A stretch of DNA of 64,000 bases from Hydrogenophaga sp. PAMC20947 (lineage in GTDB: Bacteria; Pseudomonadota; Gammaproteobacteria; Burkholderiales; Burkholderiaceae_C): NCBI RefSeq assembly GCF_004795855.1, contig NZ_CP039252.1, positions 3,038,001-3,102,000 of the forward strand, written 5' to 3'. The notes beneath the pieces were generated by a model. The model searched no databases, was not told the origin of the DNA, and saw only the letters and a list, made by a program, of their open reading frames with translations. Shown one piece after another: positions 1-64,000 of this stretch. The first letter of the stretch is position 1. Each line of letters starts with the position of its first letter. The position numbers and the translations under genes are program-made.

Positions 1-165
1 CGGGATGCCCGGCAAGGCCAGGTGGTCTTTGAGACCAGCGCGGCGCACGATGGCCGCTGGAACAGTACGCCTGCACTGTGGAACGCCATGATCAGCGCCG
101 CACTGAAAGACTTCCCGGCACCACCCACTGGCGTACGGGACATACCGATCGACGTACCGCGCTGA
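1..165 (+). CDS. C-terminal fragment of a DUF4136-like protein (5' truncated by window edge)
   Basis: Frame 1 is open from the first base to a TGA at 163-165 and encodes 54 residues. They contain the segment VVFETSAAHDGRW and end in GVRDIPIDVPR. That layout (V-V-F/Y-E-T-R/S-A, D-G-R-W, then F-P-x-P-P and a basic end) is what I recall for the tail of DUF4136 proteins in Burkholderiales, which are usually small lipoproteins of unknown function. The start, signal peptide and most of the domain lie outside the window, so the family call rests on the tail only. It converges on the sensor kinase gene. Confidence 0.55.
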   Translation, partial: RDARQGQVVFETSAAHDGRWNSTPALWNAMISAALKDFPAPPTGVRDIPIDVPR

Positions 166-261
166 GTCGGATTCGAAGAAGCCAGAACCAGCCAGAGGCC
201 CCCCCGAGTCGACGAGCAAGAGTCGCACCAATTTGCCTGCAAAGCGAGAACATCGCAGCTA

Positions 262-2646
262 TCACTTTGAAGGCGAACCGGTATCGCGACCAGCACCGCC
301 GATCACAACCGCATCCAGCATCTGACGAATCGATTCACCCAAGGCCGCCATGCTGTCTTGCTTGGGCATCACATCGAGCACACCCACGGCTGCGGCTTCG
401 GCCAGCAACTGGTCGTTGACATGGCCCGATATCAGCACCGTGCGCAAACCGGGGCGCATGCGCTGCAGCTCGGCCGCGACCTCCACCCCAGACATGCCAG
501 GCATGTTCTGATCGGTGACCACCAGATCCAGCGCGCCCGCTTCACTGCGAATCCAGGCCAGGGCATCTTCCCCTGAGGTGAACGTGCTGACCTGATACCC
601 GGCCTTGCGCAGCAAGCGCCCCACCAGAAACACCATGGCTTCGTAGTCGTCAATGTAGACCACATGCCGCCCGTTGGGTGTCATGGGCGCTGGCACAACT
701 GGCGGGCCCCTATCCACACCGACTTCGTCGACGGGTGCCGCAGACGACAACGGCAGAAACACATCAAACCGCGTGCCCACCCCCAGCTCACTGCGGACCG
801 CGATGCCCCCTCGGTGGGCCTTCACGATGCCATGCACCACCGCCAGCCCCAGACCGGTACCGGAGCCCGGTGCTTTGGTGGTGAAAAAGGGTTCAAAAAT
901 GCGCTGCTGGGTGGCCAGATCCATGCCCGGCCCTGTGTCTGTCACGGTCAGGCAGGCGTAATCACCCAAGGGAATACCGCCCAGGCGGTGGGCTTGCTCG
1001 GTGCCGACCGCAACAGCGTGCAAGCCCACGGTGATGCTGCCGGTGCTGCCCTCCATGGCCTGCCAGGCGTTGGTGCACAGGTTCATCAACACCTGCTGCA
1101 TCTGCGCGGCATCCGCCAGCACCGGCAAGGCCGAGTCAGCGAAATCCGTGGCCTGCTGCACGCCTGCAGGGAGCAAAGAACGCATCGATTTGAGCGTCTC
1201 TTCCACCAGCGGGCGCAAAGGCAGGTGTTTGAGCTCCTGGGCCTGTCGACGGCTGAACGCCAGAATCTGCTGGACCAGATGCCGAGCCCGCACCGAAGCG
1301 CGTCCGATTTCTTCGAGGCTCTCCAGAGCCACATGGTCTTTGCCCACGTCTTCGCGGGCCAGCGTCAGGTTGCCCAGAATCACCGCCAGCAGGTTGTTGA
1401 AGTCGTGGGCCACGCCACCCGCCAGCGTACCGATCGCCTCCAGTTTCTGGGCCTCGCGCAACTGGGATTCCAGCGCCCGCTGCTGGGTTTCGGCGCGCTT
1501 GAGATCGGTGATGTCGGTGTGGGTGCCCACCATGCGCAGCGGCTTGCCGTCTTCATCGCGCTGGATGACCATGCCACGCGACAACACCCACTTCCAGCTG
1601 CCATCTTTGCAGCGCATGCGGTGCTCGTTGCGGTAGACCGGTGTCCGGCCTTCCAAATGGGCCTGTCGATCAAGCCGCATTCTCGGAATATCGTCACGAT
1701 GGGTCAGTCCGTCTATATCCGCCGCAGAGGCCATGACCTCGGTCGCGCCATAACCAAACATGGTCTTGATGCGTTCGGAGATGTATTCCTCATCGGTCTC
1801 CAGATTCCAGTCCCAGACACCATCGCCGGTGCCCTCAAGCGCCAGCTTCCACAAAGCCTCACTCTCGGACAACGCCGCCTCAGCCTGTTTGCGAGCGGTG
1901 ATATCGAGCAAAACCCCCACACGCAATTGTCCCTGGGCATCGGACGACACCGCAGTCGAACGGCGCAAGACCCATTTGACATCGCCTCCGTGCAAAACGA
2001 TCCGGAATTCACCGCCCAGTGTCGCCTGAGACGCCGCAATGTCGCGAAGGTCGGCCTCCAGCAGGTGGACATCGTCGGGGTGCCGATGGCGGGCCAACAG
2101 CTGGGGATCAAGCAACAAGTCTTCTGGCGCCAACCCATAAATGCCTCGGATGCCAGGACTCACATACCGGTAGGTGCGCTGGCCGTCCGGGGACAGGTGC
2201 AACACGTACACCATGCCCGGAATCTGGCTCGTGATCAGCCTCAGCTGTTCTTCGCTGCGTTCCAGAGCCTGCTGGGCCTGCACGCGCTCGGTGATGTCTT
2301 CGACCGTGCCCTCAAAATACGCCACGATGCCCTGCTCATCGCGAACCTCATGCGTGTTCTCGCTGATCCAGAGGTGGACGCCGTCGCCGTGGCGCCGGAT
2401 CTCGGAAATAAACCCCCGCACAAAACCATCGCGCCGCAATGCTTCTAAAAATTCGTTGCGCCGAGTCGGCTGCACATACCAGTCGGCATTGACCGCATTG
2501 ACCACATCGAGCATCTGGGCTTCGCTGGCGTAACCGTTGATCGCCACCAGTGCCGGGTTGGCGCGCACCATCCGCCCCGCCGCCGTGCTGCGAAAAGCGC
2601 CGATCGGCAGGAAATTGAACAACGAGGCGAAATCGCCTTCGTTCAC
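262..2646 (-). CDS. PAS-domain hybrid sensor histidine kinase with C-terminal receiver
   Basis: A 794-residue signalling protein with no obvious membrane segment, so probably cytoplasmic. Three PAS/PAC sensor modules lie at about 1-122, 130-252 and 260-385. A dimerisation/phosphoacceptor helix follows, with H414 in GGVAHDFNNLL. The HATPase domain has its N box near 520-530 (MNLCTNAWQAM), G1 DTGPGM near 570 and G2 GSGTGLGLAVVHG near 594. A receiver domain from about 660 has the acidic pair IDD near 665 and the phosphorylatable D712 in VVTDQNMPG. The HDFNNLL signature is typical of HPK4-like kinases. No partner regulator adjoins it, so the output is unknown; the attached receiver could act as a phosphate sink or relay. 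Confidence 0.93.
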   Translation of the reverse strand: MNEGDFASLFNFLPIGAFRSTAAGRMVRANPALVAINGYASEAQMLDVVNAVNADWYVQPTRRNEFLEALRRDGFVRGFISEIRRHGDGVHLWISENTHEVRDEQGIVAYFEGTVEDITERVQAQQALERSEEQLRLITSQIPGMVYVLHLSPDGQRTYRYVSPGIRGIYGLAPEDLLLDPQLLARHRHPDDVHLLEADLRDIAASQATLGGEFRIVLHGGDVKWVLRRSTAVSSDAQGQLRVGVLLDITARKQAEAALSESEALWKLALEGTGDGVWDWNLETDEEYISERIKTMFGYGATEVMASAADIDGLTHRDDIPRMRLDRQAHLEGRTPVYRNEHRMRCKDGSWKWVLSRGMVIQRDEDGKPLRMVGTHTDITDLKRAETQQRALESQLREAQKLEAIGTLAGGVAHDFNNLLAVILGNLTLAREDVGKDHVALESLEEIGRASVRARHLVQQILAFSRRQAQELKHLPLRPLVEETLKSMRSLLPAGVQQATDFADSALPVLADAAQMQQVLMNLCTNAWQAMEGSTGSITVGLHAVAVGTEQAHRLGGIPLGDYACLTVTDTGPGMDLATQQRIFEPFFTTKAPGSGTGLGLAVVHGIVKAHRGGIAVRSELGVGTRFDVFLPLSSAAPVDEVGVDRGPPVVPAPMTPNGRHVVYIDDYEAMVFLVGRLLRKAGYQVSTFTSGEDALAWIRSEAGALDLVVTDQNMPGMSGVEVAAELQRMRPGLRTVLISGHVNDQLLAEAAAVGVLDVMPKQDSMAALGESIRQMLDAVVIGGAGRDTGSPSK

Positions 2647-2820
2647 CGCGTGAAAGCCATCCTGAACATTCCGCTATTTTGAAGGCATTGAGGCCATTGA
2701 GGGGCACGAACTGACCGATTGCCCATGCCCATTTCTGTGGGTAGCGCAAAACGGTACAGTGAAGGCCATCTTCTTTCTTACTTTCCCCCTCTCTTTTTAG
2801 ATCTCCGTTCAGGATCCGCT

Positions 2821-3474
2821 TTGCAAGTCACCCGCATCCTCGCCGTGCGCCACGGCCAGACCGCCTGGAATCGCGAAGCCCGCATCCAGGGCCACACCGA
2901 TATCGCCCTCAACGAGCACGGCCAATGGCAGGCCCGGCAACTGGCCAACGCCTTGCGTGACGAGGCCATCGCCGCCTGTTATGCCAGCGACCTGTGCCGG
3001 GCCCACGAAACCGCGGTGGCTGTGGCCACCCTGCACCAGTTGCCGGTTCAGGTCCACACCGGCTTGCGCGAACGTTGTTTCGGAGACTTTGAAGGCCGTA
3101 CCTGGACCGAGCTCGAAGCCGCTCACCCGAGCGAGACGCTCGCCTGGCGCAAGCGCGTGCCCGAATTCGCGCCACCGGGTGGCGAGTCGCTCTTGCAACT
3201 TCGGGAACGGGTGGTCAAAACGGTCACCGACCTGGCCGCAAAGCACCCCGGCGAACAGGTGCTGATGGTGGCCCACGGTGGCGTGCTCGATATCCTGTAC
3301 CGGGCGGCCACCCGGCTCGAACTGCAAGCGCCGCGCAGCTGGGAGCTGCCCAACACCGCCATCAACCGGCTGCTCTGGACGCCCGAAGGGCTGACCCTGG
3401 TGGGCTGGGCAGACACCCTGCACCTGCAGGAAACCGATGCCACAGGAGTCGCTCTGGATGAACGCAGCGCCTGA
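2821..3474 (+). CDS. histidine phosphatase family protein (phosphoglycerate mutase-like)
   Basis: A 217-residue histidine phosphatase of branch 1. The catalytic RHG motif appears near the N-terminus in AVRHGQTAWN, and the second catalytic histidine is in MVAHGG near residue 155. These enzymes form a phosphohistidine and act on phosphoglycerates, alpha-ribazole phosphate or similar substrates; the substrate cannot be told from sequence. I chose the TTG at 2821 because it places the first strand (QVTRILAVRHG) at the N-terminus as in the family. An ATG at 2719 is in frame but adds 34 unrelated residues. The 3' end overlaps the next gene by 17 bases, suggesting co-transcription. Confidence 0.88.
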   Translation: MQVTRILAVRHGQTAWNREARIQGHTDIALNEHGQWQARQLANALRDEAIAACYASDLCRAHETAVAVATLHQLPVQVHTGLRERCFGDFEGRTWTELEAAHPSETLAWRKRVPEFAPPGGESLLQLRERVVKTVTDLAAKHPGEQVLMVAHGGVLDILYRAATRLELQAPRSWELPNTAINRLLWTPEGLTLVGWADTLHLQETDATGVALDERSA

Positions 3475-4645
3475 GACCTGGCTGGCCGCACGCGAGCGAT
3501 GCCATGCGCAAGCGCTTGCGGCGGTAGGCCAGCCTGTCGCCTCGCTGGAAACACCCGCGCTGGTGATCGACCTCGACGCCATGGAGCGCAATCTGCAGCG
3601 CATGGCCAGTTTCGCCCGAGCCCATGGCTTGCGCTTGCGTCCCCACGCCAAGACCCACAAAAGTGCCGAACTCGCGCGGCAGCAAATGGCCCTGGGTGCC
3701 GTGGGCGTGTGTGTGCAAAAAACCGACGAGGCGCTGGCGCTGGCGCATGCCGGGGTCACCGACGTCTACATCAGCAATGAAGTGCTCGCCGAGTCCAAGC
3801 TGGCCCGCCTGGCCCAGGCGGTGCGCGAGCTGCCTTGCCGCTTCGCCCTCGCCGTCGACAGCCTGCTGGGCATCGAACGCCTGGCGGCAGCGCTGGCCCA
3901 GGCCCGCGTCGAACAAGCCGGCGCCATCGACGTTTTTGTGGAAATCGATGTTGGCCATGGCCGCTGTGGGGCGAGCTCACCGGAAGAAGCCCTGTTGCTC
4001 GCCCACCAAATCCAAGCCCATCCCACGCTGCGGCTGGCCGGTTTGCAGGCCTACCACGGCGGTGCCCAACACCTGCGCACGGCCCACGAACGCGATACCG
4101 CCCTGGCGGCCTCGGCGGATGCGGTCCGCGAAACCATGGCCCAGTGGCAGGCCGCCGGTCTTCAGGTGCCGCTGATCACGGGCGCCGGCACGGGCACCCT
4201 CGTGCGCGAAGCGGGCAGCGGCCTGTGGGGTGAGCTGCAAGCGGGTTCGTACCTGTTCATGGACGCCGACTACGCCGCCAATGAAGGCGATCCGGGTGCC
4301 CCGGTCTTTGAGCATGCCTTGTTTGTCAAAGCCCAGGTGATCAGCCGTGGCGCGCACCATGCGGTGTGCGATGCCGGGCACAAGAGCCACGCCATCGACA
4401 GCGGCCTGCCCACCGTGGCTTCGCCACCCGGCTTGCAGTTTGCCAACGGCGGAGACGAACACGGCCTGCTGCGCGCCGCCGCACCCGAGCAACTCCCCGC
4501 CCTGGGCGACACGGTCTGGCTGGTGCCGGGCCACTGCGACCCCACCGTGAACCTGCACGACTTTTATGTCGGCGTGCGGGGTGGCCTGGCACAAGGCGTG
4601 ATCGAGCGCATCATCCCCATCGACGCCCGAGGCGCCATCCGCTAA
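3458..4645 (+). CDS. DSD1-family PLP-dependent enzyme (D-threonine aldolase / D-serine dehydratase type)
   Basis: A 395-residue fold-type III PLP enzyme. K65 in RPHAKTHKSAE is the expected Schiff-base lysine. Near the C-terminus, PGHCDPTVN supplies the metal site: H359 and D361 form the H-x-D pair described for D-threonine aldolase, while C360 sits between them (D-serine dehydratases use H-x-C). This favours aldolase cleavage of D-threonine or other D-beta-hydroxy amino acids to glycine plus an aldehyde, but specificity is an inference. The ATG at 3458 is chosen because AGGAG at 3444-3448 precedes it by nine bases; an in-frame ATG at 3437 lacks such a site. It overlaps the phosphatase gene and is 11 bases from the next gene. 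Confidence 0.88.
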   Translation: MNAAPETWLAARERCHAQALAAVGQPVASLETPALVIDLDAMERNLQRMASFARAHGLRLRPHAKTHKSAELARQQMALGAVGVCVQKTDEALALAHAGVTDVYISNEVLAESKLARLAQAVRELPCRFALAVDSLLGIERLAAALAQARVEQAGAIDVFVEIDVGHGRCGASSPEEALLLAHQIQAHPTLRLAGLQAYHGGAQHLRTAHERDTALAASADAVRETMAQWQAAGLQVPLITGAGTGTLVREAGSGLWGELQAGSYLFMDADYAANEGDPGAPVFEHALFVKAQVISRGAHHAVCDAGHKSHAIDSGLPTVASPPGLQFANGGDEHGLLRAAAPEQLPALGDTVWLVPGHCDPTVNLHDFYVGVRGGLAQGVIERIIPIDARGAIR

Positions 4646-4656
4646 AGACCTCACCC

Positions 4657-6486
4657 ATGTTCAGCCCCAGCCAGATCATTGTGCTTGCGACGCCGGTTTT
4701 CCTGGCGCTGATCGCCATCGAATACGCGGTCGGGCGTGCGCGGCAAAGAAACACCTACCGCATCGACGACGCGATCACGAGTGTGGGTCTGGGCATGCTC
4801 AGCCAGATCAGCGCCGTGTTCACCCGTTTGCTGCGCATCGGCATTTACACCGCCCTCTTTGCGGCCATGCCCTGGGTCGCTGACAACGGGTTCTGGACTT
4901 CCGCGATCGGCTGGTCACTGGCCCTGGTTTTTTACGACTTCTGCTACTACTGGAACCACCGCCTGGGACACACCTGCGCCCTGTTCTGGGCGGCCCATGT
5001 GGTCCACCACCAGAGCCAGGACTACAACCTGTCCACCGCCTTGCGGCAAACGAGCAGCGGCGCGCTCTTCGGCTGGGTGTTTTATGTGCCGATGGCGCTG
5101 GCGGGCGTACCACCACTGGTCTTTGCCGTGGTCGCACTGGTGGACCTGCTCTACCAATACTGGATTCACACGCAGCAGATCGGCCGGCTGGGCTGGTTTG
5201 ACCGGGCCTTTGCCTCGCCGTCCAACCACCGCGTGCACCACGCGGTCAACGACACGTATGTCGACAAAAACTACGGCGGCATCCTGATGCTGTGGGACCA
5301 CCTGTTTGGCAGCTTCAAGGACGAAGACCCCGACGAGCCTTGCGTCTATGGCACCCGCAGCCCCCTCAACAGCTGGGATCCGCTGTGGGCCAACCTTGAG
5401 GTCTATGCCAGCTTGTGCCGAGACAGCTGGCACACACGCCAATGGCGCGACAAATGGCGCGTCTGGCTCAATCCCCCGGGCTGGCGCCCAGCCGATGTTG
5501 CCCAGCGGTTTCCCCACGTGCCGTTCGATCTTGAGCGGGTCACCCTCTTTGCCCCTGCACTCTCTGCACACCGTCGGCAGTTCGCCACGGTGCAGTTCGG
5601 CGCGCTCCTCATGGGTGTAGGCGTTTTTCTGTGGTTCACGGACAGCTGGCCCTTGTGGCAAAGCGGCGTGTGGTTCTTCGTGCTGTCGGTCACCCTGTGG
5701 GTCACGGGTGCCGTGATGCAGGGCCGCATAACGCCGCTGGAAGCGCTGATGATGGAGAGCGGCGCACTCGCCATGGCCACCGCCGCCACGGGCCTGACCG
5801 AAGCACACCTGGTGTTCAAACCCCTGACCATGGTGATCGCCCTGGTCCTCTTGTGGCGCCACGCACAGCCCGTGTTCGCATCGCCAGGAGGCCAACGACC
5901 GGCGGGTTTCGCCTGGATGCTGACGGCCCTGGCCACCTCCATGGCCGGCGACGTTTTCCTCATGCTTCACAACCAGTTTGTGGCCGGACTGGCCGCTTTC
6001 CTGCTCGCCCATCTGGCCTACATCGTTGCCTTCCGCCAAGGCGTCTCGTGGGCCGGCCTGCGGCTTGCCTGGCCTTTGTTGGGCTTGACGGGGGTGGCTG
6101 CCTACGTGCTGTTGTGGACATCGGGCTTGCCCACGGGTCTGCGGGGACCGGTGGCCATTTACATCGTGGCCATCATCACCATGGCCGGCACCGCGCTGGA
6201 CCGCGCCGCCCAACGGCGCACCCGCGCCAGCCAGACCGTGGCCGTGGGCGCCCTGCTGTTTGTCGCCAGCGACCTCTGCCTGGCGATCAACCGCTTCGTC
6301 GCGCCTGTGCCACTGGCCAGCGTGTGGGTGCTGGGCAGCTACTACGCAGCGCAGTGCCTGATGCTCATGGGCTGGCTGCGCGACGTGGCCAACCCGACCC
6401 CGACCGGATCGGGGCGCATTCATGAGCCCCTGGGGACCGTTGCCGGCGGGGCGGGCCACGGGTCAACGATGGGTAGAAGTCCCTGA
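4657..6486 (+). CDS. fused membrane fatty-acid hydroxylase (sterol desaturase family) and YhhN/TMEM86-like protein
   Basis: A 609-residue polytopic membrane protein. The N-terminal half carries the full di-iron histidine set of the fatty-acid hydroxylase/sterol desaturase superfamily: HRLGH (101-105), HVVHH (114-118), H171 and HRVHH (191-195). The C-terminal third, roughly 380-590, is a run of membrane helices with the segment SMAGDVFLMLHNQF, which resembles the YhhN family that includes lysoplasmalogenase TMEM86. Hydroxylases of this family include alkylglycerol monooxygenase, which cleaves alkyl ether lipids, so the fusion may combine two ether-lipid cleaving activities; that is inference. 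The start at ATG 4657 follows the preceding stop by 11 bases; a longer in-frame ORF starting at 4366 overlaps the previous gene. Confidence 0.85.
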   Translation: MFSPSQIIVLATPVFLALIAIEYAVGRARQRNTYRIDDAITSVGLGMLSQISAVFTRLLRIGIYTALFAAMPWVADNGFWTSAIGWSLALVFYDFCYYWNHRLGHTCALFWAAHVVHHQSQDYNLSTALRQTSSGALFGWVFYVPMALAGVPPLVFAVVALVDLLYQYWIHTQQIGRLGWFDRAFASPSNHRVHHAVNDTYVDKNYGGILMLWDHLFGSFKDEDPDEPCVYGTRSPLNSWDPLWANLEVYASLCRDSWHTRQWRDKWRVWLNPPGWRPADVAQRFPHVPFDLERVTLFAPALSAHRRQFATVQFGALLMGVGVFLWFTDSWPLWQSGVWFFVLSVTLWVTGAVMQGRITPLEALMMESGALAMATAATGLTEAHLVFKPLTMVIALVLLWRHAQPVFASPGGQRPAGFAWMLTALATSMAGDVFLMLHNQFVAGLAAFLLAHLAYIVAFRQGVSWAGLRLAWPLLGLTGVAAYVLLWTSGLPTGLRGPVAIYIVAIITMAGTALDRAAQRRTRASQTVAVGALLFVASDLCLAINRFVAPVPLASVWVLGSYYAAQCLMLMGWLRDVANPTPTGSGRIHEPLGTVAGGAGHGSTMGRSP

Positions 6487-6624
6487 GTGTCTTGGCGGCG
6501 ATGGCTCCGCGCCACTCAGCCTAAAGGACAGACTGGGCGCCTGCTGGGTTCATGCTGTTTTGCATTCACGCGTGGGCTAGGTGGGAGCCGCAGACCATGC
6601 TGTGGCACGCCAGGCGAAACCGTA

Positions 6625-8010
6625 TCAGGGTGTGTAGACCCGGGCTTCCAGCCCCAAAGCCTTGACCTTGGCCGCTGCGGTCTCGGCCTGTTCCCGCCGG
6701 TCAAAGGGGCCCACGCGCACCCGGGTGAGCCGCCCGCGCGCCGAATCTACCGGATCACTGAGCACGGGCAACCCGGCCTGCGCCAGCTGTGAAGCCACCT
6801 TTTCGGCATTGTCTGCCACCGCAAACATGCCGACGGCCACACCAAACCCTTTGACCCGGGTGCGGATTTCGGTCGATGTCGATGTGGCAGTCGCAGCAGC
6901 AGGAACGGTAGCCCGCACGGTCTGGCTGGATGGGCTGGGCGCCGTTGTTGCAAGGGCATTGCCTGGCATTCTGCTCACAGGAACCAGCGCACTGGCCGGC
7001 TCGGTATCCGCCGGTGCAGGAGAGCGGGCAGCCGACTTCGGCAAAGCCTTGGCAGGCGAAGCCCCCCCCATCACAGAAGCGGGCTTTGCACGCTCGGGGG
7101 TTACCTCAGAACTGGGCGGGCTTGCGGAGGTTTGAAGCTGGGTTGACTTGATCGGCGCAACAGGCTTTGCAGGCACCTCTGGCTGGACAACAGGCGTCCG
7201 CTCCAAAACCCTGGCTGAAGCCTGACTGAGCGTTGGTGCCGCTGTCTGAGCTGCGGGCGCCTGAAGGGCGGCGGGCACCGCCACCCGATCGGACAAGGGA
7301 CCCGGCACAACATCAGATGCGCCCTTTGCCAGCGTTGCCGGGGCTGTGGCGGAGGGCGGTGACGATACCGGTTTGATCACGGCCACCACAGCGGGTCCGG
7401 GCACTGCCGCCGCCACCGAATCAACCGTCGGTTCTGGCAGCGAAGCCAGCGTTCCGCCGGCGAAGGTGGCCCAAGGCACGGTCTGCCAGAGCAGTGCCGC
7501 CAGCACCCCGGCGCTGAGCAGACCCGCCAGCCCCCAGGTGTTGCGGCGTTGCCGGTCACGGGCTTCTGCGCTCAAGGTGGCACACGCCCCGTCCACCGTG
7601 GCGGCGAGCTCCACCGCCCTGATCATGCGCCGACGCGACCGCGTGTGCAGCCAAGCCGTGCCCCACAAGCCTGGCACCAGCATTGCGCCCATCGCCATGG
7701 CCAGCGAGGCCCCCAGCTTGATCCCTGCCGGCCAGCCGGGCGCCATCTGCCACAAGCCCGTGATCGCCAGCGCCACCGCTGCGGCGAACGCAGCGCACCC
7801 CGCAAACGACAGCCACAGGCGGTGGTGCACCAGCCATCCCAGGTGGAAAAGCGCCGCAGCGCTGTTCCAGGTGGGGTCTGCCATGCCCTGATCGTCAAAC
7901 CGCGCAAACACCCGCAGGTAGCGACCCGCCGAAGCATCGCCCAAAGTGGCGCGGTACAGGCGCGCGGTGGAGCTCTCGTCGGGATCGGGTTGGTCAGGCG
8001 TCAGGATCAC
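6625..8010 (-). CDS. SPOR domain-containing membrane protein
   Basis: A 461-residue protein. Residues about 55-90, 95-120 and 150-172 form three hydrophobic segments (for example LWLSFAGCAAFAAAVALAI and WGLAGLLSAGVLAALLW). A long proline/alanine/serine-rich linker follows, then a C-terminal SPOR domain at about 387-461 (GVAVGMFAVADNAEKV, RVRVGPFDRREQAE). SPOR domains bind denuded peptidoglycan glycan strands, usually at division septa, so the C-terminus is expected in the periplasm. The GTG start at 8010 lies one base beyond the ruvB stop, so the two are probably co-transcribed. Confidence 0.85.
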   Translation of the reverse strand: MILTPDQPDPDESSTARLYRATLGDASAGRYLRVFARFDDQGMADPTWNSAAALFHLGWLVHHRLWLSFAGCAAFAAAVALAITGLWQMAPGWPAGIKLGASLAMAMGAMLVPGLWGTAWLHTRSRRRMIRAVELAATVDGACATLSAEARDRQRRNTWGLAGLLSAGVLAALLWQTVPWATFAGGTLASLPEPTVDSVAAAVPGPAVVAVIKPVSSPPSATAPATLAKGASDVVPGPLSDRVAVPAALQAPAAQTAAPTLSQASARVLERTPVVQPEVPAKPVAPIKSTQLQTSASPPSSEVTPERAKPASVMGGASPAKALPKSAARSPAPADTEPASALVPVSRMPGNALATTAPSPSSQTVRATVPAAATATSTSTEIRTRVKGFGVAVGMFAVADNAEKVASQLAQAGLPVLSDPVDSARGRLTRVRVGPFDRREQAETAAAKVKALGLEARVYTP

Positions 8011-8011
8011 A

Positions 8012-9070
8012 TCAACCCGCTTCGGTGAACAGTTGATCCCCCGACTGCGGCGGCGTCACACCCAGGTGCCTGTAAGCGGCCAGGGTAGCAATGCGCCCAC
8101 GGGGTGTGCGCTGCAGGTAGCCCTGCTGGATCAGGAAGGGCTCGATCACATCTTCAATGGTGTCGCGCTCTTCGCCAATGCTGGCTGCGATGTTGTCCAG
8201 GCCCACTGGCCCGCCATCAAAGCGGTGGATCACCGCTTCCAGCAGCTTGCGGTCCATGGTGTCAAAACCCTGGGGGTCCACATCCAGCATCGTGAGCGCG
8301 CGGTTCGCAATGTCAACGGTGATGCGGCCATCCCCCTTGACATCGGCGTAATCGCGCACCCGGCGCAGCAGCCGGTTGGCGATGCGCGGTGTCCCGCGCG
8401 AGCGCCGGGCGATTTCAAAGGCGCCTTCGGGATCGGTGGGGGCCTGCAGCAGGCCTGCGCTGCGTTTGACGATGCGGGTGAGCTCTTCGGCGGTGTAAAA
8501 CTCCAGCCGGGCCACAATGCCGAATCGGTCGCGCAAGGGGTTGGTCAGCATGCCGGCGCGGGTGGTAGCCCCCACCAGCGTGAAGGGCTGCAGATCCAGC
8601 TTGATGCTGCGCGCCGCAGGACCTTCGCCGATCATGATGTCGATCTGATAGTCCTCCAGTGCGGGGTACAGGATCTCTTCGACCACGGGAGACAACCGGT
8701 GGATCTCGTCGATGAACAGCACATCGTTGGGCTCCAGGTTGGTCAGCAGCGCCGCCAGATCCTTGGGCTTTTCCAGCACCGGTCCGCTGGTCTGGCGCAG
8801 GTTCACACCCAGCTCCTGCGCGATGATGTGTGACAGCGTGGTTTTCCCCAGGCCCGGCGGGCCAAACAGCAAGACATGGTCCAGCGCTTCGCCGCGCATT
8901 TTCGCCGCGCCAATGAAGATCTCCAGCTGCTCACGCACCTTTTGCTGGCCCACGTATTCGTCCAGCAGCTTGGGGCGCAAAGCGCGCTCGATCGCCTCCT
9001 CTTTGGGAGAAACGGCCGCAGCCGACACCACTCGGGGCGCGGGGGCGAAATCGTCGGTCTGAATGGTCAA
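8012..9070 (-). CDS. ruvB: Holliday junction branch migration helicase subunit RuvB
   Basis: A 352-residue AAA+ ATPase that forms the hexameric motor of the RuvAB complex. Visible motifs are Walker [12 protein letters not shown], Walker [11 protein letters not shown], sensor [11 protein letters not shown], the arginine finger region NPLRDRFGI and the C-terminal winged helix ([12 protein letters not shown]). The TTG at 9070 gives the N-terminus TIQTDDFAP known for Comamonadaceae RuvB; the open frame continues upstream to 9232 but the extra residues do not fit the family. RuvA lies 3.3 kb away on the same strand, with three unrelated genes between, so ruvA-ruvB is not a simple operon here. Confidence 0.97.
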
Positions 9071-9274
9071 GAGTGCACTCGCAGGATCGGTCACAACACC
9101 GGCCGTCAAAAGCGCGGCCAGGCGGCTGCCAATCATCTGCCACGCACTATACAGGCCCGCCCGCCGGGCCCGGCGTTCAAGTTGTCCCGCCGCCGTGCCG
9201 ATGAATGAGGCACAGGCGGCGGTCAAACCCACCCCGGTGCCCCGCCCACCCCTGCCACGCCAAGGACACCCGCC

Positions 9275-10420
9275 ATGAAGCCCTCCACCCTGTCACCGCA
9301 CCTGCGCCGTGCAGCTGCACTGACGCTCGCCGCCCTGGTCAGCGGCCACACGCCGCTCGGCCTGGCGGGAAACCAGGCCATGGAGTCCGCCCATGCCCCC
9401 GCTGCAGCGGCGGCGGCCCACCCTGCGGCCGCAGAACCAGCGGTCCAAGGGGCACCGGCCAAGGGTTCGGACACCATCAGCAAACTCAAAGCCGTCATCG
9501 AACGCCATGCCGGCCAGACGGGGCAGGTGTCGCTGCGCATCGGCGATCAGGTGATCGCCTCCAACGCCCCTGAGGCTCACGCCCCGCCGGTCGCGGACGA
9601 GCACCATGCCCCCGCTGCCCGGGCCAAGACCCCCGTGCGTTCTCGCGCCAGTCGCGATTACATCCGTGCGCGTGCCGCCGTGCTCAGCGGGCACGCCGCG
9701 CCCGAGGCCCAGGGCGCAGCGACCGCTGGCCACGGTGAGGCCCACTGGACCTACGAAGGCGACACCGGCCCGCAAAACTGGGGCAGCATGAAGCCCGACT
9801 TCAACACCTGCGACGCCGGTCAGCGGCAGTCCCCCGTTCACATCCTGGAAACCGACGCCATGCCCGGCCCCGCCGAAGTGCTGCGCTTTGATTACCGCGC
9901 CAGTGGCGGCAGCGTCGTCAACAACGGCCACACCATCCAGGTGGATTTGCAAGGCGACAACACGCTCTACGTGCGCGGCTCCGCCTACAAGCTGATCCAG
10001 TTCCACTTCCACCACCCGGCGGAAGAAAAGGTGAACTACAAGGGCTTCTCCATGGTGGCCCACCTGGTGCACAAGAACGAACAAGGCCAGCTTGCCGTGG
10101 TGGCCATTCTGATCGATCCCGGCGTTTCCAACCCCGTGGTGGAGCAGGTCTGGACCCGCATGCCCCTGGACACCAAAGACCGCGTAGGCCTGTCGGCCGG
10201 CCTGATCGACATGAACCAGCTGCTGCCAGTCGATCAACGCTACTACCAGTTCATCGGATCGCTCACCACGCCCCCTTGTACCGAAGGCGTCTTGTGGTTG
10301 GTGATGAAGCAGCCCATGACGGTGAGCCGCGAGCAACTCAAATTGTTTGCCCACCTCTTCCCGATGAACGCCCGCCCCACCCAGGCGCTCAATGGACGGC
10401 TGGTGCGCGAAGCGATGTGA
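9275..10420 (+). CDS. alpha-class carbonic anhydrase, exported
   Basis: A 381-residue protein with a basic, hydrophobic N-terminus ([14 protein letters not shown]) that reads as a signal peptide, then about 120 residues rich in Ala, Pro and His. The alpha-carbonic anhydrase domain starts near 157 ([14 protein letters not shown]). The zinc ligands are H244 and H246 in [10 protein letters not shown] and H263 in [15 protein letters not shown] and TTPPCTEGV are family signatures; C179 and the cysteine in PPCTEG should form the usual disulfide. It interconverts CO2 and bicarbonate, here in the periplasm. The long Ala-rich N-terminal region is unusual for the family. Confidence 0.95.
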
Positions 10421-10483
10421 AAAGTTTCGAACATCGCCCTGGTGCAAAATGCAGAACGATCTCCATGCACACCGGTCCCCTAC

Positions 10484-11413
10484 ATGAGCATTCGTCTGCT
10501 GCAAAACTGCATCGAAAATCGCCACCTGTTCGACCCCGTTCCGGGTTTTGAGTCTCTGGACTTTCGGCACAATCCGCGACCCGGCCTGCGAGAGTTCCAG
10601 GTTTTTGACGAAATTTTTGCGGCAGGCGTGCACCGCACGGCAAATATCGTTGGTGCCGTGTCAAGCCGGTTCCATGCCAAGGGCCTGCTGAACGGCCACG
10701 ACGTTAAACGCTGGATCAATGACCATCCCGGTTACGACGTTTATGTGGTCAACCCACGCCCCCAGAACATCTACCTCTGCTTCAACAATTTTGATCGTGG
10801 CCAGATCACACATCAGGACTCACAACTCCAACAGCGGTATCAGGAAGTACTGAACCTGGCAGGGGTCGACCTCGACATCGTGAACGTGGGTCGGCAACAC
10901 CATGGCAACTACGGTATGTGCAGTTACTGGTTTGGGTCCGAGCGGTTCTGGACAGACATCATGGAGGCGCTTGTCCTACCCGTGATCCGGTTAAGTCGTT
11001 CACAGCTGGGAGATGATCTGTATGCGTTCCTCCACGCCCCCACCCCGTACTGGGGTGTGTCCGAGCACCGCGCCGGTGCACTGCCACACCTGCTTGAAAG
11101 GGCCACCTCGCTCTTCATCAACACCCGCTTCCAAGCCTCGGCTATCCACTACGCCCGCACACGGGAGGAGATCCTGGCCTGCTGCCTGTATCCTTTCGAG
11201 CGTGAACTCGTCGAAACCTTCGGTGATCAAGTGGACGGCTGGGACCGTTCGGGCTGCTATGACGACGCAGCGATGGCCTACTTTCGACATGCCAACCAGC
11301 ACGCCATGCACGGACGCTTGGCCTACATGACCCGCTTCCCGCTGGATTTTGGCAACGGAGATCCCCGACCCCGGTTTCCATGGTTCCAGCGAAACGCAGT
11401 GACAAATACCTGA
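10484..11413 (+). CDS. conserved-looking hypothetical protein of unknown function
   Basis: A 309-residue soluble protein that I cannot assign. It has no signal peptide or transmembrane segment. Notable pieces are DEIFAAGVHRTANIVGAVS, GYDVYVVNPRPQNIYLCFN, GVDLDIVNVGRQHHGNYGM and CSYWFGSERFW. The mix of aromatic and alpha/beta patches resembles uncharacterised proteins near bacterial surface-glycan genes, but this is a memory-based impression only. The start ATG at 10484 was chosen over an in-frame GTG at 10442; neither has a clear ribosome site. It precedes the Bug gene by 10 bases on the same strand. Confidence 0.65.
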   Translation: MSIRLLQNCIENRHLFDPVPGFESLDFRHNPRPGLREFQVFDEIFAAGVHRTANIVGAVSSRFHAKGLLNGHDVKRWINDHPGYDVYVVNPRPQNIYLCFNNFDRGQITHQDSQLQQRYQEVLNLAGVDLDIVNVGRQHHGNYGMCSYWFGSERFWTDIMEALVLPVIRLSRSQLGDDLYAFLHAPTPYWGVSEHRAGALPHLLERATSLFINTRFQASAIHYARTREEILACCLYPFERELVETFGDQVDGWDRSGCYDDAAMAYFRHANQHAMHGRLAYMTRFPLDFGNGDPRPRFPWFQRNAVTNT

Positions 11414-11423
11414 GGACGCCAAC

Positions 11424-12407
11424 ATGAACGCAAGAAGCCTTTTCAGCCTGGGGCGGAGCGTTGTGCTGGGCACCTGGCTGCTCACCGCATGCACCACAGC
11501 ATTCTTTGCCCAGGAATACCCATCCCGCGGAATCCGTATCGTCGTTCCCTATAGCGCAGGCGGGAGCTCGGACGTGGTGGCACGGGTCGTCGGCGCAGAG
11601 CTTGAGCGAAAGTGGGGACAAGCAGTGACGGTAGAGAACCGTCCGGGAGCAGCCGGCAACATCGGATCCACCGAAGTTGCGCGGTCCACCCCTGACGGGT
11701 ACACACTGTTGATGCAGAACGACACCATGCTGACCAACCTTGCCGTTCATGGGAAGCTTCCGTACCACCACGAAAATGACCTGACACCCATCATGCTATT
11801 GGGCATGGGGCCTCTGGCGCTGGTGGTCCACCCATCCATCAACGTCACCAACATGGCGGAACTGCAGGCAGCTCGGGATCAGGTTAACGGCCTGAGCTAT
11901 GGCTCTTGCGGCATCGGGTCTCCCTCACATTTCGTGATGGAGCTGATCATGGACAAGACCGCTTTGAGCTTCACACAGGTCGGCTATCGGGGTTGCTCTC
12001 CTGCGGTCAAGGATGTTCTGGGCGGACATATTCCCATCGCGGTCGTCAGCGCAAATCTCGTTCTCCCCCACGTCCAATCAGGACGCTTGCGTGTCCTGGG
12101 TATCTCATCCGCCGAGCGAATGGCCCTTCTTCCCGATATACCAACGTTCCAGGAACAGGGTATGCATCCATTCGATATTTCGACCTGGAAGGCACTCATG
12201 GGACCCGCAGGCTTGCCCCTCAACGTGGTCAAAAAGATCACCCACGACCTCACCCGGATCATGGATATTCCTCGCGTTCAGGAACACCTCAAAAACTCGG
12301 GCATCGAGCCTTTGCGAGGAGACGCCACTGCCCTAACACATCTGATCCAGGCCGATGCGGTGAAGTACCGTGACATTGCAAGATCAGCACAGATGCAGGC
12401 CTATTGA
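11424..12407 (+). CDS. Bug-family (TctC) periplasmic solute-binding protein
   Basis: A 327-residue protein with a signal peptide ending near ACTTAFFAQE. It has the Bug hallmarks: YPSRGIRIVVPYSAGGSSDVVAR near the mature N-terminus, VENRPGAAGNIGS, and STPDGYTLLMQ. Bug proteins bind carboxylates or other small anions for tripartite tricarboxylate transporters; many in Burkholderiales are orphans. No TctA/TctB membrane subunit is present here, so the partner and ligand are unknown. GAGGA at 11411-11415 precedes the start by eight bases. It converges on ruvA with a 12-base gap. Confidence 0.93.
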   Translation: MNARSLFSLGRSVVLGTWLLTACTTAFFAQEYPSRGIRIVVPYSAGGSSDVVARVVGAELERKWGQAVTVENRPGAAGNIGSTEVARSTPDGYTLLMQNDTMLTNLAVHGKLPYHHENDLTPIMLLGMGPLALVVHPSINVTNMAELQAARDQVNGLSYGSCGIGSPSHFVMELIMDKTALSFTQVGYRGCSPAVKDVLGGHIPIAVVSANLVLPHVQSGRLRVLGISSAERMALLPDIPTFQEQGMHPFDISTWKALMGPAGLPLNVVKKITHDLTRIMDIPRVQEHLKNSGIEPLRGDATALTHLIQADAVKYRDIARSAQMQAY

Positions 12408-12419
12408 AGCCACTTCACT

Positions 12420-12998
12420 TCACTTCGCCAGTGACTTGAGCGCCAGCTTGATGCCTTCGCTGACCCCCACATCCTTGGGCAGGGCTCTGAGTGCGAGCGC
12501 GGCGTCTTTTTCGCTGTAGCCCAAAGCCATCAAGGCTTGCTGGATATCGCTGGCCGCATCCCCCACGGCCGAGGCACCGCCCAGCGCGCCAAGGTCTGCG
12601 CCGAGCTTGCCCTTGAGCTCCAGCAACAGGCGCTCAGCCGTCTTTTTGCCAATGCCCGGTACTTTCACAATGCGCGCGCTGTCTTGCGCGGTCACCGCTT
12701 GCGCCAGGTCGGCCACACCCATGCCCGACAAAACCGACAGCGCTGTCCGGGGCCCCACCCCGCTGATCTTGACCAGCTGGCGAAAGGCTTCCCGCTCTTG
12801 CGCAGTGCCAAAGCCGTAAAGAATCTGGGCGTCCTCACGCACCACAAAATGCGTCAGCAGCGACACAGCCTCCCCCACCCCGGGCAAGTTGTAGAACGTG
12901 CTCATCGGCACATCCACCTCGTAACCCACGCCGTGGCAGTCGATCAGAATTTGCGGGGGATTTTTTTCCAGCAGGATGCCAGTCAACTTGCCTATCAT
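12420..12998 (-). CDS. ruvA: Holliday junction branch migration complex subunit RuvA
   Basis: A 192-residue protein with the three RuvA domains: the N-terminal OB fold ([24 protein letters not shown]), the helix-hairpin-helix domain ([39 protein letters not shown]) and a C-terminal UBA-like domain ([16 protein letters not shown]) that contacts RuvB. It recognises four-way junctions as a tetramer. The start region overlaps the 5' part of the divergent phoH reading frame, so the two genes share promoter space around 12999-13065. Confidence 0.97.
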
Positions 12999-13065
12999 CG
13001 GGGGGTCTTCTTTCTTTGCGCGTTCGGGCCCTGCTGATCAAGGCCCCATTCACTGGATTATCCGT

Positions 13066-14052
13066 TTGATCGTCAAACACACCTTCTCCCCGCCCGACAA
13101 CACCCGCATGGGCCACCTGTGCGGTCCCATGGACAGCCACATCCGGAGCATCGAAGCGGCTCTCCAGGTGAAAGTCGCCCACCGGTTCGAGCAATTCCGC
13201 ATCGATGGCCCCAAGGCGAGGGCCAACCAGGCCCTGGAAACCCTGCAGGCCATGTACGAGATGGCCAAAAAGCCCATCCCGGCCGAAACCGTGCAGCTCA
13301 TGCTGAGTGGCGACACGGCGCTGCCGGCCGGTGGAGAAGACGCCCTGGCCATGCAGACGCGGCGCGGCGAAGTCAAAGGCCGCACCCCGGCCCAGGCCCG
13401 CTACCTTGAAAACATGTCCAGCCACGACATCACGTTCGGCATTGGCCCGGCCGGCACCGGCAAAACCTACCTCGCGGTGGCCTGCGCTGTGGACGCCCTG
13501 GAGCGCAGTGCCGTGCAGCGCATCGTGCTCACCCGCCCAGCGGTTGAGGCGGGCGAAAAACTGGGCTTTCTGCCTGGCGACCTGGGCCAGAAGGTCGACC
13601 CTTACCTCCGCCCGCTCTACGACGCCCTCTACGACCTCATGGGTTATGACAAGGTGGTCAAGGCCTTCGAGCGCCAGCAGATCGAAATCGCACCCCTGGC
13701 CTTCATGCGCGGCCGTACGCTGAACCACGCTTTTGTGATCCTGGACGAAGCGCAAAACACCACGCCGGAGCAGATGAAGATGTTCCTCACCCGCATCGGC
13801 TTTGGCTCCAAAGCCGTGGTCACCGGCGATGTGAGCCAGATTGATCTGCCCCGCACCCAACTCTCGGGCCTGATCGACGCCGAACGTGTGCTCAAGCGCG
13901 TGACCGGCATCTCCATCACGCGCCTCACCAGCGCCGACGTGGTGCGCCACCCCCTGGTCGCCCGCATCGTCGATGCCTATGACGCGCGATCCCCCCATGA
14001 TGAAGACGCGCCGCCCGCGAAGCGCGCCCGTGCACCCGCCAAGAAAGCCTGA
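13066..14052 (+). CDS. PhoH family ATPase (YbeZ-like)
   Basis: A 328-residue protein with Walker [14 protein letters not shown], Walker [16 protein letters not shown] and the segment [18 protein letters not shown], all diagnostic of PhoH/YbeZ ATPases. In many proteobacteria ybeZ neighbours ybeY, as here, and the product is linked to rRNA maturation. I picked the TTG at 13066, which gives an N-terminus ([19 protein letters not shown]) matching the family. An in-frame ATG at 12976 would add 30 residues overlapping ruvA antisense and fits no family member. The C-terminus is Lys/Arg/Ala-rich. Confidence 0.92.
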
Positions 14053-14056
14053 TGCC

Positions 14057-14521
14057 ATGGCACTGCCTGCCCTGAGTCTGTCCCTGCAGTTCGGCACCCT
14101 GTCGGACCCAGCTCCGCACCGCGCCGCCCTGCCCCGCCACTTCGTGACCCGCTGCATCCGCCACGCGCTGGCCGCCGACGCCGAAATCACCGTGCGCATC
14201 GTTGATACCGAAGAAGGCCAGGCGCTCAACAACGGCTACCGTCAAAAAGACTACGCCACCAACGTGCTCACCTTCGACTACGCGGTCGAACCCATGGTCA
14301 TGGCCGACCTGGTGCTGTGTGCGCCCGTGGTGGCCCTGGAAGCCCGGGAGATGGGCATCCCCCTGGCACAGCACTACGCCCACTTGCTGGTGCACGGGTG
14401 CTTGCACGCCCAGGGCTGGGACCACGAAACCAGCGAAGCCGACGCCGATGCGATGGAAGCCTACGAAAGCGAGATTCTCGCCGGTCTGGGCTGGCCAGAC
14501 CCCTATGCGGGCAAAGCCTGA
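14057..14521 (+). CDS. ybeY: endoribonuclease YbeY (rRNA maturation factor)
   Basis: A 154-residue UPF0054 metalloprotein. The zinc-binding H-x3-H-x5-H motif is intact in HGCLHAQGWDH, and NNGYRQKDYATNVLTF is the other family signature. YbeY takes part in 16S rRNA 3'-end maturation and ribosome quality control. The ATG at 14057 follows the phoH stop by four bases, so it is translationally coupled to the PhoH-family ATPase. The frame is open from 13973 but upstream codons overlap phoH. Confidence 0.95.
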   Translation: MALPALSLSLQFGTLSDPAPHRAALPRHFVTRCIRHALAADAEITVRIVDTEEGQALNNGYRQKDYATNVLTFDYAVEPMVMADLVLCAPVVALEAREMGIPLAQHYAHLLVHGCLHAQGWDHETSEADADAMEAYESEILAGLGWPDPYAGKA

Positions 14522-14561
14522 GTGGCTTGATGGTTGCGGGTCGAACCCCGTTCGCTGGCGC

Positions 14562-15560
14562 TCAACGAGGGCGCAAACCGTGGGCCTCTACCTCGACGAG
14601 CAGGTCTGAGCGGCACACATCGGCCTGCACACACAGCATCTCGACGGCGCCCAGGCGCTCGCGCATCGCCGCCGTCACGGCAGGCGCATCCGCTGCGTCG
14701 CGCACATAGACCCGGTACACCAGATCAGACAGGGAGAACCCGCCATCACGCGCGATGCGGTTCGCCTCGAACAGCACCGCTTCCACGTTGTTCAACGACT
14801 CCATTGTCTGTGCGACCACGTCCCCCAGATGCAGGGTCTCATGGCCCACGATACTGGCCGTGCCCGAGACGAAAAACAGCGCCTGCCCAGGCAAATGCGC
14901 GAGTGCGGCGCGTGAAAACGTGGGGCTGCGTGGGCCGTAAACATCCGGGTAGCGGTAGGCGCTGACCTGCCGGGGATTTTCGATGGGCACCACCGGCGTG
15001 GCTCCGGCCATGAAGGCAATGGACAACGGACCGCCGCCCACACCCAGAGCGCAAGCCGCGGGCACCTGCTCGGTCACACTGCGGGCGCAGCGCTCAAAAG
15101 CATCGCCCCGACCCAGGTTGAACTGGCGGTAGCGTTCCAGCCCCGCCTGAGCGCCGTTGATGTCGGGAATGTAGTTCCACACCCGCCAAAGATGCGGCAG
15201 GCCTTGGGCGTCCAGCAATCGAAAGATTCGGGCATAGGCCAGTTCGCTGATGTGCCGCAAAGCAGCGGTCGAATCGGCCGGACCTTCGCCCACTTCTGGC
15301 AGCGCCAGCGCACCAAACAACACCCCGTCGGCCGAGCGGCTCCAGCGAATGCCCTCGCTCTCCCCGGACACCACCGGGGCATCGCTGACCCATGCTTCGT
15401 GCCACACCGACCGTGTCCCGTCCAGCAACGGCATGGATACCGCTTGCTGCGGCCAGGAGGCACCCACCGCTGGCGCCGCCACACCCAGACATGCACCACC
15501 CAGGACACGCGTCGGATCCAGCGCATCAAGCTCGGTGGCAGAAACAAAATCTAGAGACAT
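14562..15560 (-). CDS. chorismatase-like protein (FkbO/Hyg5/XanB2 family)
   Basis: A 332-residue protein resembling the chorismate-transforming FkbO/Hyg5/XanB2 family, whose members hydrolyse or lyse chorismate to dihydroxycyclohexadiene carboxylate, 3-hydroxybenzoate or 4-hydroxybenzoate. Supporting pieces are HLWRVWNYIPDIN, RYRQFNLGRGDAF and the YjgF-like C-terminal half with VSGTASIVGHET and TMESLNNVEAVL. The product type cannot be set without comparing active-site residues. The start ATG at 15560 gives a family-sized protein; an in-frame ATG at 15599 is less likely. No aryl-polyene or polyketide genes adjoin, so a role in a dedicated pigment pathway is not shown here. Confidence 0.8.
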   Translation of the reverse strand: MSLDFVSATELDALDPTRVLGGACLGVAAPAVGASWPQQAVSMPLLDGTRSVWHEAWVSDAPVVSGESEGIRWSRSADGVLFGALALPEVGEGPADSTAALRHISELAYARIFRLLDAQGLPHLWRVWNYIPDINGAQAGLERYRQFNLGRGDAFERCARSVTEQVPAACALGVGGGPLSIAFMAGATPVVPIENPRQVSAYRYPDVYGPRSPTFSRAALAHLPGQALFFVSGTASIVGHETLHLGDVVAQTMESLNNVEAVLFEANRIARDGGFSLSDLVYRVYVRDAADAPAVTAAMRERLGAVEMLCVQADVCRSDLLVEVEAHGLRPR

Positions 15561-15614
15561 GACAACCCTGTTGAGACGTTCGTTGCACAGCACTCGCACT
15601 TTGCGCTCTTGCGC

Positions 15615-16055
15615 TCAGTTCATGTGCAAAGGAATGGTGATGGGTCCATCGTTGACCAGATGAACCCGCATATCGGCGGCAAACCGGCCCGTCTGCACCG
15701 TGGGGTGCTGGGCCCGTGCCAGCCCGACGAAGTGGTTGAACAACGCCTCTCCCAGCGCCGGGGACGCCGCACCGGTGAACCCGGGCCGGTTTCCACCCTG
15801 GGTGTCGGCCGCCAGCGTGAACTGGCTCACCAGCAAAAGGCCGCCCTGCACATCGTGCACACTGCGGTTCATCTTGCCTTCGTCGTCGCCGAAAATGCGC
15901 AACTTCAGGATTTTGCTCAGCATCCGCTGCGCCAGCGCCTCGGTGTCGTTGGGCTCGACGCAAAAGAACACCAACAGGCCCGCCTCGATTTCACCGATCA
16001 CCTCACCAGCGACCGTCACCCGAGCCTCGCTCACCCGCTGCAACAAAGCGATCAA
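15615..16055 (-). CDS. dtd: D-aminoacyl-tRNA deacylase
   Basis: A 146-residue DTD protein. Both active-site motifs are present: SQFTL in LLVSQFTLAADT and the GP motif in NDGPITIPLHMN at the C-terminus (NxGPVT type). The enzyme frees D-amino acids mischarged on tRNA and also glycyl-tRNA(Ala). Its start overlaps the 3' end of the cation transporter gene by four bases (ATGA type), so the two are co-transcribed. Full length compared with E. coli (145 residues). Confidence 0.96.
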   Translation of the reverse strand: MIALLQRVSEARVTVAGEVIGEIEAGLLVFFCVEPNDTEALAQRMLSKILKLRIFGDDEGKMNRSVHDVQGGLLLVSQFTLAADTQGGNRPGFTGAASPALGEALFNHFVGLARAQHPTVQTGRFAADMRVHLVNDGPITIPLHMN

Positions 16056-16981
16056 ATCAGGTCCCTCGCTTCGTCAAAGTGCGCCTCCACGTCGCTGGGC
16101 AGCAACTGAATGGTGGCGCGCAATCCTGGCACAGCACTCATCAAGGCCTGCTCCACACTGCCGCGCACCGCCGCAGCGCGCCCCAGCGTCCAGGAGGCTG
16201 GCATGTGCATGTGCATGTCCACAAACCGGCGCTGGCCAGCCTTGCGGGTGGCGATGTGGTCAAAGCGCACGATTTCGGTTTCGCCGCGTTTGTGTTCAAA
16301 CCCCGCCAGCGTGGCCTGGATGGTTTCCATGATTTCAGGCTCCAGGGCCTCGTCCATCAGGCCCTGGGAAGAACGCCACATCAGGTGAAACCCCTCGCGC
16401 AAGATGTTGATCGCAACGCCAATGGCCACGATCGGGTCCAGCCACAGCCAGCCCGTGACCGACACCAGCGCGATACCGACCACCACCCCGGCCGAAGTCC
16501 ACACATCGGTCACCAGGTGCTTGGCATCGGCCTCCAACGCAATCGACCGGTGCTCCTTGGCCGCACGGAACATCACCCAGGCGAGCAAGCCGTTGAGCGC
16601 GGAACTGGCCACGGACAAGGCCAGACCCCAGCCCACCTTCGTGATGGGCTGGGGATCGATCAGGCGGTTCACAGAGACCCAGCAAATACCCAGCGCGGCC
16701 ACGATGATCAGAATGCCTTCGAAGCCCGACGAGAAATACTCGGCCTTGTGGTGTCCATAGGGGTGATCCTCGTCAGCCGGACGGGCCGCAATCGTGACCA
16801 TGACCAGCCCAAAGATCGCACTGGCCAGGTTGACCAGCGACTCCATCGCATCCGACAGCAAGCCCACCGAATCGGTGACATACCAGGCGGTGGTCTTGAG
16901 CGCAATGGTGAACACCGCCACCACCGCCGAAACCATGAGCAGACGCTGGGGTGTGAGCAACCGTTTGGTAGCGGGGTTCAT
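16052..16981 (-). CDS. cation diffusion facilitator family transporter
   Basis: A 309-residue inner-membrane transporter with six predicted helices and a cytoplasmic C-terminal domain. LLSDAMESLVNL on the second helix has the aspartate of the CDF metal site, followed by DEDHPYGHHKAEYFSSG, a classic CDF signature. The second HxxxD-type site is in EADAKHLVTDVWTS. CDF proteins export Zn, Fe, Co, Cd or Mn by proton antiport; the metal cannot be assigned. The ATG at 16981 has GAGAG about nine bases upstream; the frame extends to 17035 without a comparable site. Upstream is tyrS on the same strand, 31 bases away. Confidence 0.93.
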   Translation of the reverse strand: MNPATKRLLTPQRLLMVSAVVAVFTIALKTTAWYVTDSVGLLSDAMESLVNLASAIFGLVMVTIAARPADEDHPYGHHKAEYFSSGFEGILIIVAALGICWVSVNRLIDPQPITKVGWGLALSVASSALNGLLAWVMFRAAKEHRSIALEADAKHLVTDVWTSAGVVVGIALVSVTGWLWLDPIVAIGVAINILREGFHLMWRSSQGLMDEALEPEIMETIQATLAGFEHKRGETEIVRFDHIATRKAGQRRFVDMHMHMPASWTLGRAAAVRGSVEQALMSAVPGLRATIQLLPSDVEAHFDEARDLI

Positions 16982-17012
16982 GGCATCGCTCTCTCGTTGC
17001 GCAGCATGGTGT

Positions 17013-18275
17013 TCAAGACAGCAACACCCGAGCAAACTTGCGTTTGCCCACCTGCACCACGAACGAACCTGCGTCCAGCTTCAACCCCTTGTCGGCGATC
17101 ACAATGCCATCGACACGCACCCCACCGCCGTCGATGAGGCGGTTGCCTTCGCTGCTGGAAGCGGCCAGGCCCGAAGCCTTGAGCAAGGCACCAATGCCCA
17201 TGGGCGCACCAACGAGGCTCACCTCAGGCAGCTCGTCCGGGACGCCACCCTTGCTGCGGTTGATGAAATCCTGCTCCGCGGCTTCTGCGGCCGCCGCGCT
17301 GTGGAAGCGGGTGGTGATCTCCTTGGCCAGGGCCACCTTGATCTCCTTGGGGTTGCGCCCCTGAACCACCGACTGCTTGAGCTGTTCAATCGCGTCGAGC
17401 GACTGGAAGGACAACAGGGTGTACCAGCGCCACATCAAGGTGTCCGAGATGCTCAAAACCTTGGCAAACATCGTGTTGGCCGGCTCGGTGATACCGATGT
17501 AGTTGTTCTTGCTCTTGGACATCTTGTCCACGCCGTCCAGGCCTTCCAGCAAAGGCATGGTCAGGATGCACTGTGGCTCTTGCCCATACTCCGCCTGGAG
17601 ATGGCGACCCATCAGCAGGTTGAACTTCTGGTCGGTGCCGCCCAGCTCCAGATCGGACTTCAGCGCCACCGAGTCGTAACCTTGCATCAGTGGGTAGAGG
17701 AACTCATGCACGCTGATGGGCGTATTCGCGTGAAAACGGTCGTGGAAATCGTTGCGCTCCATCATGCGTGCAACGGTGTATTTGGACGCGAGCTGGATCA
17801 TGCCGGCCGCGCCCAACGGCTCGCTCCACTCGCTGTTGTAGCGGATTTCGGTGCGCGCCGGATCCAGGACCAGACTGGCCTGCTTGTAGTAGGTTTCCGC
17901 GTTGGCTTTGATTTGCTCAGGCGTGAGCGGCGGGCGCGTGTTGTTGCGGCCCGAGGGATCGCCGATCAGGCTGGTGAAGTCGCCGATGAGAAAAATCACC
18001 TGATGACCCAGATTCTGGAGCTGGCGCATCTTGTTCAGCACCACGGTGTGCCCGATGTGAATGTCGGGCGCCGTCGGGTCCAGACCCAGCTTGATCCGCA
18101 GTGGCATTCCTGTGGTTTCCGAGCGCGACAACTTGCGTGCCCACTCATCCTGCGGGATCAGTTCATCGCACCCACGCAGGGTCACTGCCATCGCTTCACG
18201 CACACCGTCTGTCAGGACGTGGGGTGATGGAGGGGGTTTTTGCGAACTATGGTTATCTTTCTCACCGAGGCTCAT
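17013..18275 (-). CDS. tyrS: tyrosyl-tRNA synthetase
   Basis: A 420-residue class I synthetase of the short TyrRS type. The HIGH motif reads DIHIGHTVV and the KMSKS motif reads KMSKSKNN; GLDPTAPDIH and the C-terminal S4-like RNA-binding domain (about 350-415, NRLIDGGGVRVDG) complete the enzyme. It charges tRNA-Tyr. The ATG at 18275 yields the usual short N-terminal tail; the longer frame to 18434 crosses the promoter region shared with the divergent M23 peptidase gene. Confidence 0.97.
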   Translation of the reverse strand: MSLGEKDNHSSQKPPPSPHVLTDGVREAMAVTLRGCDELIPQDEWARKLSRSETTGMPLRIKLGLDPTAPDIHIGHTVVLNKMRQLQNLGHQVIFLIGDFTSLIGDPSGRNNTRPPLTPEQIKANAETYYKQASLVLDPARTEIRYNSEWSEPLGAAGMIQLASKYTVARMMERNDFHDRFHANTPISVHEFLYPLMQGYDSVALKSDLELGGTDQKFNLLMGRHLQAEYGQEPQCILTMPLLEGLDGVDKMSKSKNNYIGITEPANTMFAKVLSISDTLMWRWYTLLSFQSLDAIEQLKQSVVQGRNPKEIKVALAKEITTRFHSAAAAEAAEQDFINRSKGGVPDELPEVSLVGAPMGIGALLKASGLAASSSEGNRLIDGGGVRVDGIVIADKGLKLDAGSFVVQVGKRKFARVLLS

Positions 18276-18288
18276 GCGGGTTTTCCTG

Positions 18289-18316
18289 TTGCGACAGCCG
18301 ATGCCTTGGCTATACT
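18289..18316 (+). promoter_or_regulatory. candidate sigma70 promoter for the M23 peptidase gene
   Basis: TTGCGA at 18289-18294 and TATACT at 18311-18316 are separated by 16 bases, in the space divergent from tyrS. The predicted transcript would have a leader of about 160 bases before the TTG start at 18484. Seen by eye only. Confidence 0.4.
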
Positions 18317-18483
18317 TGAAGATGGTCTTGGATTCTAGTGGCGGCGCCACTGTTTCTGCCCCCTGTCGAACGCACGGCATTGCCCAAGCGAGCCGCATGA
18401 GCGGAACTTCCGGTGGCTTTTGTGCTTCGTACACGTTTTTGCGTTGCTGGTCCGACCTGCCAGCAACCCACAGGGACTCTATT

Positions 18484-19833
18484 TTGCATTTTTCTCCACT
18501 TCAAACGCTGGCCAAGCTTGTTCTGGCCACGAGCCAAAGTCTTTCCAACCACCCTCGCCGTGTGCTGAGCGGTGTCGGGCTGGTGCTTCTGGGAACAGGC
18601 GTCACCGCTTTCGGCATTGCGCCCCTCGCGCCCGATGCCTCGCGCTTGCCGGTCAGCAACATCATTGAGCCCCTGCGCCTTGACGCGTTGTCTACACAGC
18701 CTCTGGGCGCAGCCATTCCCTTCACGCTGTTCCGCACCGATACCGTTCGTCGCGACGACAGCTTCCAGAGCCTGCTCAATCGCCTGGGTGTGCAAGACAC
18801 CGACGCACAAGCTTTTCTGAGCAAGAGCCCAGATGCGGCACGCCTGTTCAATGGCCGCTCCGGCAAGACCGTCACCGTCGAAACCACCGATCGGGGCCAG
18901 TTGCTGAAGCTGACCGCCCGCTGGTTGCCCGATGACGAGCGCCTGTTCGAGCGGCTCACCGTCGAATCGCTCAACGGCGGGTTTGCTGCGCGCATCGAAA
19001 GCGCCGAACTGGCGGCATCGTCCAAACTCTCCAGTGGCGTGATCCGCAGTTCGTTGTTTGCTGCCACCGACGAGATCAACCTGCCCGACAGCGTGGCCAT
19101 CCAGCTCGCCGAGATTTTTGCCTCAGAGATCGATTTCCGCCGCGATCTGCGCCAGGGTGACCGCTTCAACGTCGTATTCGAGAGCCTTGAAGCCGATGGC
19201 GAAACCATGCGCGCAGGACGTGTGCTCAGCGCCGAGTTTGTCAACAACGGGCGCAAACACGAAGCCGTCTGGTTTGAAGAAGCTGGCCTGAAGGGCGCCT
19301 ACTTCGGGTTCAATGGTGAAAGCTCGCGCAAAAGCTTTCTCAGCTCACCCCTCGAGTTTTCGCGCGTAAGCAGCGGTTACGGCATGCGCTTCCACCCGGT
19401 TCTGGGGCGCCAGAAGGCTCACCTGGGTGTGGACTACGCAGCGCCTACCGGCACCCCTGTTCGCACCATTGCCGATGGCGTGGTGAAGTTTGCTGGCGTG
19501 CAGCGCGGCTATGGCAATGTGATCGAAGTGGCCCACAGCGGCAACAAGGTCACCAAGTTTGCCCACCTCAGCCGCATCGGCGTGAAACAGGGACAACGGA
19601 TTTCCCAAGGCGATTTCATTGGCGCCGTGGGCACCACCGGTCTCTCCACCGGACCCCACTTGCATTTTGAGTTCATCGACAACGGTGCGCACCAAGACCC
19701 GTTGGCGATCGCGCGCAAGAGCGAAAACATCCCAATCAGCCCAGCGCTGCGCGCGCGCTTTGATGCCGTGGCTGTGGCACAGCGCCAGCAGCTCGATGCC
19801 GCGGCCACCCTGGTCCAGGCCAGCGCCCAGTGA
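18484..19833 (+). CDS. M23 family metallopeptidase (LytM/DipM-like peptidoglycan endopeptidase)
   Basis: A 449-residue envelope protein. An N-terminal hydrophobic segment (VLSGVGLVLLGTGVTAFGI) anchors or exports it. A LysM/OapA-like middle region (DDSFQSLLNRLGVQD) precedes the C-terminal LytM domain at about 300-410. The zinc ligands are visible as H-x3-D in HLGVDYAAP and HxH in GPHLHFEFID, so it should be catalytically competent. These enzymes cut peptide cross-bridges in peptidoglycan. The TTG at 18484 is preceded by AGGGA about nine bases upstream and puts the signal segment at the N-terminus; the longer frame from 18061 runs antisense to tyrS. Confidence 0.9.
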   Translation: MHFSPLQTLAKLVLATSQSLSNHPRRVLSGVGLVLLGTGVTAFGIAPLAPDASRLPVSNIIEPLRLDALSTQPLGAAIPFTLFRTDTVRRDDSFQSLLNRLGVQDTDAQAFLSKSPDAARLFNGRSGKTVTVETTDRGQLLKLTARWLPDDERLFERLTVESLNGGFAARIESAELAASSKLSSGVIRSSLFAATDEINLPDSVAIQLAEIFASEIDFRRDLRQGDRFNVVFESLEADGETMRAGRVLSAEFVNNGRKHEAVWFEEAGLKGAYFGFNGESSRKSFLSSPLEFSRVSSGYGMRFHPVLGRQKAHLGVDYAAPTGTPVRTIADGVVKFAGVQRGYGNVIEVAHSGNKVTKFAHLSRIGVKQGQRISQGDFIGAVGTTGLSTGPHLHFEFIDNGAHQDPLAIARKSENIPISPALRARFDAVAVAQRQQLDAAATLVQASAQ

Positions 19834-19899
19834 GCTGCTGACCGCGGCGCGTGAGCCGGGTGGTCAGCGGGCCTGATGGGCCGTTCAAGCGCCATCCAC

Positions 19900-19930
19900 A
19901 AAAAAAGGGAGCCTTGGGCTCCCTTTTTTT
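19900..19930. terminator. bidirectional rho-independent terminator
   Basis: The left arm (A-run, then GGGAGCC, 19900-19913) pairs with the right arm (GGCTCCC, then a T-run, 19917-19930) around a TTG loop. Poly-A on one side and poly-T on the other let it work in both directions, between the convergent M23 peptidase and erpA genes. Confidence 0.88.
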
Positions 19931-19972
19931 CGACCTTTCGGTCCGCGCCGGCTCAAGCGCCGGAAAGCTTGA

Positions 19973-20338
19973 TCAGGTACTGAAGCTGGAGCCGCAGCCG
20001 CACGTGCTGTTGGCGTTGGGGTTCTTGATCACGAACTGCGCCCCTTCCAAGTCTTCCTTGTAATCGATCTCTGCGCCCACCAGATATTGGTAGCTCATCG
20101 CATCGATCAACAGTGAGACGCCGTTTTTGGTCATGGTGGTGTCGTCTTCGTTGACCACTTCGTCAAACGTAAAGCCGTACTGGAAGCCTGAGCAGCCACC
20201 GCCCTGCACGAATACGCGCAGTTTGAGATCGGGATTGCCTTCTTCGGCCACCAGATCGGCCACTTTGGCTGCAGCACTGTCGGTGAACACCAGCGGCGCT
20301 GGCATGTCGGTAGAGGTGGTTTCGGCTAGGGCGCTCAT
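19973..20338 (-). CDS. erpA: iron-sulfur cluster insertion protein ErpA
   Basis: A 121-residue A-type Fe-S carrier. The three conserved cysteines are present: one in [11 protein letters not shown] and two in the C-terminal CGCGSSF. ErpA passes [4Fe-4S] or [2Fe-2S] clusters to apo-enzymes. The ATG at 20338 has AGGAGG six bases upstream, which decides the start over an in-frame ATG at 20392. Confidence 0.96.
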
Positions 20339-20408
20339 AGGGCCTCCTGAATTCGGTGAGATGCGGGGCACAAGGCTCGCCGCCTTGAACATACGGACTG
20401 TCAGCAGT

Positions 20409-20436
20409 GGGTCGAAAGACCCAGTAATCTACTGGG
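20409..20436. repeat. two overlapping, mutually exclusive hairpins upstream of erpA
   Basis: GGGTC-GAAA-GACCC (20409-20422) overlaps CCCAGTA-ATC-TACTGGG (20420-20436); both use the CCC at 20420-20422. They lie 71-98 bases upstream of the erpA start and 40 bases past the bactofilin stop. No U tract follows, so a terminator role is not supported. Confidence 0.5.
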
Positions 20437-20475
20437 GGAATATTGAATGCTAACGCAAACGCCGAAAAATTGCAT

Positions 20476-20877
20476 TCAGCTGTTATTTGCCGCCAGCTTC
20501 AGTGTGGGTTTATCTTCTGCCACATCACCCGTCATGGGCTTCAGCTGACCGGAAATCGTGGCCCCCTGGTGCATTTCCAGTGCACGGTACGACACATCGC
20601 CCTCGACACGGGCCTTGGGCTGGAGCTCCAGCAGGTCAAAGGCAAACACGGGGCCCTTCACATAACCATTGAGAATAACGTGGTCCGCATGGATCTGGCC
20701 GGTCACACTGGCCGACTCGCTCACGACCAGAATGCTGGGCTGCTCATCGTTGGCGCGGATATCCCCTACCACTTCGCCGTCCACGCGCAGGCCATCGTGA
20801 AAGATCACGTTGCCATCAATGCGGGTGCCTTGGGCAATCAGGCTTTTGATCGGGGGTTGTTTCTTTTTTCCAAACAT
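20476..20877 (-). CDS. bactofilin family cytoskeletal protein
   Basis: A 133-residue bactofilin (formerly DUF583). It is almost entirely short beta-strand repeats with regular glycine/valine spacing (RIDGNVIFHDGLRVDGEV, ASVTGQIHADHVILNGYV), forming a right-handed beta-helix. The N-terminus is MFGKKKQPP, basic and unfolded as in the family. Bactofilins polymerise without nucleotide and often recruit cell-wall enzymes. The next gene upstream on the same strand encodes a single-pass membrane protein, 28 bases away, so the two may work together. Confidence 0.92.
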   Translation of the reverse strand: MFGKKKQPPIKSLIAQGTRIDGNVIFHDGLRVDGEVVGDIRANDEQPSILVVSESASVTGQIHADHVILNGYVKGPVFAFDLLELQPKARVEGDVSYRALEMHQGATISGQLKPMTGDVAEDKPTLKLAANNS

Positions 20878-20905
20878 GAGACTTCTCCAAACGTTGCTTG
20901 TGACT

Positions 20906-21613
20906 TCAGATCTTGACGGTGTACATGGTCTTGACTTCGCGCCCTTGATAAATCTTGGCGGTCACGGTTTTTACCACGGCCTGCTCAGGCACGTCCAACA
21001 GACCTTCCTGTCGCAGGTAGCCCTTGATCAGCACGGATTGCGGCTCGGGCGTCTGGGTCATTGACCACGCCTTGCCATCCATCGTGCCGCTGAAAGTGAT
21101 CTCCAGCGTGCCCTTGAAATCCGGCGCATTTTTGGACGCCTGGATCATCAAGACCTGCCACTTCAGCTGGGTCGCGTCAAGGCGCTCCACCTGCAAACCT
21201 CGGATATTGAGATCCCCGCTGCCAGACCCCGGGATCAGGCGCTCAAAAAAACCCAGATCGCTTCGCAGCACCAGGTTGTCTGCCTGAAGCTGGCGTATCT
21301 GCATCACCAGCTGCTCTTGAGCTGCCTTTTCTGTTGTGAGCAGGCTCTCAGAGGTATTGGACACGGACTGGGCGCTGGTGAGATCGGCTCGCAAGCCACT
21401 CACTTCTTCGCGCAATTGCTCCAGCTCCTGCTTGGCATTGCGATCCAGTCCGGCAATGTCCTTGCCAAACTCGAACGCCCACAAGGCCAGCGCACCCGAA
21501 AAGCCGAGCACGATGGCCGCCATGAGCCAGCGAAATGGCCAAGGCAAGGCGCTGCGCACCGAAACACGTGGAGCACTGACCGACAGGCGCCGGCGCAACA
21601 GGCGAAATTTCAT
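20906..21613 (-). CDS. single-pass membrane protein with coiled coil (DUF6776-like)
   Basis: A 235-residue protein with a basic cytoplasmic N-terminus (KFRLLRRRLSV), one membrane helix at about 28-48 (FRWLMAAIVLGFSGALALWAF), a coiled coil at about 55-115 (LEQLREEVSGLRADL, QEQLVMQIRQLQADN) and a beta-rich periplasmic domain (VERLDATQLKWQVLMIQA, GTLEITFSGTMDGK). I recognise it as the DUF6776 type seen beside bactofilin genes in Burkholderiales; function unknown. The topology suggests it links an inner-membrane site with the bactofilin scaffold, which is inference. Confidence 0.75.
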   Translation of the reverse strand: MKFRLLRRRLSVSAPRVSVRSALPWPFRWLMAAIVLGFSGALALWAFEFGKDIAGLDRNAKQELEQLREEVSGLRADLTSAQSVSNTSESLLTTEKAAQEQLVMQIRQLQADNLVLRSDLGFFERLIPGSGSGDLNIRGLQVERLDATQLKWQVLMIQASKNAPDFKGTLEITFSGTMDGKAWSMTQTPEPQSVLIKGYLRQEGLLDVPEQAVVKTVTAKIYQGREVKTMYTVKI

Positions 21614-21649
21614 GCCACAGAACTTTCAGCAGAGGGCAACCAGAAAAGC

Positions 21650-21685
21650 AAAAACCGCCCCAAGACAAGCTTGAAGGCGGTTTTT
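21650..21685 (-). terminator. rho-independent terminator of the rplM-rpsI operon
   Basis: AAAAACCGCC (21650-21659) pairs perfectly with GGCGGTTTTT (21676-21685) over a 16-base loop. Read on the minus strand it is a GC-rich stem followed by a U tract, 18 bases past the rpsI stop. Confidence 0.85.
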
Positions 21686-21703
21686 GAGACAGGCAACAGG
21701 CGA

Positions 21704-22096
21704 TTAACGCTTGCTGAACTGCTTGGCGCGGCGCGCAGAGCGCAGGCCAACCTTTTTACGCTCGACTTCACGGGCGTCACGGGTCACATAACCGGCTTGC
21801 GACAGCTGCGGCTTGAGCGTAGCGTCGTAGTCGATCAGGGCACGGGTGATGCCGTGGCGCACAGCGCCGGCCTGGCCGGATTCACCGCCACCGTGCACGT
21901 TCACCATGATGTCGAAGGTTTCAGCATGGTCGGTCAGCAGCAGGGGCTGCTTGGCGATCATGATCGAGGTACCACGGCCAAAGTAGGACTGGATGTCCTT
22001 GCCGTTCACGACGATCTGGCCGGAGCCTTTTTTCAGAAACACACGGGCGACGCTGGATTTGCGACGGCCGGTGCCATTGTTCCATTCACCAATCAT
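21704..22096 (-). CDS. rpsI: 30S ribosomal protein S9
   Basis: A 130-residue S9 (uS9). It carries [19 protein letters not shown] near the N-terminus, [15 protein letters not shown], and the conserved basic tail ending RRAKQFSKR that reaches the P-site tRNA. It lies 12 bases downstream of rplM, the standard rplM-rpsI operon. Confidence 0.99.
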
Positions 22097-22108
22097 TGCA
22101 AGGCTCCT

Positions 22109-22540
22109 TTAGATATCCAGCACTTGCGGCTGTTGGGCGGTGTGGGGATGCTCGGCACCACCGTACACCTTGAGCTTCTTGATCATGGCGTAACCGAGTG
22201 GGCCCTTGGGCAGCATGCCCTTGACAGCCTTCTCGAGTGCGCGGCCAGGGTGCTTGGCTTGCATGTCGCGGAAGTTGGTCGCATAGATACCGCCGGGGTA
22301 ACCCGAATGGCGGTAGTAAATCTTGTCGGTGGACTTGGCGCCCGTGACACGAATTTTCGCTGCGTTGATGATGACGATGAAGTCACCGGTATCGACGTGA
22401 GGCGTATAAATGGCCTTGTGTTTGCCGCGCAAACGGAGAGCTACTTCACTGGCAACTCTTCCGAGGACCTTGTCGGTCGCGTCAATCACAAACCACTCGT
22501 GCGTCACGTCAGCTGCTTTAGCACTGAACGTTTTGGTCAT
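22109..22540 (-). CDS. rplM: 50S ribosomal protein L13
   Basis: A 143-residue L13 (uL13) with [16 protein letters not shown], the [17 protein letters not shown] segment and [11 protein letters not shown]. The ATG at 22540 gives the family N-terminus [11 protein letters not shown]; the frame continues to 22636 through the leader. It is the first gene of the rplM-rpsI operon, behind a leader of about 160 bases. Confidence 0.99.
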
Positions 22541-22707
22541 GAGTTTCTCTGTATCAAAGAGGGGTTTGGCGGCTCTTTTCCACGGTCGGTGTTTCTCTGC
22601 TGGAAACCTCTTAGGTGGGGATTTGCTCGCCAGCACTTCCCGTTTAACCGGTTGACGCTGGCGCGCGCCTTCGTCGCGGAGCCTTTATATTCGCTGCGAA
22701 GCCTTCC

Positions 22708-22737
22708 ATTGTACAAAATTTCGCGCCTGCGGTGCAA
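22708..22737 (-). promoter_or_regulatory. candidate sigma70 promoter of rplM-rpsI
   Basis: On the minus strand TTGCAC (22732-22737) and TACAAT (22708-22713) are spaced by 18 bases, with a TG just before the -10 box. It sits in the space between divergent rplM and rlmJ and matches a strong ribosomal-protein promoter. The leader it implies could hold an autoregulatory L13 site, which I could not identify. Confidence 0.55.
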
Positions 22738-22781
22738 GAAATCTGTGGCGGGATCCACAAGAGCGATACCATCACCCCACC

Positions 22782-23699
22782 ATGTTCAGTTACCGACACG
22801 CCTTTCACGCGGGCAATCACGCCGATGTGCTCAAGCACATCACCGTGATCGCCACCCTGCGCCACCTGATGCAGAAGGAGCCCAGCATCACGCTGGTCGA
22901 CACCCACGCGGGCGCGGGTTTGTACCGCCTGGATGGCGACTACACCGAAACCGGCGGCGAAGCCAAGGACGGCGTGGTCAAGCTGATGGCCGCCTTCAGG
23001 GCCGAGGGTGCTGCGCCCGTCGCCAAGCCGGCCCAGGCCATTGAGGACTATCTGGACCTGATTGCGGGCTTCAACCCTTCGGGCGCCTTGCGGATCTATC
23101 CGGGTTCACCCTTTGTGATGCAGACGTTGATGCGCCACGCCTCGCGCGACCGGCTCAAGCTGTTTGAGCTGCACCCCACCGACGGGAAGACGCTGGATGG
23201 CAACATCGCCCAGCTGGAAGCGGGCAAGACCATCACCGTCGGGCGACAAGACGGTTTTGCCGGCCTGATGCCCTTGCTGCCGCCACCGCCTTCGGCCACA
23301 GGCTCCAGACGCGCACTGGTCCTGGTGGATCCCAGCTACGAAATCAAAAGCGACTACGGCAAAGTGAGCGCCAACATACAAGAAGCGCTCAAACGGTTCC
23401 CGACCGGCACGTTCCTGGTCTGGTACCCCATCATTCCCCGCACCGAGGCCCACGATCTTCCGCGGCGCCTGAAGACCCTGAGCAACCAGTCGCAGCGCCC
23501 TTGGCTGCATGCCACACTGTCCATCGGACTGGATCCAGCAGACGGACCTGATGACCGGCCTGGCCTCACGGCGAGTGGGATGTTTGTGATCAACCCACCA
23601 CACACCCTCAAAGCCACCCTGCAAGAGGCGCTGCCGCAATTGTTGACCGTGCTTGGACGTGGGCGGGGCAAAGGGCAAACCCTGGACGTGGGCGGCTGA
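22782..23699 (+). CDS. rlmJ: 23S rRNA (adenine(2030)-N6)-methyltransferase RlmJ
   Basis: A 305-residue methyltransferase. The N-terminus MFSYRHAFHAGNHADVLKH is the RlmJ/YhiR signature. The SAM-binding loop is in LVDTHAGAGLY, the acidic/hydrophobic region in RIYPGSPFVMQ, and the catalytic N6-adenine motif (D-P-P/S-Y) reads VLVDPSYEIKSDY. It methylates A2030 of 23S rRNA. Divergent from rplM, with which it shares an intergenic space of about 240 bases. Confidence 0.96.
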   Translation: MFSYRHAFHAGNHADVLKHITVIATLRHLMQKEPSITLVDTHAGAGLYRLDGDYTETGGEAKDGVVKLMAAFRAEGAAPVAKPAQAIEDYLDLIAGFNPSGALRIYPGSPFVMQTLMRHASRDRLKLFELHPTDGKTLDGNIAQLEAGKTITVGRQDGFAGLMPLLPPPPSATGSRRALVLVDPSYEIKSDYGKVSANIQEALKRFPTGTFLVWYPIIPRTEAHDLPRRLKTLSNQSQRPWLHATLSIGLDPADGPDDRPGLTASGMFVINPPHTLKATLQEALPQLLTVLGRGRGKGQTLDVGG

Positions 23700-23728
23700 T
23701 ACCGCGAGGCCTCGTTCCGCGCGGCCTG

Positions 23729-24424
23729 TCAGGAAGGCCGCGCCAGAACCATGGTCCAGTAGCGGCCATAAGCGCTGCCTGAGCGCTGCACGCAGGCCAC
23801 GGCCACGTCCTGGTACTGGCCGTTCATGATGTTGCCGCAATGGCCTGGGCTGGCCAGCCAACCGCTCATCACCGCATTGGGATCCGACTGGCCCGCTGCG
23901 ATGTTCTCTCCAACCGCCCGCCACGCATACCCGGCTGAGCTCACGCGCTGAGAAACGTTGCGCCCGTCCAGTCCGGTATGGGAGAAATAGTCGTTGACGG
24001 CCATGTCCCGCGAATGGCTCTCGGCAGCGGTGAACAAGGGGCCATTCCAATTCAGCGGCCCAACAGCAGGATAGGCCGTCCCGCCACAGCTGCGCGCGCT
24101 CGCACGGGCTGCGTTGATTCGCCTCAAGAGGTCGGCCTGGAAGCCGGGCAAACCACAGAAACCGTCACTGGCCGAGGGTGCAGGTACAGGCGTTGACGTT
24201 GACACAGGCGCAGCCGACGGTGACGCACCCGAAGCCGCAGCCGCCACCGGGCTGCTCGCGACCTCGGTCGAAGGCGAGGCACTCAGGGTAACGCTGTCCG
24301 CAGCGGTGTCTGCATCGGGCGCATCGCTGCCACCGCCACAGGCGCCAAGCAGGAACAAAGGCAGCAAAACAGCAGCGGCTGGCCACGCGGGCCGAGACGA
24401 AGTTGAGAGAAGTGGGTGGATCAT
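23729..24424 (-). CDS. CAP-domain (SCP/PR1-like) lipoprotein
   Basis: A 231-residue protein with a lipoprotein signal ending in the lipobox LLGAC (C at about 35), then a Ser/Ala/Pro-rich spacer to about 100, then a CAP domain. CAP signatures are [29 protein letters not shown] and [19 protein letters not shown]. Bacterial CAP proteins are secreted and of largely unknown function. The ATG at 24424 places the signal peptide at the N-terminus; the open frame to 24610 runs across the divergent paa promoter and is not coding. Confidence 0.85.
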
Positions 24425-24514
24425 GGGCACCCAATCTAATCGCAGACGGTGCGCACAGCGTAAGCATTTGTTTTTTTCGCGCCTCCTCGGGCAAACCCCG
24501 ATAAGCAGGCCCAG

Positions 24515-24542
24515 AATTAACCGACCGATCGGTCGGTTAATT
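24515..24542. promoter_or_regulatory. perfect 28-bp palindromic operator of the paa operon (TetR-type, PaaR-like)
   Basis: Fourteen bases AATTAACCGACCGA are followed by their exact reverse complement. The ACCGACC/GGTCGGT core is the form bound by TetR-family regulators such as PaaR. A TATACT -10 box starts at 24546, three bases downstream, so a bound repressor would cover the core promoter. No tetR-type gene lies in this window. Confidence 0.85.
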
Positions 24543-24545
24543 GGA

Positions 24546-24551
24546 TATACT
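24546..24551 (+). promoter_or_regulatory. -10 box of the paaABCDE promoter
   Basis: TATACT just after the palindrome and 36 bases before the paaA ATG. The -35 region would fall inside the palindrome; no good TTGACA match is seen there. Confidence 0.45.
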
Positions 24552-24587
24552 GGATTTTTACCCGCTACCCGGGGCAGGAGTCGATCC

Positions 24588-25604
24588 ATGTACACCCAAT
24601 CGTTCAACACAAGCGAAGCGCCAGAATTGAAAGCGGTGGCAAAACCTGCCTCAGCCGCAGACGAAGCGTTGCAAAGTCAATTCGACGCCGTCATCGACGC
24701 CGACGGCAAGATCGAGCCCCGCGACTGGATGCCGGAGGCGTACCGCAAAACGCTGGTGCGCCAGATCAGCCAGCACGCCCACAGCGAAGTCGTGGGCATG
24801 CTGCCCGAGGGCAACTGGATTTCCCGGGCGCCGAGCCTGAAGCGCAAGACCATCCTGATCGCCAAGGTGCAAGACGAGGCAGGCCATGGCCTCTACCTTT
24901 ACAGTGCCGCCGAAACCCTGGGCACCAGCCGAGACCAGATGCTCGAAGGCCTGCACTCGGGCAAAGCCAAATACAGCTCCATCTTCAACTACCCCACCCT
25001 GAACTGGGCCGACGTGGGCGTGATCGGCTGGCTGGTGGACGGCGCGGCGATCATGAACCAAATTCCACTTTGCCGCTGCTCTTACGGTCCCTATGCGCGC
25101 GCCATGATCCGCGTCTGCAAAGAAGAAAGTTTCCACCAGCGCCAGGGATATGAGGGCCTGCTGGTGATGATGCAGCGCGGCACACGGGAACAGAAAGCCA
25201 TGGTGCAGGATGCGGTGAACCGCACTTGGTGGAAATGCCTGGCCATGTTCGGCCCACCCGATGCAGACAGCCCCAACAGCGCCCAAGGCATGCGCTGGGG
25301 CATCAAGCGCATCTCCAACGACGATCTGCGCCAGAAGTTCATTGATGCCACGGTTCCGCAGGCCAACGTATTGGGCGTCACCCTGCCCGACCCCGACCTG
25401 AAATGGAACGAAGCACGCGGCCACCACGACCACGGCCCCATCGACTGGGACGAGTTCTGGGCCACGGTCAACGGCCACGGCCCTTGCAACAAAGAGCGCC
25501 TGGCGACCCGCGTAAAGGCCCACGAGCAAGGGCAGTGGGTGCGCGATGCAGCCTTGGCCCATGCGCACAAACAGCAACAAACAGCACACAAGGAGGCCGC
25601 ATGA
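24588..25604 (+). CDS. paaA: 1,2-phenylacetyl-CoA epoxidase subunit PaaA
   Basis: A 338-residue catalytic subunit of the di-iron phenylacetyl-CoA epoxidase, which converts phenylacetyl-CoA to the 1,2-epoxide in aerobic phenylacetate degradation. The E-x2-H iron ligands are visible in [11 protein letters not shown] and in [14 protein letters not shown]. The ATG at 24588 has AGGAG at 24576-24580, seven bases upstream. The last codons overlap the paaB start (ATGA), so paaA and paaB are translationally coupled. Confidence 0.97.
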
Positions 25605-25897
25605 GCACCCCCGCATTGAAAGAATGGCCTCTCTGGGAGGTGTTTGTCCGCAGCAAACAAGGTCTGGAGCACAAACATTGCGGCAGTCTGCACGCCAGCG
25701 ATGCGCGCCATGCGCTGCAGATGGCGCGGGACGTGTACACCCGGCGGCAAGAAGGTGTGAGCATCTGGGTGGTGCCATCGGCCTCGATCACCTGCAGCGA
25801 ACCCGACAGCAAAGACAGCTTCTTCGACCCGGCGGCTGACAAGGTGTACCGCCACCCAAGCTTCTACGAGATCCCGGACGAAGTGGGGCACATGTGA
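25601..25897 (+). CDS. paaB: 1,2-phenylacetyl-CoA epoxidase subunit PaaB
   Basis: A 98-residue small subunit that bridges PaaA-PaaC heterodimers in the epoxidase complex. [20 protein letters not shown] and [16 protein letters not shown] are typical of the family. AGGAGG at 25591-25596 gives a strong ribosome site inside the paaA 3' end. The stop overlaps the next start (TGATG). Confidence 0.97.
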
Positions 25898-26787
25898 TGG
25901 CGGAAACCATGATCAGTGCCCCACCCAAAGGCGCGCCAAGCGAAGCTGCCCCCATCGACTACCTGCTGCACCTGGCCGATAACGCTTTGGTGCTCGGGCA
26001 GCGCAACGCAGAGTGGTGTGGCCATGGCCCCATTCTGGAAGAAGACCTGGCCCTGGCCAACAACAGCCTCGACCTGATCGGCCAGGCACGCTTGATCTAC
26101 CAACACGCTGCGGCGCTCATCAACGCCGACGAAGAGTTGACCCAGCGCTTCGCACACCTGACGGGAGCCCGCCAGGACGGCCAGATCACCGAAGACACGC
26201 TGGCCTACTTCCGCGACACCGCCGAGTTCCGCAACCACACGCTGCTGGAACTGCCGCACCACGGACCACTGGTGGGGTACGCCTTCGCGGAGCGCGACTA
26301 CGCCACCACCATCGCGCGCAATTTTCTGTACAGCGCGCTCATGGTCCTCGTGTGGCAAGGGCTGCAAGCCTCAGGCGATTCACAGCTCGCAGGCATCGCA
26401 GCCAAATCCCTCAAGGAAACGCGCTACCACCTGAGCCACGCCAGCGACTGGCTGGTGCGCTTTGGCGACGGTACCGTCGAATCGCACCAGCGAGCCCAGG
26501 CTGCGGTGGATCACTTGCTGCCCTACTGTGAAGCGTTCTGGGCCCGCCACCCGGTGGAAGAAACCGCAGTGGCCAATGGCAGCGGCGTGTGCGTGGTCAA
26601 CCTGCGCGACGACTGGAACGCCATCGTCAATGAAACACTGGTCGAGGCCACGCTGCAGCGAAACGACACCACGCCCCATGTGGGCTACGTGGCGCAGGGC
26701 CATGTGGGTGTGCACTCGGAACACCTCGGCTTCCTGCTGGCCGAAATGCAAAGCCTGGCCCGCGCGCACCCGCAAGGCGTCTGGTGA
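25897..26787 (+). CDS. paaC: 1,2-phenylacetyl-CoA epoxidase subunit PaaC
   Basis: A 296-residue structural partner of PaaA with the same ferritin-like fold but no functional iron centre in characterised homologues. LALANNSLDLIGQARLIYQ and KETRYHLSHASDWLVRFGDG are family signatures. The ATG at 25897 shares a base with the paaB stop. It contains the helix-rich C-terminus (EHLGFLLAEMQSLAR). Confidence 0.97.
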   Translation: MAETMISAPPKGAPSEAAPIDYLLHLADNALVLGQRNAEWCGHGPILEEDLALANNSLDLIGQARLIYQHAAALINADEELTQRFAHLTGARQDGQITEDTLAYFRDTAEFRNHTLLELPHHGPLVGYAFAERDYATTIARNFLYSALMVLVWQGLQASGDSQLAGIAAKSLKETRYHLSHASDWLVRFGDGTVESHQRAQAAVDHLLPYCEAFWARHPVEETAVANGSGVCVVNLRDDWNAIVNETLVEATLQRNDTTPHVGYVAQGHVGVHSEHLGFLLAEMQSLARAHPQGVW

Positions 26788-26806
26788 ACGACGGCTCTGA
26801 CGCCAC

Positions 26807-27346
26807 ATGACCCCCTTGACCAATCCCGACACCGATGCGGCCAGCCTGCGCGCCATTGAGGCAGCATTGGTCGATCTGACCGACCCTGAGATTCCGGTGG
26901 TCTCGTTGAGCGAGCTGGGCATTTTGCGTGGCGTGCGCCAAGGTGCAGATGGCGTGGCCGAAGTGGTGATCACCCCCACCTACAGCGGTTGCCCAGCCAT
27001 GGGGCAGATTGAAGACGACATCCAGGCCGCCCTGGCCGCTGCCGGCTTGACCGCACGGATGATCACCCAGCTCTCACCCGCCTGGACCACCGACTGGATG
27101 AGCGAGGTCGCACACGAGAAGCTGCGGGCCTATGGCATCGCCCCACCGCAGTGCGGCAGCGCTGGCGACACCAGCCACGGCACCGTGAAGTTCAGCCGCC
27201 ACGCAGCCCGCACGACGTCCGTGCCCTGCCCCCAATGCGGCTCGCGCAACACCACCGAGACGTCACCCTTTGGATCGACGGCCTGCAAATCGCTCTACAA
27301 ATGCCTGTCTTGCCTCGAGCCTTTTGACTATTTCAAACCGATCTAG
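26807..27346 (+). CDS. paaD: phenylacetate degradation Fe-S assembly protein PaaD
   Basis: A 179-residue protein with an N-terminal MIP18/DUF59 domain (DPEIPVVSLSELGILRGV, TPTYSGCPAMGQIEDD) and a C-terminal cysteine cluster, C-x2-C in PCPQCGSRN and CKSLYKCLSCLEPFD, that probably binds zinc or iron. It is required for maturation of the PaaABCE epoxidase. It starts 19 bases after paaC. Confidence 0.96.
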   Translation: MTPLTNPDTDAASLRAIEAALVDLTDPEIPVVSLSELGILRGVRQGADGVAEVVITPTYSGCPAMGQIEDDIQAALAAAGLTARMITQLSPAWTTDWMSEVAHEKLRAYGIAPPQCGSAGDTSHGTVKFSRHAARTTSVPCPQCGSRNTTETSPFGSTACKSLYKCLSCLEPFDYFKPI

Positions 27347-27431
27347 ATGGCGATGAACCACCCCTGTGCCGGGCGGCTCCCGTGTCTTGCAGACCGCGTC
27401 GCGATCAGAGCCGCCGACTCTTCGCACTGCA

Positions 27432-27453
27432 CAAGCCTGCGACGGCAGGCTTG
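27432..27453. repeat. perfect 9-bp hairpin between paaD and paaE
   Basis: CAAGCCTGC (27432-27440), loop GACG, then GCAGGCTTG (27445-27453). No T tract follows, so it is unlikely to be a simple terminator; it could stabilise or process the polycistronic mRNA. It lies in the 173-base gap between paaD and paaE, the only large gap in the operon. Confidence 0.6.
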
Positions 27454-27519
27454 GAGCCGCAGCGCTCTGGGGGGGGTCGCCCCTGCGCCAGCAAACGTTT
27501 CTAACACTGGAAAAAAGAC

Positions 27520-28626
27520 ATGACAAGCACAGCTCGATTCCACGATTTGTCCATTTCGCGCATCAGCCCTGAAGCCGCAGGATCGGTGGCCATCACGCTG
27601 GCTGTGCCGCCCGAGCAGCGCGAGGCCTTTGCGTTCAAGCCTGGCCAGTTTCTGACCGTGCGGGCCTGCATCGATGGCCAGGAAGTGCGTCGCAGCTACT
27701 CGATCAGCAGCCCCAGCAGCCTGCTCACCCGCCAGGGTGAACTCACCCTGGGCATCCGGCCGGTGGAAGGTGGGGTGTTTTCCAACTGGGCCGCCACTTC
27801 GCTCAGGGCCGGCGATCGGCTGGCTGCCATGCCGCCCGATGGGCGTTTCACTGTGCACAAGCCGCGCGCCCTGCACCGCGTGGGTTTTGCGGCTGGGTCG
27901 GGCATCACCCCCATTCTTTCCATCATGGCCAGCACACTGGAAGCGTCGTCCGATGCCAAGTTCACGCTGGTCTATGGCAACCGCCGCATGGACAGCGTCA
28001 TGTTCAACGAGGCGCTGCAAGACCTCAAAGACCGCTACCCTGGCCGGTTGACCCTGATCCATGTGCTCTCGCGCCAGGCCCAGGAAGTGCCCCTGCTGGA
28101 AGGGCGCATCGACGCTCACAAGGTGCGCGAGCTGACCGAAACGCTGCTGCCGGTGGGCAGCATGGACGAAGTCTTCATCTGTGGCCCCGAGGCCATGATC
28201 GAAGCCACAGAAAAGGCCTTGCTGGACGCCGGCGTGCGGCCAGACCGTGTGCACACCGAGCGCTTTACCTCACCCACACTGGAGGCGCTGCCAGCGGAAC
28301 AACGCAAGGCGGCGGTGCTGGGCCACCCCGCCGTTCGCGCCGAGGGCGAAGTGGCATTGACCGTGGTGCTGGACGGCAAGCCACACCAGCTGCGAATGAA
28401 CAAAGACGAACACGTGCTGGACGTTGCACTCAACGCCGGTCTCGATTTGCCTTGGTCGTGCCGGGGCGGGGTATGCTGCACCTGCAGGGCCAAGGTCATG
28501 GAGGGCAGCGTCACCATGACCAAAAACTTCACCCTGGAGCCCTGGGAAACGGACAAGGGATTTGTGCTCAGCTGTCAGGCCCGACCGACCAGCGACAGCC
28601 TGGTGGTCAGTTACGACGAACGTTAG
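27520..28626 (+). CDS. paaE: 1,2-phenylacetyl-CoA epoxidase reductase subunit PaaE
   Basis: A 368-residue ferredoxin-NADP-reductase-like protein feeding electrons to PaaA. FAD binding: RRSYSISSP near 62. NAD(P) binding: GFAAGSGITPILSI. A C-terminal plant-type [2Fe-2S] domain has cysteines in PWSCRGGVCCTCRAKV and LSCQARP. It is complete compared with the family (about 350-360 residues). A hairpin-containing gap separates it from paaD, so its expression may differ from paaABCD. Confidence 0.96.
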   Translation: MTSTARFHDLSISRISPEAAGSVAITLAVPPEQREAFAFKPGQFLTVRACIDGQEVRRSYSISSPSSLLTRQGELTLGIRPVEGGVFSNWAATSLRAGDRLAAMPPDGRFTVHKPRALHRVGFAAGSGITPILSIMASTLEASSDAKFTLVYGNRRMDSVMFNEALQDLKDRYPGRLTLIHVLSRQAQEVPLLEGRIDAHKVRELTETLLPVGSMDEVFICGPEAMIEATEKALLDAGVRPDRVHTERFTSPTLEALPAEQRKAAVLGHPAVRAEGEVALTVVLDGKPHQLRMNKDEHVLDVALNAGLDLPWSCRGGVCCTCRAKVMEGSVTMTKNFTLEPWETDKGFVLSCQARPTSDSLVVSYDER

Positions 28627-28810
28627 GACGACCGCTTCGACGGGACCAAAAGTCGGGACCTGTCACCCGTCTACCTGGCTTCCAGGCTTCCTGCGTCAAG
28701 CTGGAGGCCACGTCGACCAGAGGCTCAGACCGCAGCCACGCCCTGAACCTTCAATCTGACAAGACACAGAAGGTTCTGTTAACCCGTGCCGCCTCATGAG
28801 CGATCACTCT

Positions 28811-28966
28811 CTATCCGTTCTTTATTCCCAACTTGTCACCCAACTTGTCACCCAGCTTGAGCCCCAGCTTGACCTCATCGCCATGGGTTCTCTTGCCATC
28901 TGGCAGGGATTGAGCCAGGCGAAATCCCAGCAATTCCTTGGCGTTCAGTTTTTGAAACCATTTCAT
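28811..28966 (-). CDS. putative RiPP precursor peptide B (51 aa), repeat-containing core
   Basis: A small gene found by reading the minus strand. ATG at 28966, AGGAG six to ten bases upstream, TAG at 28811-28813. The leader-like half reads MKWFQKLNAKELLGFRLAQ and closely matches peptide A (MKFFQKLSVNDLLGFRLAQ); PDG and GD follow in both. The C-terminal half is a K-L-G-x repeat (KLGLKLGDKLGDKLG), rich in Lys and Asp. The conserved leader, variable repeated core and neighbouring HExxH and ATP-grasp genes are what one expects of a precursor peptide. No homologue was looked up; maturation is inference. Confidence 0.7.
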   Translation of the reverse strand: MKWFQKLNAKELLGFRLAQSLPDGKRTHGDEVKLGLKLGDKLGDKLGIKNG

Positions 28967-28998
28967 TTCTGTCTCCTATTGAATCGGGATACACGAAT

Positions 28999-29160
28999 AT
29001 GTTCACACAAGCCGCTTCAAGCGTCAACGTACTCAATCAGGCTGTGGCGATCCCCTCTGTCGAGTCACCCACCCCGCCCTGCCATTGGGCTGTCTCTGAC
29101 CATGCCGGTGAGGCCTGCGCTGCACTTGGCAGCTGGGTTTCAGGGGGCAGCACACCATGA
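28999..29160 (+). pseudogene. truncated duplicate of the ATP-grasp gene start (53-codon remnant ORF)
   Basis: An ATG at 28999 opens a 53-codon frame whose first codons (M-F-T-Q-A-A-S-S-V-N-V-L) parallel the ATP-grasp protein start (M-V-T-R-S-T-S-R-V-N-A-L). The distance from this ATG to the adjacent peptide start is 33 bases in both copies. Similarity fades after about 15-20 codons and the remainder (ending GSWVSGGSTP) matches nothing I recognise. It is best read as a duplication remnant; it could also be conserved because the sequence is the promoter of peptide B. Confidence 0.5.
29022..29027 (-). promoter_or_regulatory. conserved TTGACG box upstream of peptide B
   Basis: TTGACG on the minus strand, 56 bases from the peptide B start codon; the identical box lies 56 bases before peptide A. 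Flanking TTGACGC-x-TGAAG and a downstream ACATAT/CCATAT are shared. Probable -35 element of a duplicated promoter. Confidence 0.4.
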
Positions 29161-29248
29161 CCAAAGCTTCGCCCAAGAGCCCCGAAAAATGAACAAACAA
29201 GCTTTGTGCCCAGCTGCCAGGCAAAGCCCACCAACGACTGCCGGATGG

Positions 29249-30229
29249 TCAGCGATAGCCAGCGTTCGTGCGGTCGCTCGCGAGAATCCATCGCCTCGCT
29301 TCGTCCATGATCGCTCGCCCCGACGGAGTCAACTGGGCATGCATGTCAACCGTCGCCACGCCTTTGTGAAAATTGTCGCGGTCCAGGTGTGCCGCTGACA
29401 AAGCCTGATCACGCTCGTCAGCGCTCAAACAACCGCTGTCCAGCAAGGTCTCCATGGCCCACGCCATACGCGCGGAGACGTAGGTGGCGTGAAAAATGCC
29501 GTCCATCGGCCGGGGGTCCGTGCGCAAGGGCGAGTCGTACAACTCATCATCCGGGTTCAGCACCAGCGTCGACTCCCGACTCATGCCGAACAGGACACTG
29601 TGACCCGATTCATGGGCAAGAACTTCCGCCACGGCCAGCCGATTTCGATGGTGAAGGGGGTTGAGCATCAGAAGCCCCCAGAACTGGTAGTGTGAGGCCC
29701 CGTCGAAGTCTATTGCCCCTCCTGCTGGGGACCGGGCCACGACCACCTCGGACAAAAAAGCAGCGATCTCGGCATGCAACCCGGGCGCGCCCAACGCAAG
29801 CAGACTCATCCCCTGGTCCAGGAGCTCACGAAAAGCATCCACCTCAGGCCCCGCGACGGGAGCGAAGATTTTCGCCCCTTCCTCCAGGCGCCAGTCCAGC
29901 GTTTGATCAAGCCTTCGAGAGGCCTCGCTTCCCCGACCCTGCACCACCATGCCCGGCCTTCGCGCACCGCACCGACTCAACTCGCTCGCCGCCAGAGCAG
30001 CATCGTCAAGCCGCTCGTCAAACAGCGTTTCTCCGAGGTGGAAATACAAACCAAATGCCGAGGGCGGCATCGCATGGCCACCCTTCATCAGTTCGATCGG
30101 ATGGGCGAGGTTTCGGGATATTTCCGAAGGCTCACAGGCACGCGCAATGTGTTGCAGGCTTTGCAACAAATCTGCCTGCATCTCAGCATCAAGCCTGCGA
30201 CCGCGTTGGCCACTGGGTTCAAACTGCAT
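29249..30229 (-). CDS. HExxH motif-containing putative peptide-modification enzyme
   Basis: A 326-residue soluble protein. The metal site is HESGH (206-210) in AEVLAHESGHSVLFG. About 25 residues later comes YDSPLRTDPRPMDGIFHATY, the SPx-x-DPRPxxG-x-xHA pattern I recall for the HEXXH-domain family found next to RiPP precursors; some members are described as 2-oxoglutarate/iron peptide beta-hydroxylases, not proteases. H247 is a candidate third ligand. GAGGT sits about four bases before the ATG at 30229. It lies 74 bases downstream of precursor peptide A on the same strand, so the two are likely co-transcribed. Its substrate is inferred to be one or both peptides. Confidence 0.75.
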   Translation of the reverse strand: MQFEPSGQRGRRLDAEMQADLLQSLQHIARACEPSEISRNLAHPIELMKGGHAMPPSAFGLYFHLGETLFDERLDDAALAASELSRCGARRPGMVVQGRGSEASRRLDQTLDWRLEEGAKIFAPVAGPEVDAFRELLDQGMSLLALGAPGLHAEIAAFLSEVVVARSPAGGAIDFDGASHYQFWGLLMLNPLHHRNRLAVAEVLAHESGHSVLFGMSRESTLVLNPDDELYDSPLRTDPRPMDGIFHATYVSARMAWAMETLLDSGCLSADERDQALSAAHLDRDNFHKGVATVDMHAQLTPSGRAIMDEARRWILASDRTNAGYR

Positions 30230-30303
30230 TCACACCTCAGAAACTCAAATCTGACAAGCCGAAGATGGCGCGCGCACAAACAACCCTGTTCAGAAGAGCT
30301 TCC

Positions 30304-30462
30304 TCAGGTGTTAAGTGCTTTACCCGGTTTTCTTCCGTCCGCCCCTCCCAGCTTGCTCCCCGGCTTCACATCACCTGGTTGGGTTTTTGTTCCATCGGGC
30401 GTGCATTGAGCCAAGCGGAATCCCAACAAGTCATTCACACTCAGCTTTTGAAAAAACTTCAT
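30304..30462 (-). CDS. putative RiPP precursor peptide A (52 aa)
   Basis: A small gene read from the minus strand: ATG at 30462, AGGAGG five bases upstream, TGA at 30304-30306. The first 19 residues match peptide B in 14 positions (K-x-F-Q-K-L, L-L-G-F-R-L-A-Q). The C-terminal part is polar, with Gly, Lys, Pro, Asp and Thr (QPGDVKPGSKLGGADGRKPG), and one Cys at position 20. It diverges from the ATP-grasp gene (33 bases between start codons) and precedes the HExxH gene. Its role as enzyme substrate is inferred from the arrangement. Confidence 0.72.
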   Translation of the reverse strand: MKFFQKLSVNDLLGFRLAQCTPDGTKTQPGDVKPGSKLGGADGRKPGKALNT

Positions 30463-30494
30463 TTGTGCCTCCTGTTGAACCTAAACTTGCACAT

Positions 30495-31469
30495 ATGGTT
30501 ACACGGTCGACTTCACGCGTCAACGCGCTCAGGCACCTGGTGTATGTCACAACCCGTGCACACGCTTACACCTTTGCAGCATGGCCAGCATTGATGCGCC
30601 CTCGGGGTGTTGCGGTTCACCAAGCCACGTATGAATCCCTCCTGACGGTACCCAAAGCCTTGCGCGCGACATATGTTCTGACCGATTTCGACCGACTGTC
30701 GTCGAGCGAACTTGAGGCAGCTGTCCATCTTTATGACGGGCTGCGCGCTGCCGGACTGCGCGTTCTCAATGACCCACGGCGCTTCCGGCCACGAGCCAGC
30801 TTGCTCAAGCACCTGCACCAATTGGGTGTCAACAGCTACACCTGCCACTTGCCCGCAGCAGGTGAATGGCCCGAACGGTTTCCTGTGTTCCTCAGAACGC
30901 TGGCCAGCCACCGGGGGGTGCTGAGCGACCTGTTGCAAGACCGTGCCTCGTGTGACGAGGCGCTGGCAGGGGCCTTCCAACTGGGGTATCCGATCAGCGA
31001 TCTGGTTTTTGTTGAATATGCGGCGACCCCAAACCTGCAGACTGGCGCATTTCAGAAGCTGTCGGCGTTTCGCATCGGAGATCGCATCATCAGAGCCAAC
31101 ACCGTGAACGACTCCCACTGGATGGCCAAAACAGGCGTCTCGGGCTTGGCCACCGACGAGCAGTACCGGCAGGAGTACCTCGAAATGACCGACTACCCGT
31201 TGCGCAGCTATGTGATGCGCGTGTTTGACCATGCGGGCATGGACTTTGGCCGCCTTGACTTCGGGAAAACAGGCGAACGATACGAAACATACGAAATCAA
31301 CACCAATCCCTACATGACCATTCAAGTGGAACATCCCAACGCCGACAGGGCCGCGATGCTGGCCACCATGCTGGAACAGTTGATCACTGCGCTGGACGCC
31401 CAGTGCACGGAGGTGGGAAAAGCCTGGGTCACACTGCGTGCCTCTCGCACCCGCATTCCGCGGCTTTGA
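30495..31469 (+). CDS. ATP-grasp family protein, putative peptide-modifying ligase
   Basis: A 324-residue protein with ATP-grasp features: a pre-ATP N-terminal strand (HLVYVTTRAHAYTF), an ATP-binding segment FVEY at 172-175, KLSAFRIGDRIIRANTVND, and metal-ligand motifs RLDFG (D255) and YEINTNP (E267, N269, N271). ATP-grasp enzymes form acyl phosphates and then amide, ester or thioester bonds; graspetide RiPPs use them for side-chain crosslinks. This protein is not a close match to the classical microviridin ligases I know. The start is uncertain: ATG 30495 has no ribosome site and overlaps the putative promoter of peptide A; a GTG near 30540 is possible. Confidence 0.75.
   Translation: MVTRSTSRVNALRHLVYVTTRAHAYTFAAWPALMRPRGVAVHQATYESLLTVPKALRATYVLTDFDRLSSSELEAAVHLYDGLRAAGLRVLNDPRRFRPRASLLKHLHQLGVNSYTCHLPAAGEWPERFPVFLRTLASHRGVLSDLLQDRASCDEALAGAFQLGYPISDLVFVEYAATPNLQTGAFQKLSAFRIGDRIIRANTVNDSHWMAKTGVSGLATDEQYRQEYLEMTDYPLRSYVMRVFDHAGMDFGRLDFGKTGERYETYEINTNPYMTIQVEHPNADRAAMLATMLEQLITALDAQCTEVGKAWVTLRASRTRIPRL
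30518..30523 (-). promoter_or_regulatory. conserved TTGACG box upstream of peptide A
   Basis: Second copy of the box described for peptide B, at the same 56-base distance from the start codon. It lies inside the first codons assigned to the ATP-grasp gene. Confidence 0.4.
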
Positions 31470-31476
31470 GCAACCG

Positions 31477-32346
31477 ATGTCAACACACAAGATGACCGCC
31501 AGGTACGACACGCTGAGAACCCCTTCAAAGAAGTCAGGCCTCAAGGCCTGGCGACTTCAACGCATCACGTTTCTTGCACTTGGTGCAAGCCAATGGATGC
31601 GAGCATTTTCTGCGGGCTTGTTGATCGCGACAACGGGTTGTGCCTTGCCCCCCAGCTCGCACCAGACCAGCCCGCTCAATGCGTCGAGCTGGGCCCAAGC
31701 CAATCACCTGCCGAAACCTGCTCAAGGCGCGTACTGGCGCCACCAAGCCATCGGAAACAGGCCCGCTTCGTTCTACACCCCAGAGCATCATGCTGGCCGC
31801 CCTGCGCTAAAAGCAAAGAGCGAGCAAGGCGACAGCTTGGTGCGCTTGCCGTTGGCCATCGAAGCCAAAGCGATGGGCGTCCTGCACTTTTCCTGGTTTG
31901 TGAATGCGCTCAATCCGCTGAGCGATCTGGCCGACCGGCACCTGGACGACGCCGTGGCCCGGGTCATCATCCAGTTTGACGGCGACCGGGCAGGCTTTTC
32001 CCCACGCGATCTGTTGCTGTCAGACATGATGCAGATGGCCACGGGCGAACCGTTGCCCTATGCCACGCTGATGTATGTGTGGGACCACCGCTACCCGGTG
32101 GGCACGGTGATTCCACATGCGCGCAGTGCGCGCATCAAGACCCTGGTGATCGAATCAGGCCAAGGGCGCCTCGGACGCTGGGTCGACTTCGAGCGGAATG
32201 TCGCTGCGGACTGCGAAGCGGCCTTTGGCAAAATCCCGCAGCGCGTCAGCGGCATCGCCCTGATGACCGACAGCAACAACACCCGCCATGCGAGCGTCGC
32301 CTGGTATGGGCCACTGAGCTGGCACCCCGCCCCCGCCCAGCCCTGA
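31477..32346 (+). CDS. DUF3047 domain-containing lipoprotein
   Basis: A protein of about 289 residues. A hydrophobic stretch ending in LLIATTGCA looks like a lipoprotein signal, with the Cys about 52 residues from ATG 31477; a start at ATG 31597 would give a more normal short signal (MRAFSAGLLIATTGCA). The C-terminal 200 residues match the DUF3047 pattern: LHFSWFVNALNPLSDLADR, DDAVARVIIQFDGDR, LMYVWDHRYPVGTVIPH and SARIKTLVIESG. Function is unknown. It starts seven bases after the ATP-grasp stop and may belong to the same transcript. Confidence 0.75.
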   Translation: MSTHKMTARYDTLRTPSKKSGLKAWRLQRITFLALGASQWMRAFSAGLLIATTGCALPPSSHQTSPLNASSWAQANHLPKPAQGAYWRHQAIGNRPASFYTPEHHAGRPALKAKSEQGDSLVRLPLAIEAKAMGVLHFSWFVNALNPLSDLADRHLDDAVARVIIQFDGDRAGFSPRDLLLSDMMQMATGEPLPYATLMYVWDHRYPVGTVIPHARSARIKTLVIESGQGRLGRWVDFERNVAADCEAAFGKIPQRVSGIALMTDSNNTRHASVAWYGPLSWHPAPAQP

Positions 32347-32394
32347 GGTCACCTGCGGCTCAATCACCGCGTGGGTGGCCATCGGGACTCGGAC

Positions 32395-32991
32395 TCAGAA
32401 GCGCCAGCCGAGACCGACACCGACCAGCACCGGGTCAACTTTGAATTTGCCGATCTCTGCGCCAGCAACGCTGACTTTGGTCCCAATCTGGACCTTCTTC
32501 ACGTCGATGTTGACGTACAAATCCTTGGCCACTGGAATATCCACACCCACTTGCAAGGCCAGGCCCACGCTGTTGCGCTTGATGTCGACGCCCTCTGGCA
32601 AGTTGACCGAGCTGAAGCGCGTGTAGTTGAGACCTGCGCCCACATAGGGCTTGAACCCACCGGCATTGAAGTGGTACTGCACGGTCAAGGTCGGCGGCAG
32701 ATGGCGCAGCGAGCCGATCTCGGTGGCACCAGCAGAGAGCGTGTGCTTTTGCGGCACGGTAAGGACCAGCTCAGCAGCCAGGTTTGGGCTAAAGAAATAG
32801 CTGAAGTCCACTTCCGGCAAGGTCTTGTTGTTGACCGACAGATCCAGACCCGTCGAGTCATTGTTGGCACTGTCCAGGTTCACGGCGCGCGCACGCACCA
32901 ACAAATCACCGGCCTGAAAGGCTTGCGCCAGCGCGGAACCAGAAGCGAACACAGCCAGGATAACGGTGGCAACGATGTGCTTTTTCGACAT
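32395..32991 (-). CDS. OmpW family outer-membrane protein
   Basis: A 198-residue protein with a clean signal peptide (SKKHIVATVILAVFASGSALA) and an eight-stranded beta-barrel. Signature pieces are GDLLVRARAVNLD, DFSYFFSPNLAAELVL, YVGAGLNYTRFSS and a terminal GVGLGWRF with the final Phe needed for outer-membrane assembly. OmpW forms a narrow hydrophobic channel. The ATG at 32991 is preferred over one at 33033 because it starts the signal peptide. Convergent with the DUF3047 gene. Confidence 0.93.
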   Translation of the reverse strand: MSKKHIVATVILAVFASGSALAQAFQAGDLLVRARAVNLDSANNDSTGLDLSVNNKTLPEVDFSYFFSPNLAAELVLTVPQKHTLSAGATEIGSLRHLPPTLTVQYHFNAGGFKPYVGAGLNYTRFSSVNLPEGVDIKRNSVGLALQVGVDIPVAKDLYVNIDVKKVQIGTKVSVAGAEIGKFKVDPVLVGVGLGWRF

Positions 32992-33129
32992 GATTTTCTT
33001 CAACTTTGTCACGGGAACATTCCCGAGTCCCATTGAAAGAGAAAGGCGCGCCCATCGCTTTGCGAAAGATCAAACCGACGGTGCAACCCGCGCCTTTGAG
33101 CCCGCCACCTGACTTCGTCTTGATCCACA

Positions 33130-33894
33130 TCAAAAGCGGGGAAGCGCCCGCCGGAATGGCTCACCGACGCTGACGTTGTTGTGGCTGCTACCGGGAATGT
33201 GCACCACCCGCGCCACCCCGGCCGCGAAGCGGCCCACCAAGGCATCGGTGCGTTCGCGCGGAATCACCTCGTCGTGTTCAGCAATGATGACGGTCGTGGG
33301 GGCCGTGACGCGCGATGCCAGCACGGCAGAGTCAAATGGATCCAGCAGCAGCCAGCGAACGGGCACCCACGGGAATCGGCCTGCGGCCACCGCGGCAATG
33401 CTGTCATAGGGCGTCACCAGAATCAGTTGCGACACCGGATGCTCGCTGGCCAGACGCATCGCGACACCACTGCCCAGACTGCGCCCCAAGACGGCGATAT
33501 CGGCACCGCCTCCTCCCAATATTTGCCGCACATGCTGGTACAGCACCAGCGCATCGGCATGCAGCGCCGCCTCCGTGGGCTTCCCGGTGCTGCGTCCGTA
33601 GCCCCGGTAATGCATCAGGTACAGGGATCGGCCGGGAAACGCAGCAACCAACTCAGCCCAGGTGCCCGACACGTCTTCGGCATTGCCGCCGAAATACAGC
33701 AGGGCCGGCGCTTTCGCGAGAATGCGCACCGATATCTGCAGCTCGGCGCCCGACACCGGCAATTGCATACCGGGCACATCAAAGCGCGCGGGCTGCGGCG
33801 CATACAGCAGGGACCGCTGGAAAGCGAAGAGCCCGGCACACACCAGAAGGTACAGCAACCCGGCACCGCCCACACAACCGACCAGCAAACGCAT
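33130..33894 (-). CDS. alpha/beta hydrolase, membrane-anchored
   Basis: A 254-residue protein with an N-terminal hydrophobic anchor (LLVGCVGGAGLLYLLVCAGLFAF) and an alpha/beta hydrolase fold. The nucleophile elbow is GRSLGSG, the acid is in IIAEHDEVIP and the histidine in IPGSSHNNV. HYRGYGRSTGKP matches the BEM46/ABHD13-like subgroup. Substrate unknown. ATG 33894 was chosen over an in-frame ATG at 33936. Confidence 0.85.
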   Translation of the reverse strand: MRLLVGCVGGAGLLYLLVCAGLFAFQRSLLYAPQPARFDVPGMQLPVSGAELQISVRILAKAPALLYFGGNAEDVSGTWAELVAAFPGRSLYLMHYRGYGRSTGKPTEAALHADALVLYQHVRQILGGGGADIAVLGRSLGSGVAMRLASEHPVSQLILVTPYDSIAAVAAGRFPWVPVRWLLLDPFDSAVLASRVTAPTTVIIAEHDEVIPRERTDALVGRFAAGVARVVHIPGSSHNNVSVGEPFRRALPRF

Positions 33895-33943
33895 CACTGG
33901 CCCCCCCTGCGCTGACCCACCGGGCGGATGGGCCACTCAGACA

Positions 33944-35221
33944 TCAGACCGCCGCGAGCGCCTGTTCGAGATCGGCCATCAGGTCGTCGATGTGCTCGAT
34001 ACCGATGGACAGGCGGACCATGTCCTTGCTCACGCCCGCTTTGGCCAGCTCGGCTTCGTTGAGCTGGCGGTGGGTGGTGGAGGCTGGGTGGCAGGCCAGC
34101 GACTTGGCATCGCCAATGTTCACCAGGCGGGTGAAGAGCTGCAGCGCGTCCTGGAAACGGGCGCCTGCCTCGATGGCATTGGACGACTTGAGGCCAAAAC
34201 TGATGATGCCGGAGGCCCGGCCACCCATGTATTTCTTCACCAGGGCATGGTCTTTGTGGTCGGGCAAACCGGCGTAATTTACCCAGCTCACCTTGGGGTG
34301 GCTTTTCAGATGGGTTGCAATCTTCAAGGCGTTGTCGCAGATGCGGTCCATGCGCAAGGCCAGCGTCTCGATGCCTTGCAGGATCTGGAAGGCATTCATG
34401 GGCGACAACGCGGCACCCATGTTGCGCAGCGGCACGACACGGGCACGCCCGATGAACGCAGCCGCGCCCAGGGCCTCGGTGTACACGACGCCGTGGTAGC
34501 TCACGTCGGGCTCGTTCAGGCGTTTGAATCGCGCCTTGTGTTCGGCCCAGGGGAACTTGCCGCTGTCGACAATCGCGCCACCGATGGTGGTTCCGTGGCC
34601 GCCGAGGTACTTGGTGAGCGAGTGCACCACGATGTCGGCACCATGCTCAAAGGGGCGGCAGAGGTAGGGGCTGGTCACCGTGTTGTCGACGATGAGCGGC
34701 ACGCCAGCGGCGTGTGCCACTGCGGCCAGCGCACCGATGTCGGTCACGTTGCCCAGCGGGTTGCCGATGGACTCGCAAAACACGGCCTTGGTGCGCTCGT
34801 CGATCAGTTTCGAGAACGCGGCCGGATCGGATGGATCAGCAAAACGCACCTCAATGCCCTGTTGGGGGAAGGTGTGCGCGAACAGGTTGTAGGTACCGCC
34901 GTAGAGACGCGAGCTGGAAACGATGTTGTCACCGGCTTCGGCGATGGTCTGGATCGCTGCCGTGATAGCGGCCATGCCCGAAGCCATGGCCAGCGCACCG
35001 ATGCCGCCCTCAAGCGCTGCTACGCGCGCCTCCAGAACCCCATTGGTCGGGTTCATGATTCGGCTGTAGATATTGCCAGGCACCTTCAGGTCGAACAAAT
35101 CAGCGCCGTGCTGCGTGTTGTCAAAAGCGTAGGCCACCGTCTGGTAAATCGGCACCGCCACGGCTTTGGTGGTGGGATCTGGGGTGTAGCCGCCGTGAAC
35201 GGCGATGGTTTCGAGTTTCAT
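33944..35221 (-). CDS. metY: O-acetylhomoserine aminocarboxypropyltransferase (MetY)
   Basis: A 425-residue Cys/Met-metabolism PLP enzyme. The PLP lysine is in [24 protein letters not shown] and ETLHxx-type segments ([10 protein letters not shown]) are typical of the MetY branch. It makes homocysteine from O-acetylhomoserine and sulfide. AGGAG lies seven bases before ATG 35221. It sits near metF, tlyA and ahcY on the same strand, a methyl-cycle neighbourhood, but rlpA intervenes. Confidence 0.95.
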
Positions 35222-35287
35222 GAAGTCTCCTGATGGTTTCAACAAACGATCTGCAGCATGCGCGAGCGGTACCTGCGCCGCCTTTGA

Positions 35288-35905
35288 TTATTCTCGCAGC
35301 AACTCCACGCGAACCACGCCGCGCGCGCGCAGACCAAGCGCTTTCATGGCGGCTTGGCTCAGGTCGATGACACGATCTTTGGTGAAGGGGCCACGGTCGT
35401 TGATGCGCACCACCACTTCGCGGCCATTGTGCAGGCTCCGCACCCGCACCCGGGCGCCAAACGGCAGCGTTCGGTGGGCCGCCGTGAGTTCGTGCATGTC
35501 GAAGGGTTCGCCACTGGCGGTGGATCGGCCCTGGAATCGGCGGCCATACCAAGAAGCACGCCCCCGCTCAATCACCTCACCCGAAACACCGGCCGGCCCC
35601 TCGTCGTCCACCGGGCTGTCCCCCTCGGGCCGTGTTTCCAGGCTTTTTGCTGCCTCCAGTTTGAGCCCAGGCTGAGCCACCTGCCCGATGGGAGGCGCCT
35701 TGTCCGGCAAAGCCCCGCGACCTGGAACGGGAACGGCACGCATGCCAGAAGGCCGATTGTTGTCCGACGGGCTGACATTGCCGGCATCGTTGGCGCAGCC
35801 GCTGAAAGCGAATACCAGCGCAGCGGCTGCCCCGGCGCAGAGTGCCCAGCGGGGCGAGGGCCAATTGATTCGATCAAGCCAGCATCTGAACGGTGTGTGT
35901 GTCAT
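35288..35905 (-). CDS. rlpA: septal ring lytic transglycosylase RlpA family protein
   Basis: A 205-residue lipoprotein: signal with lipobox AFSGC (C37), a proline-rich spacer, then a double-psi beta-barrel domain at about 110-205. Signatures are GRASWYGRRFQGRSTASGEPFD and HRTLPFGARVRVRSLHNGR, with catalytic-region residues INDRGPF. RlpA cuts denuded glycan strands in Pseudomonas. The SPOR domain found in longer RlpA proteins is absent here, so this is the short form. Confidence 0.92.
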   Translation of the reverse strand: MTHTPFRCWLDRINWPSPRWALCAGAAAALVFAFSGCANDAGNVSPSDNNRPSGMRAVPVPGRGALPDKAPPIGQVAQPGLKLEAAKSLETRPEGDSPVDDEGPAGVSGEVIERGRASWYGRRFQGRSTASGEPFDMHELTAAHRTLPFGARVRVRSLHNGREVVVRINDRGPFTKDRVIDLSQAAMKALGLRARGVVRVELLRE

Positions 35906-35977
35906 CTCTGCTCACGCTCCGAAGAGCACCCATGGACCGGCGGCATCACTAGCCCCACCGGCCACATGAACGCGGGG

Positions 35978-36808
35978 TCAAGTTTGCTCAAGGCGCTTGG
36001 CAATCGCGAGTGTCGCCACACTCTGATTCATGCTGTAGAAATGCAATGCGCCGGCACCGCCCTTGCGCAACTGCTCGCACAGATCGCTCACGACATCCAG
36101 ACCAAAGGCCTTGATCGAAGCCGTGTCATCGCCGAAACCTTGAAGGCGCAGGCGAATCCAACGGGGGATTTCGGCGCCGCAGGCGTCGGAAAACCGCAGC
36201 AACTGGCTGGAGCTGGTGATGGGCATGATGCCGGGCACCACGGGCACCGTGGCACCGCGCTTGGCCGCTTCTTCGACAAAGCGGAAGTAAGCGTCGCTGT
36301 TGTAGAAATACTGGGTCATGGCGGCATCGGCCCCGGCCTTGACCTTGCTCACATAGGCCTGCAAATCGGCCTCGGGCGATTTCGCCTGGGGGTGGATTTC
36401 AGGATAAGCCGCTACTTCAATGTGGAAATCGCTCCCGGTTTCTTCACGGATGAAGGCCACGAGGTCGCTGGCGTAGTGGAACTCGCCACCCAGGCCGTAA
36501 CCGCTGGGCAAGTCGCCGCGCAGGGCCACCAGGCGTTTCACGCCCATGGCTTTCAGTGTGGCCAATTCTGCACGCACACTGGCCTTGGTCGCACCGATGC
36601 AGGAGAAGTGCGAAGCCGCGTCCATGCCCTCGGTCAGGATTTCACCCACGGTGTCAAAGGTGCCTTGCTGGGTGGAGCCCCCGGCACCGTACGTCACCGA
36701 GCAAAACTGCGGCTTCAGGCCATACAGCTGCTGGCGAACCGCGCGCAGCTTTTCAGCGCCCTCGGGCGTCTTGGGTGGAAAAAACTCAATGCTGATGGGC
36801 AGGCCCAT
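35978..36808 (-). CDS. metF: 5,10-methylenetetrahydrofolate reductase
   Basis: A 276-residue TIM-barrel flavoenzyme reducing methylenetetrahydrofolate to methyl-THF for methionine synthesis. SIEFFPPKTPEG near the N-terminus contains the conserved Glu; VTYGAGGSTQQGT, ALRGDLPSGYG and NSDAYFRFVEEA are family marks. It is the third gene of the ahcY-tlyA-metF set, 23 bases after tlyA, and is presumably under the SAH riboswitch. Confidence 0.97.
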   Translation of the reverse strand: MGLPISIEFFPPKTPEGAEKLRAVRQQLYGLKPQFCSVTYGAGGSTQQGTFDTVGEILTEGMDAASHFSCIGATKASVRAELATLKAMGVKRLVALRGDLPSGYGLGGEFHYASDLVAFIREETGSDFHIEVAAYPEIHPQAKSPEADLQAYVSKVKAGADAAMTQYFYNSDAYFRFVEEAAKRGATVPVVPGIMPITSSSQLLRFSDACGAEIPRWIRLRLQGFGDDTASIKAFGLDVVSDLCEQLRKGGAGALHFYSMNQSVATLAIAKRLEQT

Positions 36809-36831
36809 GGGGAAATCCTCTTGATGGGCGC

Positions 36832-37593
36832 TCAGGCAGATCGCCTTGCCCAGACAAAAAACTCGCGGTTGCCGTCACCGCCGGTGATGGCACTGTCGAA
36901 ATAGTCACACAACGTCAATCCGTTGTCTGCGCAGGCCTGCGCGATGCGCTCCTGCACCACGGCATAGCTGGCCGCGTCCTTGACCAGCCCGCCCTTGCCG
37001 ATCTGCCCGGGTTGCAGCTCGAATTGCGGTTTGACCAGCATCAGGAGCTGCCCGTCTGGTCTGAGCAAGGGCACGATCGCCGGCCAGACCAGCGTCTGGG
37101 AAATGAAGGAGAGGTCGCCGACGATCAGATCAAAACCCGCATCGTCCACACCCGCCAGCGCCAGACTCTCAATGCTCAGCTCGCGTGCATTGCATTTTTC
37201 GATGCACACCACACGCGGGTTGGCCCGCAAGACCGGGTGCAGTTGTCCTTGGCCCACGTCCACGCCCACCACCTCGGTGGCGCCGGCTTGCAGCAAGCAG
37301 TCGGTAAAGCCCCCGCTGCTCTGACCCACATCGAGACAGCGCTGGCCTGTGACATCAATGCCCGTGTGCTTCAGCGCACCTTCCAGCTTCAAGCCACCCC
37401 GGGAAACGAAGCGGGATTCACCGATATCCAGCAACTCCAGCTCCACCGTTTCGCGGAGCACTTCGCCGTTTTTGGCCACGGCCTTCCAGGGCGCATCGCC
37501 CAAACGCCAGCGCACACCCGCAGCAATCAGGCGCTGTGCCTGAGAGCGAGAAGAAGCCAGGCCACGATCGACGAGCAATTGATCAACGCGCAT
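36832..37593 (-). CDS. TlyA family RNA 2'-O-methyltransferase (hemolysin A-like)
   Basis: A 253-residue protein: N-terminal S4 domain (MRVDQLLVDRGLASSRSQAQRLI) followed by an FtsJ-like SAM methyltransferase domain with DVGQSSGGFTDCLLQAGA as the SAM loop. TlyA methylates rRNA (C1409/C1920) in mycobacteria and others. The ATG at 37593 begins the S4 domain; the open frame to 37776 is spurious. Its position between ahcY and metF is common in Burkholderiales. Confidence 0.93.
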   Translation of the reverse strand: MRVDQLLVDRGLASSRSQAQRLIAAGVRWRLGDAPWKAVAKNGEVLRETVELELLDIGESRFVSRGGLKLEGALKHTGIDVTGQRCLDVGQSSGGFTDCLLQAGATEVVGVDVGQGQLHPVLRANPRVVCIEKCNARELSIESLALAGVDDAGFDLIVGDLSFISQTLVWPAIVPLLRPDGQLLMLVKPQFELQPGQIGKGGLVKDAASYAVVQERIAQACADNGLTLCDYFDSAITGGDGNREFFVWARRSA

Positions 37594-37772
37594 ACAAGAA
37601 CCAGACCCAAGGAAAAGAAAGCAGCAATCAACAGCAACGAACGGTCCGAAAGCCGCTCGAATCAAGGGCGCAGCGGAACCGGCTTCGCCGGGCCGCCAGC
37701 GCCGCCCCCTGGGGGGGGGGTGACGCCGAAGGCGGCGCGGGGGAGTCAGCGTGACTGCGGCGCAGGGGGAAC

Positions 37773-39206
37773 TCAATAACGGTAAGTGTCGGGCTTGTAA
37801 GGACCGCTCTTGGACACGCCAATGTAGGCGGCCTGCTCATCCGTCAGCTCCGTCAACATGGCGCCAACCTTTTTCAAGTGCAGTCGCGCAACCTTCTCGT
37901 CCAGGTGCTTGGGCAACACATAGACCTTGCCCACGTCATACGCCTCGGGGCGCGTGAACAGCTCGATCTGGGCGATCGTCTGGTTGGCAAACGATGCGCT
38001 CATCACGAAGCTGGGGTGGCCGGTGCCACAGCCCAGGTTCACCAGACGACCCTTGGCCAGCAGAATAATTTTCTTGCCGTCGGGGAAGATGATGTGATCA
38101 ACCTGAGGCTTGATCTCTTCCCACTGGTATTTTTCCAGCGAAGCGACTTCGATTTCGTTGTCGAAGTGACCGATGTTGCAGACGATGGCCTGGTCTTTCA
38201 TGGCGGCCATGTGCTCGTGGCGAATCACACCTTTGTTGCCGGTGGTGGTCACGAAGATGTCGGCCTTGTCGGCGGCGTACTCCATGGTCACGACCTTGTA
38301 GCCCTCCATGGCGGCCTGCAGTGCGTTGATCGGGTCGATCTCGGTCACCCATACCTGGGCGCTCAAGGCGCGCAGTGCCTGGGCCGAGCCCTTGCCCACA
38401 TCGCCGTAACCGGCCACGCAGGCGACCTTGCCGGCGATCATCACGTCGGTGGCGCGTTTGATACCGTCGACCAGCGATTCACGGCAGCCGTACAGGTTGT
38501 CGAACTTGCTCTTGGTGACCGAATCGTTCACATTGATAGCGCGGAACATCAGCGTTCCCTTGGCGCTCATTTCGTTCAAACGGTGCACACCGGTGGTGGT
38601 CTCTTCGGTCACGCCCATGATGTGGGCGCTCTTGCGGCTGTACCAGGTGGGGTCCACAGCCAGCTTGGCCTTGATGGCCGCGTACATGATGGTCTCTTCT
38701 TCGCTGCCGGGCTTGTCCAGCACCGAGAGATCGGTCTCGGCGCGCTTGCCCAGGTGCAGCAGCACGGTGGCATCGCCGCCGTCGTCCAGGATCATGTTGG
38801 GGCCTTCGCCTTCGGTGTTGGCGGGGCCGAAATCGAAGATGCTGTGGGTGTAGTTCCAGTAGTCGGTCAGGGACTCACCCTTGATGGCGTACACCGGCGT
38901 GCCGCTGGCAGCGATGGCGGCAGCGGCGTGGTCTTGCGTAGAGAAGATGTTGCAAGAGGCCCAGCGAACGGTCGCGCCCAGCGCTTGCAACGTTTCGATC
39001 AGCACGGCCGTCTGGATGGTCATGTGCAGTGAGCCGGTGATGCGAGCGCCCTTCAACGACTGCTTGGCCGCGAATTCTTCGCGGATGGCCATCAGGCCCG
39101 GCATTTCGGTTTCGGCGATCTTGATTTCTTTGCGGCCCCAGTCGGCCAGGCCGATGTCGGCGATGGCGCAGTCATTATTGAGGGCGGCAGGGATGCGTGC
39201 GTTCAT
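37773..39206 (-). CDS. ahcY: adenosylhomocysteinase
   Basis: A 477-residue SAH hydrolase converting S-adenosylhomocysteine to adenosine and homocysteine, using bound [35 protein letters not shown] and the NAD loop [16 protein letters not shown] are all intact; the C-terminus ends KPDTYRY as in the family. The ATG at 39206 gives the expected N-terminus ([19 protein letters not shown]). It follows the SAH riboswitch by 82 bases, giving direct feedback by its own substrate. Confidence 0.98.
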
Positions 39207-39288
39207 GTTGGTTCGCTCCAGAGAGAGTTGAAGAATCCCTCGGCACACGAATCCAGGCGAAAAAAAGCCCATCGCACGCCAAGTGGAT

Positions 39289-39366
39289 GAGCGTCGTTGC
39301 AATGATGTTCCGAGCCTCACGCCCCACGCCGACGTCTGTCGGGGGTGCGCTGCAACGCTCCTCGGA
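39289..39366 (-). promoter_or_regulatory. SAH riboswitch (ahcY leader)
   Basis: On the minus strand the leader reads CCGAGGAGCGTTGCAGCG, then a GC-rich hairpin, then GAGGCTCGGAA, and TTGCAACGACGCTC. This matches the SAH riboswitch: P1 pairs CCGAG with CTCGG, the GAGCG near the 5' end pairs with CGCTC at the 3' end as the pseudoknot, and the conserved TGCA/GCAAC core is present. It switches expression on when S-adenosylhomocysteine accumulates. ahcY starts 82 bases downstream. A TAGAAT -10 box lies just upstream at 39374-39379. Confidence 0.92.
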
Positions 39367-39373
39367 TTGAGAT

Positions 39374-39379
39374 ATTCTA
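39374..39379 (-). promoter_or_regulatory. candidate -10 box of the ahcY promoter
   Basis: TAGAAT on the minus strand, about eight bases before the riboswitch 5' end, which fits a transcription start right at the aptamer. No convincing -35 box was seen. Confidence 0.4.
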
Positions 39380-39500
39380 CCAAAGCGCAGCGCAGCGCAG
39401 GTGTGTGCGGAAATGCGGGCCTTCCCTAGGCCTCGCTTCCGTTTCAGAATGACGCGCGGGGGATCGCGCACAGGTGCACGCTGCGACCACCAACGCAAGC

Positions 39501-39815
39501 GACATCCTGACCACCGGGGCCTCCTCCGCGCCTGACGGGCTGGATCCGTTGATTCGCCTGCGCGCCGCAGGATTGTCGGTATGCGCGATCACCGCCCGGC
39601 TGGATCGGGGCTTTGGGCCGAAACCGCTCATCGATCGCCATCGATCACTGCAGATCTGTTCGCCTCCATGCACAAACGATAGCGCAGTGGTGAAGCGCAT
39701 GCCCGAAGGCAGATTGCATGCCACGGTCAGCGCCATCCACACCAAAGGCTGGATCGGCACCCAAGACAAGGTCCGGGGCGCCCGCTGGATCGTGTGGCAA
39801 CGCCTCGGGCAAGGG
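39501..39815 (+). pseudogene. decayed, internally deleted copy of the HAD phosphatase gene
   Basis: The translated segment starts DILTTGASSAPDGLDPL, followed by LRAAGLSVCAITAR, parallel to DTLTSEGAITPEALKAL and LKAAGLHVFAVTGR of the gene at 40563-41351. Further on, LHATVSAIHTKGWIG and GARWIVWQRLG parallel LNATVSSIHINGWIG and GARWIIQQQLG. About 90 residues between the two blocks are replaced by some 17 unrelated ones, and the DxDxT nucleophile and final GDSTND motifs are missing. It cannot encode a working phosphatase. Confidence 0.7.
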
Positions 39816-39841
39816 CACAGAGAAACAGAACACCTACCCAA

Positions 39842-40087
39842 TCAACGTGCAGGCTTGCGCGAACAAGGCAGTGCAACCTGTTTCTGGCCGACTGCAGAGG
39901 TATTGACCGGCGTTGGCTGAGGCTTTGCGGCTTGAGCCGTTTTTTTGGCTGCACTGCAGTCAATGTACTGGTGGGTCGGCTTGAACGCCTGGCTGCGCGG
40001 TGCCCCGTGGGCCTCCGCCGATAGCATCAGGCTGACAGCGGCCATGAGGCCGAGTAAGGACAATGGGCATAAAAAGGTGCTGGACAT
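39842..40087 (-). CDS. small exported protein of unknown function
   Basis: An 81-residue frame with a good signal peptide (FLCPLSLLGLMAAVSLMLSAEAHGA) followed by a short basic mature part of about 50 residues with two Cys. AGGAG is eight bases upstream of ATG 40087, which decides the start over a GTG at 40096. I recognise no family. It overlaps nothing on the same strand. Confidence 0.5.
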   Translation of the reverse strand: MSSTFLCPLSLLGLMAAVSLMLSAEAHGAPRSQAFKPTHQYIDCSAAKKTAQAAKPQPTPVNTSAVGQKQVALPCSRKPAR

Positions 40088-40562
40088 GATCGGCACTCCT
40101 TCAACACGACACGGCGGTGAAGAGGGCGTCCGCCGCCGCTACGGACGGAATCGAAGTGTGCGCTTTGTCACGAACAATGCCATCCCTCAAGCTGGGGAAG
40201 CGGGCCGACGGGACCCCTACTCTGACGCGGCTGCGGGTGCGGGTGCAGCGCGAGGCCCATCAGAACCCACCGAGAAGCCGGGACGCTGATCACAGAAAGC
40301 CTCCCGTCCATGGACCCGGCCAAGCGCAGGACCGAAGCCACGAGGAACAGCCCGTGCTGAGGGCCTTGAACATCAAAATGCGGGCTGCTTGCCTGTTTGT
40401 GCCGGTGTCGGGCACCCCTGCGGAGATTGGGCGCTTTCACCACCGGTTGACTCGGCTGTCAGCCATCCCGGTTCCCGGACATGCACAATGGCAAACATCA
40501 ACACCGCAACCGTGGTGTCCCTTGGCGCACAGTTGCGCCTGGCACCGCCCTATTTTTCGTTC
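40088..40562. other. intergenic stretch with no supported gene
   Basis: 475 bases between the small exported protein and the HAD phosphatase. Open frames exist on both strands but none has a family look or a ribosome site. Together with the neighbouring HAD remnant it looks like decayed sequence. Confidence 0.5.
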
Positions 40563-41351
40563 ATGCAGCCCCTAGACCAATGGCCTTTGGCCTCCCGCAG
40601 CCGCATCCAAGGCGTGCTCACCGACATCGACGACACCTTGACATCCGAAGGCGCCATCACACCCGAGGCACTGAAGGCCCTGGGCGACCTGAAAGCGGCA
40701 GGTTTGCATGTCTTTGCCGTCACCGGGCGACCTGCCGGATGGAGCGAGCCGTTTGCCTTGGATTGGCCCATTGACGCCATCGTGGCCGAAAACGGCTCGG
40801 TGGCCTTGTGGCGCGGTGAAGACGGCAGCCTGCAAAAAGCCTATTTGCAAAGCGACACCGCCAGGCGCAGGAATTTTGAACGTCTGCTGCACGTGGCCAA
40901 AACCGTGCTGACCGCCCTGCCCCATGCCCGCCTGTCCACCGACAGCGCGGGCCGGGAAACCGATATTGCCGTGGACCACAGCGAATTCCAGCAGCTGCCC
41001 CCAGAGGACATCGCCCGCGTGGTGCGGATCATGCAGGCAGCGGGTCTCAATGCCACCGTGAGCTCCATCCACATCAATGGCTGGATCGGCGAGCACGACA
41101 AAGTCTCAGGCGCGCGCTGGATCATTCAGCAACAACTTGGCCGCAACCTCGACGGCGAGCGCCGCAACTGGGCCTACGTGGGTGACTCCACCAACGATGC
41201 GGGCATGTTTCACTACATGACGCACACCGTGGGCGTGGCCAACATCCAGCGCTTTGCCGACCAGCTCACCCACTTGCCGGCCTATGTGACCGAACTCGAG
41301 CGCGGCGCCGGTTTTGCCCAGGTAGCGCAGGCCATCCTCGAAGCCCGGTAA
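40563..41351 (+). CDS. HAD superfamily (IIB/Cof-like) phosphatase
   Basis: A 262-residue phosphatase. Motif I is LTDIDDTLT, motif II/III region VTGRPAGWSEP, and motif IV GDSTNDAGMF; a C2-type cap lies between. It resembles mannosyl-3-phosphoglycerate or sucrose-phosphate phosphatase-like HADs, substrate unknown. The start is uncertain: ATG 40563 fits the family N-terminus (QPLDQWPLASRSRIQG), but an in-frame ATG at 40488 would add 25 residues; neither has a clear ribosome site. A decayed partial copy lies 0.75 kb upstream. Confidence 0.85.
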   Translation: MQPLDQWPLASRSRIQGVLTDIDDTLTSEGAITPEALKALGDLKAAGLHVFAVTGRPAGWSEPFALDWPIDAIVAENGSVALWRGEDGSLQKAYLQSDTARRRNFERLLHVAKTVLTALPHARLSTDSAGRETDIAVDHSEFQQLPPEDIARVVRIMQAAGLNATVSSIHINGWIGEHDKVSGARWIIQQQLGRNLDGERRNWAYVGDSTNDAGMFHYMTHTVGVANIQRFADQLTHLPAYVTELERGAGFAQVAQAILEAR

Positions 41352-41479
41352 CCCGGTCACCTCGACCGGGGAGCGGGCATTTCGTCGGGCCTGCGCTGGA
41401 TTCTGGCCGAAGCGCTGGTGGCTGTTGCGGCGTTGCCTGTCTGGGCAACCGTTGTAAGGCAGCCCTACCGTTTGCCCTG

Positions 41480-41639
41480 TCAGGCCGATGCGGCGAAGCG
41501 CTGGAGCTCGGTGGCCAAGCCCTCGGATACCGCCTTGAACTGCGGTACACCGCGCAGGTTTTTTGTGCATCACCACCCATGCCCCACGCCTGCCACGCCC
41601 AGGGTCTCGGCATGATCTGCCCAAAGGCGGGGAAACGGT
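41480..41639 (-). pseudogene. possible C-terminal remnant of a LysR-type regulator
   Basis: On the minus strand a frame ends CTKNLRGVPQFKAVSEGLA, then TELQRFAASA and TGA at 41480-41482. The H/T-x-N-L-R-x-V-P-x-x-K/R-A-V pattern near a C-terminus is typical of LysR substrate-binding domains. An in-frame TGA follows the GHGW segment, and removing one base of the A-run restores GWVMHKNLRG. The rest of the gene is missing: the YeeE/YedE coding region begins at once. Weak evidence, by eye. Confidence 0.35.
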
Positions 41640-42746
41640 TCAGGGCGCCGTCGACGAAGCGGCAGCCACGGGCGAGGCAGGCGCCTCCTGGGCGGTATTG
41701 CCCGGGCGATCAAGCAAGCGGTCGGCCAGCCCCCCGCCCACCCACATGCCACCCAGCGTGACCCAGGCGGTGACAGCGAAGATGGCCCCCCCGGTCATGC
41801 CGGCGCCCACAGCGCAGCCACCGGCCAACATGGAGCCAAAACCCATCAGCATCGCACCGATGATGTAACGGGGCATGGTGTAGGCCCCATTGAAACCTTC
41901 GAGCTTGAGGTCTCCACCAACCAAAGCGCCCAAAAAGGATCCCAGGAACACGCCCGGCATCAATCCCAGCCCAAAGGTCCAGGGTTCGCCCGGCTCGGCC
42001 AAGACCCGCATGAGCCATTCAGCAGAAGGCCCACTGAAAGTCAAACCTTGTATCTGCACCGGCTCAAACGAATGGTTCATCACCTGATAGGTCCCGGCCC
42101 ATGCAAGCGCCACCATCAAGCCCGTTCCCAGCCCACCGGCCCACTTCCAGAACGACCATCCGCTGTAGTAAGCAAAAAACAGCGCAGTCACCAGCCAGAC
42201 AAAGGCGATCACCAAGCCGTCCCATGGCCCAGCGCCCAGCTGTGCCAACAAGCTGCGCGACGGGCCACCGTCGACCACCCACCAGCCCGAGATCACGCCC
42301 CGCAAGGGCGACAGAGCGCCGCCCAGCGAAGCCTGCGCCGTGACAGCAAACACCAGTCCCGACAGCAAGGCGCGCAAATTGCCATTGGCCGAAAGCACCA
42401 GCAAGCGGCTCGCGCAGCCCCGTGTCATGACCATGCCCGCGCCAAAAATCAAGCCGCCGATCAGCGCGCCCGACATGCTGCCGCGCGCCGACAACTGCCG
42501 CGCGGTGCTCACATCCAGATAGCCCAGGATGATGAGCAACTGCACGCCAACCACCGCTGCGCCAAAGGCCAGCAACCACACGGTCAGCTTGTCGCCAAAC
42601 TTGCCATGCCAGAACTCAATCACCGCGGCACGCAAGCAAAACCGCGAGCGCTGGGCAAAGAAGCCAAAGCCCAGCCCCGCCAGCAAACCGCACACGGCCA
42701 ACACCGCCGGCTCACCCCAATGCTCTACCCAGCCGACCCAGTCCAT
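41640..42746 (-). CDS. YeeE/YedE family sulfur-compound (thiosulfate-type) transporter
   Basis: A 368-residue polytopic membrane protein of the YeeE/YedE (DUF395) family; the characterised TsuA member imports thiosulfate. Conserved cysteines appear in AQRSRFCLRAA, TRGCASRLLVLSANGN and GGCAVGAGMTGG, the type that passes thiosulfate through the channel. About nine to ten hydrophobic helices are visible. No sirA-like sulfur carrier adjoins. An AT-rich possible operator lies just upstream. Confidence 0.9.
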   Translation of the reverse strand: MDWVGWVEHWGEPAVLAVCGLLAGLGFGFFAQRSRFCLRAAVIEFWHGKFGDKLTVWLLAFGAAVVGVQLLIILGYLDVSTARQLSARGSMSGALIGGLIFGAGMVMTRGCASRLLVLSANGNLRALLSGLVFAVTAQASLGGALSPLRGVISGWWVVDGGPSRSLLAQLGAGPWDGLVIAFVWLVTALFFAYYSGWSFWKWAGGLGTGLMVALAWAGTYQVMNHSFEPVQIQGLTFSGPSAEWLMRVLAEPGEPWTFGLGLMPGVFLGSFLGALVGGDLKLEGFNGAYTMPRYIIGAMLMGFGSMLAGGCAVGAGMTGGAIFAVTAWVTLGGMWVGGGLADRLLDRPGNTAQEAPASPVAAASSTAP

Positions 42747-42755
42747 AACGGCTCC

Positions 42756-42792
42756 GATTATTTAAATATGCGCAAATAGACATATTAAAAGG
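42756..42792. promoter_or_regulatory. AT-rich segment upstream of the YeeE/YedE gene
   Basis: The segment holds ATTTAAAT and, further on, ATATTAAAA, standing out in GC-rich surroundings. It lies just upstream of the transporter start. Such sites are typical of sulfur-responsive ArsR-type repressors or of strong promoters; which is not determinable here. Confidence 0.3.
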
Positions 42793-42891
42793 AAACCGAG
42801 CGAATGTATTGATCCTGCGCAAGGTCGATCGAAACGGTGCAGCCACCTTGAAAAGGCAGAACGCCCGGTTGGACGGGTCCCCGCAGGGCAC

Positions 42892-43638
42892 TCAGGCGGG
42901 GTGAAACGGCGTCTGGTACAGCCAGACCGGCTTGCCATCCACCGCCTCCAGGCGCGCAGTGGGCCGGTAGCCTGTGGCCTCGAACTCCAGGCTCACCAGC
43001 CACCGTCCTGCGGGCCATTCGCGTGCGGCCTTGTCCATGGCGCGCGCCATGCTCTCCGGCCGTTGAAACAGGTACACCATGTCAAAGGCCGACCAGTCTT
43101 CGGCCCAGATATCGGCCCGCCGCACCTGGGCAAACCGGCAACGCAACCGGCACAACAGCGTGAGCGGCCAGCTCCACTCCAGCCCCACCAGATGGGCTTG
43201 CGGGTAGACCCGGTGCAGTTCGATCAAACCTGCGCCCAGACCACAACCCGCATCGGCCACCCGCCCGCCGGCCGGCAGAGACACGGCCTCGGCCAAGCCC
43301 TGGAGGGCCAACGAAGGCGTGGGGAACAGCGGCGCATCGCGCCAGGTGTTGAGGGGGTAGAGCACCAGCAACGCCAGCAAGGGCAACAACCACGCCCAGG
43401 CGGGCCAGCCCAGAGCCGCGCCGCTGGCCCACAGCGAGAGCGGAAAACCCGCGACCATGAACACACGCCGCCAGGGCGTGCGCCCAGTCCAGGCCAATGC
43501 TGCGGACACCAGCAAGGCGAGTCCAAAGGCCACCAGGCTGCCCAAGCCCAACCCGCCCATGAGCAGCAGGTACACGGCCCAGGCCAACGCCCAGGTGAGC
43601 AATGCGGGAAGGGGCCAAATCAGTGACATGGCACCCAT
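42892..43638 (-). CDS. membrane-anchored class I SAM-dependent methyltransferase
   Basis: A 248-residue protein. The first 95 residues form three to four hydrophobic segments (LIWPLPALLTWALAWAVYLL, VAFGLALLVSAALAW, AWLLPLLALLVLYPL). A soluble domain follows with the SAM loop VADAGCGLGAGLIELHRVYP and the acidic strand VGLEWSW. Substrate unknown. Start at ATG 43638 or 43629; neither is clearly better. Convergence and overlap with neighbours are absent. Confidence 0.8.
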   Translation of the reverse strand: MGAMSLIWPLPALLTWALAWAVYLLLMGGLGLGSLVAFGLALLVSAALAWTGRTPWRRVFMVAGFPLSLWASGAALGWPAWAWLLPLLALLVLYPLNTWRDAPLFPTPSLALQGLAEAVSLPAGGRVADAGCGLGAGLIELHRVYPQAHLVGLEWSWPLTLLCRLRCRFAQVRRADIWAEDWSAFDMVYLFQRPESMARAMDKAAREWPAGRWLVSLEFEATGYRPTARLEAVDGKPVWLYQTPFHPA

Positions 43639-43668
43639 TGTGGCGTCAATCGGTGCGCAGCGATTGGG

Positions 43669-43702
43669 GTCTGTTCACACCGTTTCCCAAGTGCGAACAG
43701 AC
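43669..43702. repeat. 8-bp inverted repeat between methyltransferase and ALDH genes
   Basis: GTCTGTTC (43669-43676) pairs with GAACAGAC (43695-43702). It lies 18 bases past the aldehyde dehydrogenase stop. No T tract, so at most a weak terminator or protein site. Confidence 0.4.
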
Positions 43703-43719
43703 ATTGGTGCGCCCGAGGA

Positions 43720-45156
43720 TCAGGCTGCGGCTGGCGAATGCCCCAGGACCGCCTTGGCTTCCAGGAATTCACCAAAGGCCACGTCGCCCCACTCACGGCC
43801 ATTGCCCGACTGCTTGAAGCCACCAAACGGCGCCATCATGTCCACCCCGGCGTTGTTGAGGATCACCTGGCCGGCCCGCAAACGATTGGCCACGCTGTGC
43901 AGGGTCGCGGTGTCGGTGCCAGAGATGTAGGCGGCCAGGCCATAGGGCGTGTCGTTGGCGATGGCCACGGCTTCGTCCAGGGTGTCGTAGCCGATGATCA
44001 CCAGCACCGGGCCAAAGATTTCTTCGCGCGCCACGGTCATCTGGTTGGTCACATCGGCCAGCACCGTGGGCTTCACGAAGTAGCCCTTGTCCAGGCCTTC
44101 GGGCTTGCCCACGCCGCCGGTCACCAAGGTGGCGCCTTCGTCCAGACCGGTCTGGATCAGGCCCTGAATCTTGTTCCACTGCGCCTTGGACACCACGGGT
44201 CCGATGATGGCGCCACTGTCAGGAGCCCCCACGGTGACCTTTTCTGCGGCGGCCTTGGCCGCTGCCAAAGCCTCTGCCTTGAACGCATTGGGCACCAGCA
44301 TGCGGGTGGGTGCATTGCACGACTGGCCTGAGTTGTTCATCACTGCACGAATACCGCCGGTCACCGCCTTGGCGATGTCGGCATCGGGCAGGATGATGTT
44401 GGGTGACTTGCCGCCCAGCTCCTGGTGCACACGCTTGACGGTGGGTGCGGCGGCCTGCGCCACGGCAATGCCCGCACGCGTAGAGCCGGTGAACGACACC
44501 AGATCAATGCCCGGGTGGCTGGCGATGGCCGATCCGACGCCGGGTCCGTCGCCGTTGATCATGTTGAAGACACCGGCAGGCACGCCAGCGGCGTCCATCA
44601 CTTCGGCCAGAATCTGGGCCGACAGCGGGGCCATTTCAGAAGGCTTGAGCACCATGGTGCAGCCTGTGGCCAAAGCCGGTGCCACTTTGCACATCACCTG
44701 GTTCGTTGGCCAGTTCCAGGGGGTGATGAAACCGCACACGCCAATCGGCTCTTTGCGCAACAGCGTGGTGCCACGCACTTCTTCGAAGGCATAGCTTTTC
44801 AACACCGCCAGCGCCGTCTTCAGATGGGCCACGCCGATGCCCGCCTGCCCGGTCTTGGCCAGCGCGGCAGGCGCACCCATTTCCATGGAAATGGCCGCCG
44901 CAATGTCGGCGTAACGCTTCATGTATTCCTCGATCACGCGCTCCAGCAAAGCCGAACGCTCGGCCACGGTGGTCTGGGAGAAGGAGGTGAAAGCGGCCTG
45001 TGCGGCTTTCACTGCTGTGTCCACATCGGCGGCGGAACCCAGTGCAATGCGGGCCACCACGGCTTCGGTCGATGGATCCACCACGTCGTGTGCACGCAGG
45101 GTTTCTTGAGGGGCCACCCAGGCGCCGTTGATATAAAACTTGAGCAAGTCTTTCAT
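43720..45156 (-). CDS. aldehyde dehydrogenase family protein
   Basis: A 478-residue NAD(P)-dependent aldehyde dehydrogenase. The catalytic cysteine is in NNSGQSCNAPTR, the general base Glu in HQELGGKSPN, and GFITPWNWPTNQ plus FTGSTRAG form the cofactor site. Substrate cannot be fixed from sequence. The start ATG 45156 has GGAG about eight bases upstream. A TetR-type operator lies about 125 bases upstream, so it is probably inducible by an aromatic or lipid-derived signal. Confidence 0.93.
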   Translation of the reverse strand: MKDLLKFYINGAWVAPQETLRAHDVVDPSTEAVVARIALGSAADVDTAVKAAQAAFTSFSQTTVAERSALLERVIEEYMKRYADIAAAISMEMGAPAALAKTGQAGIGVAHLKTALAVLKSYAFEEVRGTTLLRKEPIGVCGFITPWNWPTNQVMCKVAPALATGCTMVLKPSEMAPLSAQILAEVMDAAGVPAGVFNMINGDGPGVGSAIASHPGIDLVSFTGSTRAGIAVAQAAAPTVKRVHQELGGKSPNIILPDADIAKAVTGGIRAVMNNSGQSCNAPTRMLVPNAFKAEALAAAKAAAEKVTVGAPDSGAIIGPVVSKAQWNKIQGLIQTGLDEGATLVTGGVGKPEGLDKGYFVKPTVLADVTNQMTVAREEIFGPVLVIIGYDTLDEAVAIANDTPYGLAAYISGTDTATLHSVANRLRAGQVILNNAGVDMMAPFGGFKQSGNGREWGDVAFGEFLEAKAVLGHSPAAA

Positions 45157-45279
45157 GGGGAATGTCTCCTGGATTCGTTGAAAAAATGGGGTTCATGGGA
45201 CAACACCGCAGTGCATGGCGCGGCCGAAACCACGGCCGGGCTGTGTTCCCCATCAATCAACACATCGTAAACACAATTC

Positions 45280-45297
45280 ACCGACCGCTCAGTCGCT
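45280..45297. promoter_or_regulatory. imperfect TetR-type operator upstream of the ALDH gene
   Basis: ACCGACCGCTCAGTCGCT is an imperfect 18-bp palindrome (6 of 9 pairs). Its left half, ACCGACCG, is identical to the core of the paa operator at 24515-24542. It lies between the ALDH gene and the upstream CxxCxxCC gene. Confidence 0.5.
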
Positions 45298-45302
45298 TTT
45301 GC

Positions 45303-45653
45303 TCAAACGCCTTCTGTTTTTCGGGCATTGGCGTCCACCACCACCGTGGCATCGCACCCCACCCCAGCAGCGATCCAGCGCTGCGCCAGTCGGCGCAACA
45401 CCGGGGCCGCCCAATGCCACCGGGACCCCAGCAGACCCGCTGTGTCACTCAATACGCCACACCGGTACAGGGCAGCCGCCTCGTCCCAGCGCAACGCATC
45501 GCAAGCCCCCGTTCGCTTGCGGGAAATCACCTGCCCCAACGGGCAGGGCTCGGCAAGACAACATACGCCACAGCCATTGCAGGTTGCGCCCCATGCGGGT
45601 TTGGTGGGCGCAGCCACATGAATGTGGATGACTTGGTGGTCAGGCGGCGGCAT
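45303..45653 (-). CDS. small CxxCxxCC (YkgJ-like) metal-binding protein
   Basis: A 116-residue protein with the cysteine cluster TCNGCGVCCLAEPCPLG near residues 22-38, the CxxCxxCC pattern of the YkgJ/UPF0153 family thought to chelate zinc or iron. No other domain is visible. The ATG at 45653 was chosen because upstream codons to 45770 overlap the ankyrin gene end; the stop of that gene at 45667 is 13 bases away, so the two are likely co-transcribed. Confidence 0.75.
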   Translation of the reverse strand: MPPPDHQVIHIHVAAPTKPAWGATCNGCGVCCLAEPCPLGQVISRKRTGACDALRWDEAAALYRCGVLSDTAGLLGSRWHWAAPVLRRLAQRWIAAGVGCDATVVVDANARKTEGV

Positions 45654-45666
45654 AGCGGAAAAAACC

Positions 45667-47724
45667 TCAAGCGCCGCACACCAGTGCCTGTATGGGCGCC
45701 GAGCGGTGAAAGAACTTGGCCCAGCCGCAGGCGTTTTCACCTTGGTCATCGGCGATGCGGGTGTCGGCACCTGCCGACAACATGGTTTCGATCGTGGCCA
45801 GCGGCGCGAACTGGAGCGCGGTGTGGAACGCGGTCTGCTGCCGGTAGGCAGCGGTCTTTTGATTCACATTGCCACCCGCTTCGACAAGCGCTGCCATGCT
45901 CTCGGTGGCGCCCTCGAAAGCGGCGATGTGCATCACAGTCCAGCCATTGAGGTCGTTGTTGTGCAACGAAGCGCCAGCCTGCAGCAACTGCGCCACGGCA
46001 AGTGCTGCATCGCGCCGCAGGGCCTGGGTCAGGGGTGTCACGATCTGCTGCTGATCGTTTTCCGCTTGGTGATTGACATCCGCCCCGGCCGCCACCAGCA
46101 AACGCACCGTTTCCATCTGATTGCCAGCCGCCGCCAACCCCAGAGCGGAATGACTCGGGCGGCTCGACTGGGTGGCGTTGGCACTGGCGCCCGCCTCCAG
46201 CAACAGCGGCACCGACTCCGCATTGAAATGCAGGATCGCTTCGATCAGGAGACCGTCCAGTGCCTGCTGAGAAAAGGGCATGGAACCGCCCATCAGCACG
46301 GCCAGCCGCGCGTGGCAACTGGCTTGCACCGCCGCCTGTGCCGTGAGCAGCTGATCACAGGGTTCCGCCAATGTCTGACCGGCTTCCATCAGCGCCGCCT
46401 GCAACGCCAGGTGGTTTCCATGCGACGGATAAACCCAGCTCGCACTCGCTTTGCCCGTCTCCGGGTCTTTGCGCGCCGCTTGCACCACCAGTTTCAAGCG
46501 CACATCGCCGGTGGCAGGCACGGCCTTGGGCAACGGCAATACAAACTCACCGTTCCGCAGAACGGCGCGCCCCACCTCGCCCAGGTTCACCGTCCACGGC
46601 AGGTTTTCGCTCTGGGACAGGGTGTGAAAGCTGCCACCAGCGTCCTGGCTCAGCAGCAGCCCCACACCGGTGATCTGGCAATCGTCTGGCCCTTTGCAGG
46701 CGTTGACCGGCATGAGCTGCAGACGGTCAATGCGCACACGCAAAGTGCCCTGCTGCACCTGCGCCGTGCCCTCCAGGTGGGCGCGGTAGCGCCAGTCATC
46801 GATGAGCCAGTTGCTGATGGTGATGGGAAACGCCGAGGTGTCTCCTTCGGCGTTGAGCCCTTCGCCTGCCGGCGTGCGTACCGTGTGACCCAGTACTTTC
46901 GATTTTTCAGCACGCCCTTGCGACCAGATTTCCGTCACAAAGCGGCTGATCGCCGGTACTTCGCGCAGAACGGGCTGCACAAAATCCCAGGCAAACCAGG
47001 CAAAAACACCCCAGGTCAGCAACTGCACGCCACGGCGCACCCAGACCAGCCGGGCCAGTCGGCCGCCTCGGCCCAATTGCCCGCTCTGGGCGTCAGCGGC
47101 TTCACGGGGGCTTTCAATCGGGGCCGATCCCCAAGCCCGCTCGTCGCTGTGAAATGTCAGCTCAGTCGCCGTCCCAGGACGGGTCTGGAAATCAAATTGC
47201 CAGCTGAGATCATCCCCTTTGAGCACCAGCGTGGCGCGAAAGTCCTTGTCTTGCGTGCTGGGCAAGTCGGCCGGCAGGTTGAACTCAACCTTCACGTCCT
47301 GAACCACGATCTCGCCCGCCACCACCGAAGGCACGGTGGTCGCAGGGAAGCTGCCCTCCCACACCCGGCCGAATCCGCTTTGCGGGCCCTTGGCGGTGTC
47401 GAGCACCACGTCCAGCGTCCAGATCTGCAGGGCCAACGGCTTGCGCAGGGTGAAGTACGCCGTGGTGGGTACGCCGTGGGGCACCGGGTCCTCCTCCAGC
47501 CGCAGGCTCACACCGCCCCCGCGCAAGCGATCTCGCCACGACACGATGGTGGCCCACGCCACCAGCGCGCCGGCGACGACAAACACCGCCTTGAACCAGA
47601 CCGGGGCACCCTGGTCGGGCACCAGCAGCCCCCAGACCATGGCGTTCCAGATCAGGGTGAACAGGGTCAAAAACCCGGCCCCTGAGCCGGCTCGGGTGCT
47701 GCGTTGTGATGGCTTCAAACTCAA
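45667..47724 (-). CDS. membrane protein with C-terminal ankyrin repeats
   Basis: A 685-residue protein. Two hydrophobic helices lie at about 17-62 (FLTLFTLIWNAMVWGLL, WFKAVFVVAGALVAWATI), with another at about 232-252. A beta-rich middle domain carries a Cys pair (NACKGPDDC), then ankyrin repeats run from about 490 to 685 (SHSALGLAAAGNQMETVRLL, VAAGADVNHQ, GWTVMHIAAFEGATESMAAL). The first half resembles DUF3592-like membrane domains; I do not recognise the middle. Ankyrin repeats usually bind proteins; the partner is unknown. Confidence 0.85.
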   Translation of the reverse strand: MSLKPSQRSTRAGSGAGFLTLFTLIWNAMVWGLLVPDQGAPVWFKAVFVVAGALVAWATIVSWRDRLRGGGVSLRLEEDPVPHGVPTTAYFTLRKPLALQIWTLDVVLDTAKGPQSGFGRVWEGSFPATTVPSVVAGEIVVQDVKVEFNLPADLPSTQDKDFRATLVLKGDDLSWQFDFQTRPGTATELTFHSDERAWGSAPIESPREAADAQSGQLGRGGRLARLVWVRRGVQLLTWGVFAWFAWDFVQPVLREVPAISRFVTEIWSQGRAEKSKVLGHTVRTPAGEGLNAEGDTSAFPITISNWLIDDWRYRAHLEGTAQVQQGTLRVRIDRLQLMPVNACKGPDDCQITGVGLLLSQDAGGSFHTLSQSENLPWTVNLGEVGRAVLRNGEFVLPLPKAVPATGDVRLKLVVQAARKDPETGKASASWVYPSHGNHLALQAALMEAGQTLAEPCDQLLTAQAAVQASCHARLAVLMGGSMPFSQQALDGLLIEAILHFNAESVPLLLEAGASANATQSSRPSHSALGLAAAGNQMETVRLLVAAGADVNHQAENDQQQIVTPLTQALRRDAALAVAQLLQAGASLHNNDLNGWTVMHIAAFEGATESMAALVEAGGNVNQKTAAYRQQTAFHTALQFAPLATIETMLSAGADTRIADDQGENACGWAKFFHRSAPIQALVCGA

Positions 47725-47739
47725 ATCGGTGTTCCTCTG

Positions 47740-50700
47740 TTAACGCGCCAGGACCGGCGCCAGCACACACCCAGTGTGTGTGCCCAGCCGAACCACTTCA
47801 TCGGGTGTGGCCGCTGCCACAATCTGACCGCCCCCCGACCCGCCTTCCGGGCCCAGGTCGATGATCCAGTCGGCTTCGGCCATCACATCGAGGTCGTGCT
47901 CAATCACCACCACGCTGTGGCCACCGTCTACCAACCGGTGTAGCACACGGATGAGTTTCTCCACATCGGCCATGTGCAGGCCGACCGTGGGCTCGTCGAG
48001 CACGTAAAGCGTGTGCGGCGGTTTCTGCCCGCGCCGGGTCACATCGTCGCGCACTTTGCTGAGCTCTGTCACCAGCTTGATGCGTTGTGCCTCGCCTCCG
48101 CTGAGCGTGGGGCTGGGCTGGCCCAGCGTGAGGTAGCCGAGGCCCACGTCTTTCAGCAGTTGCAGCGGGTGAGCGATGTTGGGCATGGAGGCGAAGAAGT
48201 CCACCGCCTCGTCCACCTCCATCTGCAGCACGTCGCCAATGCTCTTGCCCTTCCAGCTCACGGCCATCGTTTCGGGGTTGAATCGCGCGCCATGGCAGAC
48301 CTCGCAAGGCACCTTCACATCGGGCAGGAAGCTCATTTCGATGGTGCGCATGCCCTGGCCTTCACAGCCGGGGCAGCGGCCTTCACCCGTGTTGAAGCTG
48401 AAACGGCCTGGACCATAGCCGCGCGCCTTGGCTTCCAGCGTGTCGGCAAACAGCTTGCGCACGGTGTCCCAAAAACCGATATAGGTCGCAGGGCATGAGC
48501 GCGGGGTCTTTCCGATGGGGGTCTGGTCGACTTCCAGCACCCGGTCCACCACCTCGGTGCCCAGCACCTTGTCGCACCCGGCCCAGCTGGGGCGCTCGCC
48601 CGCGTCCCAGGCCTGGCGACCCGCGAACGTGCTGCGCCGGCTGACGGCCTCGGCCACGTTGGTGAGCAAGACATCACGCGCCAAGGTGGATTTGCCCGAT
48701 CCGGAGACCCCGGTGACCACCACCAGGCGTTGCAGGGGCACTTCGGCGTCCAGGTTCTGCAAGTTGTGCAAATGGGCGCGTTTGACTTCAATCCAGTGGT
48801 TGCCCCGCACAGGCGCAGCCGCCGCCGCTGCCGCCAAAGCGGCCCTCGCCGCGGCGGCCTTGGCGGCTTTGCTTTGGCGTTTCTCACCTTGCTGCACCGC
48901 TGGGGTGGTTTCTGCGTCCGGGCCCTGAGCGTCTGGCGAGGCAGCATCCGATTCGTGCGACACCGCTCTTCTGTCCTGCAGCGGGTGCTTCATGGCATGC
49001 AGCAGGTAGCGACCCGTGACCGACTCGGGGTTGGCCGACAGGTCGGCCACCGTGCCTTGGGCCACCACGCGGCCACCCCGCTTGCCGGCGCTGGGGCCGA
49101 TGTCGATGATGTGGTCGGCACGGCGGATGGTGTCTTCGTCGTGCTCCACCACCACCAGCGTGTTGCCCATGGCGCCCAGCTTGTGCAAGGCGTTGAGCAA
49201 GATGGCGTTGTCCCGCGCATGCAGCCCGATGGTGGGCTCATCGAGCACATAGCAAACGCCTTGCAGGTTGCTGCCGAGCTGGGCGGCCAGGCGGATGCGC
49301 TGGGCTTCACCGCCGCTGAGCGTGGGCGCACCGCGGTCCAGCGTGAGGTAGTTCAGGCCCACTTCTTCCAGGAAAGCCAGGCGGCTTTCGATTTCGGGCA
49401 GCAGGTCGCGGGCGATATCGGCCTCGCGCTGCGTGAGCACCGAGCCCTGCATCAGACTCTGCACCCAGCGCCGAACATCGTTCACGGCCATGCGCGCCAC
49501 CTCCGTGATGCCCATGCCCTTCTGGTCGATCTCGGGGTTGGCGCCAAAGCGCACCGCTCGCGCCTGGGCATTGAGGCGGGTGCCCGAACAGGTGGGGCAA
49601 GGCGCGTCATCCGCCACCTCAACATCGGGCTCGGCAAAGCTCTGCTCGCGGCCTTTTTCCTTGTCGTCGCGCACCGAGTCGTCCATGACCTTGCGCTGCT
49701 CGCGGGTGAGCGCCAGCCCGGTGCCCACGCAATCGGGGCACCAGCCGTGTTTGCTGTTGTACGAGAACAGGCGTGGATCAAGCTCGGGGTAGCTGGTAGC
49801 GCACACCGGGCATGCGCGGGTGGTGGAAAACGCTTCCAGCCTGCCGATGTTCTTCGTGGACTCCCCAGTCTCCATGGCCTCGGCCAGACCGTCCAGCTCG
49901 CTCAGGATATGCACTTGCCCCTTGCCCAGCTCCAGCGCCTTACCCAGTTGCTCACGCAACCAGGCCTCTTTGCTGGGGTCCACCAGGCCATCGGCCACGG
50001 GCAACTCGATCGTGTGCTCCTTGAACCGGTCGATGCGCGGAAAACCCGTGGTGGGCAAAAACTCGCCATCCACCCGAAGGTGTGTATACCCACGCGGGCG
50101 CGCCCAGTCGGCCAGCTCGGTGTAGACGCCCTTGCGGTTCACCACCAGTGGCGAGAGCAGGCCAATGCGCTGCCCTTTGTAGCGCCGCATCACCGCTGCA
50201 GCGATGCTCTCCGGGCTTTGCGGCATCACGGCCGCTCCATCGTGCACACAGTGCTGTGTGCCCAGCTTCACATACAGCAGGCGCAGGAAATGCCAGACCT
50301 CGGTGGTCGTGCCCACCGTGCTCTTGCGCCCGCCTCGGCTGAGGCGCTGCTCAATGGCCACCGTGGGCGGAATGCCATAGACGGCATCCACTTCGGGCCG
50401 ACCCGCCGGCTGCACAATGCTGCGCGCGTACGCGTTCAAACTCTCCAGATAACGACGCTGGCCCTCGTTGAACAAGATGTCAAAGGCCAGCGTGGACTTG
50501 CCCGACCCGCTCACGCCAGAAATCACGTTGAACTGCCCGCGCGGAATATCCACGCTCAAGTTCTTGAGGTTGTGCTCTTTGGCATTGATGATGCGGATCG
50601 CGTTGGGTGCCGAAGATACAGGCCGGGCTTTGGCGGGCGGCAACGCTGCGGGCGCCGCATAGCGGGCCAAGCGCCCCTCGGCCGCTTCGTGCATCTCGCC

Positions 50701-53700
50701 CATCGACAGCGCATATTCGCGCAGCGAGCGCGCCGTGTGGCTGGTGGGGTGCTTGCGCACTTCCTCGGGTGGCCCTTCGGCCACGATCAGGCCACCGCCT
50801 TCCCCGCCCTCGGGGCCCAGATCGATCAGCCAGTCGGCCGAGCGGATCACGTCCAGGTTGTGTTCGATCACCACCAGCGAATGGCCCGCCTCCAGAAGTC
50901 GGCGCAGGCTGCGCATCAGCTTGGCGATGTCGTCGAAATGCAGGCCCGTGGTGGGCTCATCGAACATGAACAGCGTGCCCTTTTTGGCAACGCTTTGCCG
51001 GCTGGCCGTGGTCGACTTGGCCGCCGCCGCCAGAAAGCCCGCCAGCTTCAGCCGCTGGGCTTCGCCGCCCGACAGCGTGGGCACAGGCTGGCCCAGCTTC
51101 ACGTACTCCAGCCCCACGTCCACGATGGGCTGCAGGGTCCGGATCACTTCGCGGTCGTTGCTGAACAGCTGAGCGGCTTCGCTTACCGTGAGCCCCAGCA
51201 CCTCGGCCACATTCATCAGGCGCCCGCCGCGCTCGATGCGAACCTCGAGCACCTCGGGCCGGTAGCGCTGTCCATCGCAATCGGGGCAACGCAGGTACAC
51301 ATCGCTCAGAAACTGCATTTCCACGTGCTCAAAACCCGATCCACCGCAAGTCGGGCAGCGGCCGTCACCGCCGTTGAAGCTGAACTTGCTCGCGGTGTAG
51401 CTGCGCTGGCGCGACAGCGGGGCATCGGCGAACAGCGCGCGGATGCCGTCCCATGCGCCCACATAGCTCACCGGGTTGGAGCGCGCCGTCTTGCCGATGG
51501 GCGACTGGTCCACGAATACCACTTCGCTCAGGAAGTCGGCACCGAGCAGGCGGTCGTGCGCGCCGGGCGTGTCGGTGGACTTGCCAAAGTGGCGCAACAG
51601 TGCGGGCGCCAGCACGTCTTGAATCAAACTGGATTTGCCCGAACCCGACACACCTGTGACCACCACCAGGCGCTGCAAAGGGAAATCCACCGTGACGTTT
51701 TGCAGGTTGTGCTCGCGCGCACCTTCGAGAATGAGACGCGGCGTGCTGTCGGTCACCATGCGCTTGAAACCCATGCCCACCTGCTTGCGCCCCCCCAGGT
51801 ACGCGCCGGTCAGCGTGTCGGCATGGCGGATGCCTTCAGGCGTGCCGTCAAACACGATCTGCCCGCCGCGCTCGCCTGGGCCGGGGCCCATGTCGATCAG
51901 TCGGTCTGCGGCCAGCATCACAGCCGGATCGTGCTCGACCACCACCAGCGTGTTGCCGGCGTCGCGCAGCCGCAGCATGGCGCTGTTGATGCGTGCCATA
52001 TCCCGCGGATGCAGGCCGATGCTGGGCTCGTCCAGCACAAACAGCGTGTTCACCAGCGAGGTACCGAGTGCGGTCGTGAGGTTGATGCGCTGCACTTCTC
52101 CGCCGCTGAGCGTGCGGCTCTGGCGGTCCAGCGTGAGGTAACCAATGCCCACATCACTCAGGTAGCGCAGCCGGGTGTTGATTTCTTCAAACAGCAGGCG
52201 CAGCGCCAGGGCCTGACCGGCCCCAGTGCCATCTGCCCCGCCAAAGGCCAGGGTGTCACCCAGCGCGCCAAAGAACGTTCGCAACCGGTCCAGCGGCAAC
52301 AACATCAGGTCGTGCAGGCACAGGCCCGGCAGGGCTTCGAGTTGTGCGCGATGCCATGCCACACCGGCAGGCAGGTAGCGCTTCTCGGGCGGCAACACCG
52401 CGTCTGCGTGTGCCTTTGTGCCGATGCGCCACAACAGGCTGTCGGTCTTCAGCCGAGCGCCGTGGCAAACCGGGCATTCGGTGTAGCTGCGGTATTTGGA
52501 CAAGAGCACCCGGATGTGCATCTTGTAGGCTTTGCTCTCCAGGTATTCGAAGAAGCGCGCGATACCAAACCACTGCTGGTTCCACTTGCCATTCCAGTTC
52601 GGCGAGCCCGCCTTCACCCAATGCTGTTGCTCGGGCGAGAGTTTGTTCCAGGGCGTGTCGCGGGGAATGCCCGCGGCTTCGGCGTGGCGCATCAGATCGT
52701 CTTGTGCCTCTTTCCAGGCCGGCGTCTGGAAGATCTTGATCGCGCCGCCCCGCAGGGTGAGCTTGTCGTTGGGAATCACCAGGCCGTAATCGACACCGAT
52801 CACACGTCCGAAGCCACGACAGGTTTCACAGGCACCCACGGCCGAGTTGAACGAAAACATCGACGGCGTGGGATCGCTGTAGCGAATATCGCTTTCCGGG
52901 CAGTGCAAACCGGTCGAAAAACGCCAGATTTCGGGCTCGGCTGCCTCCGCTCCCTCCACCGCATCGGGCGCACCCAATACGTACACCATCAGCTTGCCGC
53001 CACCACGCTTCAGGCCCGCCTCGATGGCCTCCATCACCCGCACTTGCTCGGCGGTGCCGATGCGGAAGCGGTCGGCCACCACATCCAGCACCTTGACCGA
53101 CTCGATGCCGTCGACAGGCTTCTTGACTTTAGCCTTGGCCTTGCCTTTGCCCTCGGGCTCCGGGCGCACCGCCCGTTGCACCACGCGCTCCGCCTGCACC
53201 CGGGTGTAACCGCTGGCAGACAGCCATTGTTCGATTTCTTCCGCCGTGGTGCTGGCCGGCAGCTCCACGGGGAAAGTCACCACCAGACGCGGATCGTTGA
53301 GCGCAGCGGCACGCTGGCGCAACTCGGCGTAGATCGACTCGGGCGAATCGTGCCGCACGGGCAGCGCCGTCTGCCGGTCAAACAGATCGGCACCGCGGGC
53401 AAAAAGCAGCTTCAGGTGGTCGTTCAGCTCGGTCATCGTGCCCACGGTGGAGCGGGACGACCGGACCGGGTTGGTCTGATCGATGGCAATCGCTGGTGGC
53501 ACGCCATCAACCCGGTCCACGGCCGGCTTGTCCATGCGGTCCAGAAACTGGCGCGCGTAGGCGCTGAAAGTTTCCACATAGCGCCGCTGGCCCTCGGCAA
53601 ACAAGGTGTCAAACACCAGGCTGGACTTGCCCGACCCGCTGGGTCCGGTCACCACCGTCAGCTCCCCGGTTCGGATATCGAGGTCCAGATTTTTGAGGTT

Positions 53701-53742
53701 GTGCTGGCGCGCGCCGCGGATGCGAATCTGTCCCTGTGACAT
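47740..53742 (-). CDS. uvrA: double-length excinuclease ABC subunit UvrA (2000 aa)
   Basis: A 2000-residue protein, twice the usual 940. It is two UvrA modules in tandem, each with two ABC ATPase sites. Walker A motifs are TGPSGSGKSS (about 35), TGVSGSGKSSLIQ (about 700), SGVSGSGKSTLAF (about 1077) and TGVSGSGKSTLARD (about 1680). LSGGE signatures follow each. Zinc-finger cysteines occur in the modules (CPTCGGSGF with CPDC; CPGCEGQGM with CEVCHG). An Ala/Lys-rich linker interrupts the second module near 1610-1640. UvrA finds bulky DNA lesions with UvrB. Such giant UvrA forms occur in Burkholderiales; whether a normal uvrA exists elsewhere is unknown. Start ATG 53742 chosen over GTG 53751. Confidence 0.95.
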   Translation of the reverse strand: MSQGQIRIRGARQHNLKNLDLDIRTGELTVVTGPSGSGKSSLVFDTLFAEGQRRYVETFSAYARQFLDRMDKPAVDRVDGVPPAIAIDQTNPVRSSRSTVGTMTELNDHLKLLFARGADLFDRQTALPVRHDSPESIYAELRQRAAALNDPRLVVTFPVELPASTTAEEIEQWLSASGYTRVQAERVVQRAVRPEPEGKGKAKAKVKKPVDGIESVKVLDVVADRFRIGTAEQVRVMEAIEAGLKRGGGKLMVYVLGAPDAVEGAEAAEPEIWRFSTGLHCPESDIRYSDPTPSMFSFNSAVGACETCRGFGRVIGVDYGLVIPNDKLTLRGGAIKIFQTPAWKEAQDDLMRHAEAAGIPRDTPWNKLSPEQQHWVKAGSPNWNGKWNQQWFGIARFFEYLESKAYKMHIRVLLSKYRSYTECPVCHGARLKTDSLLWRIGTKAHADAVLPPEKRYLPAGVAWHRAQLEALPGLCLHDLMLLPLDRLRTFFGALGDTLAFGGADGTGAGQALALRLLFEEINTRLRYLSDVGIGYLTLDRQSRTLSGGEVQRINLTTALGTSLVNTLFVLDEPSIGLHPRDMARINSAMLRLRDAGNTLVVVEHDPAVMLAADRLIDMGPGPGERGGQIVFDGTPEGIRHADTLTGAYLGGRKQVGMGFKRMVTDSTPRLILEGAREHNLQNVTVDFPLQRLVVVTGVSGSGKSSLIQDVLAPALLRHFGKSTDTPGAHDRLLGADFLSEVVFVDQSPIGKTARSNPVSYVGAWDGIRALFADAPLSRQRSYTASKFSFNGGDGRCPTCGGSGFEHVEMQFLSDVYLRCPDCDGQRYRPEVLEVRIERGGRLMNVAEVLGLTVSEAAQLFSNDREVIRTLQPIVDVGLEYVKLGQPVPTLSGGEAQRLKLAGFLAAAAKSTTASRQSVAKKGTLFMFDEPTTGLHFDDIAKLMRSLRRLLEAGHSLVVIEHNLDVIRSADWLIDLGPEGGEGGGLIVAEGPPEEVRKHPTSHTARSLREYALSMGEMHEAAEGRLARYAAPAALPPAKARPVSSAPNAIRIINAKEHNLKNLSVDIPRGQFNVISGVSGSGKSTLAFDILFNEGQRRYLESLNAYARSIVQPAGRPEVDAVYGIPPTVAIEQRLSRGGRKSTVGTTTEVWHFLRLLYVKLGTQHCVHDGAAVMPQSPESIAAAVMRRYKGQRIGLLSPLVVNRKGVYTELADWARPRGYTHLRVDGEFLPTTGFPRIDRFKEHTIELPVADGLVDPSKEAWLREQLGKALELGKGQVHILSELDGLAEAMETGESTKNIGRLEAFSTTRACPVCATSYPELDPRLFSYNSKHGWCPDCVGTGLALTREQRKVMDDSVRDDKEKGREQSFAEPDVEVADDAPCPTCSGTRLNAQARAVRFGANPEIDQKGMGITEVARMAVNDVRRWVQSLMQGSVLTQREADIARDLLPEIESRLAFLEEVGLNYLTLDRGAPTLSGGEAQRIRLAAQLGSNLQGVCYVLDEPTIGLHARDNAILLNALHKLGAMGNTLVVVEHDEDTIRRADHIIDIGPSAGKRGGRVVAQGTVADLSANPESVTGRYLLHAMKHPLQDRRAVSHESDAASPDAQGPDAETTPAVQQGEKRQSKAAKAAAARAALAAAAAAAPVRGNHWIEVKRAHLHNLQNLDAEVPLQRLVVVTGVSGSGKSTLARDVLLTNVAEAVSRRSTFAGRQAWDAGERPSWAGCDKVLGTEVVDRVLEVDQTPIGKTPRSCPATYIGFWDTVRKLFADTLEAKARGYGPGRFSFNTGEGRCPGCEGQGMRTIEMSFLPDVKVPCEVCHGARFNPETMAVSWKGKSIGDVLQMEVDEAVDFFASMPNIAHPLQLLKDVGLGYLTLGQPSPTLSGGEAQRIKLVTELSKVRDDVTRRGQKPPHTLYVLDEPTVGLHMADVEKLIRVLHRLVDGGHSVVVIEHDLDVMAEADWIIDLGPEGGSGGGQIVAAATPDEVVRLGTHTGCVLAPVLAR

Positions 53743-53892
53743 GCAGAACACTTTCTAAGGTCAATTGACTGAGCCCAAACATTCTAGGCAAGCCGGTTCA
53801 ACCGGCTGTCTCTGGGGATATCCCGCCGGTCATATGGAACAAACCATGGTGGATCCCTAGCCGGTAAACTGAAAAAAATAGAGGAGACATTC

Positions 53893-54999
53893 ATGCTGAA
53901 GAACATCGTCTTGGGGCTTGCCCTGGTCGCGGCTGTGGGCGCAACTCAAGCCCAGCTGCTGATTGGGCAGACGGCCGGGTTTTCCGGGCCAGTGGCGGCG
54001 GGGGTCAAAGAGACCACCGATGGCGCCCTGCTCTACATCGACGCCGTCAACGCCAAAGGCGGGGTCAATGGGCAAAAGATCGAGCTGGTTTCACTCGATG
54101 ACAACTTTGACCCCAAGATCACGGCTGAAAACGGGCGCATTCTGATGGAAGAGCGCAAGGTTCTGGCCATGTTCTTGACACGCGGAACCCCCCACAACCA
54201 AGCCTTGTTTCCGCTGCTGGAAAAAAATGGCGTGCCTCTGATCGGCCCGTCAACCGGGGCCATGGTCTTGCACGAGCCGGTCAACCCCTGGGTTTTTAAC
54301 GTGCGCGCCACTTACCAGCGCGAAGCAGAAAAGTCGGTGGCCTTTCTCACATCTATCGGCTTTAACCGAATCGGCATCGTTCATGCCGATGACTCTTTCG
54401 GCAAAGACGCCATTGCCGGCGCGCAAAAGGGCTTCGACAAGGCCAAGCTCCAGCCCTCGATCGTGATCGCAGCCGATCGCGCGAAACCCGACTTCGACGC
54501 CATCATCCCGGAGCTGGTGAAAGCCAATGTTCAGGCCGTTGTGTGGATCGCATCGGGCACGGCGGTCTCCAACGGCGTGAGCGCGCTGCGCAAAGCAGGC
54601 TCGACCGCCCAGATCGTGACCCTCTCCAACAATGCTTCTTCGGGTTTCATCAAGAGTCTGGGCGAATACAGCCACGGTGTCATCGTGAGCCAGGTCTATC
54701 CCAGCGAACGTTCATCAGCCTACGCCATGGTCAACGAGGCTCGCAGCCTCGCCAAGGAGCGCAAGCTCGCAGAGATCAGCCCAGCCATGCTGGAGGGTTT
54801 TGCGGCGGCCAAGGTATTGGTCGAAGGATTGCGCCGCGCTGGCAGCAAGCCCACCCGCGCCGGCGTGGCCAAAGCTTTGGAAACCATGCGGCCATACGAT
54901 CTGGGCGGTTTGAGCATTGACTACTCACCCACCGACCACAGCGGCCTGGACTTCGCCGATTTATCCATCATCGGAGAGCGCGGGAAGTTCCGCCGCTGA
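53893..54999 (+). CDS. ABC transporter substrate-binding protein (LivK-like, branched-chain amino acid type)
   Basis: A 368-residue type I periplasmic binding protein with signal peptide LKNIVLGLALVAAVGATQAQ. LIGQTAGFSGPVAAGVKETTDGALLYIDAVNAKGG and IGPSTGAMVLHEPVNPWVFNVRA are Peripla_BP_6 signatures. Such orphan LivK-like proteins often bind aromatic acids in Burkholderiales. GAGGAGA precedes the ATG by about six bases. No permease or ATPase adjoins. Confidence 0.93.
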   Translation: MLKNIVLGLALVAAVGATQAQLLIGQTAGFSGPVAAGVKETTDGALLYIDAVNAKGGVNGQKIELVSLDDNFDPKITAENGRILMEERKVLAMFLTRGTPHNQALFPLLEKNGVPLIGPSTGAMVLHEPVNPWVFNVRATYQREAEKSVAFLTSIGFNRIGIVHADDSFGKDAIAGAQKGFDKAKLQPSIVIAADRAKPDFDAIIPELVKANVQAVVWIASGTAVSNGVSALRKAGSTAQIVTLSNNASSGFIKSLGEYSHGVIVSQVYPSERSSAYAMVNEARSLAKERKLAEISPAMLEGFAAAKVLVEGLRRAGSKPTRAGVAKALETMRPYDLGGLSIDYSPTDHSGLDFADLSIIGERGKFRR

Positions 55000-55008
55000 A
55001 GGGCAGAA

Positions 55009-55038
55009 GCCGGACGCCATGCGTCCATGGCATCCGGC
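55009..55038. terminator. hairpin after the LivK-like gene
   Basis: GCCGGA-CGCCATG pairs with CATGG-C-ATCCGGC across a short loop, ten bases past the stop. No T tract follows directly; it may be a weak or rho-assisted terminator. Confidence 0.4.
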
Positions 55039-55095
55039 CAACTGCTTAGCCCCTAGACCCAAATTTGGGTTGGCTCCCCTGAATAGGCGAGCGGC

Positions 55096-55532
55096 TCAGG
55101 CCTTCACAATCAGAACCGGCACTTTGGCGTGGGTCAACACCTTCTGGGCGACACTGCCCAGTATCAGCGCCTTGACGCCCTGGCGGCCATGCGAGGCCAT
55201 CACGATCAGGTCGCATGCTTCGGCCTTCGCCGTCTCGATCACGCCTTCATAGACCACATTGCGCTCGATGGTGTCCCCGGCAAACGGGACGCCTTCGGCA
55301 GCGCACACCTTGCCCAGCGCATCCAGCGCTTTGCCTGCTGCGCTCTTGGCTTCGCTCAGGTAGGCCTGCAGGGCCACGGCCGAGGCATCGCCGATGCCGA
55401 TGTAGGGGAAGGGATCGATGACATAGACGCCCACCACCTGGCCACCCTGGGACTTGGCCAGCTGCGCTGCTGTGGTGGCTGCGCTGGTGGCAAGCTCAGA
55501 GCCGTCGGTGGGAACGAGAATTTTTTGAACAT
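55096..55532 (-). pseudogene. universal stress protein (UspA family), frameshifted at an A6 run
   Basis: Reading from ATG 55532 (AGGAG seven bases upstream) gives M-F-K-K then goes out of frame. Adding one A to the six-A run (plus-strand T6 at 55521-55526) yields MFKKILVPTDGSELATSAAT, the exact UspA N-terminus, joined to the long open part beginning VVGVYVIDPFPYIG and ending HAKVPVLIVKA. The ATP loop is in VMASHGRQGVKALILGSVAQ. So the gene is intact except for one missing base in a homopolymer: a sequencing error, a real mutation, or a slip site. The corrected product would be about 145 residues. Confidence 0.8.
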
Positions 55533-55698
55533 GCGGATCTCCTTGTTATTGGGATTGCAAGGCCATGGGCACCAGCGCCCATCGCACCTCCAACCACAAG
55601 TCCATCGTAAGCCCAATGCAGGGAAAAGCCTTGAGCCCGATCAAGAAATGGCTTCGCCACGCTTCTGCGCGTCCACGCCCAAGACCGGGCGCACCCGG

Positions 55699-56430
55699 TT
55701 ACCCGCGGCGATGCACGGCCGCAGGCCGGTCCGCAGATCGGTCCCATTCGCCGGCGGCAAACCAGGCATCACCGTCCATGTAGGCTCGCAGCATGGGGAG
55801 GGCGTCCAGCCCCCAGAACACCTGACCGTTCAACACCAGCGACGGCACACCAAACAACCCCAGCGCCAGGGCTTCGTCGGTGTTCGTCCGCAGGCGTTGT
55901 TTGACCACTTCACTGTCCGGCGCCAGCCAGGGGCGCGCCCGCTCTGACATGTGTTCTTGCAAACAGTCCTTCAGGGCGGCGAGCCGGTCGGGATCCGTCG
56001 CGCTGTGCCCCCCCTGCCAGACGTGGTGCATCAGCTGCTCGGTCACCCAGCGATTGGTTTCCCCAGGGCACGGCTCCATGGCACAAGCCAGGCCCAGGCG
56101 GAGCAGCGGCAAGGGGTTGAAGGGGTGCTCGGCCGGCATGTCCAGCGCCACGCCGTGGTGGTGGGCCAGCCAGCTGACCTGCCGGTAGGTCCACTCCCGC
56201 TTGCCCGGCATCTCGGCCGGGCCCAGCTGACCACGGGCTTTGAGCAGGGCCGCAAACAACACCGGCTGGTAACGCACCCGAACACTGTGCCCCTGCAATG
56301 CCTCGGGCAGGCGCTCGAAGGCCAGGTAGGCATAAGGCGAAATCGGGTCGTAGAAGAACCGAATATCGTGCAACACGGAAGAAGGCGGTGTCGGGTTGAC
56401 TGGCGGAGTGGCTGCAGGTGTCGCGGTCAT
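55699..56430 (-). CDS. 2-hydroxychromene-2-carboxylate isomerase family protein (DsbA-like)
   Basis: A 243-residue protein of the kappa-class GST/HCCA isomerase type. IRFFYDPISPYAYLAFERL gives the thioredoxin-fold start with Ser in place of the Cys motif, as in HCCA isomerases; LGLFGVPSLVLNGQVFWGLD is the C-terminal signature. It may isomerise hydroxychromene carboxylates in naphthalene-type pathways or act on other glutathione conjugates; no such pathway adjoins. Confidence 0.9.
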   Translation of the reverse strand: MTATPAATPPVNPTPPSSVLHDIRFFYDPISPYAYLAFERLPEALQGHSVRVRYQPVLFAALLKARGQLGPAEMPGKREWTYRQVSWLAHHHGVALDMPAEHPFNPLPLLRLGLACAMEPCPGETNRWVTEQLMHHVWQGGHSATDPDRLAALKDCLQEHMSERARPWLAPDSEVVKQRLRTNTDEALALGLFGVPSLVLNGQVFWGLDALPMLRAYMDGDAWFAAGEWDRSADRPAAVHRRG

Positions 56431-56451
56431 GGCGGTGGGGAACAGGTTGTT

Positions 56452-56673
56452 TCAGGCCGCAGGTTCGATCTGGCGGGCTTCGATACGCGCCCACACCTCG
56501 CGCTTTTCGGCATCGTCCAGCTGGCTCCAGACTGAAATCTCGTGCAGCGTTCTGTAGCAGCCCTTGCAGCCACCGTGCTGTTCGTCCAGTTCGCAGATCG
56601 AGACGCAGGGTGAGGGCACACCCGGCCCGGGGTGTTGGGCTAACGCATCGCGCAGATTGATCAAAGGATCCAT
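56452..56673 (-). CDS. DUF1289 domain-containing small protein
   Basis: A 73-residue protein with SPCVSICELDEQHGGCKGCYRTLHEI, the DUF1289 pattern of four cysteines likely binding Fe-S or zinc, followed by WSQLDDAEKREVW. Function unknown. It sits three bases downstream of the YbaK-type gene on the same strand. Confidence 0.92.
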   Translation of the reverse strand: MDPLINLRDALAQHPGPGVPSPCVSICELDEQHGGCKGCYRTLHEISVWSQLDDAEKREVWARIEARQIEPAA

Positions 56674-56676
56674 GGA

Positions 56677-57210
56677 TCAGGGTGCCTGGGTGGGCTCGGT
56701 GACATCGTGCACGGGTGCACGGGTCAGGGTTGTCAAGTTGTCCGGGGTCAGGCGGAACACACCGTGGGGATGACCCGCGGCCGCCCAGATCTCGGTGAAA
56801 CGGAAGAGCTGGCGATCGATCAGGGTGACCAGCGAGGTGGCGTGTGCCAGTGGAGACACCCCACCGATCGAGAACCCGGTCTTGGCCTTCACAAACTCGG
56901 CGTCGGCACGCCCCAGCTTGCCGCCCTCGGCGCAGACCAGGGCCTGCACCTTCTTTTCATCCACACGCAAATCGCCCGACGTCACCACCAGCACGGCCAC
57001 ATCGTCCGACTTGCGACGAAAGATGATGCTCTTGGCGATCTGCCCCAGGGACACGCCCAGCGCATCGGCGGCCTGTTGGGCCGTGCGGGCGGCATCGTTC
57101 AGCATCACGGGCGCGTGCGGGTGGCCCGCGGCGGCCAGGGCATCGGCCACGCGTTGCAGCCCTGAGGGGCGTTCGGTGGCGTTCAAGTCAAGGTTTGCAG
57201 ACATGGTCAT
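56677..57210 (-). CDS. YbaK/EbsC family aminoacyl-tRNA deacylase-like protein
   Basis: A 177-residue YbaK/ProX-type trans-editing domain. IAKSIIFRRKSDDVAVLVVTSGD contains the conserved lysine, and KTGFSIGGVSPLAHA holds the GGVSP-type substrate loop. Such proteins remove mischarged amino acids from tRNA (Cys- or Ala-tRNA-Pro). Start at ATG 57210 or 57204. The same frame stays open to 57654 only because it runs through the 84-bp tandem repeats. Confidence 0.92.
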   Translation of the reverse strand: MTMSANLDLNATERPSGLQRVADALAAAGHPHAPVMLNDAARTAQQAADALGVSLGQIAKSIIFRRKSDDVAVLVVTSGDLRVDEKKVQALVCAEGGKLGRADAEFVKAKTGFSIGGVSPLAHATSLVTLIDRQLFRFTEIWAAAGHPHGVFRLTPDNLTTLTRAPVHDVTEPTQAP

Positions 57211-57235
57211 GGATGGTAGCAGTGGTGGAGCGACG

Positions 57236-57654
57236 ACCACAGCGCAGGGCCACCCCAAGCCAGGCCCAGCCCCCTCGAGGGGCAGCGACCCGCGAAGCGG
57301 CGGAGCGTGGGGGCCAAAAGACCGCAGCGAAGGGCCGCCCCAAGCCAGGTCAGCCCCCTCGGAGGGCAGCGACCCGCGCAAAGGCGGAACGTAGGGGCAC
57401 AGCGACCGCAGCGAAGGGCCGCCCCAAGCCAGGTCAGCCCCCTCGGAGGGCAGCGACCCGCGCAAAGGCGGAACGTAGGGGCACAGCGACCGCAGCGAAG
57501 GGCCGCCCCAAGCCAGGTCAGCCCCCTCGGGGGGCAGCGACCCGCGCAACGGCGGAACGTGGGGGCACAGCGACCGCAGCGAAGGGCCGCCCCAAGCCAG
57601 GTCAGCCCCCTCGGGGGGCAGCGACCCGCGCAGCGGTGGAGCGTGGGGGCACAC
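57236..57654. repeat. five tandem copies of an 84-bp repeat
   Basis: Units begin with ACCGCAGCGAAGGGCCGCCC at 57321, 57405, 57489 and 57573 (spacing exactly 84), with a diverged first copy at 57236 (85 bases). Each unit contains AAGCCAGGTCAGCCCCCTCG, GGGCAGCGACCCGCGCA and CGGAACGTAGGGG-type blocks. Copies 2-5 differ at few positions. 84 is divisible by three, so every frame stays open or closed in all copies; this creates false long ORFs. The array fills the gap between the YbaK-type and LysE genes. Confidence 0.93.
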
Positions 57655-57657
57655 TGC

Positions 57658-58299
57658 TCATACGGCGCGTTTGACCATCAGCAACGCCGCGCCCATGCCG
57701 AACAAAACGCCGCCAAACACCCGGTTTTGCGCGCGCCGCGCTTTGGCGGTGGACAGCCAGCGCTGAGCGCGCGAAGCAAGGAGAGCGTAGCCGTGCATGA
57801 CGACCACCTCCACCGCGACAGACGTCACCAGCAAGATGAACAGCTGCAGCCACAGCGCGCGGAGGGGATCGATGAACTGCGGCAACACCGCCACCATGAA
57901 GACAATGCCTTTGGGGTTTGTGGCATTGGTCAAAAAACCGGTTGCAAAGCGCTCGCGTGTGCTGGGCAGGTGGGGTTGGACGGGCGGCTCGGTCGCCGCC
58001 ACGGCATCCAGAGACACCGGGGAACGCCACTGCTGCCAGCCCAGCCACATCAGGTAGGCCGCCCCGAGGACCTTCACGGCCGTGAACGCCACGCTCGATG
58101 CCAGCAACAGCGCGCCCACCCCGGCGCCAGCCACCAGCAGCACCAGGGCCAAGCCGAGCCCCATGCCCGCGATGGTCACGCTGGTGTGGCGCACACCATA
58201 GGCCAGACCATGGCCCAGCGACAGCACCGCAGCCGAACCCGGCGAGAGGGAAATGACCCAGGACGCGGCAAAAAAAGCCACCCAGACGTTGAGGTCCAT
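57658..58299 (-). CDS. LysE/RhtB family amino-acid exporter
   Basis: A 213-residue membrane protein with about six helices. SPGSAAVLSLGHGLAYGVRH is the RhtB-family signature in the first loop, and TGFLTNATNPKGIVFMVAVLPQF the second. Members export threonine, homoserine, leucine or lysine. The ATG at 58299 begins the first helix; an in-frame ATG at 58323 adds eight residues. It ends right at the tandem-repeat array. Confidence 0.92.
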   Translation of the reverse strand: MDLNVWVAFFAASWVISLSPGSAAVLSLGHGLAYGVRHTSVTIAGMGLGLALVLLVAGAGVGALLLASSVAFTAVKVLGAAYLMWLGWQQWRSPVSLDAVAATEPPVQPHLPSTRERFATGFLTNATNPKGIVFMVAVLPQFIDPLRALWLQLFILLVTSVAVEVVVMHGYALLASRAQRWLSTAKARRAQNRVFGGVLFGMGAALLMVKRAV

Positions 58300-58364
58300 A
58301 AGAAGCGTGTGATGAAAGTGCAAAACCGAGCGGCGCTGAACGCGGCGCTTGGGACATCAGGAAA

Positions 58365-59276
58365 TCAGTCGATCGCCCGCTTGGCCAACAGGGCCCGCGC
58401 CACACGCGACCCTGAGGGCCGGCCCAGCTGCTCGCTGATCCAGGCGCCTGCGTCCACCAGGGCGTCGAGGTCGATGCCGGTATCAATGCCCATGCCGTGC
58501 AGCAGGTAAACCACGTCTTCGCTGGCGACGTTGCCGGTAGCGCCTTTGGCATAGGGACAACCGCCCAAGCCCGCCACCGATGACTGGAAATTCCAGATCC
58601 CCATCTGCAACGCTGCAAGCGTGTTGGACAAGGCCTGGCCATAGGTGTCATGGAAATGGCCCGACACATCGCCCAGCGCGAAGTGTTTCAAGGTCGCCTC
58701 GATCGCGGCCTTGACCTTGAGCGGCGTGCCCACCCCGATGGTGTCGGCCACATCGACCCGTTGTATGCCAATGCCCTTCATCAGGCCAGCCAGGTAGGCC
58801 ACGCGCTCAGGGGCGATTTCGCCTTCGTAGGGGCAGCCCACGGTGCAACTCATGGCACCCCGAACAGCAATGCCGGCGGCCTTGGCCGCCTCCACCACAG
58901 GTGCAAAGCGCTGGATGCTCTCGGCGATGGAACAGTTGATGTTCCTCTGGCTGAAAGCTTCGCTGGCGGCTCCAAACACCACGATTTCATCGGGCTTGTC
59001 GAGCAACGCGGCCTCGAACCCCTTGAGGTTGGGCGTGAGCACCGAATAGCGCACGCCGGGCTGGCGGGTGATGCCCGCCATCACTTCGTGGTTGTCGGCC
59101 ATCTGGGGCACCCACTTCGGGCTCACATAGCTCGTGACTTCGATCTCTTTCAAGCCAGCGGCCTGCAATCGGTGCACCAGCTCGATCTTGACAGCGGCTG
59201 GCACTGGCTGCTTTTCGTTTTGCAGGCCGTCGCGTGGGCCTACATCGATCAGCTTGACTCGGGATGGCAAAGACAT
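58365..59276 (-). CDS. mvaB: hydroxymethylglutaryl-CoA lyase
   Basis: A 303-residue TIM-barrel lyase cleaving HMG-CoA to acetoacetate and acetyl-CoA, the last step of leucine degradation. VGPRDGLQNEK near the N-terminus supplies the metal-binding Asp, and AGLGGCPYAKGATGN holds the catalytic Cys. GHFHDTYGQ gives the other metal ligands. ATG 59276 is the family start. Together with the methylcrotonyl-CoA carboxylase gene it forms a leucine (liu) catabolic block. Confidence 0.96.
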   Translation of the reverse strand: MSLPSRVKLIDVGPRDGLQNEKQPVPAAVKIELVHRLQAAGLKEIEVTSYVSPKWVPQMADNHEVMAGITRQPGVRYSVLTPNLKGFEAALLDKPDEIVVFGAASEAFSQRNINCSIAESIQRFAPVVEAAKAAGIAVRGAMSCTVGCPYEGEIAPERVAYLAGLMKGIGIQRVDVADTIGVGTPLKVKAAIEATLKHFALGDVSGHFHDTYGQALSNTLAALQMGIWNFQSSVAGLGGCPYAKGATGNVASEDVVYLLHGMGIDTGIDLDALVDAGAWISEQLGRPSGSRVARALLAKRAID

Positions 59277-59301
59277 GGAATACCTCTCAAAAATGAACGA
59301 T

Positions 59302-60207
59302 TCAGTCGGCCGATGGCTTGCGAGAACGCACCCGCCTGACCCACAGGCGGCGGGAGATCCAGGCCACCGGCAACAACACCAGGAACCAGGGCAGCAAAAT
59401 CGCAAGCAGCGTGATCAGCTCGGCCACGCTGTCCGACATCACCCGGCCAGCACCGCGCACCGCCGACCAGATCGGGTTGGCCGCCCGGCCTTGAACCAGA
59501 CTCACCTCTGGGCGGAAAGAAACCTGCACGTTTTGCTGCGTGGTCTGCTGCATCAACAGCTTGAGCTGGGTCGCCTGGCTGTCCAGTTCGGCCTGGGTTT
59601 GGGACAGCGCCTGCTGCACCTCCAGCACGTCCGACAGTTTTCGGCTGGCCCCCGCCTGTACCAACAGGGCGCGCAGACTGTCGCGGAACTCGGTGCGGTT
59701 CTTGATGTGGGCCTCCACATCGACCACCTGGGCGGTCTTGTCTTCGCTGCTGGTGTTGTGCGAGGCCACCCGGCCCGCCGCCTCGAGTTTGCCCAGCAAT
59801 TGCGGGGCATCCTTGGGGTTCACACGCATGTCCAGTTCGGCGCCACCGGGCTGATCCGGCAACGCCTTGCGCACGGACGACGACACCACTTCGCAGTCGA
59901 GCTGGGCGCAGGTATCGGCCACCGCTTTCCAGGCGTCGGCGATCTGGTCCGCAGGCAGCACCACCTCCAGCGCATGGCGCACCGCAATATGGCGCTGTAG
60001 CACCGCGTCACCGCCACCCTGGTCCATCGCCGCAGACAAAGCCGCAGGGGCCTCCGCCATCATCTTGCCCAGCGATTCGGCCGGCGCCGGCATCGCTGCG
60101 CTCCGCATGACAGGGCGATCAGCCCGATCCGAACAAGCGCCAAGCGCCAGAGCGAGTGCCACCCCTCCCAAAGCCCATACCGGTGGGCGTCGAAAAAAAC
60201 CATTCAT
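59302..60207 (-). CDS. DUF4349 domain-containing lipoprotein
   Basis: A 301-residue protein with signal peptide and lipobox ALGAC, a periplasmic beta/coiled-coil region (LSDVLEVQQALSQTQAELDSQ), and a C-terminal membrane helix (LITLLAILLPWFLVLLPVAW) with a basic tail. This layout is DUF4349. Function unknown. ATG 60207 starts the signal peptide; an ATG at 60246 in frame is less likely. Confidence 0.88.
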   Translation of the reverse strand: MNGFFRRPPVWALGGVALALALGACSDRADRPVMRSAAMPAPAESLGKMMAEAPAALSAAMDQGGGDAVLQRHIAVRHALEVVLPADQIADAWKAVADTCAQLDCEVVSSSVRKALPDQPGGAELDMRVNPKDAPQLLGKLEAAGRVASHNTSSEDKTAQVVDVEAHIKNRTEFRDSLRALLVQAGASRKLSDVLEVQQALSQTQAELDSQATQLKLLMQQTTQQNVQVSFRPEVSLVQGRAANPIWSAVRGAGRVMSDSVAELITLLAILLPWFLVLLPVAWISRRLWVRRVRSRKPSAD

Positions 60208-60264
60208 GGCAGGAAATCCCTTGCGCAAACGCCGCATCCCAAACAAACCCGGTGTTTCATACGC

Positions 60265-61185
60265 TCAGTAGCCCCGCACCGGGTCTACGATGCCCGCCAC
60301 GGCCTCACCTCGCTCCAGGGCAGCGATCTTGCCCGCGATCTGGGCAATGGTCTCACTGCGCAGCGTGCGCGCAGAGGTGTGGGGTGACAGGGTGACTTTG
60401 GGGTGCGTCCAGAAAGGGTGTTCAGCGGGCAAGGGTTCTGTGCGGAACACATCCAGCGCGGCGCCTGCCAGATGGCCGCTGTCGATCAGCGACAACAGGT
60501 CTTCGTCCACCAGATGCGCGCCACGTGCCACATTGATCACATAGCCCCCGGGTTGCAGGCGAGAGAGCGTATCGCGGTTCAAAATGTTTTCGGTGTCTGG
60601 GGTCAGTGGCAACAGATTCACCAGCACGCGGCAAGACGCCAGGAAACTGTTGAGATGATCGACACCGCTGTGGCACACCACACCGTCCACCAACTTGGGA
60701 CTGCGGCTCCAGCCATGCACAGGGAACTCAAAGCTGGCCAGTGCCTTGGCCACGCGTTCGCCCAACACCCCCAGCCCCATCACACCCACAGGAAAATCGG
60801 CCCGCTCACGCGGCTTGCGAAAACTCCACTGCCCTTGGGCCATGTCGGCCTCGTACCCATCCAGCTCCCGATAATGGCGGATCACAGCGTGGCAAACAAA
60901 CTCGGCCATCTGCACCGACATGCCGGCGTCGTCCAGCCGAACCACTTTCGCTTGAGGCGGCAAGCGCAGCTTGAGCAAGGCGTCCACCCCGGCCCCGATA
61001 TTGAACAACCCCTTGAGCGCCTGCTGCTCGTCCAAAAATACTTGAGGAGGCGCCCACACCACGGCGTGATCCGCCTGCGGGGCGCCAGGCGCCCAGACGT
61101 TGACCGTGGCTTCGGGAAACGCCGCGCGCAGGCCTTTCAGCCAGGGTTCAGGTTTGGTGCCGGTACAGCAAAAGGTGATATTCAT
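60265..61185 (-). CDS. ghrA: glyoxylate/hydroxypyruvate reductase A-type D-2-hydroxyacid dehydrogenase
   Basis: A 306-residue NAD(P)H-dependent 2-hydroxyacid dehydrogenase. The nucleotide loop is in VGVMGLGVLGERVAKAL; catalytic residues lie in NVARGAHLVDEDLL (Arg), DVFRTEPLPAEHPFW (Glu) and LSPHTSA (His). Length and SWS-type details match GhrA. It reduces glyoxylate and hydroxypyruvate. It lies inside the leucine block but has no evident role there. Confidence 0.92.
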   Translation of the reverse strand: MNITFCCTGTKPEPWLKGLRAAFPEATVNVWAPGAPQADHAVVWAPPQVFLDEQQALKGLFNIGAGVDALLKLRLPPQAKVVRLDDAGMSVQMAEFVCHAVIRHYRELDGYEADMAQGQWSFRKPRERADFPVGVMGLGVLGERVAKALASFEFPVHGWSRSPKLVDGVVCHSGVDHLNSFLASCRVLVNLLPLTPDTENILNRDTLSRLQPGGYVINVARGAHLVDEDLLSLIDSGHLAGAALDVFRTEPLPAEHPFWTHPKVTLSPHTSARTLRSETIAQIAGKIAALERGEAVAGIVDPVRGY

Positions 61186-61220
61186 GCGCCGAGCTTAACG
61201 AACGGTCGCTTCAGGGGGTG

Positions 61221-63242
61221 TCACGCGATTTGCAAGGTCAACAATTCCGAGCCTTCGGCCACCTGGTCGCCTGGCGCGTAAAGCAACTCGGCCACGGTGC
61301 CGTCGGCAGGGGCCGCGATGGTGTGCTCCATCTTCATGGCTTCCATGACCGCCAGCGCCTGGCCCTTTTTCACCACATCGCCGGCCTTCACCGCAAACGA
61401 CACCACCTTGCCCGGCATGGGCGCGGTGAGGCGGCCGCCTTCAGCGGCCACTTCGCCGGCGTGGGCCAGGGCGTCGATTTCGGTGATGACGGTGGCGCCC
61501 AGATCACAAAAAACATGCACGAGCTCAGCGCGCTGCCAGGTTTGCACTGTCTGGCGCTGGCCGTTGAATTGCAGGTCAATTGTGTAGCCGCTGTCACCCG
61601 CCTGTTCGGCAAACACCATCGGCAAAGCAGCGGCTTCGCCCACGGCCAGCAACAGCTGGCCATCGTGTGCATAGGTGAGCTGGGCCTTCAGCGCTTCGCC
61701 CCGGTACTCAAAATCAAAGCGGCGCACAGTCAGGCCGTATGGCCGCCAGCCATCGGTGCGGGAGAAGGGGTCTGTGCCTTCGCCGGCGCGCTCACCCAGC
61801 AGCGTCTGGGCCACGGCGGCGGCCACGGCCATGGGTCGGCCCACCCTGTCCTGGTCGAACAGCGCCGAAGCCTCGCGGGGGATCAGGGCGGTGTCGAGTT
61901 GCGCGCTCGCAAAAGCCATGCTGCCCACCACATAGCGCAGGAACTGCACATTGGTGGACAGGCCCACGATGCGCGTTTGAGCCAGCGCAGCGTCCATGCG
62001 CGCCAGCGCTTCAGAGCGGGTGGCGCCATGCACGATGAGCTTGGCGACCATGGAGTCGTAGAAAGGGCTGATGGCGTCGCCTTCGCGCACACCGTCGTCC
62101 ACACGAACGGCGCCCCGCTCAAATGTGCTGCACGCAGGCTTGCGGTAGACATCAAGCCGGCCGGTGGCAGGCAGGAACTGGTTGTCGGGCGTTTCAGCGC
62201 AGATGCGGGCCTCGATGGCATGGCCCTGGATGCGCAGCGCTTCCTGTTTCAGCGGCAGCGGCTCGCCCGAAGCCACACGCAATTGCCACTCCACCAGGTC
62301 AAGCCCTGTGATGGCTTCGGTGACGGGGTGCTCCACCTGCAAGCGGGTATTCATTTCCATGAAGAAAAACTTCATGTCTTCCGGTTTTTCGTAGCCACCA
62401 GGCTGCTCAACAATGAATTCCACCGTGCCAGCGCCCACGTAGTTCACAGCCTGGGCCGCCGCCACCGCCGCCGCACCCATTTCGGCGCGCAGCTTGTCCG
62501 TCATGCCGGGTGCAGGCGCCTCTTCCAGCACTTTCTGGTGGCGGCGCTGCACCGAGCAGTCGCGCTCAAACAGGTAAACACAATTGCCGTGGGTGTCACC
62601 AAACACCTGGATCTCGATGTGGCGCGGGCGCTGCACGTATTTTTCAACCAGCACCGCATCGCTGCCAAAGCTGTTGCGCGCCTCGCGCTGGCAACTGGCC
62701 AGCGCCGCCGCAAAATCTTCGGCTTTGTCTACCGCTCGCATGCCCTTGCCACCACCACCAGCGCTGGCCTTGATGAGCACGGGATACCCTATTGCGTCGG
62801 CCTCGCGCTGCAGCAGGGCCGGGTCCTGGTCGGCACCGTGGTAACCCGGCACCAGCGGAACGCCCGCCTTTTCCATCAGGCGTTTCGATTCGGCCTTCAG
62901 CCCCATCGCCAGAATGGCCGACGAAGGTGGGCCAATGAACACCAGGCCGGCCTGGGCGCAGGCATCGGCAAAAGCATCGTTTTCGCTCAGGAAACCATAG
63001 CCCGGGTGCACGGCTTGTGCCCCCGTGTCTTTCGCCGCCTGCAAGATGCGCTCCCATTGCAGGTAACTGTCCTTGGGCGCGCTGCCGCCAATGTGCACCG
63101 CTTCGTCACACGCGGCCACATGTTTGGCGTTGGCATCGGCGTCGGAATACACAGCCACGGTGCGCACACCCATGCGCCGGGCGGTGGCAGCCACACGGCA
63201 AGCGATCTCACCACGATTGGCAATCAGAATTTTTTTGAACAT
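61221..63242 (-). CDS. mccA: methylcrotonyl-CoA carboxylase biotin-containing alpha subunit
   Basis: A 673-residue biotin carboxylase/BCCP protein. ATP-grasp biotin carboxylase runs to about 450 (HPGYGFLSENDAFADAC, KASAGGGGKGMR, EMNTRLQVEHPVTE). The biotinyl domain is at the C-terminus with EAMKMEH. It carboxylates biotin for 3-methylcrotonyl-CoA in leucine degradation; propionyl- or acetyl-CoA carboxylase is possible, but the neighbouring HMG-CoA lyase favours leucine. Its start overlaps the DUF4126 stop by one base (TGATG). The beta subunit is not in the window. Confidence 0.92.
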   Translation of the reverse strand: MFKKILIANRGEIACRVAATARRMGVRTVAVYSDADANAKHVAACDEAVHIGGSAPKDSYLQWERILQAAKDTGAQAVHPGYGFLSENDAFADACAQAGLVFIGPPSSAILAMGLKAESKRLMEKAGVPLVPGYHGADQDPALLQREADAIGYPVLIKASAGGGGKGMRAVDKAEDFAAALASCQREARNSFGSDAVLVEKYVQRPRHIEIQVFGDTHGNCVYLFERDCSVQRRHQKVLEEAPAPGMTDKLRAEMGAAAVAAAQAVNYVGAGTVEFIVEQPGGYEKPEDMKFFFMEMNTRLQVEHPVTEAITGLDLVEWQLRVASGEPLPLKQEALRIQGHAIEARICAETPDNQFLPATGRLDVYRKPACSTFERGAVRVDDGVREGDAISPFYDSMVAKLIVHGATRSEALARMDAALAQTRIVGLSTNVQFLRYVVGSMAFASAQLDTALIPREASALFDQDRVGRPMAVAAAVAQTLLGERAGEGTDPFSRTDGWRPYGLTVRRFDFEYRGEALKAQLTYAHDGQLLLAVGEAAALPMVFAEQAGDSGYTIDLQFNGQRQTVQTWQRAELVHVFCDLGATVITEIDALAHAGEVAAEGGRLTAPMPGKVVSFAVKAGDVVKKGQALAVMEAMKMEHTIAAPADGTVAELLYAPGDQVAEGSELLTLQIA

Positions 63243-63973
63243 CAGGCTTCCTTAGGCGCAGCAGAAAACAAAGCGCTCATGCGGCGGAACACCACGCGCA
63301 AGAACTTGAATAACATCCAGGTCACGATCCACATCAACACCACCGCGATCACCAGCAAGATGCCGAAGGCCACCGGGTGGTTGGTGGCCAGCCAGACGGC
63401 CCCGACCACCATGCCGTCTTCCAACAGGCTCATGCCAATGTTGGTGAAGGGCTCGGGTGAGGTGTTGATGGCCGCGCGGGTGGTGGTTTTGGCGGCTTGC
63501 GACGTGGCGGCCAGACCGCCACCGAGCAAGGCGCCCACCAGTGCCATGGTGCCGCCATCGGCACCCAGCGCACCGGCGGCCAGGGCCGCTCCGGCGGGGA
63601 TGCGGATCACGCTGTTGAGCATGTCCCACAACGAATCCAGGCCCGGGATCTTGTCGGCGAAAAATTCCATGAACAGCATGAAACCACTGCCCGCCAGCAT
63701 GGCCGGGTGCTGCAGCACATGCAGCCCTTCAGGAAGCGGAATCCAGCCCATCGAACCCGACAAGCCCACCAGAAACACCACAGCGTACAGCCGGAAACCA
63801 CTGGCCCAGCCCAGCGCCGCAGCGAGTGCGAACAAACCGGGCATGTCGAGTTGCCCAGCGGCCGCGCTCACCCCCGAGGCCACTTGTTCGCCCACGTCGT
63901 TGACCGCACCGGTGCCCACGTGCAGGCCCATGCCGTGCAGCGCGTTGACGATGGAAGTCCAGAGTGTGTCCAT
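63242..63973 (-). CDS. DUF4126 domain-containing membrane protein
   Basis: A 243-residue multi-helix protein. WASGFRLYAVVFLVGLSGSMGWIPLP and IPGLDSLWDMLNSVIRIPAGAALAAGALG are DUF4126 features, with a C-terminal basic tail. Function unknown. It is placed directly upstream of mccA and overlaps it by one base, a coupling seen in Burkholderiales leucine clusters. GGGAGG lies just upstream of ATG 63973. Confidence 0.92.
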   Translation of the reverse strand: MDTLWTSIVNALHGMGLHVGTGAVNDVGEQVASGVSAAAGQLDMPGLFALAAALGWASGFRLYAVVFLVGLSGSMGWIPLPEGLHVLQHPAMLAGSGFMLFMEFFADKIPGLDSLWDMLNSVIRIPAGAALAAGALGADGGTMALVGALLGGGLAATSQAAKTTTRAAINTSPEPFTNIGMSLLEDGMVVGAVWLATNHPVAFGILLVIAVVLMWIVTWMLFKFLRVVFRRMSALFSAAPKEA

Positions 63974-64000
63974 GGGAGGCGGGCTTTACCGGTGAATCTT

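Follow-up and report, generated by a model that had tools for sequence, protein, structure and literature searches.

A putative RiPP cassette of Hydrogenophaga combines an aKG-HExxH-type peptide hydroxylase, a divergent ATP-grasp ligase and precursors with a lysine-glycine repeat

Analysis of a 64,000-nucleotide stretch of the Hydrogenophaga sp. PAMC20947 genome (the window) identified a cassette of two precursor peptide genes, a predicted alpha-ketoglutarate (aKG) HExxH-type peptide hydroxylase and a divergent ATP-grasp ligase, which very probably represents a RiPP class. A compact RiPP locus with an HExxH hydroxylase had been predicted from the sequence, and it is borne out by a conserved precursor family, the conserved pairing of the two enzymes, the family model and the fold. 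We read this class as apparently undescribed: no paper on the enzyme pair, the leader or the core was found in open-licence PubMed Central, which most subscription papers lie outside and which provides no proof of novelty.

Organization of the cassette

Both minus-strand peptide genes of the original prediction are present with their strong ribosome binding sites (Table 1). The gene of precursor 2 is located in the gap between the HExxH and ATP-grasp genes, as in most divergently arranged relatives. The start of the ATP-grasp gene was set at 30495 because the relatives align from that methionine, and the GTG at 30315, the mechanical start of the open reading frame (ORF), was dropped in its favour. 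A promoter scan gave nothing convincing and listed neither of the two TTGACG sequences. An 84-aa ORF at 29037-29291 was set aside as a gene, no trustworthy Pfam or NCBIfam family being found for it at E up to 1.

Table 1. Features of the cassette (positions in the window)
Feature	Position	Strand	Remarks
Precursor peptide 1, 51 aa	28811..28966	-	Leader ...LNAKELLGFRLA, core ...VKLGLKLGDKLGDKLGIKNG; ORF, AGGAG before ATG
TTGACG, possible -35 box	29022..29027	-	61 bp upstream of precursor 1; duplicated along with the peptide
aKG HExxH-type peptide hydroxylase (predicted), 326 aa	29249..30229	-	TIGR04267
DPRPMDGIFH motif	29489..29518	-	D237, R239, P240, M241, G243, I244 and H246 (alignment numbering) invariant in the HExxH alignment
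HESGH metal-binding motif	29599..29613	-	Both His and the Glu invariant in 32 aligned sequences, window included
Precursor peptide 2, 52 aa	30304..30462	-	Leader ...LSVNDLLGFRLA, core ...VKPGSKLGGADGRKPGKALNT; ORF, AGGAGG before ATG
Divergent ATP-grasp ligase, 324 aa	30495..31469	+	Start set by alignment of relatives
TTGACG	30518..30523	-	61 bp upstream of precursor 2; within the first codons of the ATP-grasp gene
E-I-N-T-N motif of the ATP-grasp	31293..31307	+	E267, N269 and N271 invariant in 33 aligned sequences, window included

The genes flanking the cassette, paaE and a DUF3047 gene, are adjacent in the same-genus relatives G004, G005, G006 and G035, on which the empty-site comparison rests. 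Between aligned ends, the two genes are separated by 290 to 384 bp in these four relatives and by 3173 to 3258 bp in the window, indicating that the cassette (approximately 2.8 to 2.9 kb) was either inserted here or lost there. No mobility gene was seen within the cassette stretch. The G+C content is approximately 0.57 to 0.62 in the cassette, 0.62 to 0.65 upstream and 0.60 to 0.64 downstream.

Conservation and distribution

A pattern-led scan using one genome per species yielded 51 loci with the ATP-grasp gene, 40 of which also contain the HExxH gene. A leader-bearing peptide gene was found in 37 of these 40 two-enzyme loci: the conservation of the peptides beside the enzymes in relatives, on which the original prediction had been staked, was thus observed, and with it the conserved precursor that characterizes a RiPP. 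The precursor was not found in L019 and L035, the HExxH ORF of the latter starting at the contig end; L021, with a long ORF of several LDRxKLMGG...AKIG units, was excluded from the 37. Among the 11 loci without a visible HExxH gene, the leader peptide occurs in L023 only, where the contig ends beside it; with the remaining ten lacking it, the leader peptide co-occurs with the HExxH enzyme. The loci are not all independent and include near-duplicates, such as L009 and L011.

Judged from nearest ORF midpoints, the two enzyme genes are divergent in 28 of the 40 loci, on one strand in nine and convergent in three, a count in which L027 is ambiguous (two pairs) and the genes of L043 lie 6.5 kb apart. 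Pairwise distances of the HExxH and ATP-grasp proteins, calculated for the window and 39 two-enzyme loci (all but L043), correlated at 0.80, a value to which shared species history contributes; none of 2000 permutations reached it, the best being 0.21.

When the enzymes were masked, no other ORF family of at least 120 aa was found in more than 7 of 54 loci, and inspection by eye of the recurring ORFs from these loci revealed no RiPP protease or exporter shared across the class. A flippase-like family occurs in six Hyphomonadaceae-type loci; the one member scanned was of the polysaccharide flippase type.

The distribution of the ATP-grasp is rare and patchy. Counting the genome of the window itself, it was detected in 3 of 60 genomes of relatives (cut-off 1e-10), in 5 of 370 across the class (1e-20) and in 5 of 397 across the phylum (1e-25). 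Four of the five ATP-grasp genomes of the phylum sample also contain the HExxH gene, G470 being the exception. Besides the genome of the window, four genomes of the class sample carry the ATP-grasp, and four loci were opened from three of them (G164 left out). The HExxH gene adjoins the ATP-grasp gene and a leader-like peptide is present in L078, L080 and L081; L079, a second ATP-grasp copy in G181, has neither. Searches of plasmids returned only distant HExxH and ATP-grasp proteins. Four such regions were opened, and tiny ORFs preceding two of them show a loose resemblance to the leader.

The precursor peptide family

The leader-like N-terminus that the two peptides had been said to share is supported by their alignment at the DNA level, which begins approximately 65-70 bp before the ATG and reaches into the core, and by the recurrence of the same leader in the 37 loci. 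Between the two genes, pS/pN was 0.57/0.17 for the first 22 codons and 0.54/0.39 for the remaining codons, as expected of a coding gene that has been duplicated and is constrained chiefly in its leader. In 10 of 10 precursor pairs compared, not all of them independent, pN over the first 22 codons stayed below that of the remaining codons.

The family was sampled as the best 120 of 489 profile matches (E up to 10), using a profile that includes the cores. Its leader reads L-D-x-x-K-L-L-G-F-[K/R]-[L/I] and is followed mostly by G-x-K-phi tetrads. Within the leader motif, D is found in 109 of these best 120 matches, K in 104, the two L in 117 and 115, G in 120 and F in 115. The L-L-G-F positions are thus conserved in 115 to 120 of the 120, next to a core that evolves separately, as is typical of RiPPs.

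The repeat was evaluated by shuffling 38 non-Hyphomonas cores from related loci and the window, picked via the leader. K-x-G (K.G) occurred 130 times against 34.0 expected, G.K 141 times against 33.9 and K...K 110 times against 24.7, and the near-invariant core columns in an alignment of 20 precursors are Gly and Lys only. Each core among the best 120 of 489 contains 2 to 8 K-x-G, and successive K.G lysines are four residues apart in 349 of 430 cases, in a sample selected by a profile that includes the cores. In the same best 120, acidic residues are absent from 15 cores and number at most one in 59, and the C-terminal residue varies, being D or E in five.

The cores of the two window peptides had been described as different; both belong to one family. 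Precursor 1, typical for the family, contains five K.G against 1.26 expected by shuffling. Precursor 2 contains three against 1.04 (p 0.052), a weak excess in a degenerate repeat. Five Hyphomonas-type loci (L034 and L038 to L041) keep the leader with one G-C-K-G-G and an aromatic tail, and the precursor of L044 has zero K.G. NCBIfam matches of 20 precursors (five families, mostly FliH, with at most 3 of the 20 members and a best E of 0.004) were rejected as chance likeness of repeats.

The HExxH enzyme

The HESGH protein with its DPRP motif had been assigned to the HExxH family, and a profile search confirmed this with a match to TIGR04267 of 105.3 bits (curated NCBIfam cut-off, 40). Pfam gave zero families above cut-off for this protein and for the ATP-grasp. 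The R-x-D-x-R-P block lines up with ChlH and SjiH, this motif and HExxH are invariant in the homologues, and the fold matches that of ChlH. By family, motif and fold, membership in the aKG-HExxH peptide hydroxylases is well supported.

The described peptide beta-hydroxylases of this group (ChlH, SjiH, PflC/PosC, PesO, BpmH) share the TIGR04267 model, both motifs and the fold with the cassette enzyme. Unlike it, they are paired with radical SAM, MNIO, arginase or asparagine-synthetase-like enzymes in the available portions of the reports (PMC12636437, PMC13060819, PMC12257519); in PMC12636437 and PMC13060819, the term ATP-grasp is absent from the text. As far as the accessible parts of these papers go, the family hydroxylates His, Asp, Phe, Gln and Pro (PMC13060819), and PosC/PflC cut the backbone at small residues, PosC doing so at Ala and partly at Gly and beta-hydroxylating larger residues (PMC12636437).

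The HExxH enzyme of the cassette probably hydroxylates the precursor core. Since the near-invariant core columns contain only Gly and Lys, the G-x-K-phi tetrad is the likely site, and hydroxylation of lysine would be new to the family.

The ATP-grasp enzyme and its replacements

The ATP-grasp protein with an E-x-N-x-N motif was recognized correctly in the original prediction: the three motif residues are invariant (Table 1) and the block lines up with D-Ala-D-Ala ligases. Zero NCBIfam families scored above cut-off. The nearest folds were those of the amino-acid ligases RimK and LysX/ArgX, at approximately 10 to 16 percent identity; PsnB, MdnC and AMdnB also appeared in the fold lists, ranked below RimK/LysX (19.1 for RimK against 14.2 for PsnB). 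The enzyme resembles amino-acid ligases by fold, a likeness from which we claim no membership in RimK or LysX.

Sister ATP-grasps at nine loci (L045 to L053) have neither an HExxH gene nor a precursor that could be found, with methyltransferases near three of the seven loci scanned, and another relative sits within a polysaccharide cluster. None of these was used to infer function.

This HExxH type was found in 8 of 397 genomes of the phylum sample, four of which have this ATP-grasp. In L073, a 602-aa ATP-grasp with a partial match to cyanophycin synthetase (205 bits against a full-length cut-off of 877) occupies the same place, beside the same kind of HExxH enzyme and a precursor ending in SPKLGIKLVKPQ; it differs from the cassette enzyme in belonging to another ATP-grasp family and is known from this locus only. 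In L074 there is an adenylation-PCP-thioesterase protein, and the adjoining precursor has two LFSKRG units. Both loci retain a leader-like peptide with K-x-G. An overlapping AMP-binding enzyme is present in L075, at which no precursor was found, and L076 has the HExxH type with neither an ATP-grasp nor an adenylating enzyme. Two further searches for loci of the L073 or L074 type returned none, each swap being a single case.

The fold, the acid-poor cores and the partner swaps together point to a small-molecule carboxylate as the donor of the ATP-grasp. The enzyme may decorate the core lysines with a small carboxylic acid, which could be an amino acid; we put this acylation forward tentatively, at somewhat less than an even chance.

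Discussion

The genes, families, folds and conservation observed here are the basis of a pathway in which the hydroxylation site, donor, acceptor, order of steps, export and biological role are proposed. Through its leader, the peptide would be presented to the enzymes that modify it, the HExxH enzyme being the most likely partner. This enzyme, by strong homology an iron- and alpha-ketoglutarate-dependent dioxygenase, would hydroxylate core residues of the G-x-K-phi tetrads, at the beta-carbon by precedent and most simply at lysine. The ATP-grasp would form an acyl phosphate on the carboxylate of a small-molecule donor, probably an amino acid, and transfer the acyl group to the epsilon-amine of the repeat lysines or to the newly formed hydroxyl, so that the peptide would end up with decorated lysines arranged as a ladder. 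As no cassette-linked protease or exporter was seen, trimming and export, if any, would rely on functions from elsewhere. Taken as a whole, this three-component pathway of leader presentation, hydroxylation and lysine acylation is a working proposal that may well prove wrong in part.

The product had been expected to be hydroxylated and/or crosslinked. Hydroxylation is likely, as predicted above; crosslinking is unsupported as a class feature because of the many cores with no acid or at most one, and activation of a free small carboxylate appears to fit better. A reaction like that of graspetides, linking lysine amines or HExxH-made hydroxyls to Asp/Glu side chains of the same peptide, is accordingly improbable. 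Graspetides (microviridins, plesiocin, corallotide) likewise combine a small precursor with an ATP-grasp, and corallotide, in the part of its description available, also combines lysine with hydroxylation. However, its hydroxylase is from another family, the cassette ATP-grasp scores in no family above cut-off and is nearer in fold to RimK/LysX than to PsnB, and many cores lack acid partners for their 2 to 8 K-x-G. The fold ranking, together with the resemblance of the L073 partner to part of cyanophycin synthetase, would rather suit RimK-like additions at the peptide C-terminus, which we consider unlikely, if less so than the former. RimK and LysX substrates have acidic ends, whereas the probable substrate here is a leader-core peptide with a variable and rarely acidic C-terminus; such additions would also leave the K-x-G repeat unexplained.

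The lack of any class-wide protease or exporter among ORF families of at least 120 aa could also mean that the product is not secreted, but is a small basic protein kept at full length in the cell, with modification of its lysine repeat adjusting how it binds nucleic acid or another polyanion. The chance of this appears as slim as that of graspetide-like linkage, given the flippase-like family of six Hyphomonadaceae-type loci and the look of an accessory product conveyed by the scattered occurrence and by relatives with an empty site. With a glycine every four residues, the HExxH enzyme might instead hydroxylate the alpha-carbon of the conserved glycines and cut the backbone, the ATP-grasp then joining short lysine amides to something. 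The precedent is PosC, but in the accessible part of that study cutting at Gly is partial, and the same rule would have lysine hydroxylated without cutting (PMC12636437); we judge such release very improbable. Least probable of all is the phosphorylation by the ATP-grasp of a lysine hydroxyl made by the HExxH enzyme, since the partners in L073, L074 and L075 are of carboxylate-activating types.

Extending the lysine acylation that we prefer, the class could be defined by the HExxH hydroxylase, the L-D-x-x-K-L-L-G-F leader and an interchangeable carboxylate-activating partner that grafts small acids, free amino acids among them, onto each ladder lysine, beside hydroxylated positions, to give a brush-like peptide. 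This more speculative reading we think rather unlikely to hold in full, as we do its corollary that this ATP-grasp, the cyanophycin-synthetase-like ATP-grasp and the adenylation-PCP-thioesterase enzyme are the interchangeable partners. As one peptide and two enzymes seem to be enough, tests of the class should be straightforward.

If the brush-like product is real, the gene encodes a peptide with branches outside the genetic code. With the cassette, RiPPs would gain a class whose code is compact and easily read, comprising a leader motif, a tetrad repeat and two enzymes within less than 3 kb. The HExxH hydroxylases would acquire a new substrate, and ATP-grasp ligases a RiPP role beyond side-chain macrocycles. 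The precursor repeats, with their 2 to 8 K-x-G in the best 120 of 489 matches, would then be a ready ladder for peptide decoration.

Genomic context and upstream sequences of the cassette

Comparison with four genomes of the same genus showed that the stretch from 28630 to 31470 of the window is an additional segment: it separates paaE from the DUF3047 gene, and these two genes are adjacent in all four relatives.

A TTGACG sequence was found at the same distance from each of the two precursor peptide genes.

TTGACG sequences upstream of the precursor genes
Sequence	Position	Strand	Location
TTGACG	30518-30523	-	61 bp upstream of precursor 2 start
TTGACG	29022-29027	-	61 bp upstream of precursor 1 start

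The copy preceding precursor 2 overlaps codons for Val and Asn close to where the ATP-grasp gene begins; this residue pair is common among relatives. TTGAC was present 54 to 94 bp upstream of 23 of the 43 precursors, a raw count that includes any chance matches. This recurrence, together with the overlap with the Val-Asn codons, suggests that the first codons of the ATP-grasp gene may also contain a candidate promoter box.

Variation among related loci

In the Hyphomonas-type loci (L034, L038-L041) a flippase-like gene, of the polysaccharide flippase type in the one member scanned, lies between the two enzyme genes, and the precursor contains a single GCKGG followed by an aromatic tail. The flippase family is also present in locus L029. 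A very long ORF (L021:6491-8098), in which LDRxKLMGG ... AKIG units are repeated, appears to encode multiple precursor units fused into one, and protein P0242 represents a two-unit form.

The sister ATP-grasps of loci L045-L053 were found without HExxH gene or precursor. Methyltransferases occur nearby in three of the seven loci scanned (L045, L050 and L051), and another relative sits within a Paracoccus polysaccharide cluster.

Distribution of the leader and of the class

Tiny ORFs (L093:5414-5512 and L092:5479-5559) are located directly ahead of distant HExxH genes on Xenorhabdus and Pantoea plasmids. Because their sequences (KFDTQKIIGLK and KVESSKLLKIK) loosely resemble the leader, the latter may be more widespread than the class of the cassette itself.

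Loci L010, L031 and L032 are titled as Verrucomicrobia-type MAGs. Among the precursor-family proteins, P0263 and P0326 are assigned by their sources to Verrucomicrobiia and Planctomycetia, and the class may therefore extend past the Proteobacteria.
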